The notes under the pieces are model-generated. The model did not search any database. It had not been told where the DNA came from and was given only the letters and a program-made list of their open reading frames with translations. A DNA stretch of 64,000 nucleotides, from IMG/VR virus record IMGVR_UViG_3300028837_000875, positions 24,572-88,571 of that record. One strand, written 5' to 3'. This document shows positions 1-64,000 of this stretch, one piece after another (the stretch's first letter is position 1; every line of letters starts with the position of its first letter). The translations under genes and the position numbers were made by a program. The DNA is from a virus.

Positions 1-270
1 GAAGAGGATTTCAGTATAGATGTGTATGTTGTTTACTGGGATAGAAAAGCAGAAATAGTAGAACGTAAAGTTCTTCGATATACAAAAGCAATAAGAAAAG
101 TTCTTGATGCTCAATCAATCTTTAAGGAAGTAACGCCAAGGCCATCTAATGTAGGAGATTCTGTTGTCTCCATGCTTAATTGGGACCCAACGGATTTTGA
201 AGGAGAAGTTTATTTTAAGTCAGGTTTCGTTAGAGTAAAAATTCGTGACATCTACACTTACGAGGATTAG
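1..270 (+). CDS. Unknown protein, 5' end cut by window edge
   Basis: The frame is open from base 1; an internal GTG at 22 is only a possible start, so the gene probably begins upstream. Eighty-nine residues are visible, ending in an acidic stretch. I do not recognise the family. It sits directly before a small lysine-rich protein and the tail genes, so a head-completion or tail-terminator role is possible by position only. The stop at 268-270 touches the ribosome binding site of the next gene. Confidence 0.6.
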   Translation, partial: EEDFSIDVYVVYWDRKAEIVERKVLRYTKAIRKVLDAQSIFKEVTPRPSNVGDSVVSMLNWDPTDFEGEVYFKSGFVRVKIRDIYTYED

Positions 271-278
271 GAGGAAAA

Positions 279-548
279 GTGGGTAAGATAATTTTTAAAG
301 GTTGTGTTGGTTCCAAAGCTGTTATTGGTGGAACTGTATTGCAACCAGGAGAAGAAATGAATTTGCCAATTGCAGCTATTCCTGAAGGCTGTATCAATTC
401 GAAGGACTATGAGGTCTTTGATGATGCTGGTGAACCAGTAAAATGGAAATCAAAATTAAGTAAACCAAAAGTAGGTGAAGCCAGAATCGGAAGTAAAGAG
501 AAAGGCAAAGAAGAGAACAAGAAAGAGAAGAAAGCTAAGGAAGATTAG
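279..548 (+). CDS. Small protein with lysine/glutamate-rich C-terminus
   Basis: An 89-residue protein starting with GTG, eight bases after the previous stop, with GAGGAAAA as ribosome binding site. The first 60 residues look like a small beta-rich fold (glycines, alternating hydrophobics). The last 25 are almost entirely K and E, a tail seen on several proteins in this phage. Family not recognised. Its place in the late tail operon suggests a structural or assembly role. Confidence 0.6.
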   Translation: MGKIIFKGCVGSKAVIGGTVLQPGEEMNLPIAAIPEGCINSKDYEVFDDAGEPVKWKSKLSKPKVGEARIGSKEKGKEENKKEKKAKED

Positions 549-577
549 GTTAAGAAAGATTGACAGGAGGACAAGGC

Positions 578-1309
578 ATGACGATTCTTAAAGCAGACTT
601 CCTGAAGATAGCGGATTCGATGGCCGCTCAATCTCAGGAGCTTGCGAAAGAGATGGGTACTGGAGTAGAAGCGGGCACGGCTTCACTCGGTGCACAAAAT
701 AACATTGGTATAATTATGAGTCCTCTCGCAGAGGATGTTGTTGAAGATTTACTGGAAGCATTTCGCGACCAGCTCGGAAAAATGACTACGTATCCGAATG
801 CTTATTCAGAACATGAAGTAGGAATGAAGGCACTTAATCGTCACACTGGGGGCATCAATACTTATTTGACAGCACAGGCTGCGCGAGTAGCTCCTGAGTT
901 CAAATGGGCAATTGAAATGCTGGCAATAGAATCTTTAGACCCTGCAAATACTTTCTCGCCTGTTGTAGACCCAATGGATACAGTTGAGATAACTGGTCTT
1001 GACGCTGCAACTTGGGTTGATATTACAGATATTGACTCAGATAATTATTATCAATCGCCTCTTGAATTAGTAAAGACTACTGCGGCTGGAGCAGCGGACC
1101 CAATAAACTTTACAATTCGATATACATTTTTTGATGGAACTACCTCTGACCAAATTACTACAGTTGATGCAAGTGATGCGATTGACACTGTAGATTTGCT
1201 TCCTCAGGAAGCTATCGCTGTCACTTTAGTTTCTGTAACTTGTGGAGCTGGGTCTGCTGGCCAAGCATGGAAAGTTCGTTCAAAACTTGAAAGAGTTGTT
1301 GTTCTTTAA
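578..1309 (+). CDS. Putative virion structural protein
   Basis: A 243-residue protein. An upstream TTG at 560 is in frame, but ATG 578 follows a perfect ACAGGAGGACAAGGC ribosome site and is preferred. The N-terminal 120 residues are probably helical; the C-terminal half is rich in T, D and V and looks like a beta-sandwich. The family is not recognised. Its position just before the candidate tail tube gene suggests a neck, tail-completion or decoration protein (inference from order only). Confidence 0.55.
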   Translation: MTILKADFLKIADSMAAQSQELAKEMGTGVEAGTASLGAQNNIGIIMSPLAEDVVEDLLEAFRDQLGKMTTYPNAYSEHEVGMKALNRHTGGINTYLTAQAARVAPEFKWAIEMLAIESLDPANTFSPVVDPMDTVEITGLDAATWVDITDIDSDNYYQSPLELVKTTAAGAADPINFTIRYTFFDGTTSDQITTVDASDAIDTVDLLPQEAIAVTLVSVTCGAGSAGQAWKVRSKLERVVVL

Positions 1310-1335
1310 TCAAACAACTAAGAGGAGAAAGTCGT

Positions 1336-1845
1336 ATGAAAGAGTGCAAGAATATCCTTCATGGCATCGCGTCGGTATTCCTTGACGGAGCCGATATAGG
1401 ATATACCGAAGGCGGTGTTGAAGTTGAAAAAGGAATGGACACATTTGATAAGCTTGTGGACCAGGAGCTTGATGCTTGCGATATAGCAGTCACACAGTAC
1501 ACGATGATTGTGCGCACATCATTAGCTGAGACCACGCTTGAGAATATTAAGAGAGCTTGGAATGAAGCTGCTGTAATTACTACAACTCCAGGCCCGCCAA
1601 AGTATAGAACATTGACGTTTGGAATTCAGCAAGAAATTCCTGAGCATACATTGAAGTTTGTAGGATATTCTCCTGAGAAACTTAATCGTGAATATAATTT
1701 CAGAAGAGCAAAGCAAATTTCATCTTCGGCTCACACACTTCAGAAAGGTGACAAGGTTGTAGTGCCGGTAGAATTTCGCTGCTTGCCAGATTTTACCAAG
1801 CCCCGTGAAGAGCAGTATGGCTGGGTTGACGATTTTGAAAGCTAA
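1336..1845 (+). CDS. Candidate tail tube (major tail) protein
   Basis: A 169-residue protein with the ribosome site AAGAGGAGAAA. The N-terminus reads ...SVFLDGADIGYTEGGVE..., like the short 'x-DGxxIGxTxxGV' opening of many small tail tube proteins, and the rest alternates short beta-like segments. It lies directly upstream of the frameshifted tail chaperone and tape measure, the usual place of the major tail protein gene. Assignment rests on order, size and this N-terminal look; no diagnostic motif proves it. Confidence 0.55.
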   Translation: MKECKNILHGIASVFLDGADIGYTEGGVEVEKGMDTFDKLVDQELDACDIAVTQYTMIVRTSLAETTLENIKRAWNEAAVITTTPGPPKYRTLTFGIQQEIPEHTLKFVGYSPEKLNREYNFRRAKQISSSAHTLQKGDKVVVPVEFRCLPDFTKPREEQYGWVDDFES

Positions 1846-1873
1846 ATAGCTGACTTGCTTTAGGAGGTAAGAG

Positions 1874-2398
1874 ATGTCAGTAGAGGGTGTAGGTACCGAT
1901 AAAGAAGTTAATGCTGATAAAGCGGAAGAAATAAAAGAAAAGGTATTGGAAGTCAAAGACGCTTTTTCAGACATTGAAGTTCTTGCAGGACCTTGTAGGG
2001 AATACACCATCGGTGATAAGAAGTTTTCACAGAAGCCTCTCGTTATGCGTGATTTCGGGAGGCTGTTTGAACATCTTATCGAGATGCTAAGCATAGCTGT
2101 AGCAGTGAATCCTGATTTATTAAAGTCAGGAAAATTTGAAGTTGATACGGATAATCTTTCGCCAGCCTTTTTAATTGGAATGGCTCAAGGCAGTAAAGAA
2201 ATGATGGAGAAAGTATATGACATCATTACTTTGTTGCTAAATGCTGATAGAGATTTCCTGCTTGATAATCTGAACATTTCTCAATTCACTCGAATTTTGG
2301 CTGATGTAATAGAGCTTAATGACTTAAGGGAAATTATCGCAAATTTTTCAAGGATGGGACGTCAGGTACGGGAATATCTTCAGAAGAGCAAGACATAA
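1874..2398 (+). CDS. Tail assembly chaperone, short (0-frame) product
   Basis: A 174-residue mainly helical, acidic protein with the ribosome site TTTAGGAGGTAAGAG. It lies between the tail tube candidate and the tape measure, where lambda gpG-type chaperones are found. In phages these coat the tape measure before tube polymerisation. Near its 3' end the frame contains the canonical slippery heptamer A-AAT-TTT (2341-2347), and the -1 frame is then open up to the tape measure start. This is the hallmark G/GT arrangement. Normal termination is at 2396-2398. Confidence 0.8.
   Translation: MSVEGVGTDKEVNADKAEEIKEKVLEVKDAFSDIEVLAGPCREYTIGDKKFSQKPLVMRDFGRLFEHLIEMLSIAVAVNPDLLKSGKFEVDTDNLSPAFLIGMAQGSKEMMEKVYDIITLLLNADRDFLLDNLNISQFTRILADVIELNDLREIIANFSRMGRQVREYLQKSKT
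2341..2347 (+). promoter_or_regulatory. -1 ribosomal frameshift site A-AAT-TTT
   Basis: The heptamer matches the X-XXY-YYZ rule in the 0 frame of the chaperone gene (…GCA AAT TTT…). After slippage the tRNAs re-pair on AAA and TTT. The -1 frame opens at 2323, just after a TGA at 2320-2322, so the site lies inside the only possible overlap window (2323-2398). Confidence 0.8.
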
Positions 2399-2673
2399 CT
2401 TGGGGTTCCATTTTTGAATTTTTTGCAGCGTGCTATACGTGGAAAAAAGAATATATCCTCGATAGCATGACGTTCCCACAAGTGAAGCTTTACTTAAATC
2501 GCAATCTTGCAAGGCGAGAAATGGAAGCCAAAGAAATAGAAAAAATTACAAATGTGACTGGAGCAATGTTTGATAGCAATAGAAGTAAGGAAGTTACTCC
2601 AATGACTAATGCTGATTTGCCTTCTTTTGGTCTTGGACTTAGGAAGAAAAAGAAAGAATCAGAGGCAGAATAA
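2347..2673 (+). CDS. Tail assembly chaperone, -1 frameshift extension (GT-like)
   Basis: After slippage on A-AAT-TTT the -1 frame runs without a stop from 2347 to 2673, adding about 108 residues to the first 158 of the short product (fusion about 266 residues). The extension contains DITWGSIFEFFAACYTW and DSMTFPQVKLYL, which reads as genuine conserved protein and crosses the 0-frame stop. An internal ATG at 2467 would give only 68 residues and has no good ribosome site, so frameshift expression is more likely than separate initiation. The stop at 2671-2673 abuts the tape measure ATG. Confidence 0.8.
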   Translation, partial: FKDGTSGTGISSEEQDITWGSIFEFFAACYTWKKEYILDSMTFPQVKLYLNRNLARREMEAKEIEKITNVTGAMFDSNRSKEVTPMTNADLPSFGLGLRKKKKESEAE

Positions 2674-5600
2674 ATGGCGTTACTCAGCATAGGACTTGGC
2701 GTTATCACTGCTCCTTTTACTGCTGGCCTTGGATTAGCAGGCACCGCTGTCAAAGGATTTACGAGTATTCTTAGCGGTGCTTACGGTCTACTCAAAAGCT
2801 TCTGGATGAAAATCAAAAAGTGGGCGCTAATCGCAACAGCAGCACTTGCTGGTACAATTTATATGGCCGCCAAATTCCAGAAGCAAATGGCGTTTGTTGC
2901 TACAATGGTGAAGGACACAGACAAGTGGATGGGCAAATTTACTGAAAGCGTCAAACAAATGTCTGTTGCTTTCGGTCAATCTACGAACGGCATGACTCAA
3001 GCTCTCTATGATATTCTTTCTGCAAGCGTTCCTCCACAAAAAGCATTGAAGATGTTGGAGACAGCGGCAAAGGCCGCTGTTGCTGGTTTTACTGATGTAG
3101 AGCAAGTAGGAAAAACTCTAACTTCAGTGATGAATGGAATGGGTATTTCTTTCGAGCAGTCTGGAAAAGTTGCAGACGTGATGTTCAGAATTGTAGAGAA
3201 AGGACAATTAACATTTAATCAACTTCAAGGAAACATGGCTCGTGCCATGGTTGCTGCTCGTGCTGCACGAGTTCCATTTGAACAGCTTGCTGCTTCTTAT
3301 GCCTTCTTGACTCGTAAAGGTTTTAGTGTTGCAATGGCTGAGACAGCTATTGCAAGAGCACTTACATCTACGCTTACTCCAAGAAAAGAAGCGAGAAAAG
3401 CGGCTGAAAAATACGGAGTTGAACTTGGTGAAACTGCGCTTGCTACAAAAGGTTTGTTAGGAGTTATAAAGGATTTAGCAAAAGCAGGATTGACTGAAGC
3501 TCAACTTCAAGAATTGTTCCCAGCAATCAGGGCACGTAATGCTATCAGTGCAATGATAAAAGATGTAAAGGGATTTGAAGGCGACGTCATTGCTATGTAT
3601 CAGGCAGGAGGAGCACAGGGCAGGGCTTTCGCAAAAGCAACAGAAACGCTTGCGTTCCAATTTTCTAAATTCATTCAAGGCATGAAAGTATTCTTGATTG
3701 ACTTAGTCACTCCAATGTTGCCAGCTCTGCAAAAGCTATTCAAGCGACTTTCAATGATTGCAGAATACTTAAGGACAACTTTTGCGGTAGATATTGCTGG
3801 AGATATGGCCGCGCTTGCAGACAACATTGTTAAGAAAATAGAGAGTGTAATTTTTTGGATTATGCAAGAAGTTCCTTATATCTTCCAGAAGATTTGGGGC
3901 TATCTTAAGTTTACTATGAAAATCATTTCTACTGTTCTTGATGTTGGAATTCTCAAGACACTGGTTGGAGCTTATTGGACTTATCTTACAAATTTCTTTG
4001 AGAATATAATCAGAGTTGTAACTGGATTAGCTCGGGCAGTTGGCGAAAGACTTTATCAAATAGCTCGTAAAACCTGGTGGGAAATAAAAAGTTTTATTAC
4101 TGGTGAAGCGATTCCGGATTACATAAATGAATTTACTGGTATGCTTGATTACATAGAACTCCAATTGACTAACAGGATGCCAGATGCATTCAAAGAAGGA
4201 TGGCAAAAGGCAAGTAAATGGTATGAGGATTATACAAAAGGAATTGATGCTAAATATGAAGCACGAGCTAAAAAGCTTGCGGCGTTACGAGATAAGATGA
4301 ATCAAGAAGAACTCAAAGGCGCACAAGACAATGCTGAATCTGCAAGCAAGATAGACCATGCTTTTGAAAACGAGAAAATGAATGTAGCAAAAAAAGCTAT
4401 TAAGGAAATAATAGAGGAAGAGGAAAAGAAGATAGCACATCTTAAAGCTCTCGGTCAGCTTTCTTTGGATGAGGAAATCAAACGCTATAAGAAACTTCTT
4501 TCTATTGCAAAAGCTGATACAGAAGAAAGAATGAAGCTTGAACAGAAAGTATATGAGCTTGAGAAATCATTACGAGAAAGAAGGAAGAGCGAGGCTTTTG
4601 AGCACTTTGGTTATATGGAAAAAACTGAACGTGAAGTAACTCAAGCTAAGGTAGGTTATCTTGAAAAGTTTCTCAAGGAAGAAAAAGGAAGTTATCAAGA
4701 AAGACGAGCGGCTGCAATAGAACTATTCAAGCTACGTCAAGAGTTGCGCAAGATGGATATGGAAGAACAAAAGAAACTCAATGAATTTTATATGGATGAA
4801 GATTGGAAGCGACTCAAAGCTCAAGAAGAGATACTTAAGAAACGCAAGTTCATGTTTGCTCGTGATAAATTTGCACATCAGAAAATAGATGCAGCATTGC
4901 AAAAAAATCTAAGAAGGCAAGCTGAACAAAGAGCAGAGTTTATCCGCAAGCTTACAGTTAAGCAGACAAAGACTTGGGACCTTGAAGGACTTAGAAGGCT
5001 CAAGATTGCAGAGCGTCACGCAGAGGAAGCAGTAAAGAAGGACAAGCTCTCGGCAAAAGAGAAGGCAGCTTATGAGAAAGAGCTTGAGAAAATACGAGAG
5101 CAGATAACACAAGCTCGTGGCGACGTGATGAAAAAAGAGGGAATGAAAACTGAGGACCTGTTAAAGAAAGAACAAGAGTGGCATAAGGCACTTGAAAAAG
5201 AAATAGCAAAAGCAACTGGCAAGAGAGTAGACGAAGTTGCAGATAAAGAAAAATCAACACAAGAAAAACGAGTCCAGCAGGCAGAAGAGACAAAGCAGAA
5301 AGTTGGAGAGATAGGAGACAAAGCAAAAGGAAAGATAAAAGAAATCTCAGAAGCTATGCAAGATTCTATGACAAGTGCAATCAAAGCAATACTTGAAGCA
5401 TTGAAAAAACTTGAACAACAATTGATAGCTATCTTCGATAGAATCAGACAGATATGTGCAGCGGCTCAATGTGGCGGTGCTTTGCCGGTACCAGGCTTCG
5501 GCAAGGCGGCCGCTGGCAGATTGCTCAATGGAAAGAGAGCAGGAGCAGGGACGGCTATTACTAAGCGAGACGTTAAAGTGGGACCAATATACATTGGCAA

Positions 5601-5694
5601 GATTGATTCAATGGTTGATGTTATTCGAGCCGGCGAGAAGATAGGCGAAGAACTTGCAAGCTCGGCAGGAAGAGATTTCAGGGCAGTGCTATAA
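2674..5694 (+). CDS. Tail tape measure protein
   Basis: A 1006-residue protein whose ATG directly follows the chaperone stop. The N-terminus has a hydrophobic segment (about residues 45-65), then a TP901/PhageMin_Tail-like domain (about 70-320) with the usual pattern of screening helices (…SVAFGQSTNGMTQALYD…, …MNGMGISFEQSGKVADV…). About residues 500-960 form a long charged coiled coil rich in K, E and R, followed by a short glycine-rich C-terminal region. It sets tail length and is probably injected with DNA. The length predicts a tail of roughly 150 nm by the usual rule of thumb (inference). No lytic transglycosylase or peptidase motif was seen. Confidence 0.9.
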   Translation: MALLSIGLGVITAPFTAGLGLAGTAVKGFTSILSGAYGLLKSFWMKIKKWALIATAALAGTIYMAAKFQKQMAFVATMVKDTDKWMGKFTESVKQMSVAFGQSTNGMTQALYDILSASVPPQKALKMLETAAKAAVAGFTDVEQVGKTLTSVMNGMGISFEQSGKVADVMFRIVEKGQLTFNQLQGNMARAMVAARAARVPFEQLAASYAFLTRKGFSVAMAETAIARALTSTLTPRKEARKAAEKYGVELGETALATKGLLGVIKDLAKAGLTEAQLQELFPAIRARNAISAMIKDVKGFEGDVIAMYQAGGAQGRAFAKATETLAFQFSKFIQGMKVFLIDLVTPMLPALQKLFKRLSMIAEYLRTTFAVDIAGDMAALADNIVKKIESVIFWIMQEVPYIFQKIWGYLKFTMKIISTVLDVGILKTLVGAYWTYLTNFFENIIRVVTGLARAVGERLYQIARKTWWEIKSFITGEAIPDYINEFTGMLDYIELQLTNRMPDAFKEGWQKASKWYEDYTKGIDAKYEARAKKLAALRDKMNQEELKGAQDNAESASKIDHAFENEKMNVAKKAIKEIIEEEEKKIAHLKALGQLSLDEEIKRYKKLLSIAKADTEERMKLEQKVYELEKSLRERRKSEAFEHFGYMEKTEREVTQAKVGYLEKFLKEEKGSYQERRAAAIELFKLRQELRKMDMEEQKKLNEFYMDEDWKRLKAQEEILKKRKFMFARDKFAHQKIDAALQKNLRRQAEQRAEFIRKLTVKQTKTWDLEGLRRLKIAERHAEEAVKKDKLSAKEKAAYEKELEKIREQITQARGDVMKKEGMKTEDLLKKEQEWHKALEKEIAKATGKRVDEVADKEKSTQEKRVQQAEETKQKVGEIGDKAKGKIKEISEAMQDSMTSAIKAILEALKKLEQQLIAIFDRIRQICAAAQCGGALPVPGFGKAAAGRLLNGKRAGAGTAITKRDVKVGPIYIGKIDSMVDVIRAGEKIGEELASSAGRDFRAVL

Positions 5695-7566
5695 ATGGGA
5701 ACACATAGACAATTTGAAGGTGGAGGGGACCCACCGCAAAAGCCGATACCTCTTCCTCCAAAGGGAGGCAGAATCGGTGACTCTTGCGATGGCACAAGTA
5801 AACTTGCTCTTCAATTTATACTCACGCCATCACTGACGCCATCAGGTCCATTTGACTGGGAAGGCAAAAGTCTGGACCAGGAAATTCTTAATAGAATGGT
5901 TCCAGGCTTCACCGTCACTGCATATACTTTTAATGTTTGGGAAGGTAGACCAGTTCTTGCAAATAGAATGAGTCCAGAAGATTTCAGAGAAGCAACAGAG
6001 AATCCACCTAAAGGTATAGATGAAACGCCTAACAAACCAAGAACAACTGGAACCGATAAAGATGAAGAATGGAAAAAGAATCCGCGTACAGTTCCATCTG
6101 ACCCAGTTAGAAAATTGCAGAAGAGAGAAGAATACGAAGTAAAGAAAGTCAAGCAGATGCCTGACGGACCGAACAAAATAAAGCTTGAAGTAGAAGCTCA
6201 AAACAAGAAAGAAAAACTGCTTGAGAAAAAGATAAACAAACGCTTTGGGCCAGAATATGGAACGCCAAAAGTCAGCGATGTGGTTAAGTACGTTGCAGAG
6301 CAATGTGGCTTTAGTGATGCCCGTGTAGATGAAGTTGATATTGTTATGCCTACGTTTGACTGCCGTGAATATTACGCAAGAGAAGTTCTTGATATTTGCT
6401 CGAAGATTTCAGGAGGAGCATATACAATCCTTGAAAATACACTTCATTTCTTTACGCCTGGCTCAAGGCCAAATCCAGTTCCTGCAACTACTGACCCTAA
6501 CAAAAAGAATTGGGGCACTACTGTAAGAGATGATGATGTAATACCAAACGGAATCAGAAAAGGGACTCTTGAGGTTGAAAAGAACTCAGAGAATTTAGTC
6601 AACAAAGTGCAAGAAGCAAATTCAGGAGAGAAAGCAAAGCGCAAAGAAAAGTTAGTCGGTGATGGACAAAAGGATGAATTGCATTGCTCTTATGAGCCGG
6701 AAGAAACGTTTGTATTCACGATGCATTCTGATGGCGAAGGCGAGTCTCTTCCGCGCTTCATTAGACAGGACTGGGGTGATAGAGAAATTGTTCAGCACTA
6801 TCTTGATGCTGGAGTTGCTTACCCTTCTCCTGATTATGAAGGAGCAGTAGAGCCATCGAGTATTTGGGGCGTTTATGTAAATACAAAAGAGAAGGCAATT
6901 CGTCTTGTCTACGCCGATACAGGCCAACCATTTGTCATGCCAGATAACTCTTTGAACCCAGATTACTTTCTTGAGTTTGAATATTATTATCGAGCACCAG
7001 TATTCAGAATTCTCAGTGCTGATGCTTCTGTTGGAAGATGGGGCGAAAGAGAAACAATAATCGTATCTCCTGAGCGTCAGTATGATGAGCTTTATAGACG
7101 CCTTGCGGAAGCTGAACTTGCAGACTGGTGTGAACCAGTAACACAAGTGCGCTGTGAAGTATTTGATGACGTGTATCAGGTAGGAGATACGGTCAGATTC
7201 ATAGCTCCTGAAATCGGACTTGATAAAGAGTTTACTATCTTTGAGATAACAAGAGACTTCGATGCAGAAGTAAGACAGCATTATCCTCAAAAAGATTATG
7301 GTCAATCAGTACAAATCAAAGCAGGAAATAAGCTGCCGCGTGAACTTAGACATATACTTGCTTTTCTGAACAGGAATATCAATAATCTGAATAGAGCTTT
7401 TAATCTATCTGACTTGAATTCTGAATCTGGTAGTTCAGTACCCGTTCAATGGGAAAGATATTATCCAGAAGGAATTGAAGTAAGAGAAACTGTCACATGT
7501 GAACTTGGAGTTATGCCATTGGATAGAAAAGGCGGACGCATAGGACATACGCGGATACAAAGTTAA
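5695..7566 (+). CDS. Putative tail tip / baseplate hub protein
   Basis: A 623-residue protein starting on the base after the tape measure stop. The N-terminus is rich in G and P; about residues 100-180 are a charged linker. About residues 195-260 (KVSDVVKYVAEQCGF…, YAREVLDICSKISGGAYTIL) resemble the gpD/hub-type phage tail fold in which a small domain recurs in late-control proteins. About residues 440-550 resemble a beta-rich hub domain (YQVGDTVRFIAPEIG). Its position straight after the tape measure is where distal tail or tail-associated proteins sit. The call is by context plus weak resemblance; enzymatic residues were not seen. Confidence 0.5.
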   Translation: MGTHRQFEGGGDPPQKPIPLPPKGGRIGDSCDGTSKLALQFILTPSLTPSGPFDWEGKSLDQEILNRMVPGFTVTAYTFNVWEGRPVLANRMSPEDFREATENPPKGIDETPNKPRTTGTDKDEEWKKNPRTVPSDPVRKLQKREEYEVKKVKQMPDGPNKIKLEVEAQNKKEKLLEKKINKRFGPEYGTPKVSDVVKYVAEQCGFSDARVDEVDIVMPTFDCREYYAREVLDICSKISGGAYTILENTLHFFTPGSRPNPVPATTDPNKKNWGTTVRDDDVIPNGIRKGTLEVEKNSENLVNKVQEANSGEKAKRKEKLVGDGQKDELHCSYEPEETFVFTMHSDGEGESLPRFIRQDWGDREIVQHYLDAGVAYPSPDYEGAVEPSSIWGVYVNTKEKAIRLVYADTGQPFVMPDNSLNPDYFLEFEYYYRAPVFRILSADASVGRWGERETIIVSPERQYDELYRRLAEAELADWCEPVTQVRCEVFDDVYQVGDTVRFIAPEIGLDKEFTIFEITRDFDAEVRQHYPQKDYGQSVQIKAGNKLPRELRHILAFLNRNINNLNRAFNLSDLNSESGSSVPVQWERYYPEGIEVRETVTCELGVMPLDRKGGRIGHTRIQS

Positions 7567-7578
7567 GCTGAGGAAATA

Positions 7579-8100
7579 ATGGAACTTGAAATAAAAGGCC
7601 GAGCAGAAATAACCTTGCTGAGAGATGGCAAGATTATAGAAATCAGACGGATTGATAACCTCATAACAAATAACGGACTCAATACTATTGCCAAAGCTAT
7701 CCTTGCTGCGGGCGGATATGCAGGTGCATTAGGTGTTCCATATATTGCGGTAGGAGATAATGATGGCGTACCACTTGTTCCTGCACCTTCACCAACTGAT
7801 ACTGTGCTTGCTCACGAGTTACCAGATATTGATGTTCCAAGAAAACAAGTGCAAGCTTTGGGCGGCTTAAATCTGGAAAACAATGTAGCAATCTTTGAAG
7901 TTATATTTATGCCAGATGAAGCTAATCACGCAGTAGGAAAGCAGCTTGTAGACGCTGGGCTTTTTTGGGACGGAGCTACAGTGTTGAGGAATACTGGAGT
8001 TCTTGTTTCAAGAGTTTTGATTCTACCGCCTATGACTAAAAGTCCTGTGTTTAATACTCTGAGAATTAAATGGACGTATGAAATAAATCGCAAAGAATAG
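7579..8100 (+). CDS. Tail fibre-associated structural protein
   Basis: A 173-residue beta-rich protein with ribosome site GCTGAGGAAATA. The opening, LLRDGKIIEIRRIDNLITNNGLNTIAKAI split over several strands, followed by YIAVGDND and a conserved-looking DTVLAHEL, resembles small proteins often found just before phage fibre genes. The function is probably an adaptor between tail tip and fibre; that is inference from gene order. Confidence 0.5.
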   Translation: MELEIKGRAEITLLRDGKIIEIRRIDNLITNNGLNTIAKAILAAGGYAGALGVPYIAVGDNDGVPLVPAPSPTDTVLAHELPDIDVPRKQVQALGGLNLENNVAIFEVIFMPDEANHAVGKQLVDAGLFWDGATVLRNTGVLVSRVLILPPMTKSPVFNTLRIKWTYEINRKE

Positions 8101-8112
8101 AAAGGTTAAAGA

Positions 8113-9810
8113 ATGTCTAATCCAGATGTACCGAGAACAAAAGACTGGGAACCGTGGGGTCCTGATGACCTTATATCAGAATGGAGAGAGAACGGGGTTG
8201 ATGAAGAGGTTCTAAACAACGTGGTTCAAGGACTTCAGTTCCGTCCTAACGGCAATGGATTGCTCGGGCATAGAATCACCCCAGGCATAGCGTACATAGA
8301 CGGCTATCGTGTCAAATATGATATAGATGAAGTATTTGATTTTGTAGCTTCGACTTATTATACTTTCTGGGCTATCTTGAAGTTTACTGCTGACCCTTCA
8401 GGAGGAGTGTCAGATGCTTGGATTGAGATTAGAGTTCAGAGTAATGCCGGTAGTATTTATGACGGAGACCCACCTACGTTCCCAAAAATACTTCTTGGTT
8501 ACATTGTTGTTGGCGGTGCTGGTCCGTTTCTTACAGCAGGTTCGGTAATTTGGAAAGATAACTTAGCCATGTCTCCTGAAGAAATTGACGGCAATTCTGT
8601 ATCGCTTCTTAACATGTGGTTTTGGGATAGAACGCCAATAGCTCCTGGAGGTGTAGGAACATTTCTTTCTACTGTTTGGAGTCCTCAGTTCTATTATAAA
8701 ATGAGCGAGGGAATAACTGCTTCTTTGAAGAGCGAGACATCCGCGTTGGATGTAATAAATCCTAAAGCAGTGCTGCCGTTTGTTAGACCTGTTAGAGCCA
8801 GAAGAGGAAAAGGTCAATTGTTTGATGCATATATGGGTGGAGTCAATTCATATCGTTTCTCAACTAATCCTACATATATTAAAGCGGAAGGCTTGCTTCC
8901 ACTTTATTATACTTACTTTTTCTCAATTTGGGCTTATCCATTCCGTGATGATGTTGATATGTTTTTGCTCTTCAAGGACCAGGACTTTTATCTCAAATGG
9001 AATGCAGCTTCAAAGAAACTTGAGTTTTATATAGGAAACGGGGCAGGAGGATTCACTCGCTTTGTTGAGTCTCTTGCAATCACTTCTTTCAAAAATACTT
9101 GGTTCCATATTTCTTTTGGCTTCAATAATGCTACTAACAAGCATTGGATTGTAGTAAACGATGGAGCAATTCAAATAGAAATTGGAACTGGTGCAAGAGG
9201 AGTTGCGGCAACTGATTTTTATATGGGCAACAATGATACGCCTGATACTCCATTTTATGGTATTCTTGATGAGTTTTGCAAGTTTACTGTTAATGATTTT
9301 TATCACAGATTGTTTATACACGAGCTTTATAATCATGGAGTAGGGTTGAGATATATAAGTGAGGGAGAAGGAAATCGAAAATCACTTATCCAATTTGCAA
9401 CGTATATGAATGCTCCAATAGCAATCGGAGCTAATGCCGGAATTGTTGCACCATTCAACACTGGGGAAGCTGACCCATATGCTTGGATAAACAAATATTA
9501 CAATGCAGCTTTGTATAGATTCAACGTACCCAGAGCAGGAATATTTGAAGTCCATGCAAGAGTAACTCTGGATAACCCGATAGCTGGAGGTCATTATTAT
9601 ATTGCTACTCGTACAAACATCGGATTAGATGATTCAGCGGATTTTCATGCAGTTGATGCGGATGATTTGACGTTACAAATAACAGCAGTAATTTCGTTTC
9701 TTGCAGCGGCTGATTTTATTGAAGTTTATGTTTACAATGATACTGGTGTTATTGTGAATCTTAAAGGCGGGGCAAGCAACTCGTCATTTATCATAGAACA
9801 GATGGCTTAA
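8113..9810 (+). CDS. Receptor-binding tail fibre with LamG-like and C1q-like domains
   Basis: A 565-residue protein. The N-terminal 190 residues (DGYRVKYDIDEVFDF…) look like a fibre attachment domain. Residues of about 250-410 match the laminin-G / concanavalin-like lectin pattern (FSIWAYPFRDDVDMFLLFKD, WFHISFGFNN, PFYGILDEFCKF). Residues of about 455-565 resemble a C1q/TNF-type jelly roll (AALYRFNVPRAGIFEVHARV, FIEVYVYNDTG). Such a pair suggests glycan recognition at the host surface by a trimeric fibre tip. No catalytic residues are evident. Confidence 0.7.
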   Translation: MSNPDVPRTKDWEPWGPDDLISEWRENGVDEEVLNNVVQGLQFRPNGNGLLGHRITPGIAYIDGYRVKYDIDEVFDFVASTYYTFWAILKFTADPSGGVSDAWIEIRVQSNAGSIYDGDPPTFPKILLGYIVVGGAGPFLTAGSVIWKDNLAMSPEEIDGNSVSLLNMWFWDRTPIAPGGVGTFLSTVWSPQFYYKMSEGITASLKSETSALDVINPKAVLPFVRPVRARRGKGQLFDAYMGGVNSYRFSTNPTYIKAEGLLPLYYTYFFSIWAYPFRDDVDMFLLFKDQDFYLKWNAASKKLEFYIGNGAGGFTRFVESLAITSFKNTWFHISFGFNNATNKHWIVVNDGAIQIEIGTGARGVAATDFYMGNNDTPDTPFYGILDEFCKFTVNDFYHRLFIHELYNHGVGLRYISEGEGNRKSLIQFATYMNAPIAIGANAGIVAPFNTGEADPYAWINKYYNAALYRFNVPRAGIFEVHARVTLDNPIAGGHYYIATRTNIGLDDSADFHAVDADDLTLQITAVISFLAAADFIEVYVYNDTGVIVNLKGGASNSSFIIEQMA

Positions 9811-9829
9811 CTTTTCAAAGGAGAAAAAA

Positions 9830-10207
9830 ATGGGACAAGAGAAAGGCTTATACGGCAAGCAAAAATGGTGGAATGAAAAGCCGCTCATACTGCACGGAGC
9901 CGCAGCGGAGCCGAATCAGAATCCAATGGTATTTCCTGAAGGCGAATTCATGCGTGTCGTCGGAGAGATAAAAGGAAATCTTGTTGGATGCGTAGGCAAT
10001 TTTACAATCACGATTAAAGGCAAGCTTTACGGCGAGGAAGTTGTGATTGATACGCTCGTAGTTGTTGCTGCTGGCCTCGCTAAAGTTCTTGGAACTAAGC
10101 TTGTAGATATTCGCGGCTTCGATGAAATAACTGGTTCAGTAGTTTATGTGGATGGAGCTGGCCTTGGCGTCACGTATCAAGTTTATGTTGGAGTTCCTTA
10201 CAAATAA
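9830..10207 (+). CDS. Unknown late protein, possible decoration or fibre subunit
   Basis: A 125-residue beta-rich protein with ribosome site AAAGGAGAAAAAA. It is rich in V, G and I with two GKLYGEE/VVIDTLVVV-like strands. No family recognised. It lies inside the fibre gene run, so a virion surface role is plausible. Confidence 0.5.
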   Translation: MGQEKGLYGKQKWWNEKPLILHGAAAEPNQNPMVFPEGEFMRVVGEIKGNLVGCVGNFTITIKGKLYGEEVVIDTLVVVAAGLAKVLGTKLVDIRGFDEITGSVVYVDGAGLGVTYQVYVGVPYK

Positions 10208-10222
10208 GTAGAGTGAAACAGA

Positions 10223-10822
10223 ATGGGTTGGCCAGAACTTATTCCAGAAAATTTACGAACCGTCCTCGACACATTGATGTACGAGGCTAATTCTAATACG
10301 CTTAGACTTACAGTATATCCTTCCAGTGATACAGTTAATTGGTCTCCTCCTCCTCTTGTGTATGTTCCTAATTCTTCAATGCAAGCTTTTGATTTTGGAA
10401 CAGTAGGAAAGAATGAAGGAATGTCAGGTCATTGTCAAATTTTTGATTATGACTTTCCTTTTGATAACAAATCAGCATACGGCTTAGGATTTAGAATCAA
10501 GTACTCCGCTGAAGGTGATGTTGCAGTAGACCAAAATGCTTATATAGATTTGGAATATAAAGTTATAAATCATTTGGGTGATAAGTCAACAGATATTATT
10601 ACAGCTGCGGATTTTCTGATTCCAGTTCCGACAGGTTCTGTTGAGCAGACTGAGAGATATTTAGATTATGGGTTTATACCCAGCACAGAGCTTTCGGTAG
10701 GAGCCATGGTTATAATGAAAATCTTTGGCAGAGATGCTACGCACGTAGATGATACTCTGGCAAGTCGTCTATTGATTGAAGAAATAATACCAAAGTTAAT
10801 GGACGTAGTTATTCCACCATAA
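10223..10822 (+). CDS. Unknown fibre-region protein
   Basis: A 199-residue protein that is probably all beta (many Y, V, D, S; segments such as SAEGDVAVDQNAYIDLEYKV). No family recognised. Starts at ATG 10223 after a weak GTAGAG site. It sits among adhesin genes and is probably part of the virion surface. Confidence 0.5.
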   Translation: MGWPELIPENLRTVLDTLMYEANSNTLRLTVYPSSDTVNWSPPPLVYVPNSSMQAFDFGTVGKNEGMSGHCQIFDYDFPFDNKSAYGLGFRIKYSAEGDVAVDQNAYIDLEYKVINHLGDKSTDIITAADFLIPVPTGSVEQTERYLDYGFIPSTELSVGAMVIMKIFGRDATHVDDTLASRLLIEEIIPKLMDVVIPP

Positions 10823-10840
10823 TATTGGAGGTAAATAAAA

Positions 10841-11785
10841 ATGTTTTATGGATGTCCAGATTGTACTTCTGGATATTTTTCGCACGTAAAAGGTTTGGGT
10901 GGAGAAGAAGGCAAGGCAGTAGTTTTTTCTGACAAATATGATGGCGTAGATATGGTAGCAAAGATTATCAATGCTATCACTTCTGTATATGAAGGATATG
11001 GCTGTGGATTGGTGGTTGTGCCGCCTGGCCAGCACTACTCTGCTACTATTTTAACCCCAGTACAAGCCGTTCCAAAAGTCACAGTAATGGGGCTTGGATA
11101 TTATCTTGGTCAGTATAGTTTACCACCTACTCAACTTCTCCAAACAACAGACACATATGTAGTCAGACTTCTCACCCGAGGCAGTATATCTTTTTGTGGT
11201 TTAACTTTTATGTATGAACATCCACATAAAGGTATTGTAATGCATGGATACAATAGCGGTGCTGTCTATCTGCATCAATGTGGTCTGTATGGAGGATACA
11301 ACGGGCCTGAGACGTTAAGAGTTGAACAAAATGCTTCTGGTTGGGATATACGAGATTGTCAAATTGGCAGATATAATAATGGCGTAAATGGACATGCTAT
11401 TGTTTTTGATAATGCATACAATTGTCATTTGAAACGAGTTCGCGGCACTGTCAACGGGCATGGAGTAAAGATTTCTGGCAATGGTAGTGTGAGCAAGTAT
11501 AACAAAGACTTCAGTTTTGAAGAGTGCATGTTTGGCCCAGCCACGTATCAGGCAAATCAAAGAGACGCATACTACATTGATGCAGTGAATGTTGGACGGG
11601 TAGAGTGGCGTGATTGTACTCAGCTATCTTCACACGCTAACAACGGAGCCAACGCTCGTCATGCAATAAACTTGGTTTCAACTCCAGTTGACAGTCTGAA
11701 AATCTTTCATGGTAAGTTCTACGGGCAGACGGCGGCATTCAACGACAAGAGCAAGTTTGTGATGGATATGATTGAAATAGAATAG
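10841..11785 (+). CDS. Right-handed beta-helix (pectate-lyase-like) tailspike-type protein
   Basis: A 314-residue protein with the strong ribosome site TTGGAGGTAAATAAAA. It shows regularly repeated short strands with aligned N, C and G residues (FCGLTFMYEHP, VYLHQCGLYGG, WDIRDCQIGRYN, CHLKRVRGTVNGHGVKI, FSFEECMFG, VEWRDCTQLS), typical of the parallel beta-helix fold of pectate lyases and tailspikes. Some of these proteins cleave surface polysaccharide and others only bind it; I cannot pick catalytic residues. Confidence 0.65.
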   Translation: MFYGCPDCTSGYFSHVKGLGGEEGKAVVFSDKYDGVDMVAKIINAITSVYEGYGCGLVVVPPGQHYSATILTPVQAVPKVTVMGLGYYLGQYSLPPTQLLQTTDTYVVRLLTRGSISFCGLTFMYEHPHKGIVMHGYNSGAVYLHQCGLYGGYNGPETLRVEQNASGWDIRDCQIGRYNNGVNGHAIVFDNAYNCHLKRVRGTVNGHGVKISGNGSVSKYNKDFSFEECMFGPATYQANQRDAYYIDAVNVGRVEWRDCTQLSSHANNGANARHAINLVSTPVDSLKIFHGKFYGQTAAFNDKSKFVMDMIEIE

Positions 11786-11795
11786 GAGAAAAACT

Positions 11796-12029
11796 ATGGG
11801 CATGAAATTGGAAACACAGGTAACAGAGACGCGGCAGATTGAGGCAGTTACTATTCGGATACTGGAACCTGAGAAGGATGTAACTGTTGAAGTATATTAC
11901 AGAAACAGAAGCGACATGACGCCATTCTTTGTAATGAAAGATAGTAAATCTGAAATAGGATTTGAGGCAGTCGAGCAGGCAACAAAAGCAATTCTTAATG
12001 CTATAGGAATTACTGTTACGGAGAAGTAG
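11796..12029 (+). CDS. Small unknown late protein
   Basis: A 77-residue protein with ribosome site TAGGAGAAAAAC. Beta-rich first half, helical C-terminus (EAVEQATKAILNAIG). Family not recognised. One base separates its stop from the next ATG, so the two are translationally coupled. Confidence 0.5.
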   Translation: MGMKLETQVTETRQIEAVTIRILEPEKDVTVEVYYRNRSDMTPFFVMKDSKSEIGFEAVEQATKAILNAIGITVTEK

Positions 12030-12030
12030 C

Positions 12031-12558
12031 ATGACGATAGAATCACGAAACTTAGATGTGCTACATTTTGCAGATATAGGAGCAGACCCTACAATTGCTG
12101 GTGAAGAAGTTCGGAATGGAGCCAGAAAGAAATTTCACGATGGTGCGATAGTACAGACAATTGCTTTCTTGAGCGACATTGGCGGTGGCGGTAGCCCAAC
12201 ACGTTTTGTGACGTTCAAAGTAGATGGCGGGGAAGCCCCACTTCTTCCGGGTTTTCAAGATTTCATTTTTGTCGGTTTTGCAGGTACTATCTCGGCTTGG
12301 GTCATTCTCGCAGATGCTCCAGGAGATATTAAGATAGACATTTGGAAGTGCGTCTATGCCGATTATCCGCCAAGTGATGAGGACTCTATTTGTGGTGGGC
12401 ATGAACCAGAGATTGCTGCGGCAGATAAGGACTTTGATGATGACCTGGAAGATTGGGATGACACTGCCTTAGCAATCGGAGACATCTTGAAATTTAATAT
12501 TGTTTCCAGCGACTTGATTAAGAAAGTAACATTGATGCTCATTTGTGAGCCAACTTAG
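12031..12558 (+). CDS. Unknown fibre-region structural protein
   Basis: A 175-residue protein with a conspicuous ISAWVILADAPGDIKIDIWKC-like beta segment (about residues 88-108) and an acidic turn-rich C-terminal part (DKDFDDDLEDWDDTAL). This arrangement is often seen in short phage surface proteins, but I cannot name the family. Confidence 0.5.
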   Translation: MTIESRNLDVLHFADIGADPTIAGEEVRNGARKKFHDGAIVQTIAFLSDIGGGGSPTRFVTFKVDGGEAPLLPGFQDFIFVGFAGTISAWVILADAPGDIKIDIWKCVYADYPPSDEDSICGGHEPEIAAADKDFDDDLEDWDDTALAIGDILKFNIVSSDLIKKVTLMLICEPT

Positions 12559-12569
12559 AGGAGATTCAA

Positions 12570-13349
12570 ATGGGATTTGTCGCCGGTTCTATTGGAGCTA
12601 CTGCAAGGAATAGTTTTGGTGAAGCAATAGCGGCATGGTTGATTGCTAACGCTGGTTGGACAAGATGTGAAGTGGGCTACACTGGCGTAGAAAGTCCAGA
12701 CGGAAACTGGGTTTTACAATATGTAATAACAGGAAGCAGTAGCATTGACGAATTGCGTTTCAGCAAAACATGGGACGCAGTTGCACATACACCAACGAGT
12801 TATGCTTGTATACAAATTAAATTTTGCTCTTCGTCATCTTCAAACATGTATGCTCTTCTGATTGCAGCAAGAGATTCGGACTACATTACGTTAAGATTGA
12901 CGAGTTCTTCTTCTCCATACTATCCAATTATCTATGCGTTCAGAAAGAATGGTTACATTGGGGCTGCAACAAATTCGCTGGTTGGTGGTACTTCGTACAT
13001 AGCAGTGCCAGTTTACACGGCTGCGATTTGGAGAGAGCTTGATGATGCTAAGCCACGAGGCTATTTCCCGGTGTTAATGCAGCCATGTGCTCTCGGAACA
13101 ACGTATGGTTATATTTCACATTTCTCGATTGTGACTGCTCCGAGTACAAAGACATTGCTCTTTCCGATATACTGTTCTGCAAATGACGGGGTTGAATTAT
13201 TTGCGCTGGACGACATTTACGGGCCTGGTGCTGATTTGATTGACGGGGATACTATTCAATATGATGGAAAGACATTCACCGTCTACACTCCTACCAATGT
13301 AGCTTGTCAGTCACAACTTTTGAAATGTCTTGCGTTGAGGACAGCATAA
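12570..13349 (+). CDS. Unknown fibre-region protein, lectin-like composition
   Basis: A 259-residue protein with ribosome site AGAGGAGATTCAA. It is rich in S, Y, T and aromatic residues and probably a beta-sandwich (WVLQYVITGSS, DYITLRLTSSSS). No motif identified. Its TAA overlaps the next ATG as TAATG. It belongs to the run of small adhesin-type genes at 8.1-15 kb. Confidence 0.5.
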   Translation: MGFVAGSIGATARNSFGEAIAAWLIANAGWTRCEVGYTGVESPDGNWVLQYVITGSSSIDELRFSKTWDAVAHTPTSYACIQIKFCSSSSSNMYALLIAARDSDYITLRLTSSSSPYYPIIYAFRKNGYIGAATNSLVGGTSYIAVPVYTAAIWRELDDAKPRGYFPVLMQPCALGTTYGYISHFSIVTAPSTKTLLFPIYCSANDGVELFALDDIYGPGADLIDGDTIQYDGKTFTVYTPTNVACQSQLLKCLALRTA

Positions 13350-13681
13350 TGGCAAACTATCCTGATGGCGAACCATTCGCAGGTGGCAAGACAGATGTTG
13401 CTTGGTCTGAAGCATACTATGACCAAGACAATGGAGCTAATCCTGCTGACTGGGTTTTAAGAAGTTCACTCGCACTCAGAGGCAGAGGAGTAGAAGGAGC
13501 CTTGAAACTTTGTACAGCAACCCCAACAAATTTTCTCTTTTGGGGCGCTGGTGAAACAACTCCTGTTGGTGCTAAGATGAAAGGATTGTTTGTTGGTTCT
13601 TTCCCGGCAGGAATTTACATGGGGACTCCTGTCAGTCATAGCTTCCCTTCTTGCATAAGGACTTCAGCAGGAGTAGGATAA
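13349..13681 (+). CDS. Unknown small structural protein
   Basis: A 110-residue protein. An in-frame upstream ATG exists at 13304 but would overlap the previous gene; ATG 13349 within TAATG, after GTTGAGGACAGC, is the better start. The sequence is rich in G and W with no known motif. Its stop again overlaps the next ATG, so 12570-13890 forms a tightly coupled series. Confidence 0.5.
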   Translation: MANYPDGEPFAGGKTDVAWSEAYYDQDNGANPADWVLRSSLALRGRGVEGALKLCTATPTNFLFWGAGETTPVGAKMKGLFVGSFPAGIYMGTPVSHSFPSCIRTSAGVG

Positions 13682-13890
13682 TGAAGATAACTTTCAAAGT
13701 CACAGCAACATTCAAGGTTGATGAAGTGGAGCTGGACGAAACAGAAAATATCAACTTGATTGGTGACACAATCGGTGATGGTATTTCGGAGAGACTCAAA
13801 GAAGCATTTGATATTGACATCAACGATGGGCGGACAGTTCAGGCAAAACTTTTTGAGATGGAAGTTGCTTCAGACGGAATAAATGAATAG
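13681..13890 (+). CDS. Small acidic unknown protein
   Basis: A 69-residue protein starting at ATG 13681 (TAATG overlap, ribosome site GGAGTAGG). It begins with alternating hydrophobic residues (ITFKVTATFKVDEVEL) suggesting a beta-hairpin, followed by an acidic helix. The same style of short 'MKITFKV' protein is common in phages, but the function is not known to me. Confidence 0.5.
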   Translation: MKITFKVTATFKVDEVELDETENINLIGDTIGDGISERLKEAFDIDINDGRTVQAKLFEMEVASDGINE

Positions 13891-13899
13891 GAAGTTTCG

Positions 13900-15051
13900 A
13901 TGATAGAGTATATTGCAGATAAGTTCAACGAGACTCCGGCTGACATTGACAACAACAAGAAAGTTGTTGGGGGAGCGCTTCAGCTTTGGCAGGACTTCTT
14001 TGGGGTTGCTCTTGACGGCCATTGGGCGATAGGAACTCATCCATATTGGACTAACCCAGCAGGAACAAATATCATAGAGATTGGGGGCGACCTTCATTGT
14101 GAAACTTATTCTGCGGCGATGGTAGGCAGAGCTATTTATTCTCCTGCTGTTTTCAATGACTTGACATGCGTGATTGATTGGAATAACTTTGCGTGGGGAA
14201 ATGCTGACCATGACGCGAGCATGTTCATATTCAAAGACATCAACAATTATGTGTGGTTGCGGAGGTATGCCAATCCTTACTGGGCCAGTCTACATTTGAT
14301 AGTGTGTAACAAATGTGTTGCTGGGGTGCTAAGCGAAATAGCGCGTATCAACTTCTTCCCCACTGCTCCAAGAAACGGAAAGTTCAAGATTGTACGAGTC
14401 GCGGATATATTTGAGTTCTGGTATGATGTTGGCGCCGGCTGGGTGTTGTTAGCTACTTCTTCCGCTGCCATTGGTGCTGACTGCCAGTTGGTTCTGGCTA
14501 TTGCTGGAAGCGGATACCCTGCAAACAACTGGACTGAGATTGACTACGCATCGTGTGAGCTTTTCGATTCAAATTATTTTTGGGATGACCTGCCTTGGAT
14601 ATATGTCATCGCTTCTGAAGGAGTAGAGCATGCGTTTGATGCTGGTGTTGGAGAGACGTGGAAACTTACAGGAGCATCTTGCGTATCTGGGCCGTTAAGC
14701 TCCTCTCTCCTCTTTGAACTTGGGGTCTCAGATTCAGGACTATTCATTGATGTTGATTGGAAAGATATTATCTTCAAACCGATAGCACAGATTGCTGCTA
14801 ATGCGGCAGCAGGATTGTATGACGACCACAGATATATACATGTCAAGGCTCAGTATGTTTCTGACGGAACAGTTCAATCCTTTCTTACAAGTTTTAGTAT
14901 TTCAGAACTTAGTCCTCCTTCAGTCACTATAAAGAGACAGTTGATTGTTCCGTTGATTGATAAACAAATAACAATAGCGAGAGAGAGTAAAAGAATAACT
15001 ATTCCAAAGAAGCCAAAGAAACAGCTTACGTTTCAAGTGCCTATAAACTAA
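13900..15051 (+). CDS. Putative fibre/adhesin protein
   Basis: A 383-residue protein with a concanavalin-like look in its first 220 residues (MFIFKDINNYVWLRRY, FEFWYDVGAGWVLLATS, NWTEIDYASCELF), as in lectin-type sandwich domains. About residues 230-350 form a second beta domain. The last 35 residues are basic (KRQLIVPLIDKQITIARESKR). Role inferred as host surface binding or virion decoration. Confidence 0.5.
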   Translation: MIEYIADKFNETPADIDNNKKVVGGALQLWQDFFGVALDGHWAIGTHPYWTNPAGTNIIEIGGDLHCETYSAAMVGRAIYSPAVFNDLTCVIDWNNFAWGNADHDASMFIFKDINNYVWLRRYANPYWASLHLIVCNKCVAGVLSEIARINFFPTAPRNGKFKIVRVADIFEFWYDVGAGWVLLATSSAAIGADCQLVLAIAGSGYPANNWTEIDYASCELFDSNYFWDDLPWIYVIASEGVEHAFDAGVGETWKLTGASCVSGPLSSSLLFELGVSDSGLFIDVDWKDIIFKPIAQIAANAAAGLYDDHRYIHVKAQYVSDGTVQSFLTSFSISELSPPSVTIKRQLIVPLIDKQITIARESKRITIPKKPKKQLTFQVPIN

Positions 15052-15070
15052 TAGATTTGGAGGAACAACA

Positions 15071-15439
15071 ATGACTGCTGAAGTTGAGCTACAAGAAACT
15101 ATATTCAAGCAAAAGGAAGCAGGCCCGCTTGAATTTCTTTACGTTGATGAAAATGGAAGTCCGATTGATGTTTCTACTGGCACTTTCAATTTGTTAGTAA
15201 AGGAAAATAAAAGTAAAGATGATGCAGATGCTATCATTACCAAAGCCGATGCAGACTTAGATAAAACTCAAGCTGACGTTGGAAAAATAATAGCAACTAT
15301 TTTAGAAGCTGATACTGACCAGCTTGCAAAAAAATGGCTTGGTGAAATGAGAGCAGTCTTTGGTCCTGATGATATTGAAAAGAGCGATGACTTTTGGTTT
15401 ACAATAAGAGAAGCAATTCACAAAGACGATGCTCCTTAG
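15071..15439 (+). CDS. Small tail/baseplate-type protein
   Basis: A 122-residue protein with ribosome site TTGGAGGAACAACA. The N-terminal FKQKEAGPLEFLYVDENGSPIDVSTGTFNLLV resembles, over several strands, the short domain that opens many phage upper-baseplate proteins ('lxf tlxdxdGxpxdlsgatvxf'). That would make it a small attachment protein; the resemblance is by eye only. Confidence 0.45.
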   Translation: MTAEVELQETIFKQKEAGPLEFLYVDENGSPIDVSTGTFNLLVKENKSKDDADAIITKADADLDKTQADVGKIIATILEADTDQLAKKWLGEMRAVFGPDDIEKSDDFWFTIREAIHKDDAP

Positions 15440-15447
15440 GAGAAACC

Positions 15448-15651
15448 GTGCAGGATAATTGTCAAGAAGGAATAAAAGCAGCTAACTTTAGAATTGCGTT
15501 GAAACATTTGAAGATAGCTTGGGATGCTCTAATAAAAACTGACAGAGCAGATTTAGGAAAGAGACTCAAGAAGATTGGAAGGCAAATCATAAGTGATGCT
15601 TTCAAAACATTGCCAGAAGATTTGGCAAGAAGGCTTGCAAATTCAGAATAA
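15448..15651 (+). CDS. Small helical unknown protein
   Basis: A 67-residue basic, mostly helical protein. GTG at 15448 after TTAGGAGAAACC is chosen over an upstream in-frame ATG at 15394 that lies within the preceding gene. Family not recognised. Last gene before a structured intergenic region. Confidence 0.5.
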   Translation: MQDNCQEGIKAANFRIALKHLKIAWDALIKTDRADLGKRLKKIGRQIISDAFKTLPEDLARRLANSE

Positions 15652-15877
15652 GAAAAAAGGTACTTTAAATTGAAAGAACAAGCAGCAAAACAAGTCATTC
15701 ATAAACGCGCCTCTGAGGCTCTCAAATCATCTATCTGGTATGAATCATTGTGTTTCTCAACACAATGGCTTAGGCAAGGTCCTAGGACGTCCTACAGAGT
15801 TAATATTCAGCAAAGCGTAGAGAGGATTTAGACGTGTCAGTTTATCGTATAAGAGCAAAGAGGATAGGAGGTGCTTC
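15652..15877. other. Intergenic region with hairpin and palindromic element
   Basis: No convincing gene. It holds a perfect 9-bp hairpin, CATTGTGTT-TCTC-AACACAATG (15746-15767), directly followed by the reverse-oriented copy of the CCTAGG element (15763-15789). A TTG-started frame of 53 codons (15670-15831) covers these structures but has no good ribosome site and is not called. The ribosome site of the next gene, GGATAGGAGGTGC, closes the region. Confidence 0.6.
15763..15789 (-). repeat. CCTAGG intergenic element, copy 1 (reverse)
   Basis: Read on the minus strand it is CGTCCTAGGACC-TT-GCCTAAGCCATTG. It contains the 10-bp palindrome GTCCTAGGAC followed two bases after CC by a GCCTNAG block and CATTG. 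The same order occurs at 34149 and 52683 on the plus strand. It abuts a 9-bp hairpin. Confidence 0.7.
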
Positions 15878-16087
15878 ATGGATACAGCAATAGTAATAAG
15901 CCTCATAGGTATTATCCTAACGCCATTGCTTACTGCTGCGTTTGTTTTCGGAGTGATGCGCGGAACAATAAACGGATTGAAAGAAAAAGTTGATAAGCTC
16001 TGCGGAGCCATCAATATAACGCACAAGCGTATAGATAATCACTTAGAAGGACATTGTAAATCTTGTCCAGGTACTCGCAAGAAGTAA
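15878..16087 (+). CDS. Small membrane protein, holin-like candidate
   Basis: A 69-residue protein with ribosome site ATAGGAGGTGCTTC. One transmembrane segment (about residues 4-27) is followed by a short charged helix and a C-terminal H/C pair-rich tail (HLEGHCKSCPG). Its place at the end of the tail operon beside another single-span protein fits a lysis cassette, but no endolysin is visible nearby, so holin is only a suggestion. Confidence 0.5.
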   Translation: MDTAIVISLIGIILTPLLTAAFVFGVMRGTINGLKEKVDKLCGAINITHKRIDNHLEGHCKSCPGTRKK

Positions 16088-16097
16088 GGAGGAAGAA

Positions 16098-16415
16098 ATG
16101 GATATTGGTTTGAATGTCGAGACAATAGCAATTGTAATTACGCTTGTGAGTATAATTATTACTTTCATCCAAGTCAAGAAAAGAAAAGGCTGGAAGGCCG
16201 CTCTGCTTGCAGTGATGAGGACAATTCAAGGCGCCAAGGTTGATGAAGAAACAAAAGAGAAAGTTGAAGCTGCATTGAAAATTGCAGAAGAAATCAAAAA
16301 GCAATGGGACAAAAATTCAAAAGTCAAAGCCATTGCCAATATTGGCTCATTCATTGATACTGTTTATGATGCTCAAGTTAAAGACATCGAGAAGTGGAAG
16401 AATAAAATTCAATAA
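16098..16415 (+). CDS. Small membrane protein with cytoplasmic helical tail
   Basis: A 105-residue protein with ribosome site AAGGAGGAAGAA. One hydrophobic segment (about residues 8-26, TIAIVITLVSIIITFIQV) is followed by an amphipathic charged region. It resembles small phage-encoded holin-region proteins in layout. Last gene of the late operon before a terminator. Confidence 0.5.
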   Translation: MDIGLNVETIAIVITLVSIIITFIQVKKRKGWKAALLAVMRTIQGAKVDEETKEKVEAALKIAEEIKKQWDKNSKVKAIANIGSFIDTVYDAQVKDIEKWKNKIQ

Positions 16416-16470
16416 GAGACTTGGTGAAATGGCAGTCGGCTAATTGCTGGCTACATTTCTTACCTCCAGA

Positions 16471-16510
16471 GGGGCCGATGGATTCTTATTCCTCGGCCTT
16501 CTCTCTTTCT
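16471..16510 (+). terminator. Rho-independent terminator of the late operon
   Basis: GGCCGA (16473-16478) pairs with TCGGCC (16493-16498), extended inward by GG/CC with one bulged T and outward by two G-U pairs. It is followed by a pyrimidine-rich TTCTCTCTTTCT. The tail is not a pure T run, so efficiency is uncertain. It sits 56 bases after the last late gene and just before the replication operon. Confidence 0.6.
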
Positions 16511-16516
16511 CTAAAG

Positions 16517-16538
16517 AGTCAACCTTACTCGGATAGAT
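16517..16538 (+). promoter_or_regulatory. 22-bp motif, copy 1 (candidate phage promoter/operator)
   Basis: AGTCAA-CCT-TACTCGGATAGAT. The same 19 fixed bases with a variable 3-bp spacer recur at 31822-31843. Both copies start within about ten bases of a terminator hairpin and precede a new operon, here the replication genes. It does not look like a sigma70 -35/-10 pair. It may be read by a phage sigma factor or be an operator. Confidence 0.6.
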
Positions 16539-16563
16539 GATGATTGTATGAAGGATTATATCT

Positions 16564-17988
16564 GTGACAAAGCTAATAGTACATTTGAGCGATTCGTATA
16601 TTATCAAACTGAATCGGCTCTCGAAAGCCGAACAGCTCAATCTTCGTAACAGTTTTTCTAAGAAGAATCCTCAATATTATAAGCTCAGAGCATTAGGTTA
16701 TTCAACTCAAGGCATCAAAGCGCACATAAATCTTTTCGATATTCGTGGCGACAAAATCTGTCTACCTCGAGGAAATCGAGAGTTAATGGAAAATTTGCTG
16801 CCTGGCAAGGAGCTTGAATTTGTTGATGAACGAATCACTATTCCTCTTAGTAAAGACATCAAATTTAGAAAAGGATTCAAGTTTTGGACAGAACAAGAGA
16901 AAGCAATTGAAAGCGCCATCATTCAAGAACAAGGATTGATTCAAGGCGAGTGCGGTTCAGGCAAGACAGAAATATTACTAGGCATATTTGCTGAGCTTGG
17001 ACAGCGCACGTTGGTGGTTGTTGATAAGCTTGAACTAATGAAGCAATGGGTAAAGAGAGTCAAGGCAAGATTCGAGAACGTCGAAGTAAAAACAATTGGT
17101 GCTGGAAAGTGGGGCGTTGGTGATTTGACTATTGGCTCTCAGAAAACACTGTATAAGCACGCAAGCAAATTGCAGAACAAATTCGGAGCTATACTGTGTG
17201 ATGAAGTACATCACTTTGCCGCGCCCACTTTCCAGGACCTCATTTCCAAGATGCCGGCAAGATATAGAATTGGAGCTACAGCGACTCTTGCAAGAAAGGA
17301 CCGAAAGGAATTTTTAGTATACGCTGCATTTGGAAATGTTCTGCACACCATAACAGATGCTGATTTGAAAGAAGAGGGAAAGATATTTGAAATTGAAATG
17401 ATAGTTGTTCCAACTGATTTTGAGTGCTGTTCTTATATTGAAACTTATACTAACAAGATGACTAACGAAGAAGAAATTGTAAATTACAATTATCATGCTT
17501 TGCTTACTGAAATGAAAGTAGATGAACTCCGTAATCAACTACTTTTAGAGTTCATTGAAAAAGAGGTAAACAAAGGACATAAGTGTCTTGTGATGGCTGA
17601 CCGCATAGCCCATTGCATTTATATTAGGAGACTCTTGCAAAAGCGCAATATTTCAACTGGGCTAATGGTTGGAGAAAAAGAATTCGAGCAAGAGCGAGAG
17701 CAAGCACCAGAGCAACTCAAAAACGGTAAGATTTCTTGCATCGTAGTTTCTCCTCTTGTCCAAGAAGGATTTGACTTGCCAGAACTCGATAGAGGATTCA
17801 TCATAAATCCTTCAGCTAATAATGAAGGCAAGCTCAAGCAGCAAGCCGGAAGAATCAAGAGGATAGCTAAGGGAAAGAAGTCTGCAAAGGTTTATTATTT
17901 CTGGGATAAGAAAGTGCACGGCTTTCAAGCACACTTGAGGAAGATTCAAAAGCTCTTCCCGAAAACAAAGGTCTATGTTAAGCGATAA
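16564..17988 (+). CDS. SF2 DNA helicase, UvsW-like
   Basis: A 474-residue ATP-dependent superfamily 2 helicase. Walker A GECGSGKT is at residues 128-135, the DEVH box at 213-216, the GATAT motif III at about 237, and a C-terminal helicase lobe ends with the QAGRIKR motif VI-like stretch. The N-terminal 100 residues resemble the extra substrate-binding domain of T4 UvsW-type enzymes, which unwind branched recombination intermediates and restart forks. Start is GTG 16564 after GAAGGATTATATCT. First gene of the replication operon; its end overlaps the next gene by 14 bases. Confidence 0.85.
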   Translation: MTKLIVHLSDSYIIKLNRLSKAEQLNLRNSFSKKNPQYYKLRALGYSTQGIKAHINLFDIRGDKICLPRGNRELMENLLPGKELEFVDERITIPLSKDIKFRKGFKFWTEQEKAIESAIIQEQGLIQGECGSGKTEILLGIFAELGQRTLVVVDKLELMKQWVKRVKARFENVEVKTIGAGKWGVGDLTIGSQKTLYKHASKLQNKFGAILCDEVHHFAAPTFQDLISKMPARYRIGATATLARKDRKEFLVYAAFGNVLHTITDADLKEEGKIFEIEMIVVPTDFECCSYIETYTNKMTNEEEIVNYNYHALLTEMKVDELRNQLLLEFIEKEVNKGHKCLVMADRIAHCIYIRRLLQKRNISTGLMVGEKEFEQEREQAPEQLKNGKISCIVVSPLVQEGFDLPELDRGFIINPSANNEGKLKQQAGRIKRIAKGKKSAKVYYFWDKKVHGFQAHLRKIQKLFPKTKVYVKR

Positions 17989-19048
17989 AGAAAAATCAAG
18001 AATAAAAGCGATAGAGGAAATCCTCTACAGAAATAAAACTGGGAACTATGCTGTAGCTCCTCTGCGGCTTATCGCTTATATCATTGTAGTTTTTGGTGAC
18101 CAGCGTATAATTCATCTAAGCTACAAAGATGAATGGATTAAGTTAAATTTCACACGCATAAGTTATATGCGTAGCGTTTCTTTTCTCAAGCTTAAAGATA
18201 TACTTCAAAGAAAAGTTTCTGGCAAAGATGTCTATAAGGTTAATTTCAAATATCTCAAAAATATAATTGTAGATGCACTTGATATTGAGGCTCTTTTAGA
18301 GATTGATAGTTTCTTTAAGTTCAGGAAGAAAAAGCTTAAAGTCAAACGTCTAAAAGAAAAAAGTAGTCAAACAGATAGTTCGGCTAATTTTAGTCTATAT
18401 AGATACAATAGGCCAGATGGCACAAAAAGAAACACATCTAAGTTAGATGTAGATGTAGATGTTAGGAAAGTAGATGTTAAGAAAAAAGAGTCTTTAGACT
18501 CTATGATAAAAACAAATGTGCAATCTAAATCTGCTTCAATAAAATCTTTGTCTAAATTAAAGTCTCTTATCAGGCAACGTTCTGGAAAGCCTCGCAAATC
18601 TCTTCGGAAAGACTCAACAGAACTCTATGGGCAATTCAAATTCAACCCTTCAGAGAATCCAAAGCTTTGTTCTTGGAAAAGCAGAGAAATTGAAAAGTGG
18701 CGTTCTATAGATTTCCTTGGCTATTATATCTGTCTTTATAAAGAGGAGACTGAATTAGAAAACATCTCTTTGCAGAATGACCAAGCTTACAGTAAAGTCA
18801 AACACATGATTCGTGATATGCTTAAACGTTGGTTCAATGGCAACAAGAAAATGATGTATGACTATCTCAAATGGTCTGTTCATTATTTCACACATGAAAT
18901 GGATGGAAGATATTCACCATCAATTGGAACACTGCTCAATCCATACAAGCAAACTCATTGGGTGTATGATTTATTTGTGAAGAATAAAAGCAAAAAAGGA
19001 AAGAGAAGTAAGGATAACAAGTGGGCATCAGAAAAAACATGGAGGTAG
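17975..19048 (+). CDS. Unknown replication-operon protein
   Basis: A 357-residue basic protein beginning inside the helicase gene (ribosome site AAAGG). About residues 1-110 look like a compact domain (winged-helix possible). A low-complexity middle (DVDVDVRKVDVKKK, residues about 152-170) is coded by GTAGAT-type DNA repeats. The C-terminal 130 residues (KMMYDYLKWSVHYFTHEMDG) look folded. It sits just before a DnaC-like loader, where initiator or DnaD/O-like proteins are usual, so a replication initiator role is a reasonable guess but unproved. Confidence 0.5.
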   Translation: MLSDKEKSRIKAIEEILYRNKTGNYAVAPLRLIAYIIVVFGDQRIIHLSYKDEWIKLNFTRISYMRSVSFLKLKDILQRKVSGKDVYKVNFKYLKNIIVDALDIEALLEIDSFFKFRKKKLKVKRLKEKSSQTDSSANFSLYRYNRPDGTKRNTSKLDVDVDVRKVDVKKKESLDSMIKTNVQSKSASIKSLSKLKSLIRQRSGKPRKSLRKDSTELYGQFKFNPSENPKLCSWKSREIEKWRSIDFLGYYICLYKEETELENISLQNDQAYSKVKHMIRDMLKRWFNGNKKMMYDYLKWSVHYFTHEMDGRYSPSIGTLLNPYKQTHWVYDLFVKNKSKKGKRSKDNKWASEKTWR

Positions 19049-19051
19049 AAG

Positions 19052-19729
19052 ATGGCAAAAGATTCATGGCATGAGCGAAGAAAAGTTTTAATGCCGGCGA
19101 TTGTTGATAGGTTGCAAGAAGGACTTCATCCGGATGATATTCTATATCTTGCAGAAAGAGGACTGCCGAGAAAATTCATTAAGTACAATCTTGAGGACTA
19201 TCTCAGATTTATTAAGAATGAATCTTGGGAACTAATGAGCTGTTACGTTAGAGAATTTTGGGAGCGATTGAATCAGGGTAAAGGATTGATGTTTGTCGGT
19301 CCAGTTGGAACTGGCAAAACTTCAGCGGCTACAGCTATGCTCAAATATACTTTTGCATTTCTAAAGAACGATGAATTCTTTCAAGCGTTCGCTGATAATT
19401 TTCCAGGACGATTGAGTCCAGAATTCATAGTTTACTTTTGGCCGTCAGCACAAATATTGATGGACTACTTCAGATGCAAGGATGAATTTCAAGGCAAAGT
19501 TAATTCAATTGTGTTAGTTATTGATGACGTTACAAAAGTCTCTCAAGATATTTATAAAGAGGTTCTTGATTATATTGTGCGTTATCGAGACCATAGCGGA
19601 CTGCCGACAATTATAACTTCTCAATGTCCATTGAAGGAACTATTCGATTTATTTGGATTAGCAATTCACGATATACTTAGAGGCAATAACGAGGAGATTA
19701 AGCTTATAGGAGAATCTAAGAGGGGATAG
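19052..19729 (+). CDS. DnaC-like helicase loader ATPase
   Basis: A 225-residue AAA+ ATPase. Walker A GPVGTGKT is at 83-90 and Walker B IVLVIDD at about 153-159, with the sensor-like TIITSQ at about 190. The size and order match DnaC/IstB-type loaders that place the ring helicase on DNA. It is immediately upstream of the DnaB-like gene, which supports the role. Ribosome site is ATGGAGGTAGAAG. Confidence 0.8.
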   Translation: MAKDSWHERRKVLMPAIVDRLQEGLHPDDILYLAERGLPRKFIKYNLEDYLRFIKNESWELMSCYVREFWERLNQGKGLMFVGPVGTGKTSAATAMLKYTFAFLKNDEFFQAFADNFPGRLSPEFIVYFWPSAQILMDYFRCKDEFQGKVNSIVLVIDDVTKVSQDIYKEVLDYIVRYRDHSGLPTIITSQCPLKELFDLFGLAIHDILRGNNEEIKLIGESKRG

Positions 19730-19730
19730 A

Positions 19731-21059
19731 GTGAGCAAAGAACGAAATGTATTTGAGGACTTTGAAATCAACATACACAATGAGCAGTTGATTCTTGCTT
19801 CTCTTATACAATCTAAAAAAATGAGAGAAAGAATCCTGACTCAAGTTGAAGCTTCAGAGTTCATTGGTACAAGGCATCGGAATATTTTTAAAGTGCTGCT
19901 CAAAATGGAAAAAGAGCAGTTGGATTTTAATGAGGATTCATTTATACAAGTTGCTGGAGAGTCAGATGTTGGAGGCATCAAATATCTACGGAAGCTTCTC
20001 CAGGCGTTTGAGAAAAATGCAAACGTTGATTATCATATCAAGCAGCTAAAGACGGACCGCTTGAAGTTCTTGCTGTTCAGTGGCCCAGTAAAACAATTGA
20101 TTGAAGCTCTCACAAGTAAAGATGTGGAACGCAGAGAATTGCTTCAGCTGACTAATCGAATCAACGATGAAGTACTAAAGAAAACAGAAGCTGAAAGAAT
20201 TCACACTGGAGAAGAAACAAGTAGACTATACTTAGAGGATTTCAGCGATAGAATGAGCACGGCTTTTACTGGAACTGGATTGCCAGAGCTTGACGAAAAA
20301 CTCACTGATGGTTTTCGTCCTGGCACAATCTCTGTAATATCCGGAAGGCCACAAATGGGCAAGACACTTTTTATGATAAATGTCGTATCTCACTTAATGA
20401 GAAAAAAGAAGATGCTCATTTGTGAAATAGAGCAAGGAACAATGATGCTAATTGATATGCTTGTTGCTCTGCATACTGGGATTAACCTTAGCAAATTAGT
20501 AAAGTTTCCTGAACGGCTAAGTGAGAATGAACAGAAGCGTATCAAACTCAAAGTTCGACAACTTTTGAGTAATGAAAATCTTTCTTTCCATGATGACCCT
20601 GAATTGACTCTTGATAGATTGGAAATGGAGTTAAAGAATAGACGTTATGATATTTGCTTCATAGATTTGTTTGGCAGATTAGCAGACGTTCAGCCAACTC
20701 CAGAAGGATTTACCAAGAAGCTTTATCAAGTCAAACGTATAGCTCGAATGACAGAAACTCATTTGTGTCTTGTGCATCAAATAAAAAGAGGCAGAGAAAA
20801 AGATAAGAAGATGCGGCCAACTCTTGAAGGACTTAAGGATTCTGGAACTTGGGAGGAAGCCGGAGATTTGATTATCGGATTACATAGAGAAAAATATTAC
20901 GCTCCAAAACTTACAAGAGATGTGGCAGAGGTATCTATTCTCAAGCAGAAGCGTGGAGTTTCAAATATAGTACTACCATATTTGTTTGATGGAAGCATCT
21001 GCGAGTTTGGAGAATATGTTAGAGATTATGTGCATGGGCGAGATTTAAGTTCGTTCTAA
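19731..21059 (+). CDS. DnaB-like replicative helicase
   Basis: A 442-residue hexameric helicase. The N-terminal domain (about 1-110) has the DnaB opening 'NEQLILASLIQS'. The RecA-fold C-terminal part carries Walker A GRPQMGKT (205-212), Walker B ICFIDL and the H-loop-like LCLVHQIKRG. It unwinds DNA 5'-3' at the fork with the primase encoded two genes on. Start GTG 19731 follows AGAGGGGATAGA. Confidence 0.85.
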   Translation: MSKERNVFEDFEINIHNEQLILASLIQSKKMRERILTQVEASEFIGTRHRNIFKVLLKMEKEQLDFNEDSFIQVAGESDVGGIKYLRKLLQAFEKNANVDYHIKQLKTDRLKFLLFSGPVKQLIEALTSKDVERRELLQLTNRINDEVLKKTEAERIHTGEETSRLYLEDFSDRMSTAFTGTGLPELDEKLTDGFRPGTISVISGRPQMGKTLFMINVVSHLMRKKKMLICEIEQGTMMLIDMLVALHTGINLSKLVKFPERLSENEQKRIKLKVRQLLSNENLSFHDDPELTLDRLEMELKNRRYDICFIDLFGRLADVQPTPEGFTKKLYQVKRIARMTETHLCLVHQIKRGREKDKKMRPTLEGLKDSGTWEEAGDLIIGLHREKYYAPKLTRDVAEVSILKQKRGVSNIVLPYLFDGSICEFGEYVRDYVHGRDLSSF

Positions 21060-21104
21060 ATTAAAATAGTTTGGAAGTGTAAAAAATGATAGATAGGCTT
21101 TAGT

Positions 21105-21701
21105 ATGGATAAGAAGTATTGGTACAATACGCCTACAGAGAAGTGGCATACTAAGATTTGTGAATTTTGTGGCAAAGAATTTCAATGTTATGATAAGCGA
21201 AGAAAGTTTTGCTCTCACAGATGTAGTGGTAAGAATTCAGGAAGAAAAAGAATGCTTCCAATTGTAGTTAAGAAATGTCCTGTGTGCGGCAAAAAATTTA
21301 GAACTTCAAAGAAAGAAAAGAGGCACGGTCACAATGCAGAGAAGCGTTGTTGTTCTATTTCATGCGGCACTGTTTTTGGAGCAAGAACGAGAGCACTAAG
21401 AAAGGCTAAAAGGAATGGCTGTGAACCAAAGTTGCCTATTCGTTCTTTTGGCAGAGCAGTTCTTGAACACACTGCTGTTGCTGAAAAGAAATTAGAGCGT
21501 AAGCTGAAGCGTTATGAAACAGTGCATCATATCAATCATAATCCAAAGGATAATAGCCCTGAAAATTTATGGGTGTATTCAAGTCAGCGTGCGCATCTTA
21601 GAAATGGACATTGGAACTTTCAAGCATTGATAGCTTCTTGTGTCGGAAAGAAAATTAAGATTGATTTTGTTGATGGCAAGTATATTGTGAAGGAATTCTA
21701 A
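21105..21701 (+). CDS. HNH endonuclease with two zinc ribbons
   Basis: A 198-residue protein. Two zinc-binding segments come first (CEFCGKEFQCYDKRRKFCSHRC and CPVCGKKF…CCSISC), then an HNH core, ETVHHINHNPKDNSPENLWV (about residues 142-161). It is a free-standing homing-type endonuclease between DnaB and primase, the sort of selfish gene common in phage operons. Its stop overlaps the primase ATG. A role in site-specific cutting is known for the family; the target is unknown. Confidence 0.8.
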   Translation: MDKKYWYNTPTEKWHTKICEFCGKEFQCYDKRRKFCSHRCSGKNSGRKRMLPIVVKKCPVCGKKFRTSKKEKRHGHNAEKRCCSISCGTVFGARTRALRKAKRNGCEPKLPIRSFGRAVLEHTAVAEKKLERKLKRYETVHHINHNPKDNSPENLWVYSSQRAHLRNGHWNFQALIASCVGKKIKIDFVDGKYIVKEF

Positions 21702-22714
21702 TGCTCGATGAAATAAGATACAAGCGTGCAGTCAAGAGAGTAGATATACGAGATGTGCTACGGCATCTTGAATTGGATTTTGAGGAGATAGGTTCTGAGC
21801 TTCGCTTTCTCTGCATCAATCCTGAGCACAAAGAGTCCGTTGCTTCAAGCACGATAAACTTTAATCCTCTCTCGGATAAGTACACTTGGTTTTCATGCTT
21901 TGGCTGTGATTATTCTGGGACCTTGCCGAAGCTTGTCTCAATTGTGGCAGGCATCACTATTGCAGAAGCAAAGAAATTTATCATGGAGTTTGATTCTGGA
22001 AAAGTTCCGTTCAAGAAAAAGAATCAATATCATATTGAAGGCAAGAAACGAATTATCAGGCGCGTAAAAATAAAGCTGCCAGAAGAATTCAGGCTGATAG
22101 ATTTGAATGTACACAATTCCTATCTTCGCTATTTGCAAAGCCGTGGAGTTATTGAAGCTGATATAATCAAATATGGATGGGGCTTTTGCGCCAAAGGTCA
22201 TTATGCAAAGCGAGTCATCTTGCCAGTATACATGAAAGACAAGCTCGTCAATTTTTTTGCTCGACACATCTCGACAGAGAATAAAAAGCGCAAACATTTT
22301 AATGCTTGGTGCGCAGAAGTTGAGCGTGTGGTTTTTCCTTATGATGAAATTGATTTTGATTTGAAATACATCTGGGTTGTAGAGTCTGCTTTCAATTTGT
22401 TCAAAGCTAAAAGACTGAAGCTAAAGAATCTGGTATGCACATTTGGAAACAAGTTGACTGAATGGAAAGAGGAATTGTTCAGAAAATTTGAAGAGGTCAG
22501 ATTTATTCCTGACGGCGATAAGGGTGGCAGAGAATTTGTGAGGAAAACACGACGGCGATTGCCTGAAGAGATAAGAGTAAAATCAGTACACATGTATGAT
22601 GGTGAGGACGTAGCTTCAATTTCTTTGAGGCAATTGAAATTTGTTTTGAGAACGTTGCACGAAGTAAAGCGATTCGGCACATCTGTTCAAGTCGACTACT
22701 CAATTAAGAAGTAA
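21701..22714 (+). CDS. DnaG-like DNA primase
   Basis: A 337-residue primase. The N-terminal CHC2-type zinc motif is C38-x4-H43…C66-x2-C69. A Toprim domain carries WVVESAFNL (catalytic E) and FIPDGDKGG (DxD-type metal site). It makes RNA primers for the phage replisome. It is shorter than bacterial DnaG and lacks an obvious helicase-binding C-terminal domain. Last gene of the operon, followed by a small hairpin, TTTGGC-TAT-GCCAAA, at 22802-22816. Confidence 0.85.
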   Translation: MLDEIRYKRAVKRVDIRDVLRHLELDFEEIGSELRFLCINPEHKESVASSTINFNPLSDKYTWFSCFGCDYSGTLPKLVSIVAGITIAEAKKFIMEFDSGKVPFKKKNQYHIEGKKRIIRRVKIKLPEEFRLIDLNVHNSYLRYLQSRGVIEADIIKYGWGFCAKGHYAKRVILPVYMKDKLVNFFARHISTENKKRKHFNAWCAEVERVVFPYDEIDFDLKYIWVVESAFNLFKAKRLKLKNLVCTFGNKLTEWKEELFRKFEEVRFIPDGDKGGREFVRKTRRRLPEEIRVKSVHMYDGEDVASISLRQLKFVLRTLHEVKRFGTSVQVDYSIKK

Positions 22715-23088
22715 ACAGCACTCAAACTATATCAGCACATTCATATTTGTAACATGTACTCAAATGCACCGTCGCTCAAAGTAACGCTACAAAACTGACA
22801 CTTTGGCTATGCCAAAATGACATATCGTTTTCGAGTTCAAAACACCCTTCCTGGTAGCCAAACGTGGTTTTCAGCTTTTTTTGCTGATTTTGACTTGAAA
22901 CAATCTTGAAAATAAATGAAGTTTTTTAAGTTCAAGTATTATAAGAACTTAGGATAAGTAAGTGATACGCTTGTGCTGCACTTCACTTGAAAAAATAAAA
23001 GTTCAAGTTGACGGCCGCATCTTATTGATGTATCATTCACTTGGAATGAGAAAGCAAGCGCAAAACTTGGAACAGAAGGAGGTCAGAA
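22715..23088 (+). promoter_or_regulatory. Operon control region with repeated TTCAAG/CTTGAA boxes
   Basis: Six GTTCAA(GT) or (AC)TTGAA boxes occur between about 22832 and 23010. Pairs form inverted repeats (AAGTTC…GAACTT at about 22928-22950, and CTTGAA…TTCAAG at about 22985-23006). A hairpin TTTGGC-TAT-GCCAAA is at 22802-22816 and TCAGC…GCTGA at about 22871-22887. The last box abuts the -35 of a good promoter. No gene of its own is supported. A regulator that binds the box array is a reasonable inference. Confidence 0.6.
23008..23036 (+). promoter_or_regulatory. Sigma70-like promoter
   Basis: TTGACG (23008-23013), a 17-base spacer and TATCAT (23031-23036): five of six matches in each hexamer at ideal spacing. 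It points at the small-gene operon starting at 23089. A GTTCAAG box (23001-23007) touches the -35. Confidence 0.75.
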
Positions 23089-23163
23089 ATGAAGCTGGTC
23101 TTTGTGTTGACTTGGGTGGTTCTGATTATCGGAGTGCTGATTCTCGACGGACACATTTTTTGA
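23089..23163 (+). CDS. 24-residue membrane microprotein
   Basis: ATG follows AAGGAGGTCAGAA at ideal spacing. The peptide is almost entirely one transmembrane helix (MKLVFVLTWVVLIIGVLILD) with a short HIF end. It is the first product from the promoter at 23008. Too short for family recognition; a membrane-active early peptide is possible. Confidence 0.55.
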   Translation: MKLVFVLTWVVLIIGVLILDGHIF

Positions 23164-23240
23164 AGGAGGACGCTACTGCATCTATTTATATGGAGTCAGG
23201 AGTTTTGAAGTCGTATCAATCTATTTTGAGGAGGTGTACT

Positions 23241-23543
23241 GTGGCCAGAAGTGAGAAGCATTTTTATTGCAAGATTTGGGCGACGGAAGATGATTTTCTT
23301 CAGAGCAAGTTTGTGCTCAGAAGTTTTTATGCTGAATCTCTCCGCGACATTCGTCAGCGTTTGATTTTTCTGAAAGCCGAGTGTCCATACGTGACGGACG
23401 TGAGTACAATTCTCATTCGAGATAGAAAGAGTACGACCACTCTTCGCGGTGGTACCGTTCAAGCTAATGTTGAAACAATGATGCGGGCAATCAAGACCGG
23501 CCAGCTGGCAGTTGCAATCAATCAGCTTGCACAGCTTGCATAA
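23241..23543 (+). CDS. Unknown early protein
   Basis: A 100-residue protein. GTG 23241 after TTGAGGAGGTGTACT is the best start; an in-frame ATG at 23190 would add 17 residues but sits 20 bases from its GGAGG. The sequence is mixed alpha/beta (HFYCKIWATEDDFL) with no recognised family. Confidence 0.55.
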   Translation: MARSEKHFYCKIWATEDDFLQSKFVLRSFYAESLRDIRQRLIFLKAECPYVTDVSTILIRDRKSTTTLRGGTVQANVETMMRAIKTGQLAVAINQLAQLA

Positions 23544-23571
23544 CCCATCTATTATTATCTGGAGGTGAATC

Positions 23572-24057
23572 ATGGAGAGAACAGCAATGGAAGCGAGAGC
23601 ACAAGCGAAATATCAAGCAAGCGTCAAGAGAGCAAGAGCATCATACGAAAAAGCTTGCGGCAAAATTCTTTTCAAGAATGCTTCTGATAGTGAGAAACGA
23701 AAAGCTTATGACAAAGCACAGGCAAGACTTGAAAGAGCATACAGTCTTGCTCGTGAAAGATTTGAAAAAGATTCATTTTTGGGAACGTTTGTTTGCAAAG
23801 CAGAGAAAAAAGAAAAAAGAGTCGAGCGAAGATTTCATGCGTGGGTTCAAGCGGACAGAATGTATCGCAGAAGATTCCACGGCAAACACGCTTCCTCAAA
23901 TGCAAAGAAATGGATGCGAAATAAAACTGCTCAACTCCAGCGAGACGGAAAGCATCCGAACGATGCTAAGGTATGTTGGGACCGCTACGAAGATGGTGTG
24001 TTCATTTGCACAGAAGTTTACACTCGCTTGGGTGCAGACTTTGATTGGGCTGAATAG
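23572..24057 (+). CDS. Basic coiled-coil unknown protein
   Basis: A 161-residue protein with ribosome site CTGGAGGTGAATC. The first 75 residues are an A/K/R-rich helix, probably coiled coil; the rest carries aromatic and charged residues, including KVCWDRYEDGVFICTEVYTRLG at the end. No family recognised. Confidence 0.55.
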   Translation: MERTAMEARAQAKYQASVKRARASYEKACGKILFKNASDSEKRKAYDKAQARLERAYSLARERFEKDSFLGTFVCKAEKKEKRVERRFHAWVQADRMYRRRFHGKHASSNAKKWMRNKTAQLQRDGKHPNDAKVCWDRYEDGVFICTEVYTRLGADFDWAE

Positions 24058-24074
24058 ATAAAAGAGGTGCTCAA

Positions 24075-24335
24075 ATGAGATGTAAAGAATTTGAAGAACG
24101 AGCCAAGCTATCAAGAGCGCTCAAACTTTCTAATGACGTATGGTCAAGGCCGGCACAGGATATGCTGAGAATTTATGCCTTTGCAGGCTTTGATACAAAG
24201 AAGATTGTTCGGAAAGCAGTAGTGCTGGCATCGCCGAATGCGCTTAAAATAAATCTGCCTACAGTCGAGAAAGCTTGGGGCAAGTGTTACAGAAATGCTG
24301 GTGATGGAAATTACGCAGATATTTCCGAGTTTTAA
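24075..24335 (+). CDS. Unknown small protein
   Basis: An 86-residue mixed protein with ribosome site AGAGGTGCTCAA. No motif recognised. Part of the run of small genes behind the 23008 promoter. Confidence 0.5.
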   Translation: MRCKEFEERAKLSRALKLSNDVWSRPAQDMLRIYAFAGFDTKKIVRKAVVLASPNALKINLPTVEKAWGKCYRNAGDGNYADISEF

Positions 24336-24353
24336 TTTTGAGGAGGTGCTCGA

Positions 24354-24614
24354 ATGTTGAGACCAGAATTTACAGATTGCTATACAACGCCTCCGGGATA
24401 CCACGAGTACTGCGAGTTGTGTCAGCAGGCAGTTGAATGGTTCAAGGTACATCTTTATTTTTATTCGAGAGTCACGACGATTGGCTATCTCGTTAAGCTT
24501 TTTGGCATTGAGAAGGACGATGCTGCACAAGTGTATGAAAATGTCTGGAGCATCTTCGGTCCTGAAGGGGAGTTCAGCATCGAAGATGAAAACGAAAACG
24601 TAGCGGCCGCTTAA
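24354..24614 (+). CDS. Unknown small acidic protein
   Basis: An 86-residue protein with ribosome site GAGGAGGTGCTCGA. It has a C-x2-C pair (CELCQQA) near residue 22 and an acidic C-terminus. Function unknown. Confidence 0.5.
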   Translation: MLRPEFTDCYTTPPGYHEYCELCQQAVEWFKVHLYFYSRVTTIGYLVKLFGIEKDDAAQVYENVWSIFGPEGEFSIEDENENVAAA

Positions 24615-24633
24615 TTTTTTAAGGAGGTTTGAT

Positions 24634-24864
24634 ATGGCTGAGAAGAAAGCGAAAAGAGATAAGTGGACTTGCAGAACTTGTGGACACAAGTTCACTGCAA
24701 AAGACAAGAGAGATTTTAGTGATGGAATGAATGGAAGCTATTGCACACTTTGCGATACACTTGTATGTCAAGACTGCCTCGATAAATATCTTGAGTCTTG
24801 TGGCGAAGGCAAAGAGGAGCTTTGCGAATATTGCGGCAAGGATGGTTTTCATTCTCCTTGCTAA
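24634..24864 (+). CDS. Small multi-cysteine zinc protein
   Basis: A 76-residue protein with ribosome site AAGGAGGTTTGAT. Four CxxC-type knuckles are visible (CRTCG, CTLC, CQDC, CEYCG), so it very likely binds two zinc ions in a treble-clef or RING-like arrangement. Zinc-ribbon microproteins are unusually frequent in this phage. Function unknown. Confidence 0.6.
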   Translation: MAEKKAKRDKWTCRTCGHKFTAKDKRDFSDGMNGSYCTLCDTLVCQDCLDKYLESCGEGKEELCEYCGKDGFHSPC

Positions 24865-24888
24865 TCTTAATTTGAATGGAGGTAAGAA

Positions 24889-24993
24889 ATGAGTGCAGCG
24901 GAAAGAAAGCAGAAAGCATTGAACGCATACATCGCAGTTCAAGTTGAGAGAATGAGAAAGACAAACGGCAAGAGCAAAAAGGAAGCGAGGTAA
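24889..24993 (+). CDS. 34-residue basic microprotein
   Basis: ATG 24889 follows AATGGAGGTAAGAA at ideal spacing, and the stop is three bases before the next start. The peptide (MSAAERKQKALNAYIAVQVE…) is a single basic amphipathic helix. No family recognised. Confidence 0.5.
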   Translation: MSAAERKQKALNAYIAVQVERMRKTNGKSKKEAR

Positions 24994-24996
24994 AAT

Positions 24997-25275
24997 TTGA
25001 GAAAGTTCAAAACAATTGATGAAGCAAGAGCCGCAACATTCCTTGAGATAATTGAGGAAGCGCGGGAAGAAATCATCAAGCTCAATGACGAAAAGTTTTA
25101 TCTTCATGCTGAGCAAATGAAATCTCGGTACTTCGTCGTAGAATTGATGCTGGCAAAAATCGAGAAGCTGTTTTCAAAGAAAGAGGAGGAGAGCATAGAA
25201 GAAAGTTTTCACAGAGCTGTTATGATTCGAGACGAGCTGGATAAAATCGTACCAGCTTGCGGTCGTTTGAATTAA
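24997..25275 (+). CDS. Helical unknown protein
   Basis: A 92-residue charged, helical protein starting with TTG after GCGAGGTAAAAT. E/K-rich heptad-like pattern suggests a coiled-coil dimer. No family recognised. Confidence 0.5.
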   Translation: MRKFKTIDEARAATFLEIIEEAREEIIKLNDEKFYLHAEQMKSRYFVVELMLAKIEKLFSKKEEESIEESFHRAVMIRDELDKIVPACGRLN

Positions 25276-25287
25276 GGAGGTGCAGGA

Positions 25288-25494
25288 ATGTTGTTCACGA
25301 CTTTTGCAGAAATGAAGAGCGGACTAATAAAGAGGGAGCTTCTTTCACTCAAGCGGAATAAGCTTCGTTCGGTTATGCTCAGAGCAACAGGCAAGAGACG
25401 CCACAACGAAACGAAGGAGGATATGGCAGCAATCATATTGAAGAACACAAACGCGCAGACTGTACGCCAGATACTCGCGCACACGACGATATAA
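25288..25494 (+). CDS. Small basic unknown protein
   Basis: A 68-residue basic protein with ribosome site AAGGAGGTGCAGGA. It is mostly helical (LLSLKRNKLRSVMLRATGKRRHNETK). Possible nucleic-acid binding by charge only. Confidence 0.5.
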   Translation: MLFTTFAEMKSGLIKRELLSLKRNKLRSVMLRATGKRRHNETKEDMAAIILKNTNAQTVRQILAHTTI

Positions 25495-25559
25495 GAAAAG
25501 AGATTCAGAATGTCTGGACCAAATACTTTGATAGATAGATTAGAAAGGAGGTTTGCATA

Positions 25560-25970
25560 TTGCGTTATGGAATTGCTACATGGCACTACACAAGCAAGCA
25601 CTGGTACTGCCGCAGCTATACCAAGCGTGCAACTTGGAAGTTTGAATATTCAAAGCAAAGAGTTCAAGCTCCAGATGGAAAGATGCGCTTCAAAGCAACT
25701 CGCTGGAAAGAAACTAATACGCGAGGAAATAGAGTTGTGCAAGAACGTTTCTTTCAAGTCAAGTGGCGTGCAAGGGACTGGTGCTATAAGCAGTGGTGCA
25801 AGTATGAAGGGGAAACATTTGAGTCCCTTCATGTTGTTTCAGAAGGAAGGAGAAAAGCAGGACACAAACTTCTCAAAGTCAAGAAGCTTCGTACCGAAGG
25901 AATCAAAGCTGGCCTCAAGCCAGTTCGGAGACGCAAAATTCTCCGCAAGAAAAATCTCAAGGAGGAATAA
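25560..25970 (+). CDS. Basic, aromatic-rich protein with the phage's C-terminal basic tag
   Basis: A 136-residue protein starting with TTG eight bases after AAAGGAGG. A second frame (25510-25980) overlaps, but this frame has the ideal ribosome site and ends in RRRKILRKK, the basic tag shared by other proteins here. The body is rich in W, Y, R and K (HYTSKHWYCRSY, WRARDWCYKQW) and probably beta, with likely nucleic-acid contact. Family not recognised. Confidence 0.55.
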   Translation: MRYGIATWHYTSKHWYCRSYTKRATWKFEYSKQRVQAPDGKMRFKATRWKETNTRGNRVVQERFFQVKWRARDWCYKQWCKYEGETFESLHVVSEGRRKAGHKLLKVKKLRTEGIKAGLKPVRRRKILRKKNLKEE

Positions 25971-25972
25971 TA

Positions 25973-27022
25973 ATGGTTAAGTTGAATGCAGCATTGATTG
26001 ATGAAGTCAATGAGCTTTTTGAAAGAGGCGTCATCATTGACTTGGATATTTCCTGGTGGTCAGGACAGGCGAAATTGAGAGCAGAAGATTTGGGCATCCC
26101 GAAAGATGACATCAATCTTGATTTATTCTCGCTCGGTAGGAAGCGGTTCATATCTAAGAATTGGATTGGCCGCTTTCGCAAGTATGAGCAGAAGGGACGC
26201 GCCCTTGTTGACGAATATTCTTTCAGATTCAAGAGAGGTGCAAATTCATTTGTCCCGCTCGATGCTCTTCCGGCAATGCTTGAGAGATTGAATGACTGCA
26301 AAGAGAATTTCCTCAAGGTCGTCCAAGGCTTTGCTGAGCAGTATCCAATGATAAAGAGAAAGATGATTGTGGCCTGGGGCGAAGAGGTTCCGAAAATATA
26401 CAAGCGTCTGAAATCTTTCGGAGCAAAGGTCCCGAGTGTAGAAACATTCGAGAAACGTTTCATGGAAGCAGTCAAGAACTGGTATCCGAAGGACCCAACT
26501 ATTTTCTTCAGATACACTTGGTCGTTTCATGAACTGACTTTGCCTCGGCAGTTCAAAGAGAAAGAAGTCAAGCTGAAAAGAAAGCTCAAGAAAGCGGACC
26601 TTGAAAGAGCAAAGCAAAGAGCATTGATTCAGAAATATAATGATGGCTTGCAGAATCAAGTCAGCGATTTTCTTGAGTCAGTTGTTCGCCAGCTAAGAAG
26701 CTCAACTGTTGAGCTTGCAGAAAGAGTACGCAAGCAGATAACAGACGGAAGCGTTACTGATAACAGACTTGATAGGCTCCGTGAGTTCATCGACAAATTC
26801 ACGAAGCTCAACTTTATGAATGACCGCGAGGTTGAAGTTTCTCTTCAGGACCTTAAGAAAAATCTTGAGCATACAGCAGAGGAATACAAATCTAATGAGG
26901 AGCTTGAGTCTGCTCTTCGCGGTTCGCTCGGAAAAGTAATCAAGATTGCATCGAAGAATGGCGCGGCTGTTCTTGCTTCTGCTTTCAGCAGGAAGCGCAA
27001 AGTCGTCCGTCGCAAAAAGTAA
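25973..27022 (+). CDS. DUF3150-type protein
   Basis: A 349-residue protein with ribosome site AAGGAGGAATAATA. The N-terminal pattern 'LDISWWSGQAKLRAEDLGI' followed by 'FSLGRKRFISKN' matches what I remember of DUF3150 proteins (…WSGRKKLxxEDL…LGSKKL…). The rest is helical with coiled coil (about 190-330) and it ends RKRKVVRRKK. DUF3150 function is unknown. Here it is coupled to a Ycf46-like AAA+ ATPase and DUF1257/DUF2997 proteins, suggesting a client or adaptor of the ATPase. Confidence 0.7.
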   Translation: MVKLNAALIDEVNELFERGVIIDLDISWWSGQAKLRAEDLGIPKDDINLDLFSLGRKRFISKNWIGRFRKYEQKGRALVDEYSFRFKRGANSFVPLDALPAMLERLNDCKENFLKVVQGFAEQYPMIKRKMIVAWGEEVPKIYKRLKSFGAKVPSVETFEKRFMEAVKNWYPKDPTIFFRYTWSFHELTLPRQFKEKEVKLKRKLKKADLERAKQRALIQKYNDGLQNQVSDFLESVVRQLRSSTVELAERVRKQITDGSVTDNRLDRLREFIDKFTKLNFMNDREVEVSLQDLKKNLEHTAEEYKSNEELESALRGSLGKVIKIASKNGAAVLASAFSRKRKVVRRKK

Positions 27023-27045
27023 TAAGAATTGAAAGGAGAATAGAG

Positions 27046-28593
27046 ATGGGATTTAAGACAGAAATTACCAGCCACATAGCAGCTGGCTACTCGATTCTAT
27101 ATGTGCAGAGCTATGAAGAACTCAGAGCACGCATCGTCCTTCGCGACGTTGCTGAAAAGCTCGAAAAGAAATTCTATCTTTGGTCGTCAACCATCGGCCT
27201 TTGCGCTGTAGAAGGCGACGAGCTTACAAAGATAGAAGAGACGCAAAGCCCAGAAGAATTGCTGAGTCATCTTTTCGAGAGCTTCACTGAAGAGATGGCA
27301 GTTATCGTGCTTTGCGATTTCCACGAGTTCATGGACGACCCAATGGCAAAGAGAGTCATTCGTGAACTTGGCTCTCGCTTCAAAGAGAAAGGAAACAACT
27401 TAATTTTTCTCTCGCCAATTATGAAGCTTCCTCAGGAGTTGAAGAAAGACGTGACGCTCGTTGAGTTTGACTTGCCAAACAAGGAAGAGCTTGCGAAAGT
27501 TGTTGAGGAAGTTGGCGAAGAAAACGAAGTTGAAATAAATAATGGACAGCTTGATAAAGTTCTTGAAGCTGTTCTTGGTTTGACTACGATAGAAGCGGAA
27601 AACGCTCTTGCTCTTTCAGTGTACAACCATAATGAATTCTCTCCTGCTGAGCTAATGAAAACCAAAGCAGCAACAATCAAGAAGTCAGGAATACTCGAGT
27701 ACTTCGAGTCTGATTTCACATTGGAAGATGTTGGCGGCTTTCCAGTGCTCAAGGAATGGCTGAGACTCAGAGAGCTTGCATTCACAAAGGAAGCAAGAGA
27801 ATACGGAATAGACCCGCCGAAAGGTGCGTTGCTTCTTGGCGTACCAGGCTGCGGCAAAACGCTGTTAGCGCGTGCGGTTGCCAATGCCTGGGGTATGCCA
27901 TTGCTCAAGCTCGACCTTGGCCGTGTATTCGGTTCGCTGGTAGGTCAGTCAGAAGAAAACATGAGAGCAGCGATTCAACTTGCGGAAGCAGTAGCCCCTT
28001 GCATTCTCTTTGTAGACGAAATCGAGAAAGGACTTGCAGGAGCCGGAGGCGGTGGCAAGCATGATTCAGGAGTCACGGATAGAGTGTTCGGCACATGGCT
28101 GTCCTGGATGCAAGATAAGAAGTCTCAAGTATTCGTCATTGCTACAGCGAATAATATTGAGGCTCTTCCTGCACCGCTGCTCAGAAAAGGAAGATTCGAT
28201 GAAATGTTTTTCGTCGACCTTCCAACAGAGGAAGAAAGAAAAGAGATATTCAATATTCATCTGAGCAAGCGCAACCGCAAGCCGAAAAACTTTGACTTAA
28301 ACGAGCTTGTCAGACAGACGGATAATTTCACTGGCTCTGAAATTGAGGAAGCAGTCAAGTCTGGGCTGTTCCATTCTTTCTCGGAAAATCGAGAGCTTGA
28401 GACAAAGGATATTGTTCGAGTCATTAGAGGAACGGTACCGCTAAGCAAAACAATGTCACTTCAGCTTGATGCTATTCGCAAGTGGGCTAAGGACAGAACG
28501 GTTAACGTCTCTTGCTCTGGTTCCGAAAAGAAGCTCTTGAAGAAAAAAGTTATTCGCAAAATCAAAGGCCGCGGTAACAGCTCACTCAATTAA
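27046..28593 (+). CDS. Ycf46-like AAA+ ATPase
   Basis: A 515-residue ATPase. The first 215 residues form the degenerate N-terminal domain typical of Ycf46-type proteins. Next comes a classic FtsH/Cdc48-clade AAA module with Walker A GVPGCGKT (about 265-272), Walker B ILFVDEIEKG, the ATANN sensor and the RKGRFDEMF second region with arginine fingers, then a small helical lid. It ends KKKVIRKIKG, a variant of the shared basic tag. Such ATPases remodel or unfold proteins. Ribosome site is AAAGGAGAATAGAG. Next to DUF1257 and DUF2997 genes, as with cyanobacterial ycf46/ycf35 families. Confidence 0.85.
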   Translation: MGFKTEITSHIAAGYSILYVQSYEELRARIVLRDVAEKLEKKFYLWSSTIGLCAVEGDELTKIEETQSPEELLSHLFESFTEEMAVIVLCDFHEFMDDPMAKRVIRELGSRFKEKGNNLIFLSPIMKLPQELKKDVTLVEFDLPNKEELAKVVEEVGEENEVEINNGQLDKVLEAVLGLTTIEAENALALSVYNHNEFSPAELMKTKAATIKKSGILEYFESDFTLEDVGGFPVLKEWLRLRELAFTKEAREYGIDPPKGALLLGVPGCGKTLLARAVANAWGMPLLKLDLGRVFGSLVGQSEENMRAAIQLAEAVAPCILFVDEIEKGLAGAGGGGKHDSGVTDRVFGTWLSWMQDKKSQVFVIATANNIEALPAPLLRKGRFDEMFFVDLPTEEERKEIFNIHLSKRNRKPKNFDLNELVRQTDNFTGSEIEEAVKSGLFHSFSENRELETKDIVRVIRGTVPLSKTMSLQLDAIRKWAKDRTVNVSCSGSEKKLLKKKVIRKIKGRGNSSLN

Positions 28594-28616
28594 GATAATA
28601 GAAAGAGAGGTGACAA

Positions 28617-29012
28617 ATGTCACATTGGTCAACAGTTGAAACTGAATTCACAAATGAGCAAGGATTGATTGATGCTCTTAAGGAGATGCATCCAGAACAT
28701 GAAGTAGTCAAAGGTGGCAACGTGCGCGGCTACCAAGGGACGCAGAAAGCTGATATCGTCCTGAAGGGAAAGAACATGACGCGCAGTTCTGGATTTGATA
28801 TCGGATTCAAGAAGAATGCCAATGGAATGTACTCAGAAATTTCCGATTGGTATGGACTTGATTGGCTTGGAGATAAGTCAACGTTCCAAGATAGATTGAA
28901 ACAGAGCTATGCCAAGGCAGTCGTCAAAAGGCGTGCGAAGAAATTCGGCTGGACCATCAAAGAAAAGCAGCAAGAAGATGGAACAGTCAAACTCTCTCTG
29001 ACAAAATTCTAA
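28617..29012 (+). CDS. DUF1257 (Ycf35-like) protein, copy 1
   Basis: A 131-residue protein with ribosome site AGAGAGGTGACAA. The opening MSHWSTVETEFTNEQGLIDAL and the middle VRGYQGTQKADIVLKGKN followed by FDIGFKKNANGMYSEISDWYG are the DUF1257 signature (plastid Ycf35). The family is known from cyanobacteria, plastids and phages, without assigned function. A second, diverged copy is at 29499. Confidence 0.85.
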   Translation: MSHWSTVETEFTNEQGLIDALKEMHPEHEVVKGGNVRGYQGTQKADIVLKGKNMTRSSGFDIGFKKNANGMYSEISDWYGLDWLGDKSTFQDRLKQSYAKAVVKRRAKKFGWTIKEKQQEDGTVKLSLTKF

Positions 29013-29027
29013 GAAAGGAAGTGAGCT

Positions 29028-29219
29028 GTGAGAATAAGAAAAGAAATCATCGTCACGATAGGAACAAAAGGCGAGACAAAGATTGAAGCCAAAGGTTTCA
29101 AAAACCGAGAGTGCTTGAGAGCGACTCAGCCGTTTGAGGAAGCTCTCGGTAAAATCTCCAACAGAAAAATGAAGAGACCAGTTGAGACTCAGAAGGAGAC
29201 GCAGAGCCTTGGAAACTAA
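29028..29219 (+). CDS. DUF2997-like small protein
   Basis: A 63-residue protein starting GTG after AAAGGAAGTGAGCT. The pattern 'KEIIVTIGTKGETKIEAKGFKNREC…FEEALGKI' is that of DUF2997, small proteins usually next to DUF1257. Function unknown; the pairing suggests a complex with the DUF1257 protein or the ATPase. Confidence 0.75.
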   Translation: MRIRKEIIVTIGTKGETKIEAKGFKNRECLRATQPFEEALGKISNRKMKRPVETQKETQSLGN

Positions 29220-29379
29220 AATAGAAATCATCATTGAATCAGACGGCAAAATTAAATCTTGGTGGTCACCAGAGTTCGAGGAACTCGTATCAGAAGTGGC
29301 TACTGAAAAAATAGAGAATAGAGAAGGGGGTCCCCAGCCAATCGGGGACCTGCCCTTCCATCCTGAATTTTGCGGATGA
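29209..29379 (+). CDS. Small protein possibly related to DUF2997
   Basis: A 56-residue protein. TTG 29209 follows AAGGAGACGCAGAGCC and overlaps the previous gene's end. The N-terminus (METKIEIIIESDGKIKSWW) again resembles the DUF2997 opening, so it may be a shortened duplicate. Near its 3' end the DNA makes a perfect hairpin, GGTCCCC (29329-29335) with GGGGACC (29344-29350), which may act in RNA. Confidence 0.5.
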   Translation: METKIEIIIESDGKIKSWWSPEFEELVSEVATEKIENREGGPQPIGDLPFHPEFCG

Positions 29380-29498
29380 AAGCTGGATATAGATAAATGA
29401 AGCTTCAAAAGCATTCAAGACACCGCCTCATACCCTGTAGGAGGCCGTCTAACGAAGCACCTAATGGTTCTATATGCTGGCTTTCAGGGAGGGAATAG

Positions 29499-29897
29499 AT
29501 GTCTCATTATTCAGAAGTAGATACGGCGTTCAGAGATAGAGACTGTCTCGTTGAATCTCTGCAAGAGATGGGTTATCAAGTAGAGATTCACGAAGGTGAA
29601 GGCTCTAATCTTTTTGGTTATCAAGGAGACAAGCGAGAGCAGAAAGCAAACGTAATTGTTAGGCGTCAATTTGTTGGACGCTCTTCAAATGATTTGGGCT
29701 GGAAGTGGAACGCGAATAGCGGATGCTTCACTCAGATTATTTCTGAGTTCGACCAATACACAAGCAAGCTTGACGAAGGCAAGCTAAAACAAATGTATGC
29801 TGAGAAGAAAGTGACTAAGAAAGCACGTAAGCTTGGTTACAGAATCAAGCGCAATGTTGAGGACGGAGCTGTTCAGCTTACGTTGGTGAAATACTAA
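29499..29897 (+). CDS. DUF1257 (Ycf35-like) protein, copy 2
   Basis: A 132-residue paralogue of the 28617 protein. The opening MSHYSEVDTAFRDRDCLVESL and LFGYQGDKREQKANVIVRRQ, with DLGWKWNANSGCFTQIISEF, match the family. The two copies are well diverged, so they probably form a heteromer or have separate clients. Ribosome site is AGGGAGGGAATAG. Confidence 0.85.
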   Translation: MSHYSEVDTAFRDRDCLVESLQEMGYQVEIHEGEGSNLFGYQGDKREQKANVIVRRQFVGRSSNDLGWKWNANSGCFTQIISEFDQYTSKLDEGKLKQMYAEKKVTKKARKLGYRIKRNVEDGAVQLTLVKY

Positions 29898-30115
29898 TGA
29901 ACAAAAGAGCAGAAAAAGAAAGACGACGAGAGCGAAAACAAGAACGCAAGTTCAAGCAAGAAGGAAGGAGACGTGAGCGTAGAAAAGAAGAAAGAAAAAT
30001 TGAAGAGGAATTTGTTAGCAAGCTGACCCCACAAGAGAAGGCAAGATACAAAGCACGTAAATTTGCCAAAGCTCTTGGCTGGAATGAAGAAGCTCTTGAT
30101 TCTTTGGACGTTTAG
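29897..30115 (+). CDS. Small basic coiled-coil protein
   Basis: A 72-residue protein overlapping the DUF1257 stop (TAATGA). The first 45 residues are nearly all R, K and E, a highly charged helix; the last part (ARKFAKALGWNEEALDSLDV) looks like a short domain. Translational coupling suggests it belongs to the DUF1257/ATPase module. No family recognised. Confidence 0.55.
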   Translation: MNKRAEKERRRERKQERKFKQEGRRRERRKEERKIEEEFVSKLTPQEKARYKARKFAKALGWNEEALDSLDV

Positions 30116-30116
30116 A

Positions 30117-30857
30117 ATGTATCTAACAAAAGAATTTTCTCAAAGAGAAAAGACATTGAAGAGAGCGAAGCCAAAGAATAGAATGAGCAGCGACACATCA
30201 CGAGAGAGATGGTTGTTCATAGAAAGGAGTCGGCTATTGTCAAATCGTTATTCGTATACCTTTGAGGAGGGAATGGAGAGATTAAAATCTTACGTTAGTT
30301 TTCATGCCTTCAGGTTTGGTACAATTTCAAGATTGAATGACAAGGAGGATTTTGAGTCAATCGCACATTCGGTCATCTGGAAATGCATCACAAAATACAA
30401 ACCTCAATGTCCGCTGTGTAGAAAGAAGTTCATTTCGTTTAGTGCGTATAAGAAGCACTCGCACAATCGTAGAAGAATACTCAAGCCAGTCTACAGTCTT
30501 GATTCATATATCAAGCTCAGAGTTCTTTCTGCATTTCAGTTGACAATTAAAAAGGAAATAGCTCAGAAAAGACTTCCTGAAGGTGGTGTTGGATTGCTTG
30601 AATCCGAACCGGCAAAATTGTATCAGGAGTTTGATGGCATTGAGTTGAGTGATGCGATTGATGTCATGTTGCGGGAATTTACATCAGTTGAAAGAGCTAT
30701 TGTCAGAATGCTCTGTGAGAGGTATCAAGTATCAGATATTATTACCATGCTTGAACCGCATGGAATCAATATGAGTTTTGTCAGACAGACGATTGTAAAG
30801 TTCAGGCAATACTTAACTAGTCAAAACTTTTCAAAAAATATGAGGCATACTGCTTGA
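30117..30857 (+). CDS. Sigma-factor-like protein with inserted C2H2 zinc finger
   Basis: A 246-residue protein (ATG 30117; upstream in-frame codons reach 30063). About residues 54-95 read like sigma70 region 2 (YVSFHAFRFG…LNDKEDFESIAHSVIWKCITKYKP). The pattern is interrupted by a zinc finger, CPLCRKKF…YKKHSH (C-x2-C-x12-H-x-H), then resumes (YSLDSYIKLRVLSAFQLTIKKE). The C-terminus (LREFTSVERAIVRMLCERYQ…FVRQTIVKFRQYL split by HTH turns) looks like region 4. Phage sigma-like factors redirect host polymerase to late or middle promoters. The finger inside region 2 is unusual. Assignment is by eye. Confidence 0.6.
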   Translation: MYLTKEFSQREKTLKRAKPKNRMSSDTSRERWLFIERSRLLSNRYSYTFEEGMERLKSYVSFHAFRFGTISRLNDKEDFESIAHSVIWKCITKYKPQCPLCRKKFISFSAYKKHSHNRRRILKPVYSLDSYIKLRVLSAFQLTIKKEIAQKRLPEGGVGLLESEPAKLYQEFDGIELSDAIDVMLREFTSVERAIVRMLCERYQVSDIITMLEPHGINMSFVRQTIVKFRQYLTSQNFSKNMRHTA

Positions 30858-30937
30858 GTTTGGATAGAAAGCTAATGAGAGTCGAAGTAATGTGCTTCAA
30901 CAATTTGGAAATGCTCGGAAGAGCAAGGAGGTAAGGA

Positions 30938-31765
30938 ATGAAGTTAGAGGCGATGAAGTCGTTCGCAAAGGACAACGGAATCAAGGTCAGCAAGAAGGAG
31001 ACGGAGAAATCGCTGGAACTGAAGATACGCGAGAAGTGGGAAGAGGACGGCATTGAAAACGAATGCCTCTGCCCGTCTTGCAGTGCAGAAATTCCTGACT
31101 TGAATAGCTGTCCGTTCTGCGGTTCGGTATTTGAGGAAGAGGAGAAAGAGGAGCCTCAGCCTGAGAAGGAAGAGAAGAAAGAAAGCAAAAAGAAAGCAAA
31201 GTCAAAAGGTAAAGGGAAGAAAGACAAGCCCGCAAAGAAAGAGAAGCCGGCCAAGAAAGAGAAGGCGAAGAAAGAAAAGAAGGGACCCAAGGCAGGTGGC
31301 TTGAACTTCAAAGACTGCGTCGAGCACATTTCTTCTTACGTCGAGAAAGAGGGCTACGAAGTCAGGGTAAGAGGCAACTTTACTTCTTACTTCATCGACG
31401 GCCTCCGCGTTTTCCACATCTCAAAAGCTACCAGAGCTTACTCGATGGAAATCGGTGCTCCTGGTTTCTCAATGAAGATGAAGCACGGAGAAGTCAAGAC
31501 TTTCTCTGACGAAGAAAGAGCACGCAAGCACATGGCTGGCATGTTCGGCACTCTCAAGACAACCAATCTTGACGAAGCTCTTGCAGCGGTCAAGGAAATG
31601 ACCAAGTGTGCGAGAGCATATCTGGCGAAGAACAAGAAAGAGAAGCCGACAAAGAAAGAGAAGGCAGCGAAGAAAGTCAAGAAGCCTGCGAAGAAAGCGG
31701 CCAAGAAGCCCGCAAAGAAAGTGCTCAAGAAGAAAGTCAAGAGCAGCAAGAAGAAAAAGAAGTAA
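30938..31765 (+). CDS. Zinc-ribbon protein with histone H1-like lysine tails
   Basis: A 275-residue protein with ribosome site AAGGAGGTAAGGA. A SAP-like helical N-terminus (1-35) is followed by a zinc ribbon CPSCSAEI…SCPFCG (about 46-60), a K/E-rich low-complexity linker, a globular domain (about 115-215, …YVEKEGYEVRVRGNFTSYFIDG…), and a C-terminal K/A/P-rich tail with PAKK repeats like histone H1. It could coat or organise DNA; this is inferred from composition. It is the last gene before a strong terminator. Confidence 0.6.
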   Translation: MKLEAMKSFAKDNGIKVSKKETEKSLELKIREKWEEDGIENECLCPSCSAEIPDLNSCPFCGSVFEEEEKEEPQPEKEEKKESKKKAKSKGKGKKDKPAKKEKPAKKEKAKKEKKGPKAGGLNFKDCVEHISSYVEKEGYEVRVRGNFTSYFIDGLRVFHISKATRAYSMEIGAPGFSMKMKHGEVKTFSDEERARKHMAGMFGTLKTTNLDEALAAVKEMTKCARAYLAKNKKEKPTKKEKAAKKVKKPAKKAAKKPAKKVLKKKVKSSKKKKK

Positions 31766-31788
31766 CAACCATCTCTCTATTCTCTCGG

Positions 31789-31816
31789 GGAAGCTCTGCG
31801 GAGCTTCCTTTTTTTA
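31789..31816 (+). terminator. Strong Rho-independent terminator
   Basis: Perfect 8-bp stem GGAAGCTC (31789-31796), loop TGCG, GAGCTTCC (31801-31808), followed by TTTTTTTAT counting the bases after the stem. It closes the operon that ends with the lysine-rich protein. Confidence 0.92.
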
Positions 31817-31821
31817 TGTTT

Positions 31822-31843
31822 AGTCAATGCTACTCGGATAGAT
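31822..31843 (+). promoter_or_regulatory. 22-bp motif, copy 2 (candidate phage promoter/operator)
   Basis: AGTCAA-TGC-TACTCGGATAGAT, identical to the copy at 16517 outside the three-base spacer. It lies six bases after a terminator and upstream of the nucleotide-metabolism operon. A TATAAA occurs at 31847-31852, just downstream, with no good -35. Confidence 0.6.
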
Positions 31844-31882
31844 AGATATAAAGAGAATTCAATTAAGCAGTAGGAGCAGTTG

Positions 31883-33187
31883 ATGAAGGACAATCTGGTT
31901 ATCGGTGGAGGCATATCAGGCCTCATTTTTTGCTATTACAATCCTGAGTTTTATTTGATTACAGATTCTCTTGGAGGCTTGCTCAAACAAGAGGGTAAAT
32001 TTGGAGTAATGACTTTATGGGATACTCCAGAAACTCGAAAGCTCTTAAAAGATTTAGATATTGAAGTCAAGCCGTACAAGGCAGAGATTAGATATTTCTT
32101 CAATGGTAAAATTTATGAAGTGGCTCCTGACGTTTTGCGTCGTGAATACATTCAAAAAAAGATGGGGCAGCTTGCACACAAAATTGACTTTGCAGATTTG
32201 GCTTTGTCTACTGACGAGACGAATTATATTCCTGCTCTCAAAGTTGACTTTGATGTGCTCATGGAAAAGTTGCTGCACGAAGTTGAGAGCCGAAAGAATT
32301 ATATGATAGCTACAATTTCAGAAATTCGAGATGATTCAATTACTCTTTATGATATGAAGAGTCCTTCAAGAATAATGAAATATAAAACGCTTGTCTCTAC
32401 TATCCCAGCATTTCTATTTTGGTTGATGTGGAAAGGACGAGAGTGCAGAGAAGTTTGTGTTCCAGGAGAATTTGCTTTCAGTCCAACTACTACAGTTTCT
32501 ATGAAAGCTCCTCATAAAAATTTGATTTCACTCTTTGATGAAATGAACGGAATGATTCCAGCGTATATCTATTATCTTGATAACTCAAGATTTCATAGAT
32601 TCTCGCACAGCTCTCAAGGCTGTTACGCTTTTCAGTTTGCAGGAGAGATTTCAAAGGAAGAGATTGCAATATATCTTGAAGTAGATGAATCTGATTTAGA
32701 ATATCGAGTCGAGAAGATAGGGCAGTTCGTTACGCACAAGGGTAACATTCCTCCACGCAATATTATGTTTCTTGGAAGGCATGCGCAATGGGATTATAAA
32801 GTTAAGGTCCAGGACATTGTGCGTGTCTCTCGATTCTCTAAGTTCATGCTTGCTGATATGAGGAGCAGGCAATCAAGATTCAATAAGAACTTTATGGACT
32901 TCAATTCGCTGAGCTTTGAAGATAGACAGCGATTGACTGAGAAGTGGATTCTGTATGTGCAGGCAGAGTTGACCGAACTCTTGGACGAAACAAACTGGAA
33001 GTTGCATCGGCCTGGAAAGGAGATTGAAAAGAGCAAGATATTAAATGAGTGGATTGATTCTTTGAAGTTTTTATTAGGTATTGCAGATATTTGGGGCTTT
33101 GACAATGCGGAGATATTCAAGGCGTTCCACGATAAGAGCGACTTTGTTGAGAAACGTTTTCAGGAGGAAGAGAAGAATGGGAAATGA
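31883..33187 (+). CDS. FAD-dependent oxidoreductase
   Basis: A 434-residue flavoprotein. The N-terminal dinucleotide fold has VIGGGISGLIF (GxGxxG), a second segment (DSLGGLLKQEGKFGVMTLWD) and a FAD-type C-terminal region (PRNIMFLGRHAQWDYKVKVQD). The layout resembles NAD(P)-binding amine-oxidase or UDP-galactopyranose mutase-like enzymes. Start ATG 31883 is six bases from TAGGAG; TTG 31880 is too close. It directly precedes a flavin-dependent thymidylate synthase, so it may take part in pyrimidine or base modification chemistry; the substrate is unknown. Confidence 0.7.
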   Translation: MKDNLVIGGGISGLIFCYYNPEFYLITDSLGGLLKQEGKFGVMTLWDTPETRKLLKDLDIEVKPYKAEIRYFFNGKIYEVAPDVLRREYIQKKMGQLAHKIDFADLALSTDETNYIPALKVDFDVLMEKLLHEVESRKNYMIATISEIRDDSITLYDMKSPSRIMKYKTLVSTIPAFLFWLMWKGRECREVCVPGEFAFSPTTTVSMKAPHKNLISLFDEMNGMIPAYIYYLDNSRFHRFSHSSQGCYAFQFAGEISKEEIAIYLEVDESDLEYRVEKIGQFVTHKGNIPPRNIMFLGRHAQWDYKVKVQDIVRVSRFSKFMLADMRSRQSRFNKNFMDFNSLSFEDRQRLTEKWILYVQAELTELLDETNWKLHRPGKEIEKSKILNEWIDSLKFLLGIADIWGFDNAEIFKAFHDKSDFVEKRFQEEEKNGK

Positions 33188-34112
33188 GTTTGAGTCAATC
33201 ACAGAGTTCCATGGCAAGAAAATGTTGAATGCATTTCATAAAGGAGAGAAGCCGAAAACAGATTTCAAAGATTCTTCGGATTCTGTTAGAGTTGCTTTGC
33301 TTAATTATTCTCCAAGTGTATACGAGGACATGTTCTGGTTCATCATGGGCTCGTATGGAAACGAAGCCAACAAGAGAAAGCAGTTCACTCCTTCAGAGGA
33401 AGATATTGAAAAGGTTATTGAAGCTTGCTTGAATCGTGAAGCAATGCCGTTAGCTCTTGAAATTCCGAAGTTTACTTTCGTAATATGGGGCATTGATAGA
33501 ATCATCACTCACCAGATAGTCAGAAACAGAATTGGTGTTGTGTATTCTCAACACTGTACGGGAGACAATGACATACGTCATGTAGATTTTCTCCTGCCAC
33601 ATCGAATGATAGGAGCAAACACAGAGGACGAAGTAGATTTCAGGATGCGAGTGAAGGAATGGCATAGAGTTGGCAAGGCACTCTACGCAGAAGGCATTGA
33701 CGTCCATGGATATTCCATGCAGGACATGAGGCACATGATGCCGCAGGACGTGGATACGTACGTAATGATGAGTTGTAATTACATGATGCTTCAGAACTTT
33801 GTCGGCCGGCGTCTCTGCTCAAATGAGACGATGCAGATTCAGCGAGTAGCAGAATTGATTAAAGAGGAAGTGACAAAGGTCTATCCGTTTCTTGGTCGTC
33901 ATCTAATGAGCAATTGCGATAGAGCAAAGAGATGTCACTTCAAGAAGAATGGAACAATCTTTGGAGGTTCTGTTTATTATCCTTGCGGCAAGTATCCATG
34001 GAGCAGCAAAGAAGCTCCTGACCCGGAGGCATTCATTCACCCTATGACTTCAGAAGAAATCAGACAGGTAGAGAATCCGGCTTACAGACATTTAGAATCT
34101 GAGCAGGATTAG
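33177..34112 (+). CDS. thyX: Flavin-dependent thymidylate synthase
   Basis: A 311-residue ThyX-like enzyme, which makes dTMP from dUMP with FAD, NADPH and methylene-tetrahydrofolate. The core has HQIVRNRIGVVYSQHC, a divergent form of the RHRxxSxxxxxSxR motif, and RRLCSNETMQIQRVAELI like the family's 'LCxxAQxEIR' helix. A C-terminal extension has Cys pairs (SNCDRAKRCHFKK, YYPCGKYPW). Start ATG 33177 follows AGGAGGAAGAGAAG and overlaps the flavoprotein gene. The changed ThyX motif (N for H, V for S) may affect dUMP binding. Confidence 0.75.
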   Translation: MGNEFESITEFHGKKMLNAFHKGEKPKTDFKDSSDSVRVALLNYSPSVYEDMFWFIMGSYGNEANKRKQFTPSEEDIEKVIEACLNREAMPLALEIPKFTFVIWGIDRIITHQIVRNRIGVVYSQHCTGDNDIRHVDFLLPHRMIGANTEDEVDFRMRVKEWHRVGKALYAEGIDVHGYSMQDMRHMMPQDVDTYVMMSCNYMMLQNFVGRRLCSNETMQIQRVAELIKEEVTKVYPFLGRHLMSNCDRAKRCHFKKNGTIFGGSVYYPCGKYPWSSKEAPDPEAFIHPMTSEEIRQVENPAYRHLESEQD

Positions 34113-34264
34113 CTCTATCAGAATCAGAGCCTCAAATAGGGCAAGAAGCGTCCTAGGACCCTGTCTGAGGCCATTGAATAGATTATCTTAGGTATGATAT
34201 AGCTGAGGCATATAGTTCTGAAGGACAGCGTATTATCAAAAGGCTCTGATAGAGGATTCAATCC
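34113..34264 (+). promoter_or_regulatory. Structured intergenic leader between thyX and kinase gene
   Basis: Contains the CCTAGG element (34149-34176). The segment just before the kinase start, AGGCTCTGATAGAGGA, can pair in two exclusive ways. CTCTATCAG (34113-34121) pairs with CTGATAGAG (34246-34254), hiding the AGAGGA ribosome site. ATCAGAGCCT (34123-34132) pairs with AGGCTCTGAT (34241-34250), leaving it free. That layout suggests translational control. No gene is seen. Confidence 0.5.
34149..34176 (+). repeat. CCTAGG intergenic element, copy 2
   Basis: CGTCCTAGGACC-CT-GTCTGAGGCCATTG. It shares the GTCCTAGGAC palindrome, the CCT-AGG block and CATTG with the copies at 15763 (reverse) and 52683. 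About 40 bases on, AGGTATGATA matches AGGTAAGATA at the same distance from copy 3. Confidence 0.7.
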
Positions 34265-34804
34265 ATGATAATTTCAGTAGAAGGACCTGACGGATGTGGA
34301 AAGACAAGCTTTGCAAAAGAGCTTGAAAAGAAAACAGGCTTGCCAATAATCGAGTACAACTTTCAGATTGTTGGAGGCAATAGAAAAGAAGAACTTGCAT
34401 ATATTCAAATGCTTTCGTTTGTTGCCATCTCTTTTCATTTTAATTTCATCCGTGATAGGCATCTAATGTCTAATATGGTTTATGCATCTATATTTTCTGA
34501 TGATTGTTATTGGCGTAAATATCTTGAGCTAATAGAAAGGACTCAAATACTCATTGCATATATTCACGTTCCAGCAGAAGAATTGATTAAGAGAATCAAG
34601 CAGCGTGAAGCAAGTGATGGAATTAAAGAGCCTGAAGATATACTTCTAAACTTGTTGGTGGCACATGAAAGTTTTGAAACTGCTTATTTTGAAATCAAGA
34701 AAAGATTTCCAGAGAAGATAATCAAACTTGATGGCTTGCTGACAATTGAGGATATGGTCAGTGATTATTTCAAGAAAAGACTCCAGCAAGAAAGGCAAAC
34801 ATGA
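34265..34804 (+). CDS. dNMP/thymidylate kinase-like P-loop kinase
   Basis: A 179-residue kinase with P-loop GPDGCGKT (about residues 7-14), a FNFIRDRHLMSNMVY segment like the DR(Y/W) region of thymidylate and deoxynucleoside kinases, and a lid-like RIKQREASDGI. It likely phosphorylates dTMP or another dNMP made by the adjacent ThyX. Start follows AGAGGATTCAATCC. Its stop overlaps the next ATG. Confidence 0.7.
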   Translation: MIISVEGPDGCGKTSFAKELEKKTGLPIIEYNFQIVGGNRKEELAYIQMLSFVAISFHFNFIRDRHLMSNMVYASIFSDDCYWRKYLELIERTQILIAYIHVPAEELIKRIKQREASDGIKEPEDILLNLLVAHESFETAYFEIKKRFPEKIIKLDGLLTIEDMVSDYFKKRLQQERQT

Positions 34805-35856
34805 AACCTTATACTGAAAAGAAATTCGAGAAAATCTTTCCTTGGTTTGAAGCAATCAATCTTGATTTGCTGAAGGCACCAGTTGCAGTAAGACTTTTGG
34901 TGACAGATAAGTGCGCTTGCAAATGTCACATGTGTACGCACTGGAAGATGAAAAAGTTTTACTCGCTCGATTATAAAACGTTCAGTTCAATTGTGCTTGC
35001 TTGTCAGAACAATGGAACTCAATCTATGTTTCTTTCAGGAGGAGATGTCTTTTCTTGGGAGTGCTGGGAAAGATTTTTGAAAGATGAAGAAATTACAATT
35101 GCTGCTCTGACTGTTACGCCATTGATAATTCCAAAAAGCTTTGACAAAGATTTGCTCAAGAGACTCAAATGGCTACGAGTTTCTTTTGATGCAATCAAGA
35201 GTGAAACGTTCAAAAAAATCAGAGGCGTAAACGCGTTGTCATCTGTAAAGCATGACTTGTCTTATATCCTCGCTAACAAATTGGTAGAGGATATCGGCAT
35301 GACAACTGTTTTGCAGAAGGATAATTTTTCAGAGATTATAGAGATGGGTGAATACTTCGTTAACTTGGGCATCAAGAGATGGATAGTTCAGCCAGTCAAT
35401 TATAATCCAAGGCTCAGCTTAACTCCTGAAGCAATACAAATGCTTGGCTATCAGTTGAGCAAGAAGTTTGGTGAAGCCATACCAACAAACAATTTCGATG
35501 TCCTTCAAAGCGATTTCAGTCTTTGGAATTCTACTCACAATCTGCCTTGCATAATTCCGCGCATGGAAGCATTCATTGATACAAGACTCAGGGTATGGCC
35601 TTGCTGCAATCTTGCTCAAGATGCGCACGGAGATGAAGAAAGAGCAGAGAGATTGAAAATGGGTACGTTTATACAAGGCGCAAGTGCCGGTGAATATTTC
35701 CTTGAGCTTTGGCGTGAACGTAGAAATCTGCTCGATAAATTTACTGACTTCAAAGACATTCATCCTTTATGCAAGCAGACATGTAAGTTCAAATACTTCT
35801 ACTATAATCTTGGCTTTGATTGGTGCAGAAAAAACAGAGAAGCTATTTATATTTGA
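34801..35856 (+). CDS. Radical SAM enzyme with SPASM-like C-terminus
   Basis: A 351-residue protein. The CxxxCxxC cluster motif is CACKCHMC (about residues 37-44), with the FLSGGDVF glycine-rich SAM-binding strand and 'LRVSFDAIKSETFKKIRG' typical of radical SAM barrels. The C-terminal cysteines (WPCCNLAQ… and HPLCKQTCKF) may hold an auxiliary cluster as in SPASM proteins. Substrate unknown. Its place between a nucleotide kinase and a UDG-like gene hints at base or nucleotide modification; that is inference. Confidence 0.8.
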   Translation: MKPYTEKKFEKIFPWFEAINLDLLKAPVAVRLLVTDKCACKCHMCTHWKMKKFYSLDYKTFSSIVLACQNNGTQSMFLSGGDVFSWECWERFLKDEEITIAALTVTPLIIPKSFDKDLLKRLKWLRVSFDAIKSETFKKIRGVNALSSVKHDLSYILANKLVEDIGMTTVLQKDNFSEIIEMGEYFVNLGIKRWIVQPVNYNPRLSLTPEAIQMLGYQLSKKFGEAIPTNNFDVLQSDFSLWNSTHNLPCIIPRMEAFIDTRLRVWPCCNLAQDAHGDEERAERLKMGTFIQGASAGEYFLELWRERRNLLDKFTDFKDIHPLCKQTCKFKYFYYNLGFDWCRKNREAIYI

Positions 35857-35867
35857 TAGGATGTAAT

Positions 35868-36482
35868 GTGCCTCAAATTTCAGAAAGAATGCTGATTAGG
35901 AAACACCGATTTCATTTGGAGCGTTCTATTCAAGAATGTTCAGAGTGCAGCATACATAGAAACGAAGAGAATATACAATCCAAATCTATGGGTAATGGCA
36001 ATTGCTATGACCCTGATATTTTTTTCATAGGCTTAGCTCCTTCTCAGAATAGACGGCCGCTCAAGCAAGATAAGCATGGCAACAAAATTCCTCTAAGAAC
36101 ATTTGAGTATTTAGTAGGTGGAAGATTTAGAAGATTGCTCAAGAGCTTAGGACTATATGAGAGAAGCTATCTAACAAATCTACTCAAGTGCAGCACTCCT
36201 GATAATAGAAAACCAAAACACACAGAAATAAAAAATTGCTCAGTATGGTTTCACAAGGAATTCAATATGCTATCTCCCAGAGCCATTGTCCCTTTGGGCA
36301 ATGTTGCAAGACGTGCTCTCGAAAGAACGATGCAAATGACAGATGACAACAGAGGATTTTTATTTGGCGTAGAGGTAATCGTCATCAATTGCTTTCATCC
36401 GAATTATTGTTATAGCTATGGTGGAATAACTGAGGAACGTTATGCCGAGCTATTATTAAAAGTAGAGAAAGAGTTAGAGTGA
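35868..36482 (+). CDS. Uracil-DNA glycosylase-like protein (family 4/5 type), copy 1
   Basis: A 204-residue protein starting GTG 35868 after GATAGGATG. A four-cysteine pattern fits a 4Fe-4S cluster (CSECSIH, LLKCST, KNCSVWF). FFIGLAPSQNR is in the place of the UDG 'GEAPG' water-activating motif and NCFHPNYCYSYGG in that of the HPSP/HPxY motif. The altered first motif may change substrate. Family members remove uracil or deaminated bases. A second such gene is at 48813. Its stop overlaps the polymerase GTG. Confidence 0.7.
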   Translation: MPQISERMLIRKHRFHLERSIQECSECSIHRNEENIQSKSMGNGNCYDPDIFFIGLAPSQNRRPLKQDKHGNKIPLRTFEYLVGGRFRRLLKSLGLYERSYLTNLLKCSTPDNRKPKHTEIKNCSVWFHKEFNMLSPRAIVPLGNVARRALERTMQMTDDNRGFLFGVEVIVINCFHPNYCYSYGGITEERYAELLLKVEKELE

Positions 36483-39400
36483 AAAGATTTCCTAAAAAGT
36501 TAGACATGACCATTCCGGAATATGAAGAGGATAAACATCTGTATACACCCATTCATGTTCATTCTTCGTATTCTCTTTTTGATTCAGTCAGCACAATCAT
36601 GGAGATTCCAGAAGTTGCCAAGAAGCTTGGAATGAAAGCTGTCTCTTTATCTGACCATGGAACAATGAGCGGTACGTTTTCTTTTGTCGAGCATTGCAAA
36701 AGTAGTGGAGTTAAACCAATTGTAGGCTGTGAGTTCTATGTCAATCCAAGAAGATTAAAAAAAGATAAAGATGCAAACAACCAACACTTGTGTTTGTTTG
36801 CAATGAACATGGAAGGATGGAAGAATCTACTCAAGATAACTTATGACGCAGTTACTAATGGATTCTACTTCAGGCCAAGAACAGATTTGGATTTTATAGC
36901 TGAGCATTCGGAAGGACTCATTTGCACTACTGCTTGCATGGCCTCGCCAATCATCAAGCCGTTTCTCGATGATAATAAAAAGCAAGCTCTAAACAACTTG
37001 AAAAAGTTGAAAGAAGTTTTTGGAGATAGGCTGTACATAGAATTTCAATTCAACGAATTGGATATTCAAAAAAAGATTGTAGACTGGCTTGAATTTATTA
37101 CCAAACGCTTTGGTCTCAAATCTTTGTATGGACTTGATTCTCATTACACGTATCCGAATGATGTGTATCTGCAAGATATTATAAAACTCAATAGAAGAAA
37201 GATGACTGTATATGATGCCAATTGGCAGGAGGCGATTTTTGATATACGTAGACTTTTTATTAAGCCGTTTCAAGTGGCTCTCGACGAACCTGAGGAACTG
37301 GGATTCAAAGTAACCAAACAACGAGTTCGGTCACTTTTAGAAACAACTAATGAGCTTGCAGGTAGAATTCATTTTGAGTTTGAATTAGGATTGCACGCAC
37401 CTGTTTATGAGCATCGTGGCAAAGCGGTAGACCAAGCCAAGTTTTTGAAGCTTCAAATTCAACGCGGCTTCTTGAAGAAAATCAAACAAGGTATGATTCC
37501 AAAAGGACAAGAGGAAGCTTATAGAAAAAGAACATGGTATGAATATGAGCAGATACTTAAATGCGGTTATCCAAATTATTTCTTAATGATTTGGGATATG
37601 GTTCGCGTTGCTGTAAGGCGTGGAATACAAAAGGGCATAGGCAGAGGCAGTGCTTCTGGTTCGCTTGTGTCTTTTGTTCTTGATATAAGCGGAGTGGACC
37701 CCATCAAACATGGCTTGCTCTTCGAGAGATTTCTTGACGTAGAAAGAAAAGACCCACCAGATATAGATTTAGACTGGGAATCAGAACGCAGAAATGAGAT
37801 TGAAGATTATCTTGTCGAGAAGTATGGAAAAGAAAAAGTAGCTCATGTTGCAACGTTCAGTTATTGGGGAACAAAGTCTGCTCTCAGTGAAGTATTCAAA
37901 ACGCTTGGAGAAGATGGAAGTCCTATCTTCGAGATGTCAAAATGGATTCGTTCTGATGAAAAAGACATTCGATATGCAAAGCATGTTGATGATGCTATTG
38001 AATGGCTGAGAAAATATTGTCCGAAAAATGAAGTGATAGATTTAGTTGATAGACAAATGGAACTGGGCGTACCGCTTGCAAAGCGGCTGGTTGATAATGT
38101 GCGTCATGTAGGTTTGCACGCCGGAGGAATTGTCGTCTCTCCTAAGCCGATATGGGAATACATTCCAGTGATTCAGCATAAAGGAAAAATTGTAACTGGT
38201 TTTCCTCAGAGTTCAGAAATACGAAGAGGAGAATGGGGAACGCTTGAGAAAATAGGATTGATAAAGATTGATAATCTTGGAGTCAATTCAGTCTCTACAA
38301 TTAAAGCAACACTTCTCTTGATAAAAGAGAGGCATGACTTAGATTTGTTTGAGCATATATGGAAAGTTGAGTTAGATGATTCTGAGGTATATCGTTTTTA
38401 TGCTGAGTGTTTTACGGAAGGTGTATTTCAAGTAGAGTCAGATAGCATAAACAATTTTATCAGAAGATTGAAGCCAAGCAATTTCAGTGACATCTGTGCT
38501 CTTATGGCTTTGTATAGACCAGGTAGTTTGCAATCAGGAGAATCAGAACGCTTTATAAAGCGCAAGGCTGGAAAAGAGAAGATTGAATATGTACATCCAA
38601 AGCTCAAGAAATATCTTGAGGATACGTATGGGTGTTTTGTTTATCAAGAGCAGCTAATGTTTATCATGCAAGAGCTGGCTGGCTTTGGAAAAGGAGAAGT
38701 TCTACGCAAGATGAAACTTCTCAAGCAAGCATATGATGTCAACAATGTAGATGTGCTTGCAATGGTAAAGCGATTGAGAGAGGAATTGATAAGGCTTTCT
38801 AACTTTACAGAAAAGCAAGCAGATGAATTAACTGAAATGATGCGCAAGTGTTATGCGTATATCTTCAACAAATCTCACGCGACTTCTTATGCGTTCTTCT
38901 CATACCAAATGATGTGGCTTAAAGTACATTATCCTATTGAGTTCTTTTGTGGATTGCTTTCTCGCACGGAGAATCAAATCACAGAATTGAAAGGTGGTGC
39001 AATCAAGTTAAAAATTAAGAAGTATATCTCCGCAGCAAAAAAGCTTGGCATCACAGTTCTTCCTCCAAAGTTTGGAGTATCTGGAAGTGAATTCAAAATT
39101 ATAGATGACAGCACAATTGTTGCTGGTACTCGCATCATAGTTGGCATCGGCAAATCAGCGGCAGAGCTTGACAAGACTGTGGATGATTCCTGCTTTGAGG
39201 ATTTTGTCTGCAATGAAAATATACAGTGGCAGAAACTCAACAAAAGTAAAGTTGAGAAGCTAATAAAAATTGGCTACTTTGATGATTCAGTAAAGACAAG
39301 AAAGAGCATCACCAAAAAACAATTAGTACATGCATGGAAGCTTTACAACGAGAGAAAGAAAAAGAAATGTGAAAGAGATACGATAGTAGAAGCAATCAAA

Positions 39401-39934
39401 GAATCAGTCAAGATAGTTGAAGGAGAATATAGCAAAGCAGAGTTGCTTGAGTTCCAGATTCAAATGTTCAGATTTTTCTTTACTGAACATCCGTTAGAAT
39501 CAAAAGACATAGTCAATCTCATTTGGAAATACAATAAGAAGCAATCTAAGAAAGCACTCAAGATACGCAAGGTCTCTGAGCTTAATTCATCTTCCGCTAA
39601 GCGTGGCACAATGATAGGTTATATCTCAAGCATAAGACGTACAGTGCCGAAGTGCGGCCCATCTAAGGGTGAGCAAATGGCAATTGTCACAATAGAAGAT
39701 AACAGAGATAAGGCAAGAGTTCTTATATGGCCTGAGTTCTATGAGATTCCAGAATATAAAAAGTTGCTGAAAGAGGGAAACGTTCTTGTGCTCAGATTGA
39801 AACGCAAGAAACAATCTGGTGAGGAAGATTCAAAAGTATATGAGCTTGCAGATATTAGCGGCAAAGCACAATTGGTGAGTGCGGTAGACTTGGGTAGAAG
39901 AATAAAGAGAAACACAAAAAGAAAGAAGGAATAA
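36479..39934 (+). CDS. DNA polymerase III alpha subunit (DnaE type)
   Basis: A 1151-residue C-family replicative polymerase. The N-terminal PHP domain keeps HxH (H26, H28; 'IHVHSSYSLFD') and SDHGTMSG at about 59, so it may keep its own proofreading-like nuclease activity. The palm has GRGSASGSLV and the catalytic PDIDLDWE (about 426-433). 'HAGGIVVS' and 'ALYRPGSLQSGE' are fingers motifs, and 'FNKSHATSYAFFSYQ' follows. The C-terminus holds an OB-type domain (GTMIGYISSIRR…). It lacks a DnaQ domain. Start GTG 36479 overlaps the UDG stop. Confidence 0.95.
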   Translation: MKRFPKKLDMTIPEYEEDKHLYTPIHVHSSYSLFDSVSTIMEIPEVAKKLGMKAVSLSDHGTMSGTFSFVEHCKSSGVKPIVGCEFYVNPRRLKKDKDANNQHLCLFAMNMEGWKNLLKITYDAVTNGFYFRPRTDLDFIAEHSEGLICTTACMASPIIKPFLDDNKKQALNNLKKLKEVFGDRLYIEFQFNELDIQKKIVDWLEFITKRFGLKSLYGLDSHYTYPNDVYLQDIIKLNRRKMTVYDANWQEAIFDIRRLFIKPFQVALDEPEELGFKVTKQRVRSLLETTNELAGRIHFEFELGLHAPVYEHRGKAVDQAKFLKLQIQRGFLKKIKQGMIPKGQEEAYRKRTWYEYEQILKCGYPNYFLMIWDMVRVAVRRGIQKGIGRGSASGSLVSFVLDISGVDPIKHGLLFERFLDVERKDPPDIDLDWESERRNEIEDYLVEKYGKEKVAHVATFSYWGTKSALSEVFKTLGEDGSPIFEMSKWIRSDEKDIRYAKHVDDAIEWLRKYCPKNEVIDLVDRQMELGVPLAKRLVDNVRHVGLHAGGIVVSPKPIWEYIPVIQHKGKIVTGFPQSSEIRRGEWGTLEKIGLIKIDNLGVNSVSTIKATLLLIKERHDLDLFEHIWKVELDDSEVYRFYAECFTEGVFQVESDSINNFIRRLKPSNFSDICALMALYRPGSLQSGESERFIKRKAGKEKIEYVHPKLKKYLEDTYGCFVYQEQLMFIMQELAGFGKGEVLRKMKLLKQAYDVNNVDVLAMVKRLREELIRLSNFTEKQADELTEMMRKCYAYIFNKSHATSYAFFSYQMMWLKVHYPIEFFCGLLSRTENQITELKGGAIKLKIKKYISAAKKLGITVLPPKFGVSGSEFKIIDDSTIVAGTRIIVGIGKSAAELDKTVDDSCFEDFVCNENIQWQKLNKSKVEKLIKIGYFDDSVKTRKSITKKQLVHAWKLYNERKKKKCERDTIVEAIKESVKIVEGEYSKAELLEFQIQMFRFFFTEHPLESKDIVNLIWKYNKKQSKKALKIRKVSELNSSSAKRGTMIGYISSIRRTVPKCGPSKGEQMAIVTIEDNRDKARVLIWPEFYEIPEYKKLLKEGNVLVLRLKRKKQSGEEDSKVYELADISGKAQLVSAVDLGRRIKRNTKRKKE

Positions 39935-40491
39935 TGAAGCGCAAAGTTCTTCGTAAACCAAGAGAGTGGAATACTGAGGGCTACAAAGTATTTATCAAAG
40001 ATACTGAAAGCCTGAAAATTCGTAAAGCGTATGATAGATTGAAGAATAAGTTATCATTGAAAACGCAGAGAATGAGTCACGAAAGTTTGATTCAAGCTCT
40101 TGATTCTGCATCTGACGATTATGTGCTTGCTTGCGATTTGTTTTTAATTGCAAAAGATGAAATGGATAAGTTTCAAATTCATTATGATATTGAAATGTCT
40201 AAATACACATCTGAAGCTCACACAGCACTTGAGAAGAAAAAGAAAGCAAAGACAATTACATCACAGATTACTGAATCACTTAAGAAATCATGGGTATATG
40301 AACATCACGAAGAGAAAGTAAAAGAACTGGAGGAGACTAAAAGACAATTAAAAATAGTGCGATTGAGAATGGAGATACTGAAAGATGCTTGGGAAAAGCG
40401 AATGTCAAGCTTGCAATCTCAAGCAAGAGCAATTGAAAGTCAACGTCAAATTCGTCTTGGTAGAGGAGGAAAAGATGGCTCCGAAGAGTAA
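39934..40491 (+). CDS. Coiled-coil protein after the polymerase
   Basis: A 185-residue helical protein beginning in a TAATG overlap with the polymerase stop. It starts MKRKVLRKPREW, an N-terminal version of the shared basic tag. About residues 25-175 are long charged helices with heptad spacing. No family recognised; translational coupling suggests a replisome or recombination accessory role. Confidence 0.55.
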   Translation: MKRKVLRKPREWNTEGYKVFIKDTESLKIRKAYDRLKNKLSLKTQRMSHESLIQALDSASDDYVLACDLFLIAKDEMDKFQIHYDIEMSKYTSEAHTALEKKKKAKTITSQITESLKKSWVYEHHEEKVKELEETKRQLKIVRLRMEILKDAWEKRMSSLQSQARAIESQRQIRLGRGGKDGSEE

Positions 40492-40657
40492 AGGAAAAGA
40501 GCCAGAAGTTCTAATGCAGAAATCGCAATCGTCCTGCACAATCAAGCGGGACTCAAAAGGTGTTACTTCATTTGAAATTAAAACTTATGCTGATACTATT
40601 GAAGAGGCGGTAACGAAAGCGGAAAAAGAATTCAAGAAGCTTGAGAAAAACCATTAG
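40475..40657 (+). CDS. Small unknown protein
   Basis: A 60-residue protein; ATG 40475 follows AGAGGAGGAAAAG and overlaps the upstream gene by 17 bases. The core SCTIKRDSKGVTSFEIKTYADTIEEA looks like a small beta-beta-alpha fold of the kind seen in short phage DNA-binding accessory proteins. Function unknown. Confidence 0.55.
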   Translation: MAPKSKGKEPEVLMQKSQSSCTIKRDSKGVTSFEIKTYADTIEEAVTKAEKEFKKLEKNH

Positions 40658-40671
40658 GAGGTAAGACGGCA

Positions 40672-41850
40672 ATGGCAGGACTTGGAAGTAAGAAATTCAT
40701 GGGCGAGACAAAAGGCGGCAGCGGAGATATTTTAAGTTGGAAAGATGACGGGAAGATAGTCGGATTCATTCATCTGAAAGGCTTCTTTCCGCGTAAGACT
40801 TATTGGCTTTCATTTATGAGAGAAAATGATGAAGAGGAAATGGAACTCGTACGCCAGCCGTTCGTTTGTCCTGGCATAGAAAACAGATGTCCAATCTGTG
40901 AGTTGCGAGAGCACTTGAAAGAAAATTCTGATATTGAAGATGACGAAACAATATATGAAGTTGGCAAGAAGAAAAAGAAAGTAGAGATACTGAAGGGTGA
41001 TGCCCTCGGCCTTAAAGATTATGACTGGCGGCAGTCTCTCATTCCGAATAAGGAATTTCTTTTCGGCTTCATTGATTCTGATAATGTCGAAGGTGGAGTA
41101 GGCATTATCATTGCTTCTGCTGGACTCGGACGTGCAGTATCAAATTGCATGGAGAGCAGAATGGATGACGTCGGCGACGAGGAAGGAGACCCGTTGCAAC
41201 ATCCATACGCTATCAAGCTTGTGTACAAAGAAAAAGAATCTCCAGCAAACAAGTACAAAGCGTATTTCAATGATGCTGAATTGACTGAAGAAATTAAAGA
41301 GCTTCTTGAAGGAGCAGGTCCTAAGCTTGACAATCTTGTAGCTGCAAATACTCCGCGTGAGATTTGGGACATCATTGAAGATGGACTTGATGTCAAGGGT
41401 TTTACTCCTTCGTTCCTGGAACATGAAGATGAAGAGGGCAGCAAGGAACAGAAGTCAAAGAGCAAGAAGAAAAAAGAAGATGACGAAGATGAGGAAGAAA
41501 AGTCATCTAAGAAAAAGAAAAAGTTCAAGACAAAAAAAGTGAAGGAGACGAAGGACGAGGACGAGGATGAAGAGAAATCTTCAAAGAAGAAAAAGAAGCT
41601 CAAGATAAAGAAAAAGAAAGAGGAGGAAGAGGACGAGGATATGGAGCCATGTCCCGCTTGCAACAAAGAGATTCCTCTTTCAAGCAAGAAGTGTAAGTAC
41701 TGCGGAGTTGAATTTGAATTGACAGAAGATGAAGATGGAGAATCGAGTGACAAAGACGATGACGATGAGAAAATGAAAAAGTGTGAGTACTGCGGAGAGA
41801 AAGTCAAAGCATCATCGAAGAGATGCGCCGAATGCGGAGAGAAGTTTTGA
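40672..41850 (+). CDS. Single-stranded DNA-binding-like protein with C-terminal zinc ribbons
   Basis: A 392-residue protein. The first 240 residues resemble large phage SSBs of the gp32 type: a beta-rich core with an internal zinc site (FVCPGIENRCPICEL) between strands. Next is a very acidic/lysine-rich linker (about 245-320). Two zinc ribbons follow (CPACNKEIPLSSKKCKYCG and CEYCGEKVKASSKRCAECG), ending at EKF. The acidic linker is the usual partner-binding tail of SSBs; the added ribbons are unusual. It sits directly before a RecA-like gene, as SSB and recombinase often do. Confidence 0.6.
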   Translation: MAGLGSKKFMGETKGGSGDILSWKDDGKIVGFIHLKGFFPRKTYWLSFMRENDEEEMELVRQPFVCPGIENRCPICELREHLKENSDIEDDETIYEVGKKKKKVEILKGDALGLKDYDWRQSLIPNKEFLFGFIDSDNVEGGVGIIIASAGLGRAVSNCMESRMDDVGDEEGDPLQHPYAIKLVYKEKESPANKYKAYFNDAELTEEIKELLEGAGPKLDNLVAANTPREIWDIIEDGLDVKGFTPSFLEHEDEEGSKEQKSKSKKKKEDDEDEEEKSSKKKKKFKTKKVKETKDEDEDEEKSSKKKKKLKIKKKKEEEEDEDMEPCPACNKEIPLSSKKCKYCGVEFELTEDEDGESSDKDDDDEKMKKCEYCGEKVKASSKRCAECGEKF

Positions 41851-41907
41851 GCAACAATAAGAAGAAAAAGAAGCTCAAGTTAAAGAGGAAAATCAAAGGG
41901 CAGGATA

Positions 41908-42843
41908 ATGTCAGCTTCACATATTGGTGGACTGCCAGGCGGCTGTATCGTTGAGTTTCACGGACCGAACATGGGAGGCAAGACTACACTTGGAGTTGCG
42001 TGCCTTGCTTCTGCTCAACGAAGCGGTCATGTTGTAGGCATCAAAGATTATGAAGGTTCATTCAAAGATAAGAAGTGGCCAAAAGCTCTCGGCTTAGATT
42101 TAAGCACTTGTCTTTATGATGCTCCACTTACGCTCGAAGAGGGTGCAGACAGTCTCAATGAAACAGTTATAAAATTCAAAAAGCGTGCATCTAAGGACAA
42201 ACGATATAAAGATAAGATGATGCTTTGGCTTATAGACTCTGCACCAGCAATGGTTCCGCTGTCTGAACTTGAAGAGAAAACTGGAAAGCGCAACTTTGGT
42301 TTACAAGCAAACCTTTTTTCAAGTTGGTTGAGGAAGCTCAACACTTTGATAAAGCGTACAAACATATCAATCATCTTTATCAATCAGGAACGTGTCAGGA
42401 TAGGAGCTAAGGCCTTCGAGAAGAAATGGAAAACTGCCTGCGGTGAAGCTCTAAAATATTATGCTCATTTTAGAGTCCGTGTTCTGCAAGCTTCAAAGTG
42501 GAAGATGGGCGACAGGATAATAGGCAAGGAACACAGATTTATTGTAGAGAAGAATAAAGTTTCTGCTCCAGATGAAATGGGTTATTTCTATACTTCAAAT
42601 GGAAATTATCCGGAGACATGCAAGCTTGGTTTTGGCATGTCAAAAACTTTATTAAAAGAAGCAACGGAGCAGGAAATAATTACCAAGCAAGGTAAAGTAA
42701 AATGGACCTGCGATTTTGATGAAGCTACTGAAGGCGGTTTAACCGAGAGCAAGATGCTTGATAAACTCAGCAACGATTGGAGATTTGAGCAATGGTTGTT
42801 ATCTGAGTTTGAGAGGAGAATGCAAAGTGACAGACAAGGTTAA
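41908..42843 (+). CDS. RecA/UvsX-like recombinase ATPase
   Basis: A 311-residue RecA-fold ATPase. Walker A is GPNMGGKTT (19-27), Walker B MMLWLIDSAPAM at about 105-115, and NISIIFINQERVRIG follows, as in RecA 'VIFINQLR'. The usual N-terminal region before the P-loop is missing: only 18 residues precede it. The -1 frame upstream (41847-41907) reads as a basic tail (KKKKKLKLKRKIKGQD) that could belong to it. It promotes strand exchange with the adjacent SSB and Rad50/Mre11 system. Start follows GGCAGGATA. Confidence 0.75.
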   Translation: MSASHIGGLPGGCIVEFHGPNMGGKTTLGVACLASAQRSGHVVGIKDYEGSFKDKKWPKALGLDLSTCLYDAPLTLEEGADSLNETVIKFKKRASKDKRYKDKMMLWLIDSAPAMVPLSELEEKTGKRNFGLQANLFSSWLRKLNTLIKRTNISIIFINQERVRIGAKAFEKKWKTACGEALKYYAHFRVRVLQASKWKMGDRIIGKEHRFIVEKNKVSAPDEMGYFYTSNGNYPETCKLGFGMSKTLLKEATEQEIITKQGKVKWTCDFDEATEGGLTESKMLDKLSNDWRFEQWLLSEFERRMQSDRQG

Positions 42844-43120
42844 ACCAGATAAAGCAAGAAAGTTAAACAATCAAACAATGTTCAATTTAGTCAGCAAGAG
42901 ATACGGACTTGGGAAAGTAGATTTTGCTAAGCTGGAGCCTGCTATACGCAAGCTTATAAATGAAGAAACTCCAATGAACATACCAGACAGTTTAAGTTTT
43001 CCGTTTGGTGTTATATTGCTAACTTTCTTAATTAGGGTGAAGGCTGTATTTATTGATGGCAAGGGCTATGTAGATTTGGAAAAGTTGCTCAAGATAAAAC
43101 AGAAACAGAAGGACAAATGA
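42827..43120 (+). CDS. Unknown small protein
   Basis: A 97-residue protein; GTG 42827 follows GAGGAGAATGCAAA and overlaps the RecA-like gene by 17 bases. Basic N-terminus, then a helical domain with a hydrophobic FGVILLTFLIRVKAVF segment. No family recognised; possibly a recombination mediator by position. Confidence 0.5.
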   Translation: MTDKVKPDKARKLNNQTMFNLVSKRYGLGKVDFAKLEPAIRKLINEETPMNIPDSLSFPFGVILLTFLIRVKAVFIDGKGYVDLEKLLKIKQKQKDK

Positions 43121-43860
43121 AAGCAATAACAATTGGATGCTCTCACTTTGGATTAGTATACAAGGGCATCAATTTCAATGACAGAATACATAAGTGCTTT
43201 GAGCAGATTTTTGACTATGCTCAAAAAGTTAAACCGGACATCATAATTTTTCTTGGTGATATTTTTCATAACATGGGCTATTCAATGGATGCCATGGTAT
43301 TGGTTATTCAATGGCTTCATAACTTTGATTCTCTTGGGTGCAGGATAGAAGTAGTGCAAGGCAACCATGATAAAAAGAAGTTCAGCAATGACGAGAAGGA
43401 TGTCTTTGATTTGCTTGAAGTTTTGAAGTTTGATAATATAATGATACGGCGTGGAAGGCTTTCTTTCTACGCAGTTAAAAAAGAAAAGCTTGCTTTCATT
43501 TTCATTCCATATCTTGATAAATCAGATTTGCCAGAAGAATATTCAAACGTTCAGAAGTATATTGATGATATGGCTGAGCTTGTTCTTGAAAAATTGAAGA
43601 GTAAATGGCAAGGATACAAAGCTTATGTCTTCAGTCATCTTTCAGTTGAAGGTGCAAAGACTGGTTCAGAGATTGAATTCATAAGCAGTTCAGATATAAG
43701 CGTGCCTAAATGCTTGATTAAATCTCAAGCAGTCAAGAAGATATTCAACGGACATATTCACTTGAAACAAGAAGTAGGAAAGGTAGTGATGCCAGGCTCG
43801 ATTGAATCTTTTCGTTTTGGTGAAGGAAGCGAAAGATTTTTCTTGGACATAGAGTTATGA
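43117..43860 (+). CDS. Mre11/SbcD-like nuclease subunit (phosphodiesterase domain)
   Basis: A 247-residue calcineurin-type phosphoesterase. Motifs are IGCSHFGL (motif I), FLGDIFHN (GDxxH), VVQGNHDKK (GNHD), YVFSHLS and IFNGHIHL (GHxH). In motif I the usual metal-binding Asp of DxH is Cys. The protein stops after the catalytic domain; the capping domain seems to be the next gene. It pairs with the Rad50-like gene to process DNA ends. Start overlaps the previous stop (ATGA). Confidence 0.8.
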   Translation: MKAITIGCSHFGLVYKGINFNDRIHKCFEQIFDYAQKVKPDIIIFLGDIFHNMGYSMDAMVLVIQWLHNFDSLGCRIEVVQGNHDKKKFSNDEKDVFDLLEVLKFDNIMIRRGRLSFYAVKKEKLAFIFIPYLDKSDLPEEYSNVQKYIDDMAELVLEKLKSKWQGYKAYVFSHLSVEGAKTGSEIEFISSSDISVPKCLIKSQAVKKIFNGHIHLKQEVGKVVMPGSIESFRFGEGSERFFLDIEL

Positions 43861-44240
43861 TTAAGTGGCAAAAAATCAAAGGAACAAAACTTGTTGAGTT
43901 AGGTTATGACTTGACTCGACATAAGGCAAAGATAATATTGCCGAAAGATATTTCTGGTAGTATCGTCAAAGTAAATTTTGTGCTATCTAAAGAGGACTAC
44001 AAACAGAGCAAGATAGATTCTATTATTGATTCATTGAAAAGTAAAAAGCCGGCATTAGTTTTCATCGGAAAGATTCAAGTCAAGGATGATAGGTTTGCAG
44101 AAGATGAAGAAAAGAGTTTGCCACTATCGTTAAGCAGAGAAGAGTTGATTAAAGAGTTTGCAAAACTTTTTGCTCCTGAAAGATTGAGAGCTAAAGTAAT
44201 TAAGACAGCCATGATTGTTTTGGAAAAGACAAATGCTTAA
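43857..44240 (+). CDS. Probable separate capping domain of the Mre11/SbcD homologue
   Basis: A 127-residue protein overlapping the nuclease gene by four bases (ATGA). Size, coupled start and mixed beta/alpha pattern (VKVNFVLSKEDYKQSK…KPALVFIGKIQVKDD) fit the C-terminal capping and Rad50-binding region that normally continues SbcD in one chain. Assigned by position and secondary-structure look, not by motif. Confidence 0.5.
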   Translation: MIKWQKIKGTKLVELGYDLTRHKAKIILPKDISGSIVKVNFVLSKEDYKQSKIDSIIDSLKSKKPALVFIGKIQVKDDRFAEDEEKSLPLSLSREELIKEFAKLFAPERLRAKVIKTAMIVLEKTNA

Positions 44241-44264
44241 AGATAAAATCAATGGAGCAACTTA

Positions 44265-46385
44265 ATGTTACGTTCACTCGAATTTGAATATTTCTTGTGC
44301 TTTGGTCCTAAGGTGACGCTAAGCTTTGGACCTGAGTTCAACGTGATGATAACAGGCAAATGGAAAGACCAAAAACATCGTTCTAATTGGTCAGGAAAAT
44401 CTTCATTGCTTGAAGTTATTAAGTTCTTGCTCTACGGAGAATCGAGAAGCAAGTATGTAAAAGATATTCCAAATGATAATTTTGATAAGCCGGCCAAAGT
44501 TTCAGGAGTAATAAATATTGATGGCAAAGAGCTTGAGATTTCAAGAGAAGTGCAAGGTGGAACTTCAAAGCTTGAAGTCAAAGGCTGGAGTTCAGTAGAC
44601 AAAAAAGTATTGCAAGCCAGATTGAATCGGCTTCTTGGTTATGACTATGATGATTTCATTTCTACTTGCTTCTTTAATCAAGGAGAGATTCATCAGTTCA
44701 TGGCAGCTAAGCCAGCAGAGAAGCTTGCGTTATTAGAAAAGTGGATGGAGATTCTCACATGGGATGAATGTGAGCAAGAAACAAAAGAGAGAAAAAAAGA
44801 AGTTGAGAGCAAGCTTGAAGAAATACAAGAAGCGATTGAGCAGTTACCAGAATTGAAATCAAATCTTCGAGAGACAAATGAGTCTATCGAAGAGACAGAG
44901 AATAAAATCAAAGAGGAGGAAGAGCAAGCAAAAAGGTTGCAAGATAAAGTTGATAACATGAGGTTCCGAATCGCAAGCAAAGGTTATGAAGATGAACTCA
45001 AGCAGAAGAAAGATGCAGAGAATGAATCTTTCAAGCTTGGAGAATTGAAACATGCTGAACAAGACTTAAAGCAAATCGAAAAAGACATCATGTCTAACGG
45101 TGAAGTCATAAGAGAAGCAACAAGCAACGCTCCTGAATTAAAGAAACTATATAATCGTAAGAGAGACATTTGGAGCAACGTAGAGCGATATGCAGCAAGG
45201 TTGACAGAATGTCAGAGGGACATTTCAACAGTTGAAGATAGGATAGATAAGATAGGAAGCGGCAAGCAGTGCCCGCTTGATGGAAAGTCTTGTGTTCGTA
45301 CTGATAGCATTCTTGATTATAAAAAAAAGCAAAGGCAAGAACTCAAGAAGCTTCAAGAGAAAGAGAAAACGATAAGTACCAAAAAGCGTTCACTTGAATC
45401 AGAGCATACAAAAGTAGAGTTTAGTATTTCTGATATGAGGGCAACAGCTAATCAAGCAGAGAAAGCAGAACTCAAAATTGAAACGCTTGAAGAGAAGCTT
45501 ACGGCAGCAAGCAAAAAGATTGAGCGTATAAAGCATCTCAATGCTGTTATCAAATCACTGAACACAAAGCTTGCAAAGAGTTCAAAGTCTGATTCGTTAG
45601 TCGATAAATTGAAAAAAGAACTTGAAGAGAAGCGGGAAGAATTGCAAGAGCTTCAAAGTGAAACCAAAGATAAGTATGAACGTCTTGGTGAATTAAAGAA
45701 TGAGCGAGAGCAGATAAGGACAAAGCTTAAAGAAGTAAAGTCAGGTGAGAAGCGAATGAGTTTATTGTTACAGCAAAAAGAGGTATTGACTTTCTGCTCA
45801 TTGATGTTTGGCAAAAGAGGAATCCGTTCTTCTCAGCTTAGAAGCAGGATTGAAAACATAGAACGAGAAACAAACTTAATTCTTGACGAGCTTGATTCAA
45901 AGCTTCAGATTGAAATACATACTGAGCGTGAGTTAGGTGCTTGGGAATCCTCTTGCATTTATTGCGGCAGGGACTTTCCAAAAGGTTATTCAAAGCGAAA
46001 ATGTGATGCGTGTAATAATTTCAGGAGGAAGAAACGCAAAGAAGAATTTGATATTAAGATAGTCAACAACGGAAGAACAAGGGGCTTCAATCAGGAATCA
46101 GGTGGAGTAAAAACACTTGTGTCATTAGCCATCAGATTATCTCTGGTGAAGCTCCGTCAAAGAATTACAGGCAAGTCAATTGATTTGCTTTTCCTTGACG
46201 AGATATACGGGATGCTTGATTCAGTTAACAGAGAACAAGTGTATAGGTTCTTGCTCGATTATGCAAAGAACAAACTCGGCTTCAAGCAGATATTCCAAAT
46301 CACTCATATAGATGATGGAAGAACTGAAGGTGATAAAATAGAAGTCATTAAGCGTAGAAGATTTTCGGAAGTAAATTGGGCATGA
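44265..46385 (+). CDS. Rad50/SbcC-like ATPase
   Basis: A 706-residue ABC-type ATPase with long coiled coils. The P-loop is altered: G31 is followed by an eight-residue insertion before SNWSGKSS (40-47). A coiled coil runs to the apex with C336-x6-C343 (CPLDGKSC) instead of the CxxC zinc hook. On the return arm a zinc ribbon (CIYCGRDF…CDACNNF, about 564-582) precedes the signature ESGGVKTL. Walker B is LLFLDEIYGMLD, with the ITHIDDG H-loop. It partners Mre11 in end processing and replication restart. Its stop overlaps the next ATG. Confidence 0.85.
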   Translation: MLRSLEFEYFLCFGPKVTLSFGPEFNVMITGKWKDQKHRSNWSGKSSLLEVIKFLLYGESRSKYVKDIPNDNFDKPAKVSGVINIDGKELEISREVQGGTSKLEVKGWSSVDKKVLQARLNRLLGYDYDDFISTCFFNQGEIHQFMAAKPAEKLALLEKWMEILTWDECEQETKERKKEVESKLEEIQEAIEQLPELKSNLRETNESIEETENKIKEEEEQAKRLQDKVDNMRFRIASKGYEDELKQKKDAENESFKLGELKHAEQDLKQIEKDIMSNGEVIREATSNAPELKKLYNRKRDIWSNVERYAARLTECQRDISTVEDRIDKIGSGKQCPLDGKSCVRTDSILDYKKKQRQELKKLQEKEKTISTKKRSLESEHTKVEFSISDMRATANQAEKAELKIETLEEKLTAASKKIERIKHLNAVIKSLNTKLAKSSKSDSLVDKLKKELEEKREELQELQSETKDKYERLGELKNEREQIRTKLKEVKSGEKRMSLLLQQKEVLTFCSLMFGKRGIRSSQLRSRIENIERETNLILDELDSKLQIEIHTERELGAWESSCIYCGRDFPKGYSKRKCDACNNFRRKKRKEEFDIKIVNNGRTRGFNQESGGVKTLVSLAIRLSLVKLRQRITGKSIDLLFLDEIYGMLDSVNREQVYRFLLDYAKNKLGFKQIFQITHIDDGRTEGDKIEVIKRRRFSEVNWA

Positions 46386-46681
46386 AAAAGAAACTGAGAA
46401 AGAAGAAAATAAAAACTGAAGTCGAAATATGGGAGCCGCTTAGTGATTGCGTGATGCTCTCTATTATAGATTCTCCTCCCGAATTACACAAGTGTAAAGT
46501 TTTGAAGGTTGGTCCAGGTATTCCAACCTATATGGGAACTATATATCCCACAGGAATAAAAGTTGGTGACATCGTATTGATAAGTCGTTATCCGCATATA
46601 GATTTGTTCAAAGGCAAGGAGCGTATTATATTAGTTAGAGCTACGAAAATTCTCGCGCTTTGCAAGAAAGTGAAATCATAA
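46382..46681 (+). CDS. GroES-like co-chaperonin
   Basis: A 99-residue protein starting in an ATGA overlap. The core 'VLKVGPGIP…GIKVGDIVLISRYPHIDLFKGKERIILVRATKILAL', in pieces, matches the GroES pattern (vvavGpG…vkvGDxVlf…g.e.lvl.e.dIla). The N-terminus is K-rich. It likely caps host GroEL for folding a phage protein, as T4 gp31 does. The mobile loop region appears to be PPELHK, shorter than in GroES. Confidence 0.65.
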   Translation: MKKKLRKKKIKTEVEIWEPLSDCVMLSIIDSPPELHKCKVLKVGPGIPTYMGTIYPTGIKVGDIVLISRYPHIDLFKGKERIILVRATKILALCKKVKS

Positions 46682-47265
46682 TGAAGATAAAGAAAATCAA
46701 AGTTGCAGCTTTTCCTAAAAAGAAATACACAGTTATTTATGCAGACCCACCCTGGCCATTTGGTAGTAGAACAAGAGGACCAAAAACTTCTGACCCATTT
46801 GTATCAATTGCTACTCATTATCCAACTATGAGCGTCAAAGAAATCTGTGCTCTGCCTATATCTCAAATCTCAAACAGCACGTGCGCTTGCCTCTTGTGGG
46901 TGCCTGATGCTTTTCTTGATGAAGGAATTCAAGCTCTTAAATCTTGGGGCTTTAAGTATAAAACAGTTGCGTTTGTTTGGTCTAAGATTACAAAGAACGG
47001 AAAGCAAGTTTGCAATAAAGCTCCTTACACAATGAAGAATTGTGAGTTGGTTTTGCTTGGCACTCGAGGACCAGTTACAAAGCTTATGAAAAAAAGAAAC
47101 GTAAGACAATTACAGATAGCAATCAGACCAAAGCAGCATAGCGCAAAACCAGACGAGATTAGAAACAAGATAGTAGAAATGTTTGGTAAGAGAGTCAAGC
47201 GGATTGAATTGTTTGCTCGAAAGAAATCTGAAGGCTGGGATTCGTGGGGCAATGAAATAAAATGA
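46681..47265 (+). CDS. MT-A70-type adenine methyltransferase
   Basis: A 194-residue methylase with the DPPW active-site motif in VIYADPPWPFGS, 'ACLLWVPDAFLDEG' and 'CELVLLGTRG' strands, and 'RPKQHSAKPDEIRNKIVEMFG' and 'RIELFARKKSEGWDSWG' near the end, as in phage members of the family. It is expected to make N6-methyladenine in DNA (or RNA), possibly to evade restriction. A TAATG overlap links it to the GroES-like gene. Confidence 0.85.
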   Translation: MKIKKIKVAAFPKKKYTVIYADPPWPFGSRTRGPKTSDPFVSIATHYPTMSVKEICALPISQISNSTCACLLWVPDAFLDEGIQALKSWGFKYKTVAFVWSKITKNGKQVCNKAPYTMKNCELVLLGTRGPVTKLMKKRNVRQLQIAIRPKQHSAKPDEIRNKIVEMFGKRVKRIELFARKKSEGWDSWGNEIK

Positions 47266-48197
47266 GTTCAACATACTCACATATTTTGATAGACGGGAAT
47301 AACTTAGCACGGAAGAATTTCTATACGCATAAAGAGCTAAGCACAGAGCTTAATGGAGAGACTCTAAAGACTGGTACGGCATTTGGATTCTTGACTTCTA
47401 TTGCTTCTCTTTCTAAACGTTGGTTAAAAGAAGATGGCTCTTTGATTATTGTTTGGGACCGTGGCTATACTCGCAAGTTAAAACTATTTCCTGATTATAA
47501 AAAAGAGAGGCGAGAGAATAGAGACGAAGAGGAGTATGAAGATTTCAGAAAGCAACGAGCATTGCTTGAACGTTTGCTCAAGCATACAAGATTTAGTTCT
47601 GCCTTTGCTGAAGGCGAGGAAGCTGATGACGTTATGGCTACATTGGCTTTGAACATGTTGATGCTCTCAGAAGATTTCAAAGTTCTGATAGTCAGTAGTG
47701 ATAGGGATATGCATCAACTCGTTAGCAGAAGAATACATCAAATGAATATTTCACGCACAGGCAAAGAGCAGATTCTAAAGCCAGCAGAAATAAAGAAAGC
47801 ATATAGCGTCACGCCAAAACAATATTTATTGATTCAGCTTATGTGCGGCGATAAAGGAGACGGTGTTCCTGGTGTTCATTTGATTGGACCCAAGACTGCA
47901 TTGAAAATAATTCAGGCATCGAGCAAAGAGGAGCTTCTTGATTTTTCAGTTTCAGAAGGACAGAAGATGCCGAAGGCTTTAATAGAATGGCTCAAGAAAA
48001 AAGGCAGAGATATTGATGAAGTGAAAAAGCTTTTCGGCATAACGTATAACGTTCTGAAGCTTGACGTCAACATTCCTCCAAGGGCATTAAGAGTCAAGCG
48101 TGGCAGGAGTAATGAGGATAGACTTGTTGATATGTTTGTTGAGCTTGAATTTATGTCATTGATTAAAGGCAGGAAGTTCAGGGAGTTCATAGCATGA
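47262..48197 (+). CDS. 5'-3' exonuclease (FEN family)
   Basis: A 311-residue nuclease. Metal-binding motifs are LIDGNNLARK, IVWDRGY, AEGEEADDVMATLA and IVSSDRDMHQLV, followed by a helix-hairpin-helix-like GDKGDGVPGVHLIGPKTAL. Related to T5 D15, T4 RNase H and the Pol I 5'-nuclease. Removes RNA primers and flaps at the phage fork. Overlaps the methylase by four bases. Confidence 0.85.
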   Translation: MSSTYSHILIDGNNLARKNFYTHKELSTELNGETLKTGTAFGFLTSIASLSKRWLKEDGSLIIVWDRGYTRKLKLFPDYKKERRENRDEEEYEDFRKQRALLERLLKHTRFSSAFAEGEEADDVMATLALNMLMLSEDFKVLIVSSDRDMHQLVSRRIHQMNISRTGKEQILKPAEIKKAYSVTPKQYLLIQLMCGDKGDGVPGVHLIGPKTALKIIQASSKEELLDFSVSEGQKMPKALIEWLKKKGRDIDEVKKLFGITYNVLKLDVNIPPRALRVKRGRSNEDRLVDMFVELEFMSLIKGRKFREFIA

Positions 48198-48829
48198 AGA
48201 AAAAAAGAATCAAGTTGACAGACAATCCTTGCTTCATTGGCTTGGACATGTCTATTAACGGAACTGGAATTTGCATCTTCAACAATGTGCAGAATATGGT
48301 TCACGTTGAGGTTGTTGAACCAAAACTTCTTGCAAGCTCTGATGTAGCAAAATGCGTCATAGGCAGATTAAGAATTTCTGACTTCAGTAGATACAGAGAG
48401 GTAGTCAATAGAATCATTCAACTCATTAAAGCATTTCAAGTCAAGGCAGTAGTAATTGAGAATTATGCTTTTGGTATCAGGAAGTCTAAATCTCTAACAA
48501 AACTTGGTGAGCTTGGCGGGATATTAAGAAATGCCTTGATTGATATGAGTATTCCTTTTACTGAGGTTACACCTAACTCAGCAAAGAAATTCATCAGCGG
48601 CAAAGGTGTATGTCCTGAACCTCTAATGCTTCTGAAGGTTGCAAAGAAATGGAAAGAGGAATTCGATTCAGTCAAGGATAGAAGAAAGATTGATGCAGCG
48701 ATAGCATATGGCCTTGGCAGAATTGCCTGGAACATATATTCTGAGAAATCAAAAATGAGTGATTTGCTTGAGTACGAAGTTGAAGTGTTAAAGAAGATTG
48801 CGAAGGATAAAGATGCCAAGGATAATTAA
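48194..48829 (+). CDS. RuvC-like Holliday junction resolvase
   Basis: A 211-residue RNase H-fold nuclease. Acidic motifs appear as FIGLDMSINGTGICIF (D), KAVVIENYAFG (E) and KIDAAIAYGLGRI (D), as in RuvC-type resolvases. It would resolve recombination branches before packaging. It overlaps both neighbours by a few bases. Confidence 0.75.
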   Translation: MKKKRIKLTDNPCFIGLDMSINGTGICIFNNVQNMVHVEVVEPKLLASSDVAKCVIGRLRISDFSRYREVVNRIIQLIKAFQVKAVVIENYAFGIRKSKSLTKLGELGGILRNALIDMSIPFTEVTPNSAKKFISGKGVCPEPLMLLKVAKKWKEEFDSVKDRRKIDAAIAYGLGRIAWNIYSEKSKMSDLLEYEVEVLKKIAKDKDAKDN

Positions 48830-49373
48830 AGCAACTTGGGATAATCTATATCACATGTGGAAAGACTGCAAGAGATGTGACTTGCATGAAAACCGCAGTC
48901 GAGTTGTCTTTGGCAAAGGTCCAAAGAAAGCGAAAATCTTTTTGATTGGTCAGGCTCCTGGAAAGACTGAAGATAAACTTGGAAAACCATTTGTAGGTTT
49001 GATGGGTAAACTGCTTAGAGAAATGATGGAAGCAATAGGAATGAGTCCTGATAGAATGTACATTTCTAATTCTGCGGCTTGTTATCCTCTTGCGGATGCA
49101 ATGCCCACAGTTCATCAAGTAAAAATGTGCTATCCAAGATTGAAGATGGAAATTGAGTTAGTAAAACCAAAATTCATTATCTATTGCGGAATGAGAGCCG
49201 CTACAATTTCTGGCTTGTGTGAAGAGTACGCAAGATTCTTTGAACAGTTCAAGACTTTATTTATGAATCATCCGGGTTCTATCAGAAGGGACTCGGGAAG
49301 AAAAGAAGATATAAGAAAGCAACTTCAATTTATTAAGGATGCTATCATAAGAGATGGAGGGAAAGTAGCGTGA
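48813..49373 (+). CDS. Uracil-DNA glycosylase family 4-like protein, copy 2
   Basis: A 186-residue protein. Cys pattern C-x2-C (DCKRCDLH) and C…C (SAACYPLADA…KMCYPRL) fits the 4Fe-4S cluster of family 4. Motif 1 is IGQAPGKTEDKLGKPFVG and the C-terminal HPGS replaces HPS/HPA. Closer to the canonical family than the 35868 copy. ATG 48813 follows GAAGGATAAAG. Confidence 0.85.
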   Translation: MPRIIKATWDNLYHMWKDCKRCDLHENRSRVVFGKGPKKAKIFLIGQAPGKTEDKLGKPFVGLMGKLLREMMEAIGMSPDRMYISNSAACYPLADAMPTVHQVKMCYPRLKMEIELVKPKFIIYCGMRAATISGLCEEYARFFEQFKTLFMNHPGSIRRDSGRKEDIRKQLQFIKDAIIRDGGKVA

Positions 49374-52300
49374 TAAAATTTCCGAAGCTTGGCTACAAGA
49401 TTACAGAGAATGCCTTGGCAGTTCTGAAAGAACGTTATCTTTTTAGAAATCCAGAAGGAGAGATAATCGAGAATCCATCAGAAATGTTTTGGCGCGTAGC
49501 TAAGTATGTTGCTTCAGTTGAAAAGACAAAAGCAAAAAGAATTAAATGGACTGAGATATTCTATGATTTGATGGCATCGGGTGATTTCATGCCGAACACA
49601 CCGACGTTGTTAAATTCAGGCAGAGAAAATCTTTCAGTCCTTGCTGGTTGCTTCGTCATAGAGGTCAACGATACTATTTACGGAGGACTTGATTCTATTT
49701 TTGGTTCAATAGAACTCATGGCATTGATTCATAAGATGGGTGGAGGAACTGGTTGCTCATTTCATAAGCTTCGCCCACATGGAGCACGCGTTACTTCTAC
49801 TGGTCATGTTGCTTCAGGACCGGTGTCCTTCATGCGCAACTTTGATGAAGCGATTGAAGCAATTCAGCAAGGTGGCATGAGACGTGGAGCACACATGTCA
49901 ATAATGAAAGTAGACCATCCAGACATCGAAGAATTTATTGAATGCAAGAATAAGTTGAATCAAAGAACAAAAGTTGTTCTTGATAGAATAACGAAAGCCT
50001 TGCATCTTGATTTGGATGGAGAGTTCAGAACAATAATCAAAGAAGCTATCATTCGTTCACAACTGACAAACATGAACATTTCAATATCATTGACTGCTGA
50101 ATTTAAACAAGCTTTGAAGAAAGGAACTTCATACGATATAGTAAGTCCTCAGACTGGCAAAGTAGTCAGACAAGAAAATGCAGGACGCATTTTTAATCTC
50201 ATGGCTCAGAATGCTTGGAAGTCAGGAGAGCCTGGCTTTATTGATTTAGAAAGAATCAATGCAGATAATACTTGTCCGCATCTTGGGGAAATATATTCAA
50301 CCAATCCTTGTGTAGTTGGAGATACTCCAGTTTCAACAGTAAATGAAGGACCTCAAATCTTTGAGGATTTAGTTGGTAGAGAAGTTTTGGTTTATGCTTA
50401 TGATAATAAGAGTAGTGAAATCAAAGTAAGTATGATGCGCAACATACGAAGAACTGGTAAAAACATTCCTATTATGAAATTGGTAATTGATAAAGGAACT
50501 GCTAATGGTATTTTGAGTCAAGATTATAATGGACGTTTTGAAGAACACAAATTGACTCCTGAACACAAACTGTATTTAAGAAACGGTTTAGAAGTGATGA
50601 TAAAGAACTTAGTTCCAGGAGACAGATTGTTTCCGCATCAAATTAAAGCAAGCGGAAGAGCGAGAGTAGTTATAAGAAATGGATTAGGCAAATATAAATC
50701 TCGCTCTCATTATGTAGCAGAATATAAGTTTGGGAGAAAGCTTAGAAATGATGAAGTAGTTCATCACAAAGATGGCAATGGCAGTAATGATAATCCTGAA
50801 AATCTTGAAATTGAAACTGATAGTTATCACAAATCACATCATTGTAGAGACTCAAATTTAAGTGGCATACGAAGTTTGAAAGGCTCTAAGAATCCAAACT
50901 TTAATCATATCAAAAAAGAGACATTGATATATTATGGATGTCTCTGTGTTTCTAAGTATGGAACTGTCAGAAACGGAAGTGTTTGGAATGAGTTCAGAAA
51001 AGAAGTTAGAGAAATTGAGTTGCCAGGAAGAGGAACTATTGAAAGGCTATTTGGCAGTTATCGTGAGTTTCAAGAAGCATGTATCTTATCTTCTGTTTTG
51101 ATTGAAAATCACAAAGTTGTTTCAGTTGAATACTGTGGCAAAGCAGATGTATTTAATGGAACTGTAGATAAGTATCACAACTATTTCATTGCGGATAGAA
51201 AGGCGCGTTCTGGGAATTTAGTTACAGGAATACTCAGTAAAAATTGTGGTGAACAGCCGTTGAGACCATTTGAGTCTTGCACGCTTGGTTCAATTGCTGT
51301 TTCAAGAATGGTTGAAAAGAAAAATGGACAGCTCAAATTTGACTATGTCAAGTTCAAAGAAAGAATTTATCAGGCCATACGCTTTCTTGATAACGTTCTT
51401 GATGCACAAAAGTATCCAGTGTCTGAGATAAAAGAAGAATCACAACGTACTCGTAAGATAGGCCTTGGAGTTATGGGTTTTGCAGATTTGCTAATTAAGT
51501 TTGGCATTCCGTATGGCTCTCAAGATTGTATTGATTTGATTCATGTGATGATGTCTAAGTTTGAGATACAGACTCGTCGAGCTTCAATAGACCTTGCAAG
51601 AGAAAAAGGAAAGTTTCCAGCTTGGAAAAAATCGACTTATGGCAAACAAGGATTGCCGATGCGCAATGCAATGCGGACAACAATAGCGCCAACAGGTTCA
51701 ATCTCTGGGATAGCTGGAGTTTCGTTTGGCATTGAACCGCTTTATGGTTTATCTTTCACTCGTAGAATCTTGGACGGTAAAACATTTGTTGAAGTTTCAG
51801 AGGTTGCAAAAGAAGCATTGAAGCGCAAACATTGTTGGAGTGAAAGAGCAGAGCAAACGATTCGTGAAGATGGTACACTAAATAATTGTGAATGGATTCC
51901 TCCTGATATTAGAATGGCATTCAAGACAGCACACGAGATAAATCCCGAAGAGCACTTAATAGTTCAAGCAGCGTTTCAGAAATATATTGATAATGCTGTT
52001 TCCAAAACAATCAATCTTCCAAACTCTGCTACTGTTGAGGATGTCAACAATATATTCAGGAGAGCAATTGAATTGAAGTGCAAAGGCATCACTGTATATC
52101 GTGATGCTTCAAGAGAAGAACAAGTTCTAACTACAGGAAAAGCAAAGTTTCAATCAATTAGAGAAGTTAGAAAGAGACCAAGAAAGCTTAATGGAACAAC
52201 CTACGAAAAGCAAGTTGGAGAATGCGGCAAGCTTTTTGTAATAGTCAATTCAGATAAAGATGGTTATCCATTTGAGATTTTCATTGAGGCTGGAAAATCG

Positions 52301-52630
52301 GGTGGCTGTATGCAGTCTCAACTTCAAGCTATTGGAAGATTGATTTCAAAATCTTGGCAGAGCGGTTTGGGATTAGAAACAATAGTCAAGCAGTTGACAG
52401 GAATTACTTGTCATCAGTCTAAGCCTTCGTTTGATAAAAAACAATCGTTTCTATCTTGTGCGGATGCAATTGCAAAAATTATTCAAGAACATTTTATTGG
52501 AGAGGAAGGAGAGGAAGAGCAGTTTGATGAAAAGCCAAAGAGTAATATCTGCTCGTATTGCGGAGGGCCGATGATACATGAAGGACATTGTTCTACATGC
52601 ACGGCTTGTTTCAAAAGTTTATGTGGATAG
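49370..52630 (+). CDS. nrdJ: Class II (B12-dependent) ribonucleotide reductase precursor with intein
   Basis: A 1086-residue precursor. Exteins of 313 and 461 residues make a 774-residue reductase of the adenosylcobalamin type: N-terminal YKITENALAVLKERYLF, 'FMPNTPTLLNSG', 'LAGCFVIEV' (redox Cys), NP-CGEQPL (radical Cys), 'APTGSISGIAGVSFGIEPLY', and a C-terminal zinc/redox tail CSYCGGPM…CSTCTACFKSLC. It reduces ribonucleotides without a separate radical subunit, so the phage needs host cobalamin. The intein (residues 314-625) sits exactly before the radical Cys. Ribosome site is GATGGAGGGAAAGTAGC. Confidence 0.92.
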   Translation: MIKFPKLGYKITENALAVLKERYLFRNPEGEIIENPSEMFWRVAKYVASVEKTKAKRIKWTEIFYDLMASGDFMPNTPTLLNSGRENLSVLAGCFVIEVNDTIYGGLDSIFGSIELMALIHKMGGGTGCSFHKLRPHGARVTSTGHVASGPVSFMRNFDEAIEAIQQGGMRRGAHMSIMKVDHPDIEEFIECKNKLNQRTKVVLDRITKALHLDLDGEFRTIIKEAIIRSQLTNMNISISLTAEFKQALKKGTSYDIVSPQTGKVVRQENAGRIFNLMAQNAWKSGEPGFIDLERINADNTCPHLGEIYSTNPCVVGDTPVSTVNEGPQIFEDLVGREVLVYAYDNKSSEIKVSMMRNIRRTGKNIPIMKLVIDKGTANGILSQDYNGRFEEHKLTPEHKLYLRNGLEVMIKNLVPGDRLFPHQIKASGRARVVIRNGLGKYKSRSHYVAEYKFGRKLRNDEVVHHKDGNGSNDNPENLEIETDSYHKSHHCRDSNLSGIRSLKGSKNPNFNHIKKETLIYYGCLCVSKYGTVRNGSVWNEFRKEVREIELPGRGTIERLFGSYREFQEACILSSVLIENHKVVSVEYCGKADVFNGTVDKYHNYFIADRKARSGNLVTGILSKNCGEQPLRPFESCTLGSIAVSRMVEKKNGQLKFDYVKFKERIYQAIRFLDNVLDAQKYPVSEIKEESQRTRKIGLGVMGFADLLIKFGIPYGSQDCIDLIHVMMSKFEIQTRRASIDLAREKGKFPAWKKSTYGKQGLPMRNAMRTTIAPTGSISGIAGVSFGIEPLYGLSFTRRILDGKTFVEVSEVAKEALKRKHCWSERAEQTIREDGTLNNCEWIPPDIRMAFKTAHEINPEEHLIVQAAFQKYIDNAVSKTINLPNSATVEDVNNIFRRAIELKCKGITVYRDASREEQVLTTGKAKFQSIREVRKRPRKLNGTTYEKQVGECGKLFVIVNSDKDGYPFEIFIEAGKSGGCMQSQLQAIGRLISKSWQSGLGLETIVKQLTGITCHQSKPSFDKKQSFLSCADAIAKIIQEHFIGEEGEEEQFDEKPKSNICSYCGGPMIHEGHCSTCTACFKSLCG
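50309..51244 (+). mobile_element. Intein with HNH homing endonuclease in the reductase gene
   Basis: A 312-residue in-frame insertion between …STNP and CGEQPL. It begins CVVGDTPV (Cys1), has the block B TxxH as LTPEHKL, an HNH-type core (VVHHKDGNGSNDNPENLE, about residues 148-165 of the intein) and block F VDKYHNYFIAD, and ends …GILSKN before Cys+1. The penultimate residue is Lys, not the usual His. The insertion point is the reductase catalytic cysteine, a known intein hot spot. Splicing should restore active enzyme. Confidence 0.9.
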
Positions 52631-52762
52631 AGAGCAAGAAAGGATAGATTGCTTGATTAAGAGCGAATTTGCTATGGAGAAGCGTCCTAGGACCTCGCCT
52701 AAGGCAATCCGATGGGGCTTGCCGAGGTAAGATACCATTCTTTTTTCTTAGGGAGCTAAGGA
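52631..52762 (+). promoter_or_regulatory. Intergenic region with CCTAGG element
   Basis: Holds the element copy at 52683-52708, then GGCAA…TTGCC, then CTTAG-GGAG-CTAAG (52747-52760), whose loop is the ribosome site of the next gene. CCTAAG in the element can also pair with CTTAGG in front of that gene. No gene of its own. Confidence 0.45.
52683..52708 (+). repeat. CCTAGG intergenic element, copy 3
   Basis: CGTCCTAGGACC-TC-GCCTAAGGCAAT. Contains the GTCCTAGGAC palindrome and a second near-palindrome GCCTAAGGC. As in copy 2, AGGTAAGATA follows about 40 bases after the start. Confidence 0.7.
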
Positions 52763-52924
52763 ATGAAGAAAGAAGCATTGATTGAAGCTATCAAGAGAGA
52801 GTTAATGAGTCATTATCCTGAAGGGACTCAGTGGAGAGAATCAACTGCTGAGCAGCAAGCCAAAGCGTTAGTTAAGAAGTTTGACATCAGAGGAAAACGC
52901 AAATGTCAGAAGAAAGAATCATAG
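52763..52924 (+). CDS. Small basic unknown protein
   Basis: A 53-residue protein with ribosome site AGGGAGCTAAGGA. It is helical and basic (MKKEALIEAIKRELMSHYPE…) and overlaps the next gene by 22 bases. No family recognised. Confidence 0.5.
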   Translation: MKKEALIEAIKRELMSHYPEGTQWRESTAEQQAKALVKKFDIRGKRKCQKKES

Positions 52925-53115
52925 CAACTGACGAAGATAAGATTGAGAGGTATCCAATTGTACTTCGTTTCAAGCGCGGAGATTTGAAAGTGCTTGAGCT
53001 TATTTGCAAGAAGATAATTCGGATGCATGGAATTGGAGCCGTGTATCCAGACTTAACTGAAAAAGAACTTGAACTAGTGAGGCTGATATGGGAATTCACG
53101 AACAAGACTCGTTAA
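52903..53115 (+). CDS. Small unknown protein
   Basis: A 70-residue protein with ribosome site AGAGGAAAACGCAA. Mixed helix/strand with a charged N-terminus. Overlaps both neighbours, indicating a tightly coupled run. Function unknown. Confidence 0.5.
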   Translation: MSEERIIATDEDKIERYPIVLRFKRGDLKVLELICKKIIRMHGIGAVYPDLTEKELELVRLIWEFTNKTR

Positions 53116-53522
53116 TTGAAAAAATTTCTGAAGGCTCTGATTTAAATGATGCTATGCTTATTGCTTTGAAAAGATGTAATGAGAAAATTAAGATATGGAT
53201 TGAAAGCTTGCCAGAAAGAGTTTTTTGTTTGTTATGTGGATTGCGTATAGAAAAGAGTGAGCTTCTTTTTTATACAGAGGATACTCCACAATTTAATTAT
53301 GATGAAGATAGCGGCACGCTCAAAGCCAATCGTTATGTTTTTGGAATGTGTTCTAAATGTGCAGAAGAATTAAACAATGAAGAGGATGCACTTGATAACT
53401 GGGACAATAAATTTATTCTTCCATGGCAAGAAGAATTGATTAAGGATGGAAACTGGGATATGTCAAATTTGCATACTCGCGGTGAAGCAAAGAGGTTTAT
53501 TGTAGATTGGTTAAAGAATTAG
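53088..53522 (+). CDS. Zinc-binding unknown protein
   Basis: A 144-residue acidic protein. CLLCGLRI and CSKCAEEL (about residues 47 and 88) make a four-cysteine zinc site with a long loop between. Starts inside the previous gene (ATATGGG). Family not recognised. Confidence 0.5.
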   Translation: MGIHEQDSLIEKISEGSDLNDAMLIALKRCNEKIKIWIESLPERVFCLLCGLRIEKSELLFYTEDTPQFNYDEDSGTLKANRYVFGMCSKCAEELNNEEDALDNWDNKFILPWQEELIKDGNWDMSNLHTRGEAKRFIVDWLKN

Positions 53523-53953
53523 AAGTCGAAGATATATTTTCTTCGGATGCTCTTGAAACATTAGAACTATTGTCGCTCAAGTGCAAAGTATCTGAAGAGC
53601 ACTGCATCACATTGTTGGAAGTTGTGAAAAAGAAAACTGAAATAGAAGGAGAAAAGAAGATGAAGAAAGGCAAGACGAGAGGCAAAGATAAAAAAGTAAA
53701 GAAGGGCGGACCGCTTTCACGAATCTATTATGAATTATCAGATGAATTACAAGCAGTAGTAGGAAAGAAGAAAGCAAATCGTCCTGAGATTATGAAGGGT
53801 CTTTGGAAGTATATCAAAGCTGAAAATCTTCAGGACCCGGATGATAAGAGAACAATTGTATTTGATGAAAAATTTGCTGCTGTCTTTGGAGGAAAGAAGT
53901 GCGATATGTTCTTTTTAGCTAAGGGCATATCAAAGCACTTAAAAAGAATCTAA
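53507..53953 (+). CDS. SWIB/MDM2-domain protein
   Basis: A 148-residue protein. The C-terminal 85 residues (PLSRIYYELSDELQAVVG, RPEIMKGLWKYIKAENLQ, DEKFAAVFGGKKCDMFFLAKG) match the SWIB fold known from chromatin proteins and a few bacteria and phages. A K-rich linker separates it from an acidic N-terminal region. TTG 53507 is weak; ATG 53660 after GAAGGAGAAAAG could make a domain-only form. Function in phages unknown; DNA or topoisomerase contact is plausible. Confidence 0.65.
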   Translation: MVKELEVEDIFSSDALETLELLSLKCKVSEEHCITLLEVVKKKTEIEGEKKMKKGKTRGKDKKVKKGGPLSRIYYELSDELQAVVGKKKANRPEIMKGLWKYIKAENLQDPDDKRTIVFDEKFAAVFGGKKCDMFFLAKGISKHLKRI

Positions 53954-54033
53954 GAACAAGTATGTTCTTAATGGATAGAGAGTAAGCATGGTTGACGTAT
54001 TCTTATTTCTTAATTTTGAGAGGAGGTCTGGGG

Positions 54034-54717
54034 ATGGCTGGAAAGAATGGCAAGAGTGGACGCAGGTTTCAGTCTCACAAAATGCGGGACGTCATGCCAT
54101 CAGGTTTAGTTGCAAGCAAGGTGACTTGTTGTCATTGCGGAGCAAAAGCGGAGAGAAAGGATTCGCTCTGTGACCACAGGTTAAAAGATTCTGATGGCAG
54201 ATATTGTCGGTTCTGTTCTAACTGCACGGAGGTATTTAAAGCTGCTGTCAATGCAGTAGATGACCCAACTGGACTTGTGTTCGATGAAGGAGTTGAAGTT
54301 GACCTCGGAGATAAGGACCCGTTCTTCAGGATACGTTTTTTCTCTGAGCATGGAGAGATGCCTTCATGGAGAGTAGTTCCTCCTGAAGATGAAACAGGTG
54401 GACTGCTTGTCTTTGTGCGCAGGGTAGGTTCGTTCGTAGCAGTTAAAGAGGTTGGCGGACCAAAGCATCTCACGTGCAAGGTTGTCATCACAAAGAAGTC
54501 AACTCGCGTTGCTTTTGCAGAGCCTTATATTCCAAAGCCGTCAGCAAAAGTAATAATAGTAGAAGCAAGTGAGGAAGTTGAAGAACTTAAGAGTGAGCAA
54601 GATAAACTTGATGAAGCTCACGAGGAAGTTGATAAAGCAGAAGTTGAAAGTGATAAGGAAGAGATAGAGGAAAAAGAAAAAGAAGAGGAACTCGAAATCG
54701 AAAAAGAAGAGGAGTAG
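54034..54717 (+). CDS. Zinc-binding protein with acidic C-terminus
   Basis: A 227-residue protein; ATG 54034 follows TGAGAGGAGGTCTGGGG, better than an upstream TTG at 53992. Zinc site C-x2-C…C-x2-C (CCHCGAKA…FCSNC) at about 31-62; the last 50 residues are nearly all E, K and D. Function unknown. A perfect 8-bp inverted repeat, TAAGAACA-AGTA-TGTTCTTA (53952-53971), lies upstream. Confidence 0.55.
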   Translation: MAGKNGKSGRRFQSHKMRDVMPSGLVASKVTCCHCGAKAERKDSLCDHRLKDSDGRYCRFCSNCTEVFKAAVNAVDDPTGLVFDEGVEVDLGDKDPFFRIRFFSEHGEMPSWRVVPPEDETGGLLVFVRRVGSFVAVKEVGGPKHLTCKVVITKKSTRVAFAEPYIPKPSAKVIIVEASEEVEELKSEQDKLDEAHEEVDKAEVESDKEEIEEKEKEEELEIEKEEE

Positions 54718-54719
54718 AT

Positions 54720-54824
54720 ATGGCCCTTAAGGGTTCAGGTAAAGGCCTGTCTCTTATACACATCTCCGAGCCCACGAGACGCTACGCTATCTCGTATGCC
54801 GTCTTCGAAAAGACGAAGCAATAA
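54720..54824 (+). pseudogene. Small Gly/Lys gene disrupted by sequencing adapter
   Basis: ATG 54720 opens MALKGSGKG, similar in style to the start of the 55745 gene, then the frame continues through 60 bases of Nextera adapter (giving the known artefact peptide SLIHISEPTR) and ends EKTKQ. The adapter is in frame by chance. The native middle is either absent (a 14-residue product) or lost in assembly. Treat as unreliable. Confidence 0.6.
54747..54806 (+). other. Illumina Nextera adapter contamination
   Basis: Bases 54747-54780 equal the Nextera transposase read-2 end (CTGTCTCTTATACACATC… …CCCACGAGAC). 54781-54788 are an 8-base i7 index (GCTACGCT). 54789-54806 are the start of the P7 side (ATCTCGTATGCCGTCTTC). 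This is synthetic sequence left in the assembly. On the minus strand it encodes the familiar artefact MGSEMCIRDR. Confidence 0.98.
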
Positions 54825-55034
54825 ATGAGAGATTGGAAACAGAAGTTGGCAATTTATCTTTTGGTAGGTGCTCTAACTTTTCTTGCTTTGATTGATGCAG
54901 AGTATAGACCAATCATAATTGGAATGTTAGCGCCGATAGTTATCTGGGTAATCGAGAGAAGGGATAAGGTTGAAAAAGAAAAGCAAAAAAAAGTCAAAGG
55001 CAATCAGACGAAAGAAGAGGGAAAGAAGAAATAG
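54825..55034 (+). CDS. Small two-helix membrane protein
   Basis: A 69-residue protein. Two close hydrophobic segments (LAIYLLVGALTFLALI and IIIGMLAPIVIWVI) form a hairpin, followed by a K-rich cytoplasmic tail (DKVEKEKQKKVKG). Directly downstream of the adapter, so its natural upstream context is uncertain. Holin-like layout, function unknown. Confidence 0.55.
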   Translation: MRDWKQKLAIYLLVGALTFLALIDAEYRPIIIGMLAPIVIWVIERRDKVEKEKQKKVKGNQTKEEGKKK

Positions 55035-55042
55035 AAGTGAAA

Positions 55043-55741
55043 ATGGCCGAACGAATAAGTAAGTTTATTAAGGCAGTTGGACCAGCTACTAAAGCTGCTA
55101 AGGAATTTGAATCTTCAATGAAGGGAGTGGGTCAAGCAATGGCAAAGATTCAGCCAAAGAAATTAAGTGCTCATGGTCTGGGCCGAGAGGTTGTAGACCA
55201 TTATTCTAATTTATATGCTCGAAGAAAAGAAGAGAATATTCAAAAGGATATTGAGCGTCAAAGAAAGGAAGTCCGCAGAAAAGCTATTGAAAAGAAGCTT
55301 GAAGAAAGTAAGTCTATGCCAAAGAAGCTTAGAGACAAGCTTCAAGCCGAAGCGGATTCAATTAGTCTTGATGCTATCAATCCGTTTGTTATTCAGCCAA
55401 GGGTTGTGGCAAATCAGTCTATCCCTTGGCGTGGTACGGTAATAATTCCTTCCGAGAGGGAGCATCCAGTTCGTGTCAAGGAAATCAAGTTAGCTGATTT
55501 ATTTGTTAAAGAGGAAGTTGAAAAATCTGTTCCTGATGTGTTGCAAAGCAAAATAGTTGAGAAAGCCAAGAAGATACTAAGAAGAAACCCAAAGCTCAAG
55601 GGACCGCACATTAACGCTGAAGAGTTCAAGCGAAGAGTGGCCGAGGAAATTGAACAAGAGATTTCAAACGAAGAACAGAGAGACCTTCAAGAGAAGGTAG
55701 TTTTGAAACGCAGACGGAAGGTCATAAGAAGAAAGGACTGA
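55043..55741 (+). CDS. Basic helical protein with C-terminal basic tag
   Basis: A 232-residue protein; ATG 55043 (a GTG lies six bases upstream). The helical N-terminal half is coiled coil. A middle NPFVIQPRVVANQSIPWRG looks like a short beta motif. The end is KRRRKVIRRKD, matching the shared tag. No family recognised. Confidence 0.55.
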   Translation: MAERISKFIKAVGPATKAAKEFESSMKGVGQAMAKIQPKKLSAHGLGREVVDHYSNLYARRKEENIQKDIERQRKEVRRKAIEKKLEESKSMPKKLRDKLQAEADSISLDAINPFVIQPRVVANQSIPWRGTVIIPSEREHPVRVKEIKLADLFVKEEVEKSVPDVLQSKIVEKAKKILRRNPKLKGPHINAEEFKRRVAEEIEQEISNEEQRDLQEKVVLKRRRKVIRRKD

Positions 55742-55744
55742 ATC

Positions 55745-55915
55745 ATGCCATTGAAGAAAGGCGAAGAGAAGAAACTTAAAGGACCGCAGGATGGCCGAGG
55801 CAGGGGCAAGGGCTTAGTAGGTGGTGGACGTGGTAGCAAGAATACGGAAGAGTGTCCGGACGGCGGTCCTGGCAAGGGTCAAGGCCAGGGCAGAGGCAAA
55901 GGAAAGAACAGATAA
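55745..55915 (+). CDS. Gly/Arg/Lys-rich small protein
   Basis: A 56-residue protein starting three bases after the previous stop. It has RGRGKG, GGGRG and GQGRGKG repeats and one Cys, and is presumably disordered. Such 'MPLxxG…GxGxG' proteins occur in many bacteria and phages; RNA or metal binding has been guessed. The disrupted 54720 gene begins in the same way. Confidence 0.5.
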   Translation: MPLKKGEEKKLKGPQDGRGRGKGLVGGGRGSKNTEECPDGGPGKGQGQGRGKGKNR

Positions 55916-56406
55916 TGCTTACGCTATTCTTTGATGCTCTTGGGGCTACGCTCTGTATCACAGCGCTATGGATAATTGGAAATAAGAAATGGTATGGCTG
56001 GGGAGTTTCTCTTTGTGCTGCCGCTTCTTATTTCTGCTTAGGCATTATAGTTGGACTTCCATTCTTAATCATGTTGAATTGCATTCTGTTTTGTATTCAC
56101 TCAAGAAATTTAATCAAATGGAAGCGAGAGGCGAGAGGAGAAAATGTGGACTTAAAAGCTTGCGATATTTGCATGGAGATTCAAGGTACTCAACGAATTG
56201 AAATCCCGATTGCTATTGAGTCTGACCCGGAGTTGAGCAAGGACCATCCATTCAAAGATGCTCAAATGGATTTATGTCCTGAGCATATGAAAGAAGCTCT
56301 TGAAATCGTGTTGCGTTCAGAGAAAGAAGCAATAGGAGAGCCACATAAACTTGGAGCAGCTGTCTGGAAATGGTTCAGAGCAAAGACGAAAGACAAGAAG
56401 CAATGA
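55915..56406 (+). CDS. Membrane protein with cysteine-containing tail, PnuC-like N-terminus
   Basis: A 163-residue protein; ATG 55915 in a TAATG overlap is preferred over an upstream 55852 codon. Three hydrophobic segments (about 1-20, 28-50, 48-64), with GNKKWYGWGVSLCAAASYF and IHSRNLIKWKRE, resemble small PnuC-type membrane proteins. The soluble tail has CDICMEI and LCPEH, a probable zinc site. Function unknown. Confidence 0.55.
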   Translation: MLTLFFDALGATLCITALWIIGNKKWYGWGVSLCAAASYFCLGIIVGLPFLIMLNCILFCIHSRNLIKWKREARGENVDLKACDICMEIQGTQRIEIPIAIESDPELSKDHPFKDAQMDLCPEHMKEALEIVLRSEKEAIGEPHKLGAAVWKWFRAKTKDKKQ

Positions 56407-56615
56407 AGCAAGTCAAATGGATATGTCCGTTCTGTGCCACGGAGAAAAAAGACATGAAGCTTGTAGATAAAGATTATTTGCCTTCGTGTGGACAGAAGTG
56501 CAGAGCAGATATTCCAAAGCGCATTTGGAAAGAAAGATATAAATGCAAGTGCGGAATGGTTCTGACTAACTTCAATTTAAGGAAGATTGAAACATTTGAT
56601 TTTAAGATTGGCTGA
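56403..56615 (+). CDS. Small zinc protein
   Basis: A 70-residue protein overlapping the previous stop (ATGA). CPFCATEK, SCGQKC and KCKCGM give six cysteines. No family recognised. Another of the many metal-binding microproteins. Confidence 0.55.
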   Translation: MKQVKWICPFCATEKKDMKLVDKDYLPSCGQKCRADIPKRIWKERYKCKCGMVLTNFNLRKIETFDFKIG

Positions 56616-56633
56616 GTGAAGGAAGGAATTCAA

Positions 56634-57251
56634 TTGAGCTTCAAGGCATTCATAAAGAAGTTATGCTTTTGGAGAAAGAAGAAAGTGGAAGCTAAGCCTC
56701 AACTCACATTTCTCTTGCGTGATGCGTTAGAGAAGAATAAACCTCGAGTCAAAACATTAGTAGATAAGTACATAGATAATATTCTCAAGCTTGCAGCATC
56801 TTCTGGAATGACTGGAATGACTATAGACGAAGCATCACGTGTTCTTGCAACCGCATCGCAGATACCATTGCCTCCAGAACAAATGCTCAATTGTCATTGG
56901 GAAGAACAACCAAGCGTTGAAAGTGAATCAACTTATGTGAATGACACGGATGGTTTTAGGGAGCTATTGGCTCAAAGACCGATTCCAAACAGAAGATTAG
57001 AAATTATAAGAAGAATGCCTCATGGCATTGATAGAAAAGTTTGTGCACACGTTGATTCACGTGGAAATCAATGCAGCAACTTAGTAGATGATGAAGCTTA
57101 TAGCTTCTGCAAAATACACAGGCATCATGCCATGCGCAATGAAGAGCAGAGAGAAATTGATAGGCAATTAAAAGAACGGGAACAAGAACAGAAAAAGAAA
57201 CATAAGTTATCAAATGGAAAGAGACGCAAGATAATCAGGAGGAAGAAATGA
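56634..57251 (+). CDS. Zinc-finger protein with C-terminal basic tag
   Basis: A 205-residue protein; TTG 56634 after AAGGAAGGAATTCAA is preferred to GTG 56616. About residues 145-170 carry VCAHVDSRGNQCSNLV…SFCKIHRHH, a C-x8-C…C-x2-H zinc finger common in phages. The end is KRRKIIRRKK, matching the shared tag. Function unknown; nucleic-acid binding likely. Confidence 0.6.
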   Translation: MSFKAFIKKLCFWRKKKVEAKPQLTFLLRDALEKNKPRVKTLVDKYIDNILKLAASSGMTGMTIDEASRVLATASQIPLPPEQMLNCHWEEQPSVESESTYVNDTDGFRELLAQRPIPNRRLEIIRRMPHGIDRKVCAHVDSRGNQCSNLVDDEAYSFCKIHRHHAMRNEEQREIDRQLKEREQEQKKKHKLSNGKRRKIIRRKK

Positions 57252-57532
57252 GTGCAGAAGTAATGATAATCTTAAGTCTTAGTATACTTGTTATTGGTTA
57301 TGTTATCGGAGTTTGCAGAGAGAAATATAAATGGTGGAAGGTCTTTAATTGTGTTGAGCCAGAGGATTTTTTTATCAGAAAGAATATCTGGATGAACACA
57401 ATGGATGAAGAACAACTTGAAGCTCATTATCACAACGCTTCAGTAGAACTCAAAAGGTCTTTTTGGAAAAGTCTTATAACAGCAATTATTGTAGTCACGT
57501 GGATAGTTCTGGTAGTACATCTTGTTTGGTAA
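57248..57532 (+). CDS. Two-span membrane protein
   Basis: A 94-residue protein with hydrophobic segments at about 5-22 and 73-93, separated by a soluble loop with W and E residues. Overlaps the upstream stop. Function unknown. Confidence 0.55.
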   Translation: MSAEVMIILSLSILVIGYVIGVCREKYKWWKVFNCVEPEDFFIRKNIWMNTMDEEQLEAHYHNASVELKRSFWKSLITAIIVVTWIVLVVHLVW

Positions 57533-57543
57533 GGAGAAACTGA

Positions 57544-58386
57544 ATGAAGGTGTTTCATCATAATGATAATGACGGAAGATTATCAGCGTTCTTAGTTATG
57601 CAGCAACTTACGCTTGCCGTACCGATTGAAGTCAATTATGGCAAGCCATTCCCGCTTGAGCAGATAGAAGAGGATGAAGAGATATGGATTGTAGATTATA
57701 ATCCGCTTCCTGAAGAGATGCAGAAAATTATTGAACGCACTCAGAAGATAACGTGGATAGACCATCACAAGACAGGCATCGAGCTATTCAAAGATTTTCC
57801 TCACAAGATAGCTGGAGTCAGAGACTCAAGCAAGGCAGCATGTGAACTCGTCTACGAATATATCTATTCGCACGCAGGAGGAAGAACAAGGAGATTCATA
57901 GATTTAGTCGGCGACAGAGACACATGGACTTTCAAATATGGAGACGATTCTAAGTATTTTCATCTTGGTTCGATGCTATACGATACATCTCCAAGAACAG
58001 AAGTGGAGAACGGAGAGATAGGACTTTGGTCAGGACTATGGAATGAGAGCTTGAAAGTAGAGGACATAATTCAGAAGGGAAAGATAGTCGAAGTTTTCAG
58101 AGATAGGCAGAACGCGGACCTTTGCAAGGCGTGGGCATTTGAAGTTGAGTTTTCAGGACACAAAGCTCTTGCAATGGTCACTGGAATGAAAGGCTCTGAA
58201 GTCTTTGGAAAGCAGATTGATGATTATCCTATTTGTATAGCCATGGCATTCAATGGAAAGATGTGGGTGAATTCGCTTTATTCAAAGACGATTGATGTCG
58301 GAGAGATAGCCAAGGGACTCGGAGGCGGTGGACACAAAGGAGCAGCAGGATTTCAGACAACGGACTTTCTGTTCTGGCATTTATAA
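57544..58386 (+). CDS. DHH/DHHA1 phosphoesterase
   Basis: A 280-residue protein. All family motifs are present: FHHNDNDGRLSAF (D, D), WIVDYNP, WIDHHKTG (DHH) and LVGDRDTW, with the C-terminal DHHA1 glycine loop GLGGGGHKGAAGF. DHH enzymes degrade nanoRNA or cyclic di- and oligonucleotides. In a phage this could recycle short RNA or destroy a defence signal. Ribosome site is AAGGAGAAACTGA. Confidence 0.85.
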   Translation: MKVFHHNDNDGRLSAFLVMQQLTLAVPIEVNYGKPFPLEQIEEDEEIWIVDYNPLPEEMQKIIERTQKITWIDHHKTGIELFKDFPHKIAGVRDSSKAACELVYEYIYSHAGGRTRRFIDLVGDRDTWTFKYGDDSKYFHLGSMLYDTSPRTEVENGEIGLWSGLWNESLKVEDIIQKGKIVEVFRDRQNADLCKAWAFEVEFSGHKALAMVTGMKGSEVFGKQIDDYPICIAMAFNGKMWVNSLYSKTIDVGEIAKGLGGGGHKGAAGFQTTDFLFWHL

Positions 58387-58397
58387 GAGATAACGAT

Positions 58398-59831
58398 ATG
58401 AGCAAAATCATTTGTGCAAAGTCTGAGGAGCTACTTCCAAAGCTTCAAGCAGAGAGTTTTGATTTGCTCTGCACTGACCCACCATACGGAATGAGTTTTA
58501 TGGGCAAGGAATGGGATAAAGCACTTCCGGATAAAGAGATATGGAAAGAGTGCTTGCGAGTCTTGAAGCCTGGAGCGTTTGCTTTTGTAATGTGCATACC
58601 AAGAGCAGATTGTCTTTGGAGAATGATACGTGATTTAGAGCTTGCAGGATTTATAATCAAGTTCACTCCAATGTATTGGGCATATGCATCTGGATTTCCA
58701 AAAGCTCAGAATATTGGAAAGACACTTGAGAAAAGACATAGGAAACCGGATAAAATAGTTGAAGTAAATGGATGCGGAGGTATGAAGAACAGTAAGGGAT
58801 ATAATACAACTAAACGACGTTTCATATATGATAAGTTTGAAAGCAATGAAGCAAAAGAGCTTAATGGTTCTTATGCAGGCTTTCAGCCTAAGCCAGCAGT
58901 AGAAGTTATCATCGTTGCAATGAAACCGTTGAACGAAAAGAATTACGTTGAGCAAGCTCGAAAGAATAAGAAAGGAATTACTTGGATTGACGATTGCAGA
59001 ATACCAGTAACGGATGGAAGAAAATTAGATGGAGGTGGATATTCTGGAGGAGAGCATAAGGGCCATTCAACTTGCTGGCCTGGCAGTAAGAGATTGACAG
59101 CTGGGGAATTTGAAACTCCACAAGGCCGCTTCCCTGCTAACTTATTAGTCTCTGATGATGTCTTGAATGATGGGGTTGAAAGAAAATCAGTTGGAGGTGG
59201 GAATCCAGAAAAAAGCGGAATGCAATTTACAAACAAATATGGTGAATACAATCAAGTAGACCAGTGGTCCGGTCAAGGTGGTTATAAAGACTCAGGTTCA
59301 TTTTCCAGATACTTTGATATAGATAAATGGTTCTCTGAAATGCTCAAGCAGAGATTAGGCAGCAAGTTTGAAAGAGCAGCAAAGACATTTCCATTTCTGT
59401 TATCTCCAAAAGCATCAAAGACTGAGAAATGGTTTTACTGTAGAGTCTGCAAAAGCACACAAGAAGCTGCAAGAGAGAAGGAGCATCACAGCCATGTTTG
59501 TTGGTGTAAAGACTGTCAGGAAATGATAAGTCAAAAGAGAATGAAGCAATGCAAAAAGAAAAAGCACAAACTTGTTCCCAATCTTATATATCATCCTACA
59601 GTCAAGCCATTAAGATTGATGGCTTATCTCGTGACTCTTGGTTCAAGAGAAGGAGATAAAGTCCTTGACCCATTCGCTGGTACATGCAAGACTGCAATGG
59701 CTTGTGAGTTGCTCAAGCGCAATTATCTAATGATTGATTCTGACAAGATAGCTCTCAAGCTTGGCAGAGCAGGAATAGAGGCGTTGGATAATCCTCCGTT
59801 GAGAAAGAAGCTGTTGAAACGAATAGAGTAA
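58398..59831 (+). CDS. DNA methyltransferase (amino-methylating, beta-type order)
   Basis: A 477-residue methylase. The catalytic motif LCTDPPYGMSFMG is at the N-terminus and the SAM motif DPFAGTCKTAMACELL near the C-terminus, so the order is IV before I. The middle holds specificity sequence and a zinc-type set (CRVCKST…CWCKDC). It modifies adenine-N6 or cytosine-N4 in DNA, probably against host restriction. No restriction partner is seen. It overlaps the next gene by one base. Confidence 0.85.
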   Translation: MSKIICAKSEELLPKLQAESFDLLCTDPPYGMSFMGKEWDKALPDKEIWKECLRVLKPGAFAFVMCIPRADCLWRMIRDLELAGFIIKFTPMYWAYASGFPKAQNIGKTLEKRHRKPDKIVEVNGCGGMKNSKGYNTTKRRFIYDKFESNEAKELNGSYAGFQPKPAVEVIIVAMKPLNEKNYVEQARKNKKGITWIDDCRIPVTDGRKLDGGGYSGGEHKGHSTCWPGSKRLTAGEFETPQGRFPANLLVSDDVLNDGVERKSVGGGNPEKSGMQFTNKYGEYNQVDQWSGQGGYKDSGSFSRYFDIDKWFSEMLKQRLGSKFERAAKTFPFLLSPKASKTEKWFYCRVCKSTQEAAREKEHHSHVCWCKDCQEMISQKRMKQCKKKKHKLVPNLIYHPTVKPLRLMAYLVTLGSREGDKVLDPFAGTCKTAMACELLKRNYLMIDSDKIALKLGRAGIEALDNPPLRKKLLKRIE

Positions 59832-60037
59832 TGGCAGCATGGGGAATAGAGAATGCTGGTAAGGACTGTTACAAAGTTATTTGGTTTCCATATAGGTGGC
59901 AGTGCAGAGAGTGGATTGCAAAGAAATCGGCCAAGCGGAGATTTGCTCAAAACAACGCATTAGATAATCATCTTAAAGCTAAAGTGCGATTTGTGAAATA
60001 TAGAACAGTCAAGGATACGAGGAGAAAGAAAGGATAA
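59831..60037 (+). CDS. Small basic unknown protein
   Basis: A 68-residue protein in a TAATG overlap. Aromatic N-terminus (CYKVIWFPYRWQCREWIAKK) and basic C-terminus. No family recognised. Confidence 0.5.
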   Translation: MAAWGIENAGKDCYKVIWFPYRWQCREWIAKKSAKRRFAQNNALDNHLKAKVRFVKYRTVKDTRRKKG

Positions 60038-60040
60038 GTA

Positions 60041-60202
60041 ATGGGAAGAGTAGTCTTTGTACAAGAGAAAAAAGGTTCAGGCTGTCTCGTGATTGCAGCT
60101 TGGTTCGGATTCTTTATCACTGGTATTGTAGGAATAATCTGCTGGCCGTTGTGGCTCTTGTCACTTTGCTGTATTATGATTGCTCTGTTTGCCAGGAGAT
60201 AA
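60041..60202 (+). CDS. Small membrane protein
   Basis: A 53-residue protein with two adjacent hydrophobic stretches (CLVIAAWFGFFITGIVG and WPLWLLSLCCIMIALF). Ribosome site AAAGGATAAGTA. Too short for family recognition. Confidence 0.5.
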   Translation: MGRVVFVQEKKGSGCLVIAAWFGFFITGIVGIICWPLWLLSLCCIMIALFARR

Positions 60203-60207
60203 TAATA

Positions 60208-60504
60208 ATGCTCTTGCACAAAAAGAATGAAGGCGTTTATCCTTGCGGATGCAGATATGCAGAGTACGGAAGCTCTAAGACAAAAACAAAAGCGTTGATA
60301 CATAATATATCTCCTCATTGCAAGCTTGATGCAAACAAGCAAGGAAAAAAGATAAGCACTTATTTTTATGTAAGCGTTCAAGAGCTTCCAAACGTGCTTG
60401 AAGTTGCTCAGCAAGGCCGTGTGTATTTTGTAGGACCTGCTATATTAAGAGTCAAGACAATCAAAAAGAAACTCAAGAGAAAGAAGATAAAGCAATGTCA
60501 TTAA
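60208..60504 (+). CDS. Unknown small protein
   Basis: A 98-residue protein; ATG 60208 follows AGGAGATAATAATA. It has CGC and a basic C-terminal tail (KKKLKRKKIKQ). Function unknown. The overlapping frame from 60100 upstream is not used. Confidence 0.55.
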   Translation: MLLHKKNEGVYPCGCRYAEYGSSKTKTKALIHNISPHCKLDANKQGKKISTYFYVSVQELPNVLEVAQQGRVYFVGPAILRVKTIKKKLKRKKIKQCH

Positions 60505-60854
60505 ATTGTCTCATGTGCGGAAAGCTAATTGATAGGCCAAGCGTGCTCTATTGCTCGAAGTGTATTGGAAGAATAAAAGCTCAGAATAAAAGAGGCGTGA
60601 TAGATGCAGCTAACTTTGAGTACATCAACGTATACAAACTTCCAAGAAAGGAAGGCAAGAACACAGACGTATATGAAATCAAGAACAATACAAATTCTAT
60701 TCTGCTTGGTACTATCAAATGGTATTTTCAATGGAGGCAGTACTGCTTCTTTCCTGAAGGGAAAACAATCTGGAATACAAAGTGCTTGAATGACATAATT
60801 GATTTTCTCGAAAGGCTGAGAAAGAAAGAGGAAGAGAATGAGAATCAGACTTAA
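60495..60854 (+). CDS. Zinc-ribbon unknown protein
   Basis: A 119-residue protein with an N-terminal ribbon CLMCGKLI…YCSKCIG (C-x2-C, C-x2-C) and an acidic helical end. The middle is beta-like. Overlaps the previous gene by 10 bases. Confidence 0.5.
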   Translation: MSLNCLMCGKLIDRPSVLYCSKCIGRIKAQNKRGVIDAANFEYINVYKLPRKEGKNTDVYEIKNNTNSILLGTIKWYFQWRQYCFFPEGKTIWNTKCLNDIIDFLERLRKKEEENENQT

Positions 60855-60957
60855 GTTCCGCTGGTATGATTTGTTTATTGGAATCTATTATGATAGAGAG
60901 TGGAGTACGATATATTTCTGCCCTCTGCCAATGGTTGTCATCAGAATTCAATTGTAA
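60838..60957 (+). CDS. 39-residue protein of a widespread phage small-protein type
   Basis: ATG 60838 lies inside the previous gene. The peptide has RLKFRWYDLFIGIYYDR and IYFCPLPMVVIR. I recall similar short 'WYDxxxGxYYDR…CPLP' proteins from many tailed phages, which supports it being real. Function unknown. Confidence 0.6.
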   Translation: MRIRLKFRWYDLFIGIYYDREWSTIYFCPLPMVVIRIQL

Positions 60958-60975
60958 AGACTGAGAGGATAAGCA

Positions 60976-61200
60976 ATGCTCCACATTTATTATCGCATCT
61001 CTTGCGCTGGCATAGCAGGAGACCCGAGCAAACTGTTAGTAGCTACTTCATCAAGAGGCCACAAGACAAGGACTCTCTTCAATTCAGATTCAAAGCGTTC
61101 ACTTAAAAGAGCAATCAAAAAACTCAAACGTTTAATGCTCGATTACTTCAACCTGAAAGAAGCAATCATCGTTCCGCCGTGGCTGAACAAAACTCTTTAG
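60976..61200 (+). CDS. Small basic unknown protein
   Basis: A 74-residue protein with ribosome site TGAGAGGATAAGCA. K/R-rich helix (KRSLKRAIKKLKRLML) in the middle. A different frame from 60900 overlaps but lacks a comparable ribosome site. Confidence 0.5.
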   Translation: MLHIYYRISCAGIAGDPSKLLVATSSRGHKTRTLFNSDSKRSLKRAIKKLKRLMLDYFNLKEAIIVPPWLNKTL

Positions 61201-61221
61201 TCTTTTGGTGAGGATAAAAGA

Positions 61222-61599
61222 ATGAAGCTCTCGAAGAAATGTCAAGCGTGCGTATACATGACTTGCAAAGAGGCAGGAGCTTTCAATTATCCATGCAACC
61301 TTTGCAAGAAAGGAAAGTACTACAAGAAGCAAAAGCCATTAAAGAAAATAGACAGAGCACTTGTAAAAAAGGCAGAGAAGAAAGCAACAGGAGCAGACAT
61401 TCATGCGGTGAGAGGTCAGCTATGTTTATACACAGATAATTTTTCTCTGCTCAAATCCAAAGACGTTAAGATAAGAGCCAGAGCACTCAGGAGAATAAAT
61501 AAAGCTGAACAGGTACTTAATCTTTATATCAAAGGCAAAACTATCCAAGAAGCAATCAAAGAGGTGAACACTCTCCTCGCATTGCATAGCCTTCATTAG
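61222..61599 (+). CDS. Zinc-binding unknown protein
   Basis: A 125-residue protein with ribosome site GTGAGGATAAAAGA. Cysteines QACVYMTC and NYPCNLCKKG at the start form a zinc site; the C-terminus is helical. Last gene before the non-coding kilobase. Confidence 0.5.
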   Translation: MKLSKKCQACVYMTCKEAGAFNYPCNLCKKGKYYKKQKPLKKIDRALVKKAEKKATGADIHAVRGQLCLYTDNFSLLKSKDVKIRARALRRINKAEQVLNLYIKGKTIQEAIKEVNTLLALHSLH

Positions 61600-61844
61600 A
61601 TAAAAACGCCTATTCCTATTTGGAAAAGAACTCAAAGAGAAAGCATTTCCTATAAGATATAATATAAGATAGAGCCTATAGTATATAGACACATCTCTCT
61701 ACACTAAGAATACAAGCCCAAGTAATAAACACAAACTGAGACTGGTATTAAAAGAAAACAATAGTTTATAGAGAGGCAGAAGGCAGGGTGTAATATTTCT
61801 TTGCTTAATGGTGACTCAAGGTACTCATAGGATTAGCTTGGCAG

Positions 61845-61874
61845 AGATAGGAGAAGATAGGAGAAGATAGGAGA
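61845..61874 (+). repeat. Three tandem AGATAGGAGA repeats
   Basis: Three perfect head-to-tail copies of the 10-mer AGATAGGAGA. A 10-bp period puts them on one face of the helix, as in iterons. They also resemble repeated ribosome sites, but no good gene follows. Confidence 0.7.
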
Positions 61875-62407
61875 GTGATGTGAAATATCTTGAGCAGTGT
61901 TCCGATAAAGCAATATACACGCCTATTCTGCAAGTTCTGAATCCTGCCTCTAAGCCACAGGAAAGAATAGCTATCATTCTATATAGGGGAAGCAATCGAA
62001 GAGCCGTAGGAGCAGGATGTGAGCCAGGGCGGGGCAGAGAATCAGCGGCTCAGAATAGCTCAATCAGCCTATTAGTTGTCAGCCTCTTGTCAGTGTCATG
62101 TCAGCCTGTGGCGCGGGAGACTGTAGGTTATTCTACATGTTTGTAAGAGCGAGCAGAAAAGAACAGGGGGCAACTGAATCTAATAAACATAAACAGTAGA
62201 GGAATCATTCTCCATCAAACCGCTCAGGCTCTTTGGTAAAGAACAAAGCAGCGAAAAGAACTCAGGAAGAAAACAAAAAGAAAATCAATCAAGAAATCAG
62301 ACAGTAGAGAAAAGCAGATAGAACAGAAGGCAAAGCTATATGTATATATATGGCTGAAAATCCGTAGAGGTCTGGCTGTTCCAAGTTTCCTTAACATCTG
62401 AAACTCT

Positions 62408-62527
62408 ACAAGTCTTATACTATAAGGGTTGTAGGCTGTTATTCAAGTGCTAACCCTTATAGCATATACAAGTGCTTCTACTATGCGGGTTGTAGGAGGG
62501 AGCCGCGTGCAAACCCTTATAGACTCT
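62408..62527 (+). repeat. Two tandem 60-bp units, each with an 11-bp hairpin
   Basis: Unit 1 (62408-62467) and unit 2 (62468-62527) both begin ACAAGT and contain TACTAT(AA/GC)GGGTTGTAGG and AACCCTTATAG. In unit 1 CTATAAGGGTT pairs perfectly with AACCCTTATAG. In unit 2 CTATGCGGGTT pairs with one mismatch and one wobble. Loops are about 20 bases and differ. A possible partial third unit starts at 62528. Hairpin conservation suggests a DNA or RNA structure. Confidence 0.7.
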
Positions 62528-62603
62528 ACGTCTTAGCACTGTATAAAAAGAATTCTTTGTTACAGTCAGTTATTGTCAGCCGTGACGGGACACTGTGCAC
62601 CCA

Positions 62604-62633
62604 TTGACGTGCGCTATAAATCCCAAGTATCTT
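62604..62633 (+). promoter_or_regulatory. Candidate promoter
   Basis: TTGACG (62604-62609), 18-base spacer, TATCTT (62628-62633). Good -35, moderate -10. It points to the genes at 62741 onward. Confidence 0.35.
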
Positions 62634-62740
62634 TATGTAAGGTTGCTTTATTTCAGATATGCACAGACTTAGATAGAATGCTTATGGAATATTGTTTATA
62701 AGGTTGAAGAATTGCTTGAAGAAAAGCAGAAAGCAAAGGA

Positions 62741-63100
62741 ATGTCCAAAGTAATTGGAATCATAGGTACGCGGCGGAGAGATAGCAAGAAAGATTATCTC
62801 AAAGTGCGTAAAGCATTCTTGCAGATATACGAAGAGGGCGACACGATATGCTCAGGCATGTGTCTACGCGGTGCTGACCGCTTCGCAGTAGTATTGGCTG
62901 AGCGTTATGGCACGCCGATAATCTGGCACCCTGCCGAATGGGATAAATATGGCAAGGCTGCCGGGTTCATACGAAATGGATTTATAGCCAGAGATTCAGA
63001 CGTGCTCATTGCATGTGTGGCAAAAGATAGAAAAGGCGGTACAGAAGATACGATAAAGAAGTTTCAGAAGCTCGGAAAGACAAATCTTATTTTGGTGTGA
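62741..63100 (+). CDS. SLOG-type nucleotide-sensing domain protein (YspA-like)
   Basis: A 119-residue Rossmann-like protein. VIGIIGTRRRD at the N-terminus, CSGMCLRGADRFAV and FIARDSDVLIACVA match the DUF2493/YspA and DprA-like SLOG pattern (GsR…sGgaxGaDxxa…R…va). The family is thought to bind nucleotides or ligands, some in conflict systems. First gene after the non-coding region; ribosome site is AAAGGA. Confidence 0.65.
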   Translation: MSKVIGIIGTRRRDSKKDYLKVRKAFLQIYEEGDTICSGMCLRGADRFAVVLAERYGTPIIWHPAEWDKYGKAAGFIRNGFIARDSDVLIACVAKDRKGGTEDTIKKFQKLGKTNLILV

Positions 63101-63111
63101 GGAGAGATAAG

Positions 63112-63288
63112 ATGGCAGAGATAAACCCAAAAGAATTTGAGCCGGTATACTGTGAACATTGCGGCAACAAGAGTTTTGAAGTAAGCTGTGATATTCCTGA
63201 GACAGGGCATACGGAAATTATTCTTCAATGCACTGAATGCGGCAAGACAATCAGGCTCACTTCAAGAATTGTGAAGGAGGATAAGTGA
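63112..63288 (+). CDS. Small zinc-ribbon protein
   Basis: A 58-residue protein; ATG 63112 follows TGAGGAGAGATAAG. CEHCGNKS and CTECGKTI form a ribbon. No function known. Confidence 0.55.
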   Translation: MAEINPKEFEPVYCEHCGNKSFEVSCDIPETGHTEIILQCTECGKTIRLTSRIVKEDK

Positions 63289-63310
63289 AAGAACAAGTAA
63301 AAGCTCTTGA

Positions 63311-63466
63311 GTGTACTTGCGGCAGCCAACAAGCGAATACCCCGATGCCCGTGTGGTTATCGTGCACATGTACGGAGCAACGGTCGAAAAGTGTATAGAG
63401 GCCGCACGTGAAAAGTTCAAGCTCTCCCATGAATGGGAAGTAAAGAATGTGGAGGCAGGGAAATGA
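63311..63466 (+). CDS. Small unknown protein
   Basis: A 51-residue frame starting GTG 63311 (TGAGTG overlap). It contains ARVVIVHMYGATVEKCIEAA, which reads as beta-alpha. A competing short frame (63285-63398) overlaps. GC here is higher than in the rest of the window. Confidence 0.4.
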   Translation: MYLRQPTSEYPDARVVIVHMYGATVEKCIEAAREKFKLSHEWEVKNVEAGK

Positions 63467-63669
63467 TAATCATCGCGTGTGAGAACAAGGTGAATTGGGG
63501 GTGCCCTTTTGAGAATGCTGAGTTTCCGCATTGCCAGATAGCGAGCAAGGACAAGAAGTGTTGGTGCTATTACAAAGATGAGGAGATTGGGTTTGCTCTG
63601 CCACCTGATTGGTGCCCCTTACGCCGTGAAAATATAGTGGTGAGACTTGGAGGTCAGAAAAATGAATAA
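63463..63669 (+). CDS. Cysteine-rich small protein
   Basis: A 68-residue protein; ATG 63463 follows TGGAGGCAGGGAA, better than an upstream in-frame codon at 63433. CENKVNWGCPF, HCQIA, KCWCYY and DWCPL give six cysteines. It resembles short phage proteins of unknown role. Confidence 0.5.
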   Translation: MIIIACENKVNWGCPFENAEFPHCQIASKDKKCWCYYKDEEIGFALPPDWCPLRRENIVVRLGGQKNE

Positions 63670-64000
63670 CGAGCAGAAAGCTGAAGCGAACCGGCTGATA
63701 GCTGAGTTGTTGGGCACAACAGAACATTGGTGCCAATGGAATCCTGACCGTGCGGTTTTATGTACCGAAATCGAAACAAAATGCCCAAAGGGGTTGACGC
63801 ACGATGCTTGTAATAAACATTTCGAAAAATATCCCGCCTACTCCACCTGCGACCCTGACGCGCTGGAGGGGATAAAGGCGCTGCAGGCCAGAAAAATCAT
63901 CGATGTTGAGTGTAGATTCCACGAAGATGGCGACTATACGGTTTCAATCGGGCGGGGTTTCCATGCGAGCGGGGTTATTTCAGAAGAAACTCGTGATTCC
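63662..64000 (+). CDS. Unknown protein, 3' end cut by window edge
   Basis: ATG 63662 overlaps the previous stop by eight bases; 113 residues are visible. N-terminal helix (NEQKAEANRLIAELLG), then cysteines (WCQWNPDRAVLC, KCPKG, ACNKH, YSTC). GC is clearly higher than in the central genes. Family not recognised. Confidence 0.5.
   Translation, partial: MNNEQKAEANRLIAELLGTTEHWCQWNPDRAVLCTEIETKCPKGLTHDACNKHFEKYPAYSTCDPDALEGIKALQARKIIDVECRFHEDGDYTVSIGRGFHASGVISEETRDS

Follow-up and report, generated by a model that had tools for sequence, protein, structure and literature searches.

The window analyzed here comprises 64,000 bases, corresponding to bases 24572–88571 of the complete 88,571-base record IMGVR_UViG_3300028837_000875. 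In a sequence-only reading, 60 bases of the window (54747–54806) had been described as a transposase end, an 8-base i7 index and a P7 flank, in that order, and this raises the question whether these bases are viral DNA at all and, if they are not, what can still be said about the genes on both sides of them.

A Nextera Adapter Within the Viral Contig

The alignment of 54747–54806 revealed that this stretch matches, at every one of its 60 bases, a Nextera i7 library oligo in reverse complement. All of the fixed bases (52/52) agree with the oligo, the index reads GCTACGCT, and the parts follow each other in the order CTGTCTCTTATACACATCT - CCGAGCCCACGAGAC - GCTACGCT - ATCTCGTATGCCGTCTTC (Table 1). 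A published primer table lists the oligo Ad2.9_GCTACGCT as CAAGCAGAAGACGGCATACGAGAT-AGCGTAGC-GTCTCGTGGGCTCGG-AGATGT, whereby GCTACGCT is a standard 8-base Nextera i7 index, Ad2.9 (PMC7814285). Alignment and primer table agree with the order of parts that had been proposed. For the mosaic end, 0.03 chance matches with up to three mismatches would be expected in the window, where one match was found, which is exact. Across all 88,571 bases of the record there is one mosaic end, and this adapter is the only one detected; a search for the i5-side adapter yielded none. In the P7 part, 18 of 24 bases are followed by GAAAAG where the oligo has TGCTTG. The final approximately six P7 bases may be common to the adapter and the viral right flank. 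Since the viral DNA may itself start with GTCTTC or a longer piece, the right boundary of the adapter is uncertain by a few bases. Overall, we put the probability at about 98% that the 60 bases are an untrimmed Nextera i7-side adapter, which was carried into the metagenomic assembly and is not viral DNA.

Table 1. Parts of the adapter and reading frames overlapping it (window positions).
Feature	Position	Strand	Basis
Nextera 19-base mosaic end (AGATGTGTATAAGAGACAG on the - strand)	54747–54765	-	Exact match; sole copy in window and record
Nextera read-2/i7-side adapter (GTCTCGTGGGCTCGG on the - strand)	54766–54780	-	Exact match; oligo printed in PMC7814285
8-base i7 sample index GCTACGCT	54781–54788	+	Identical to Ad2.9_GCTACGCT in PMC7814285; recurs beside the adapter in IMG/VR
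First 18 of 24 bases of the P7 reverse complement	54789–54806	-	Oligo alignment; adapter left 6 bases before its end
Spurious 34-aa ORF MALKGSGKG-LSLIHISEPTRRYAISYAVF-EKTKQ* (MALKGSGKGLSLIHISEPTRRYAISYAVFEKTKQ)	54720–54824	+	Translation; unsafe gene call
Spurious reverse ORF starting MGSEMCIRDR	54587–54775	-	ORF list; start codon within the adapter

We consider it close to inconceivable that the 60 bases are instead an intact sequence of the virus, or the end of a biological transposon with a resemblance to the adapter. It would be in line with such an origin that a reading frame is open across all 60 bases, but this only reflects the absence of stop codons from the adapter in this frame. A viral or transposon origin is already refuted by the presence of a synthetic index and of flow-cell bases (P7), and we know of no natural element that carries index and flow-cell bases. 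Furthermore, a Tn5-type insertion would need two inverted ends, whereas the record has a single one, and the 9-base target duplication is missing (GGTAAAGGC on the left, GAAAAGACG on the right); thus, the site does not result from real transposition. In addition, the adapter core is present at unrelated sites in unrelated contigs and in cultured phages.

Reading Frames Across the Adapter

The forward ORF comprises 35 codons, 20 of which are adapter, and matched nothing in PHROG or Pfam. The peptides SLIHISEPTR (+) and MGSEMCIRDR (-), which had been named as artefacts, are both real in the translation and the ORF list, respectively; a literature search found no paper naming them. The adapter had also been placed inside a small gene. 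It does overlap the forward ORF, but the relation has to be reversed, as the ORF as called exists only through its 20 adapter codons. The warning that proteins predicted across the site are unsafe is justified. Of the 34 amino acids of the forward ORF, 20 are adapter, and the reverse ORF starts within it. Both ORFs are artefacts and should be dropped. This is a matter of data quality, and the fault is an ordinary one, yet it creates a fake small gene.

The Same Adapter in Other Sequences

A scan of IMG/VR with a 34-base adapter core, the count of which is a lower bound, identified the core in at least 120 stretches. In 121 of 124 core occurrences within the fetched loci, the contig sequence stops no more than 60 bases past the adapter, as read-through would predict. 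The 8-mers following the core in these loci form a small recurring set, with CGTACTAG, GTAGAGGA, GCTACGCT, GGACTCCT, and TAGGCATG making up the majority; several of them are printed as indexes in PMC7814285, and those that were checked are listed Nextera indexes. The index GCTACGCT together with P7 was found in 19 IMG/VR stretches, of which metagenome 3300028837 contributed 12, 3300008516 six, and 3300014932 one. Beyond IMG/VR, the adapter sequence matches 45 GenBank phage records and 9 plasmids, whereas the E. coli genomes in RefSeq (20,395 records, 28 Gb) gave no match. The adapter is thus widespread in the virus collection and, in deposited phage genomes (one RefSeq record among them), is also part of gene calls, where it breaks or lengthens genes. 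A simple screen would find such remnants.

Contigs with terminal read-through and the index GCTACGCT (e.g., L010, L071, L116, and L129) share with the window the 60 bases, the index and the orientation to the contig body. However, their adapter is located at the contig end and continues into TGCTTG and poly-A, whereas the copy in the window is internal and ends within P7. A P7 part that is cut short at the contig end occurs in other IMG/VR records, too.

Internal Adapters Elsewhere

Within the first locus set, internal or near-internal copies were restricted to L059, L114 (149 bases from an end) and the window's own locus, L121. The copy in L059 (IMGVR_UViG_2767802081_000001, 4953–4986) ends after 34 bases, carries no index or P7 part, and is directly followed by coding-like sequence. 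A further case, L137 (IMGVR_UViG_3300028837_001215), resembles the window in that an internal adapter with the index GCTACGCT lies between neighboring genes, but here P7 is complete and 13 A follow before the right flank restarts. The adapter and the 13 A separate a Peptidase_S78 prohead protease gene from a Phage_capsid gene. Since a prohead protease gene followed by a capsid gene is the usual order in tailed phages, the flanks of this adapter are very probably true neighbors.

Five GenBank phages (vB_EcoM_G4507, G10400, G4500, Pseudomonas phage SaPL, and Paenibacillus phage Pd_22F) likewise have an adapter within a finished-looking genome, which in several of them gives rise to gene calls or disrupts them. 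They differ from the window by other indexes and by a P7 part that continues into poly-A, or poly-G in Pd_22F. In comparison with a close relative, the sequences flanking the adapter overlap by about 55 bases in G4500, 264 in SaPL, 55 in G10400, and 63 in G4507; in these four genomes, the assembly duplicated native sequence around the adapter. Such an overlap (55–264 bases) is missing in the window. The best-resolved internal adapters elsewhere sit between true neighbors.

The effect on gene calls can be seen in Escherichia phage vB_EcoM_G4507 (L124, MK327946.1, 75200–78259), where the adapter lies in a baseplate hub/lysozyme gene that is annotated as two CDS, whereas the gene is one intact CDS in the near-identical G10400. 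The RefSeq copy of G4507, NC_054919.1, holds the adapter as well. The CDS across the adapter measures 924 nt in SaPL compared to 525 nt in phage oldone, and 2226 nt in G4500 compared to 2049 nt in G29. Further deposited phage records with internal Nextera adapters are MH973725.1 (L125), MK327937.1 (L126), MK327945.1 (L127), and MZ092003.1 (L128).

Origin of the Join and Relation of the Flanks

The site in the window is internal, at a distance of 9.2 kb from the contig end, and is devoid of the usual TGCTTG and poly-A tail. The longest string common to the 400 bases on either side has 11 bases, and the longest one common to the whole right and left parts has 17. The order and orientation of the adapter parts suggest that viral position 54746 was the last one of a library fragment, whose read crossed the insert rightwards and continued into the mosaic end, the index and P7. 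Where coverage was thin, the assembler may then have extended the left contig into the adapter, and a gap-closing or short-overlap step may have connected the extended end with the viral sequence on the right, probably via a few bases shared with ...GTCTTC. A join through this short overlap would explain why the adapter stops inside P7. As the site is internal and shows neither TGCTTG with poly-A nor an overlap of the flanks, the exact joining step is one that we infer. A fold-back via a hairpin across the junction of P7 and flank (CGTCTT-CGAA-AAGACG, -7.4 kcal/mol for 51 bases, z -1.97) was considered as well and rejected as weak and post hoc.

Most likely, both flanks stem from one virus, in which they lie close together. 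It had been suggested that the adapter may mark a misjoin, and the right 9.2 kb could indeed stem from another virus in the sample, as sequences joined through an adapter need not be neighbors, an overlap of the flanks like the one that demonstrates adjacency in the GenBank phages is missing, and the join lies only 9.2 kb from the end of the record. In that case, the genes of these last 9.2 kb would be foreign to this virus. We regard such a chimera as unlikely. The tetranucleotide distance of the right 9.2 kb to the left part is 0.098. For comparison, eight blocks of equal size taken from the left part show distances of 0.061–0.097 to the remainder, and for 43 viral stretches from elsewhere the distance is at least 0.233. 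With its value, the right part borders on the range within the contig and is well apart from other viruses, although a virus that is related to this one and shares its host could have a similar composition. The GC content is 0.411 on the right compared to 0.399 on the left, and gene strand and tight spacing are unchanged across the site. In a distant relative (L122), homologues of a left-side RecA-like gene and a right-side DHH gene are located 5 kb apart, which lends weak support to adjacency because both families are common. Judging from composition, GC content and gene strand, one virus with a small local defect would fit better than a chimera. The exact bases at the join are not trustworthy and adjacency of the flanks is unproven; the site should be masked or split, and synteny across 54.75–54.81 kb is not usable without reads.

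Relatives and Neighboring Genes

Viral contigs were searched with the ribonucleotide reductase, the DHH protein, a protein with a SWIB domain, and two proteins flanking the site, which gave no relative spanning the site and only distant relatives of the DHH protein. Neither the exact search with right-flank DNA nor the search of genome contigs with two proteins yielded a relative covering the site. For the flank DNA in phages, the matches listed were adapter matches only.

Two genes to the left of the site deserve mention. The protein encoded at 53507–53953 has a SWIB/MDM2 domain (Pfam PF02201, E 1.1e-26), and no viral relative of it was found in viral contigs; to our knowledge, this domain is unusual in phages. 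An intein that harbors an HNH endonuclease domain (residues about 313–624) splits the ribonucleotide reductase encoded at 49370–52630.
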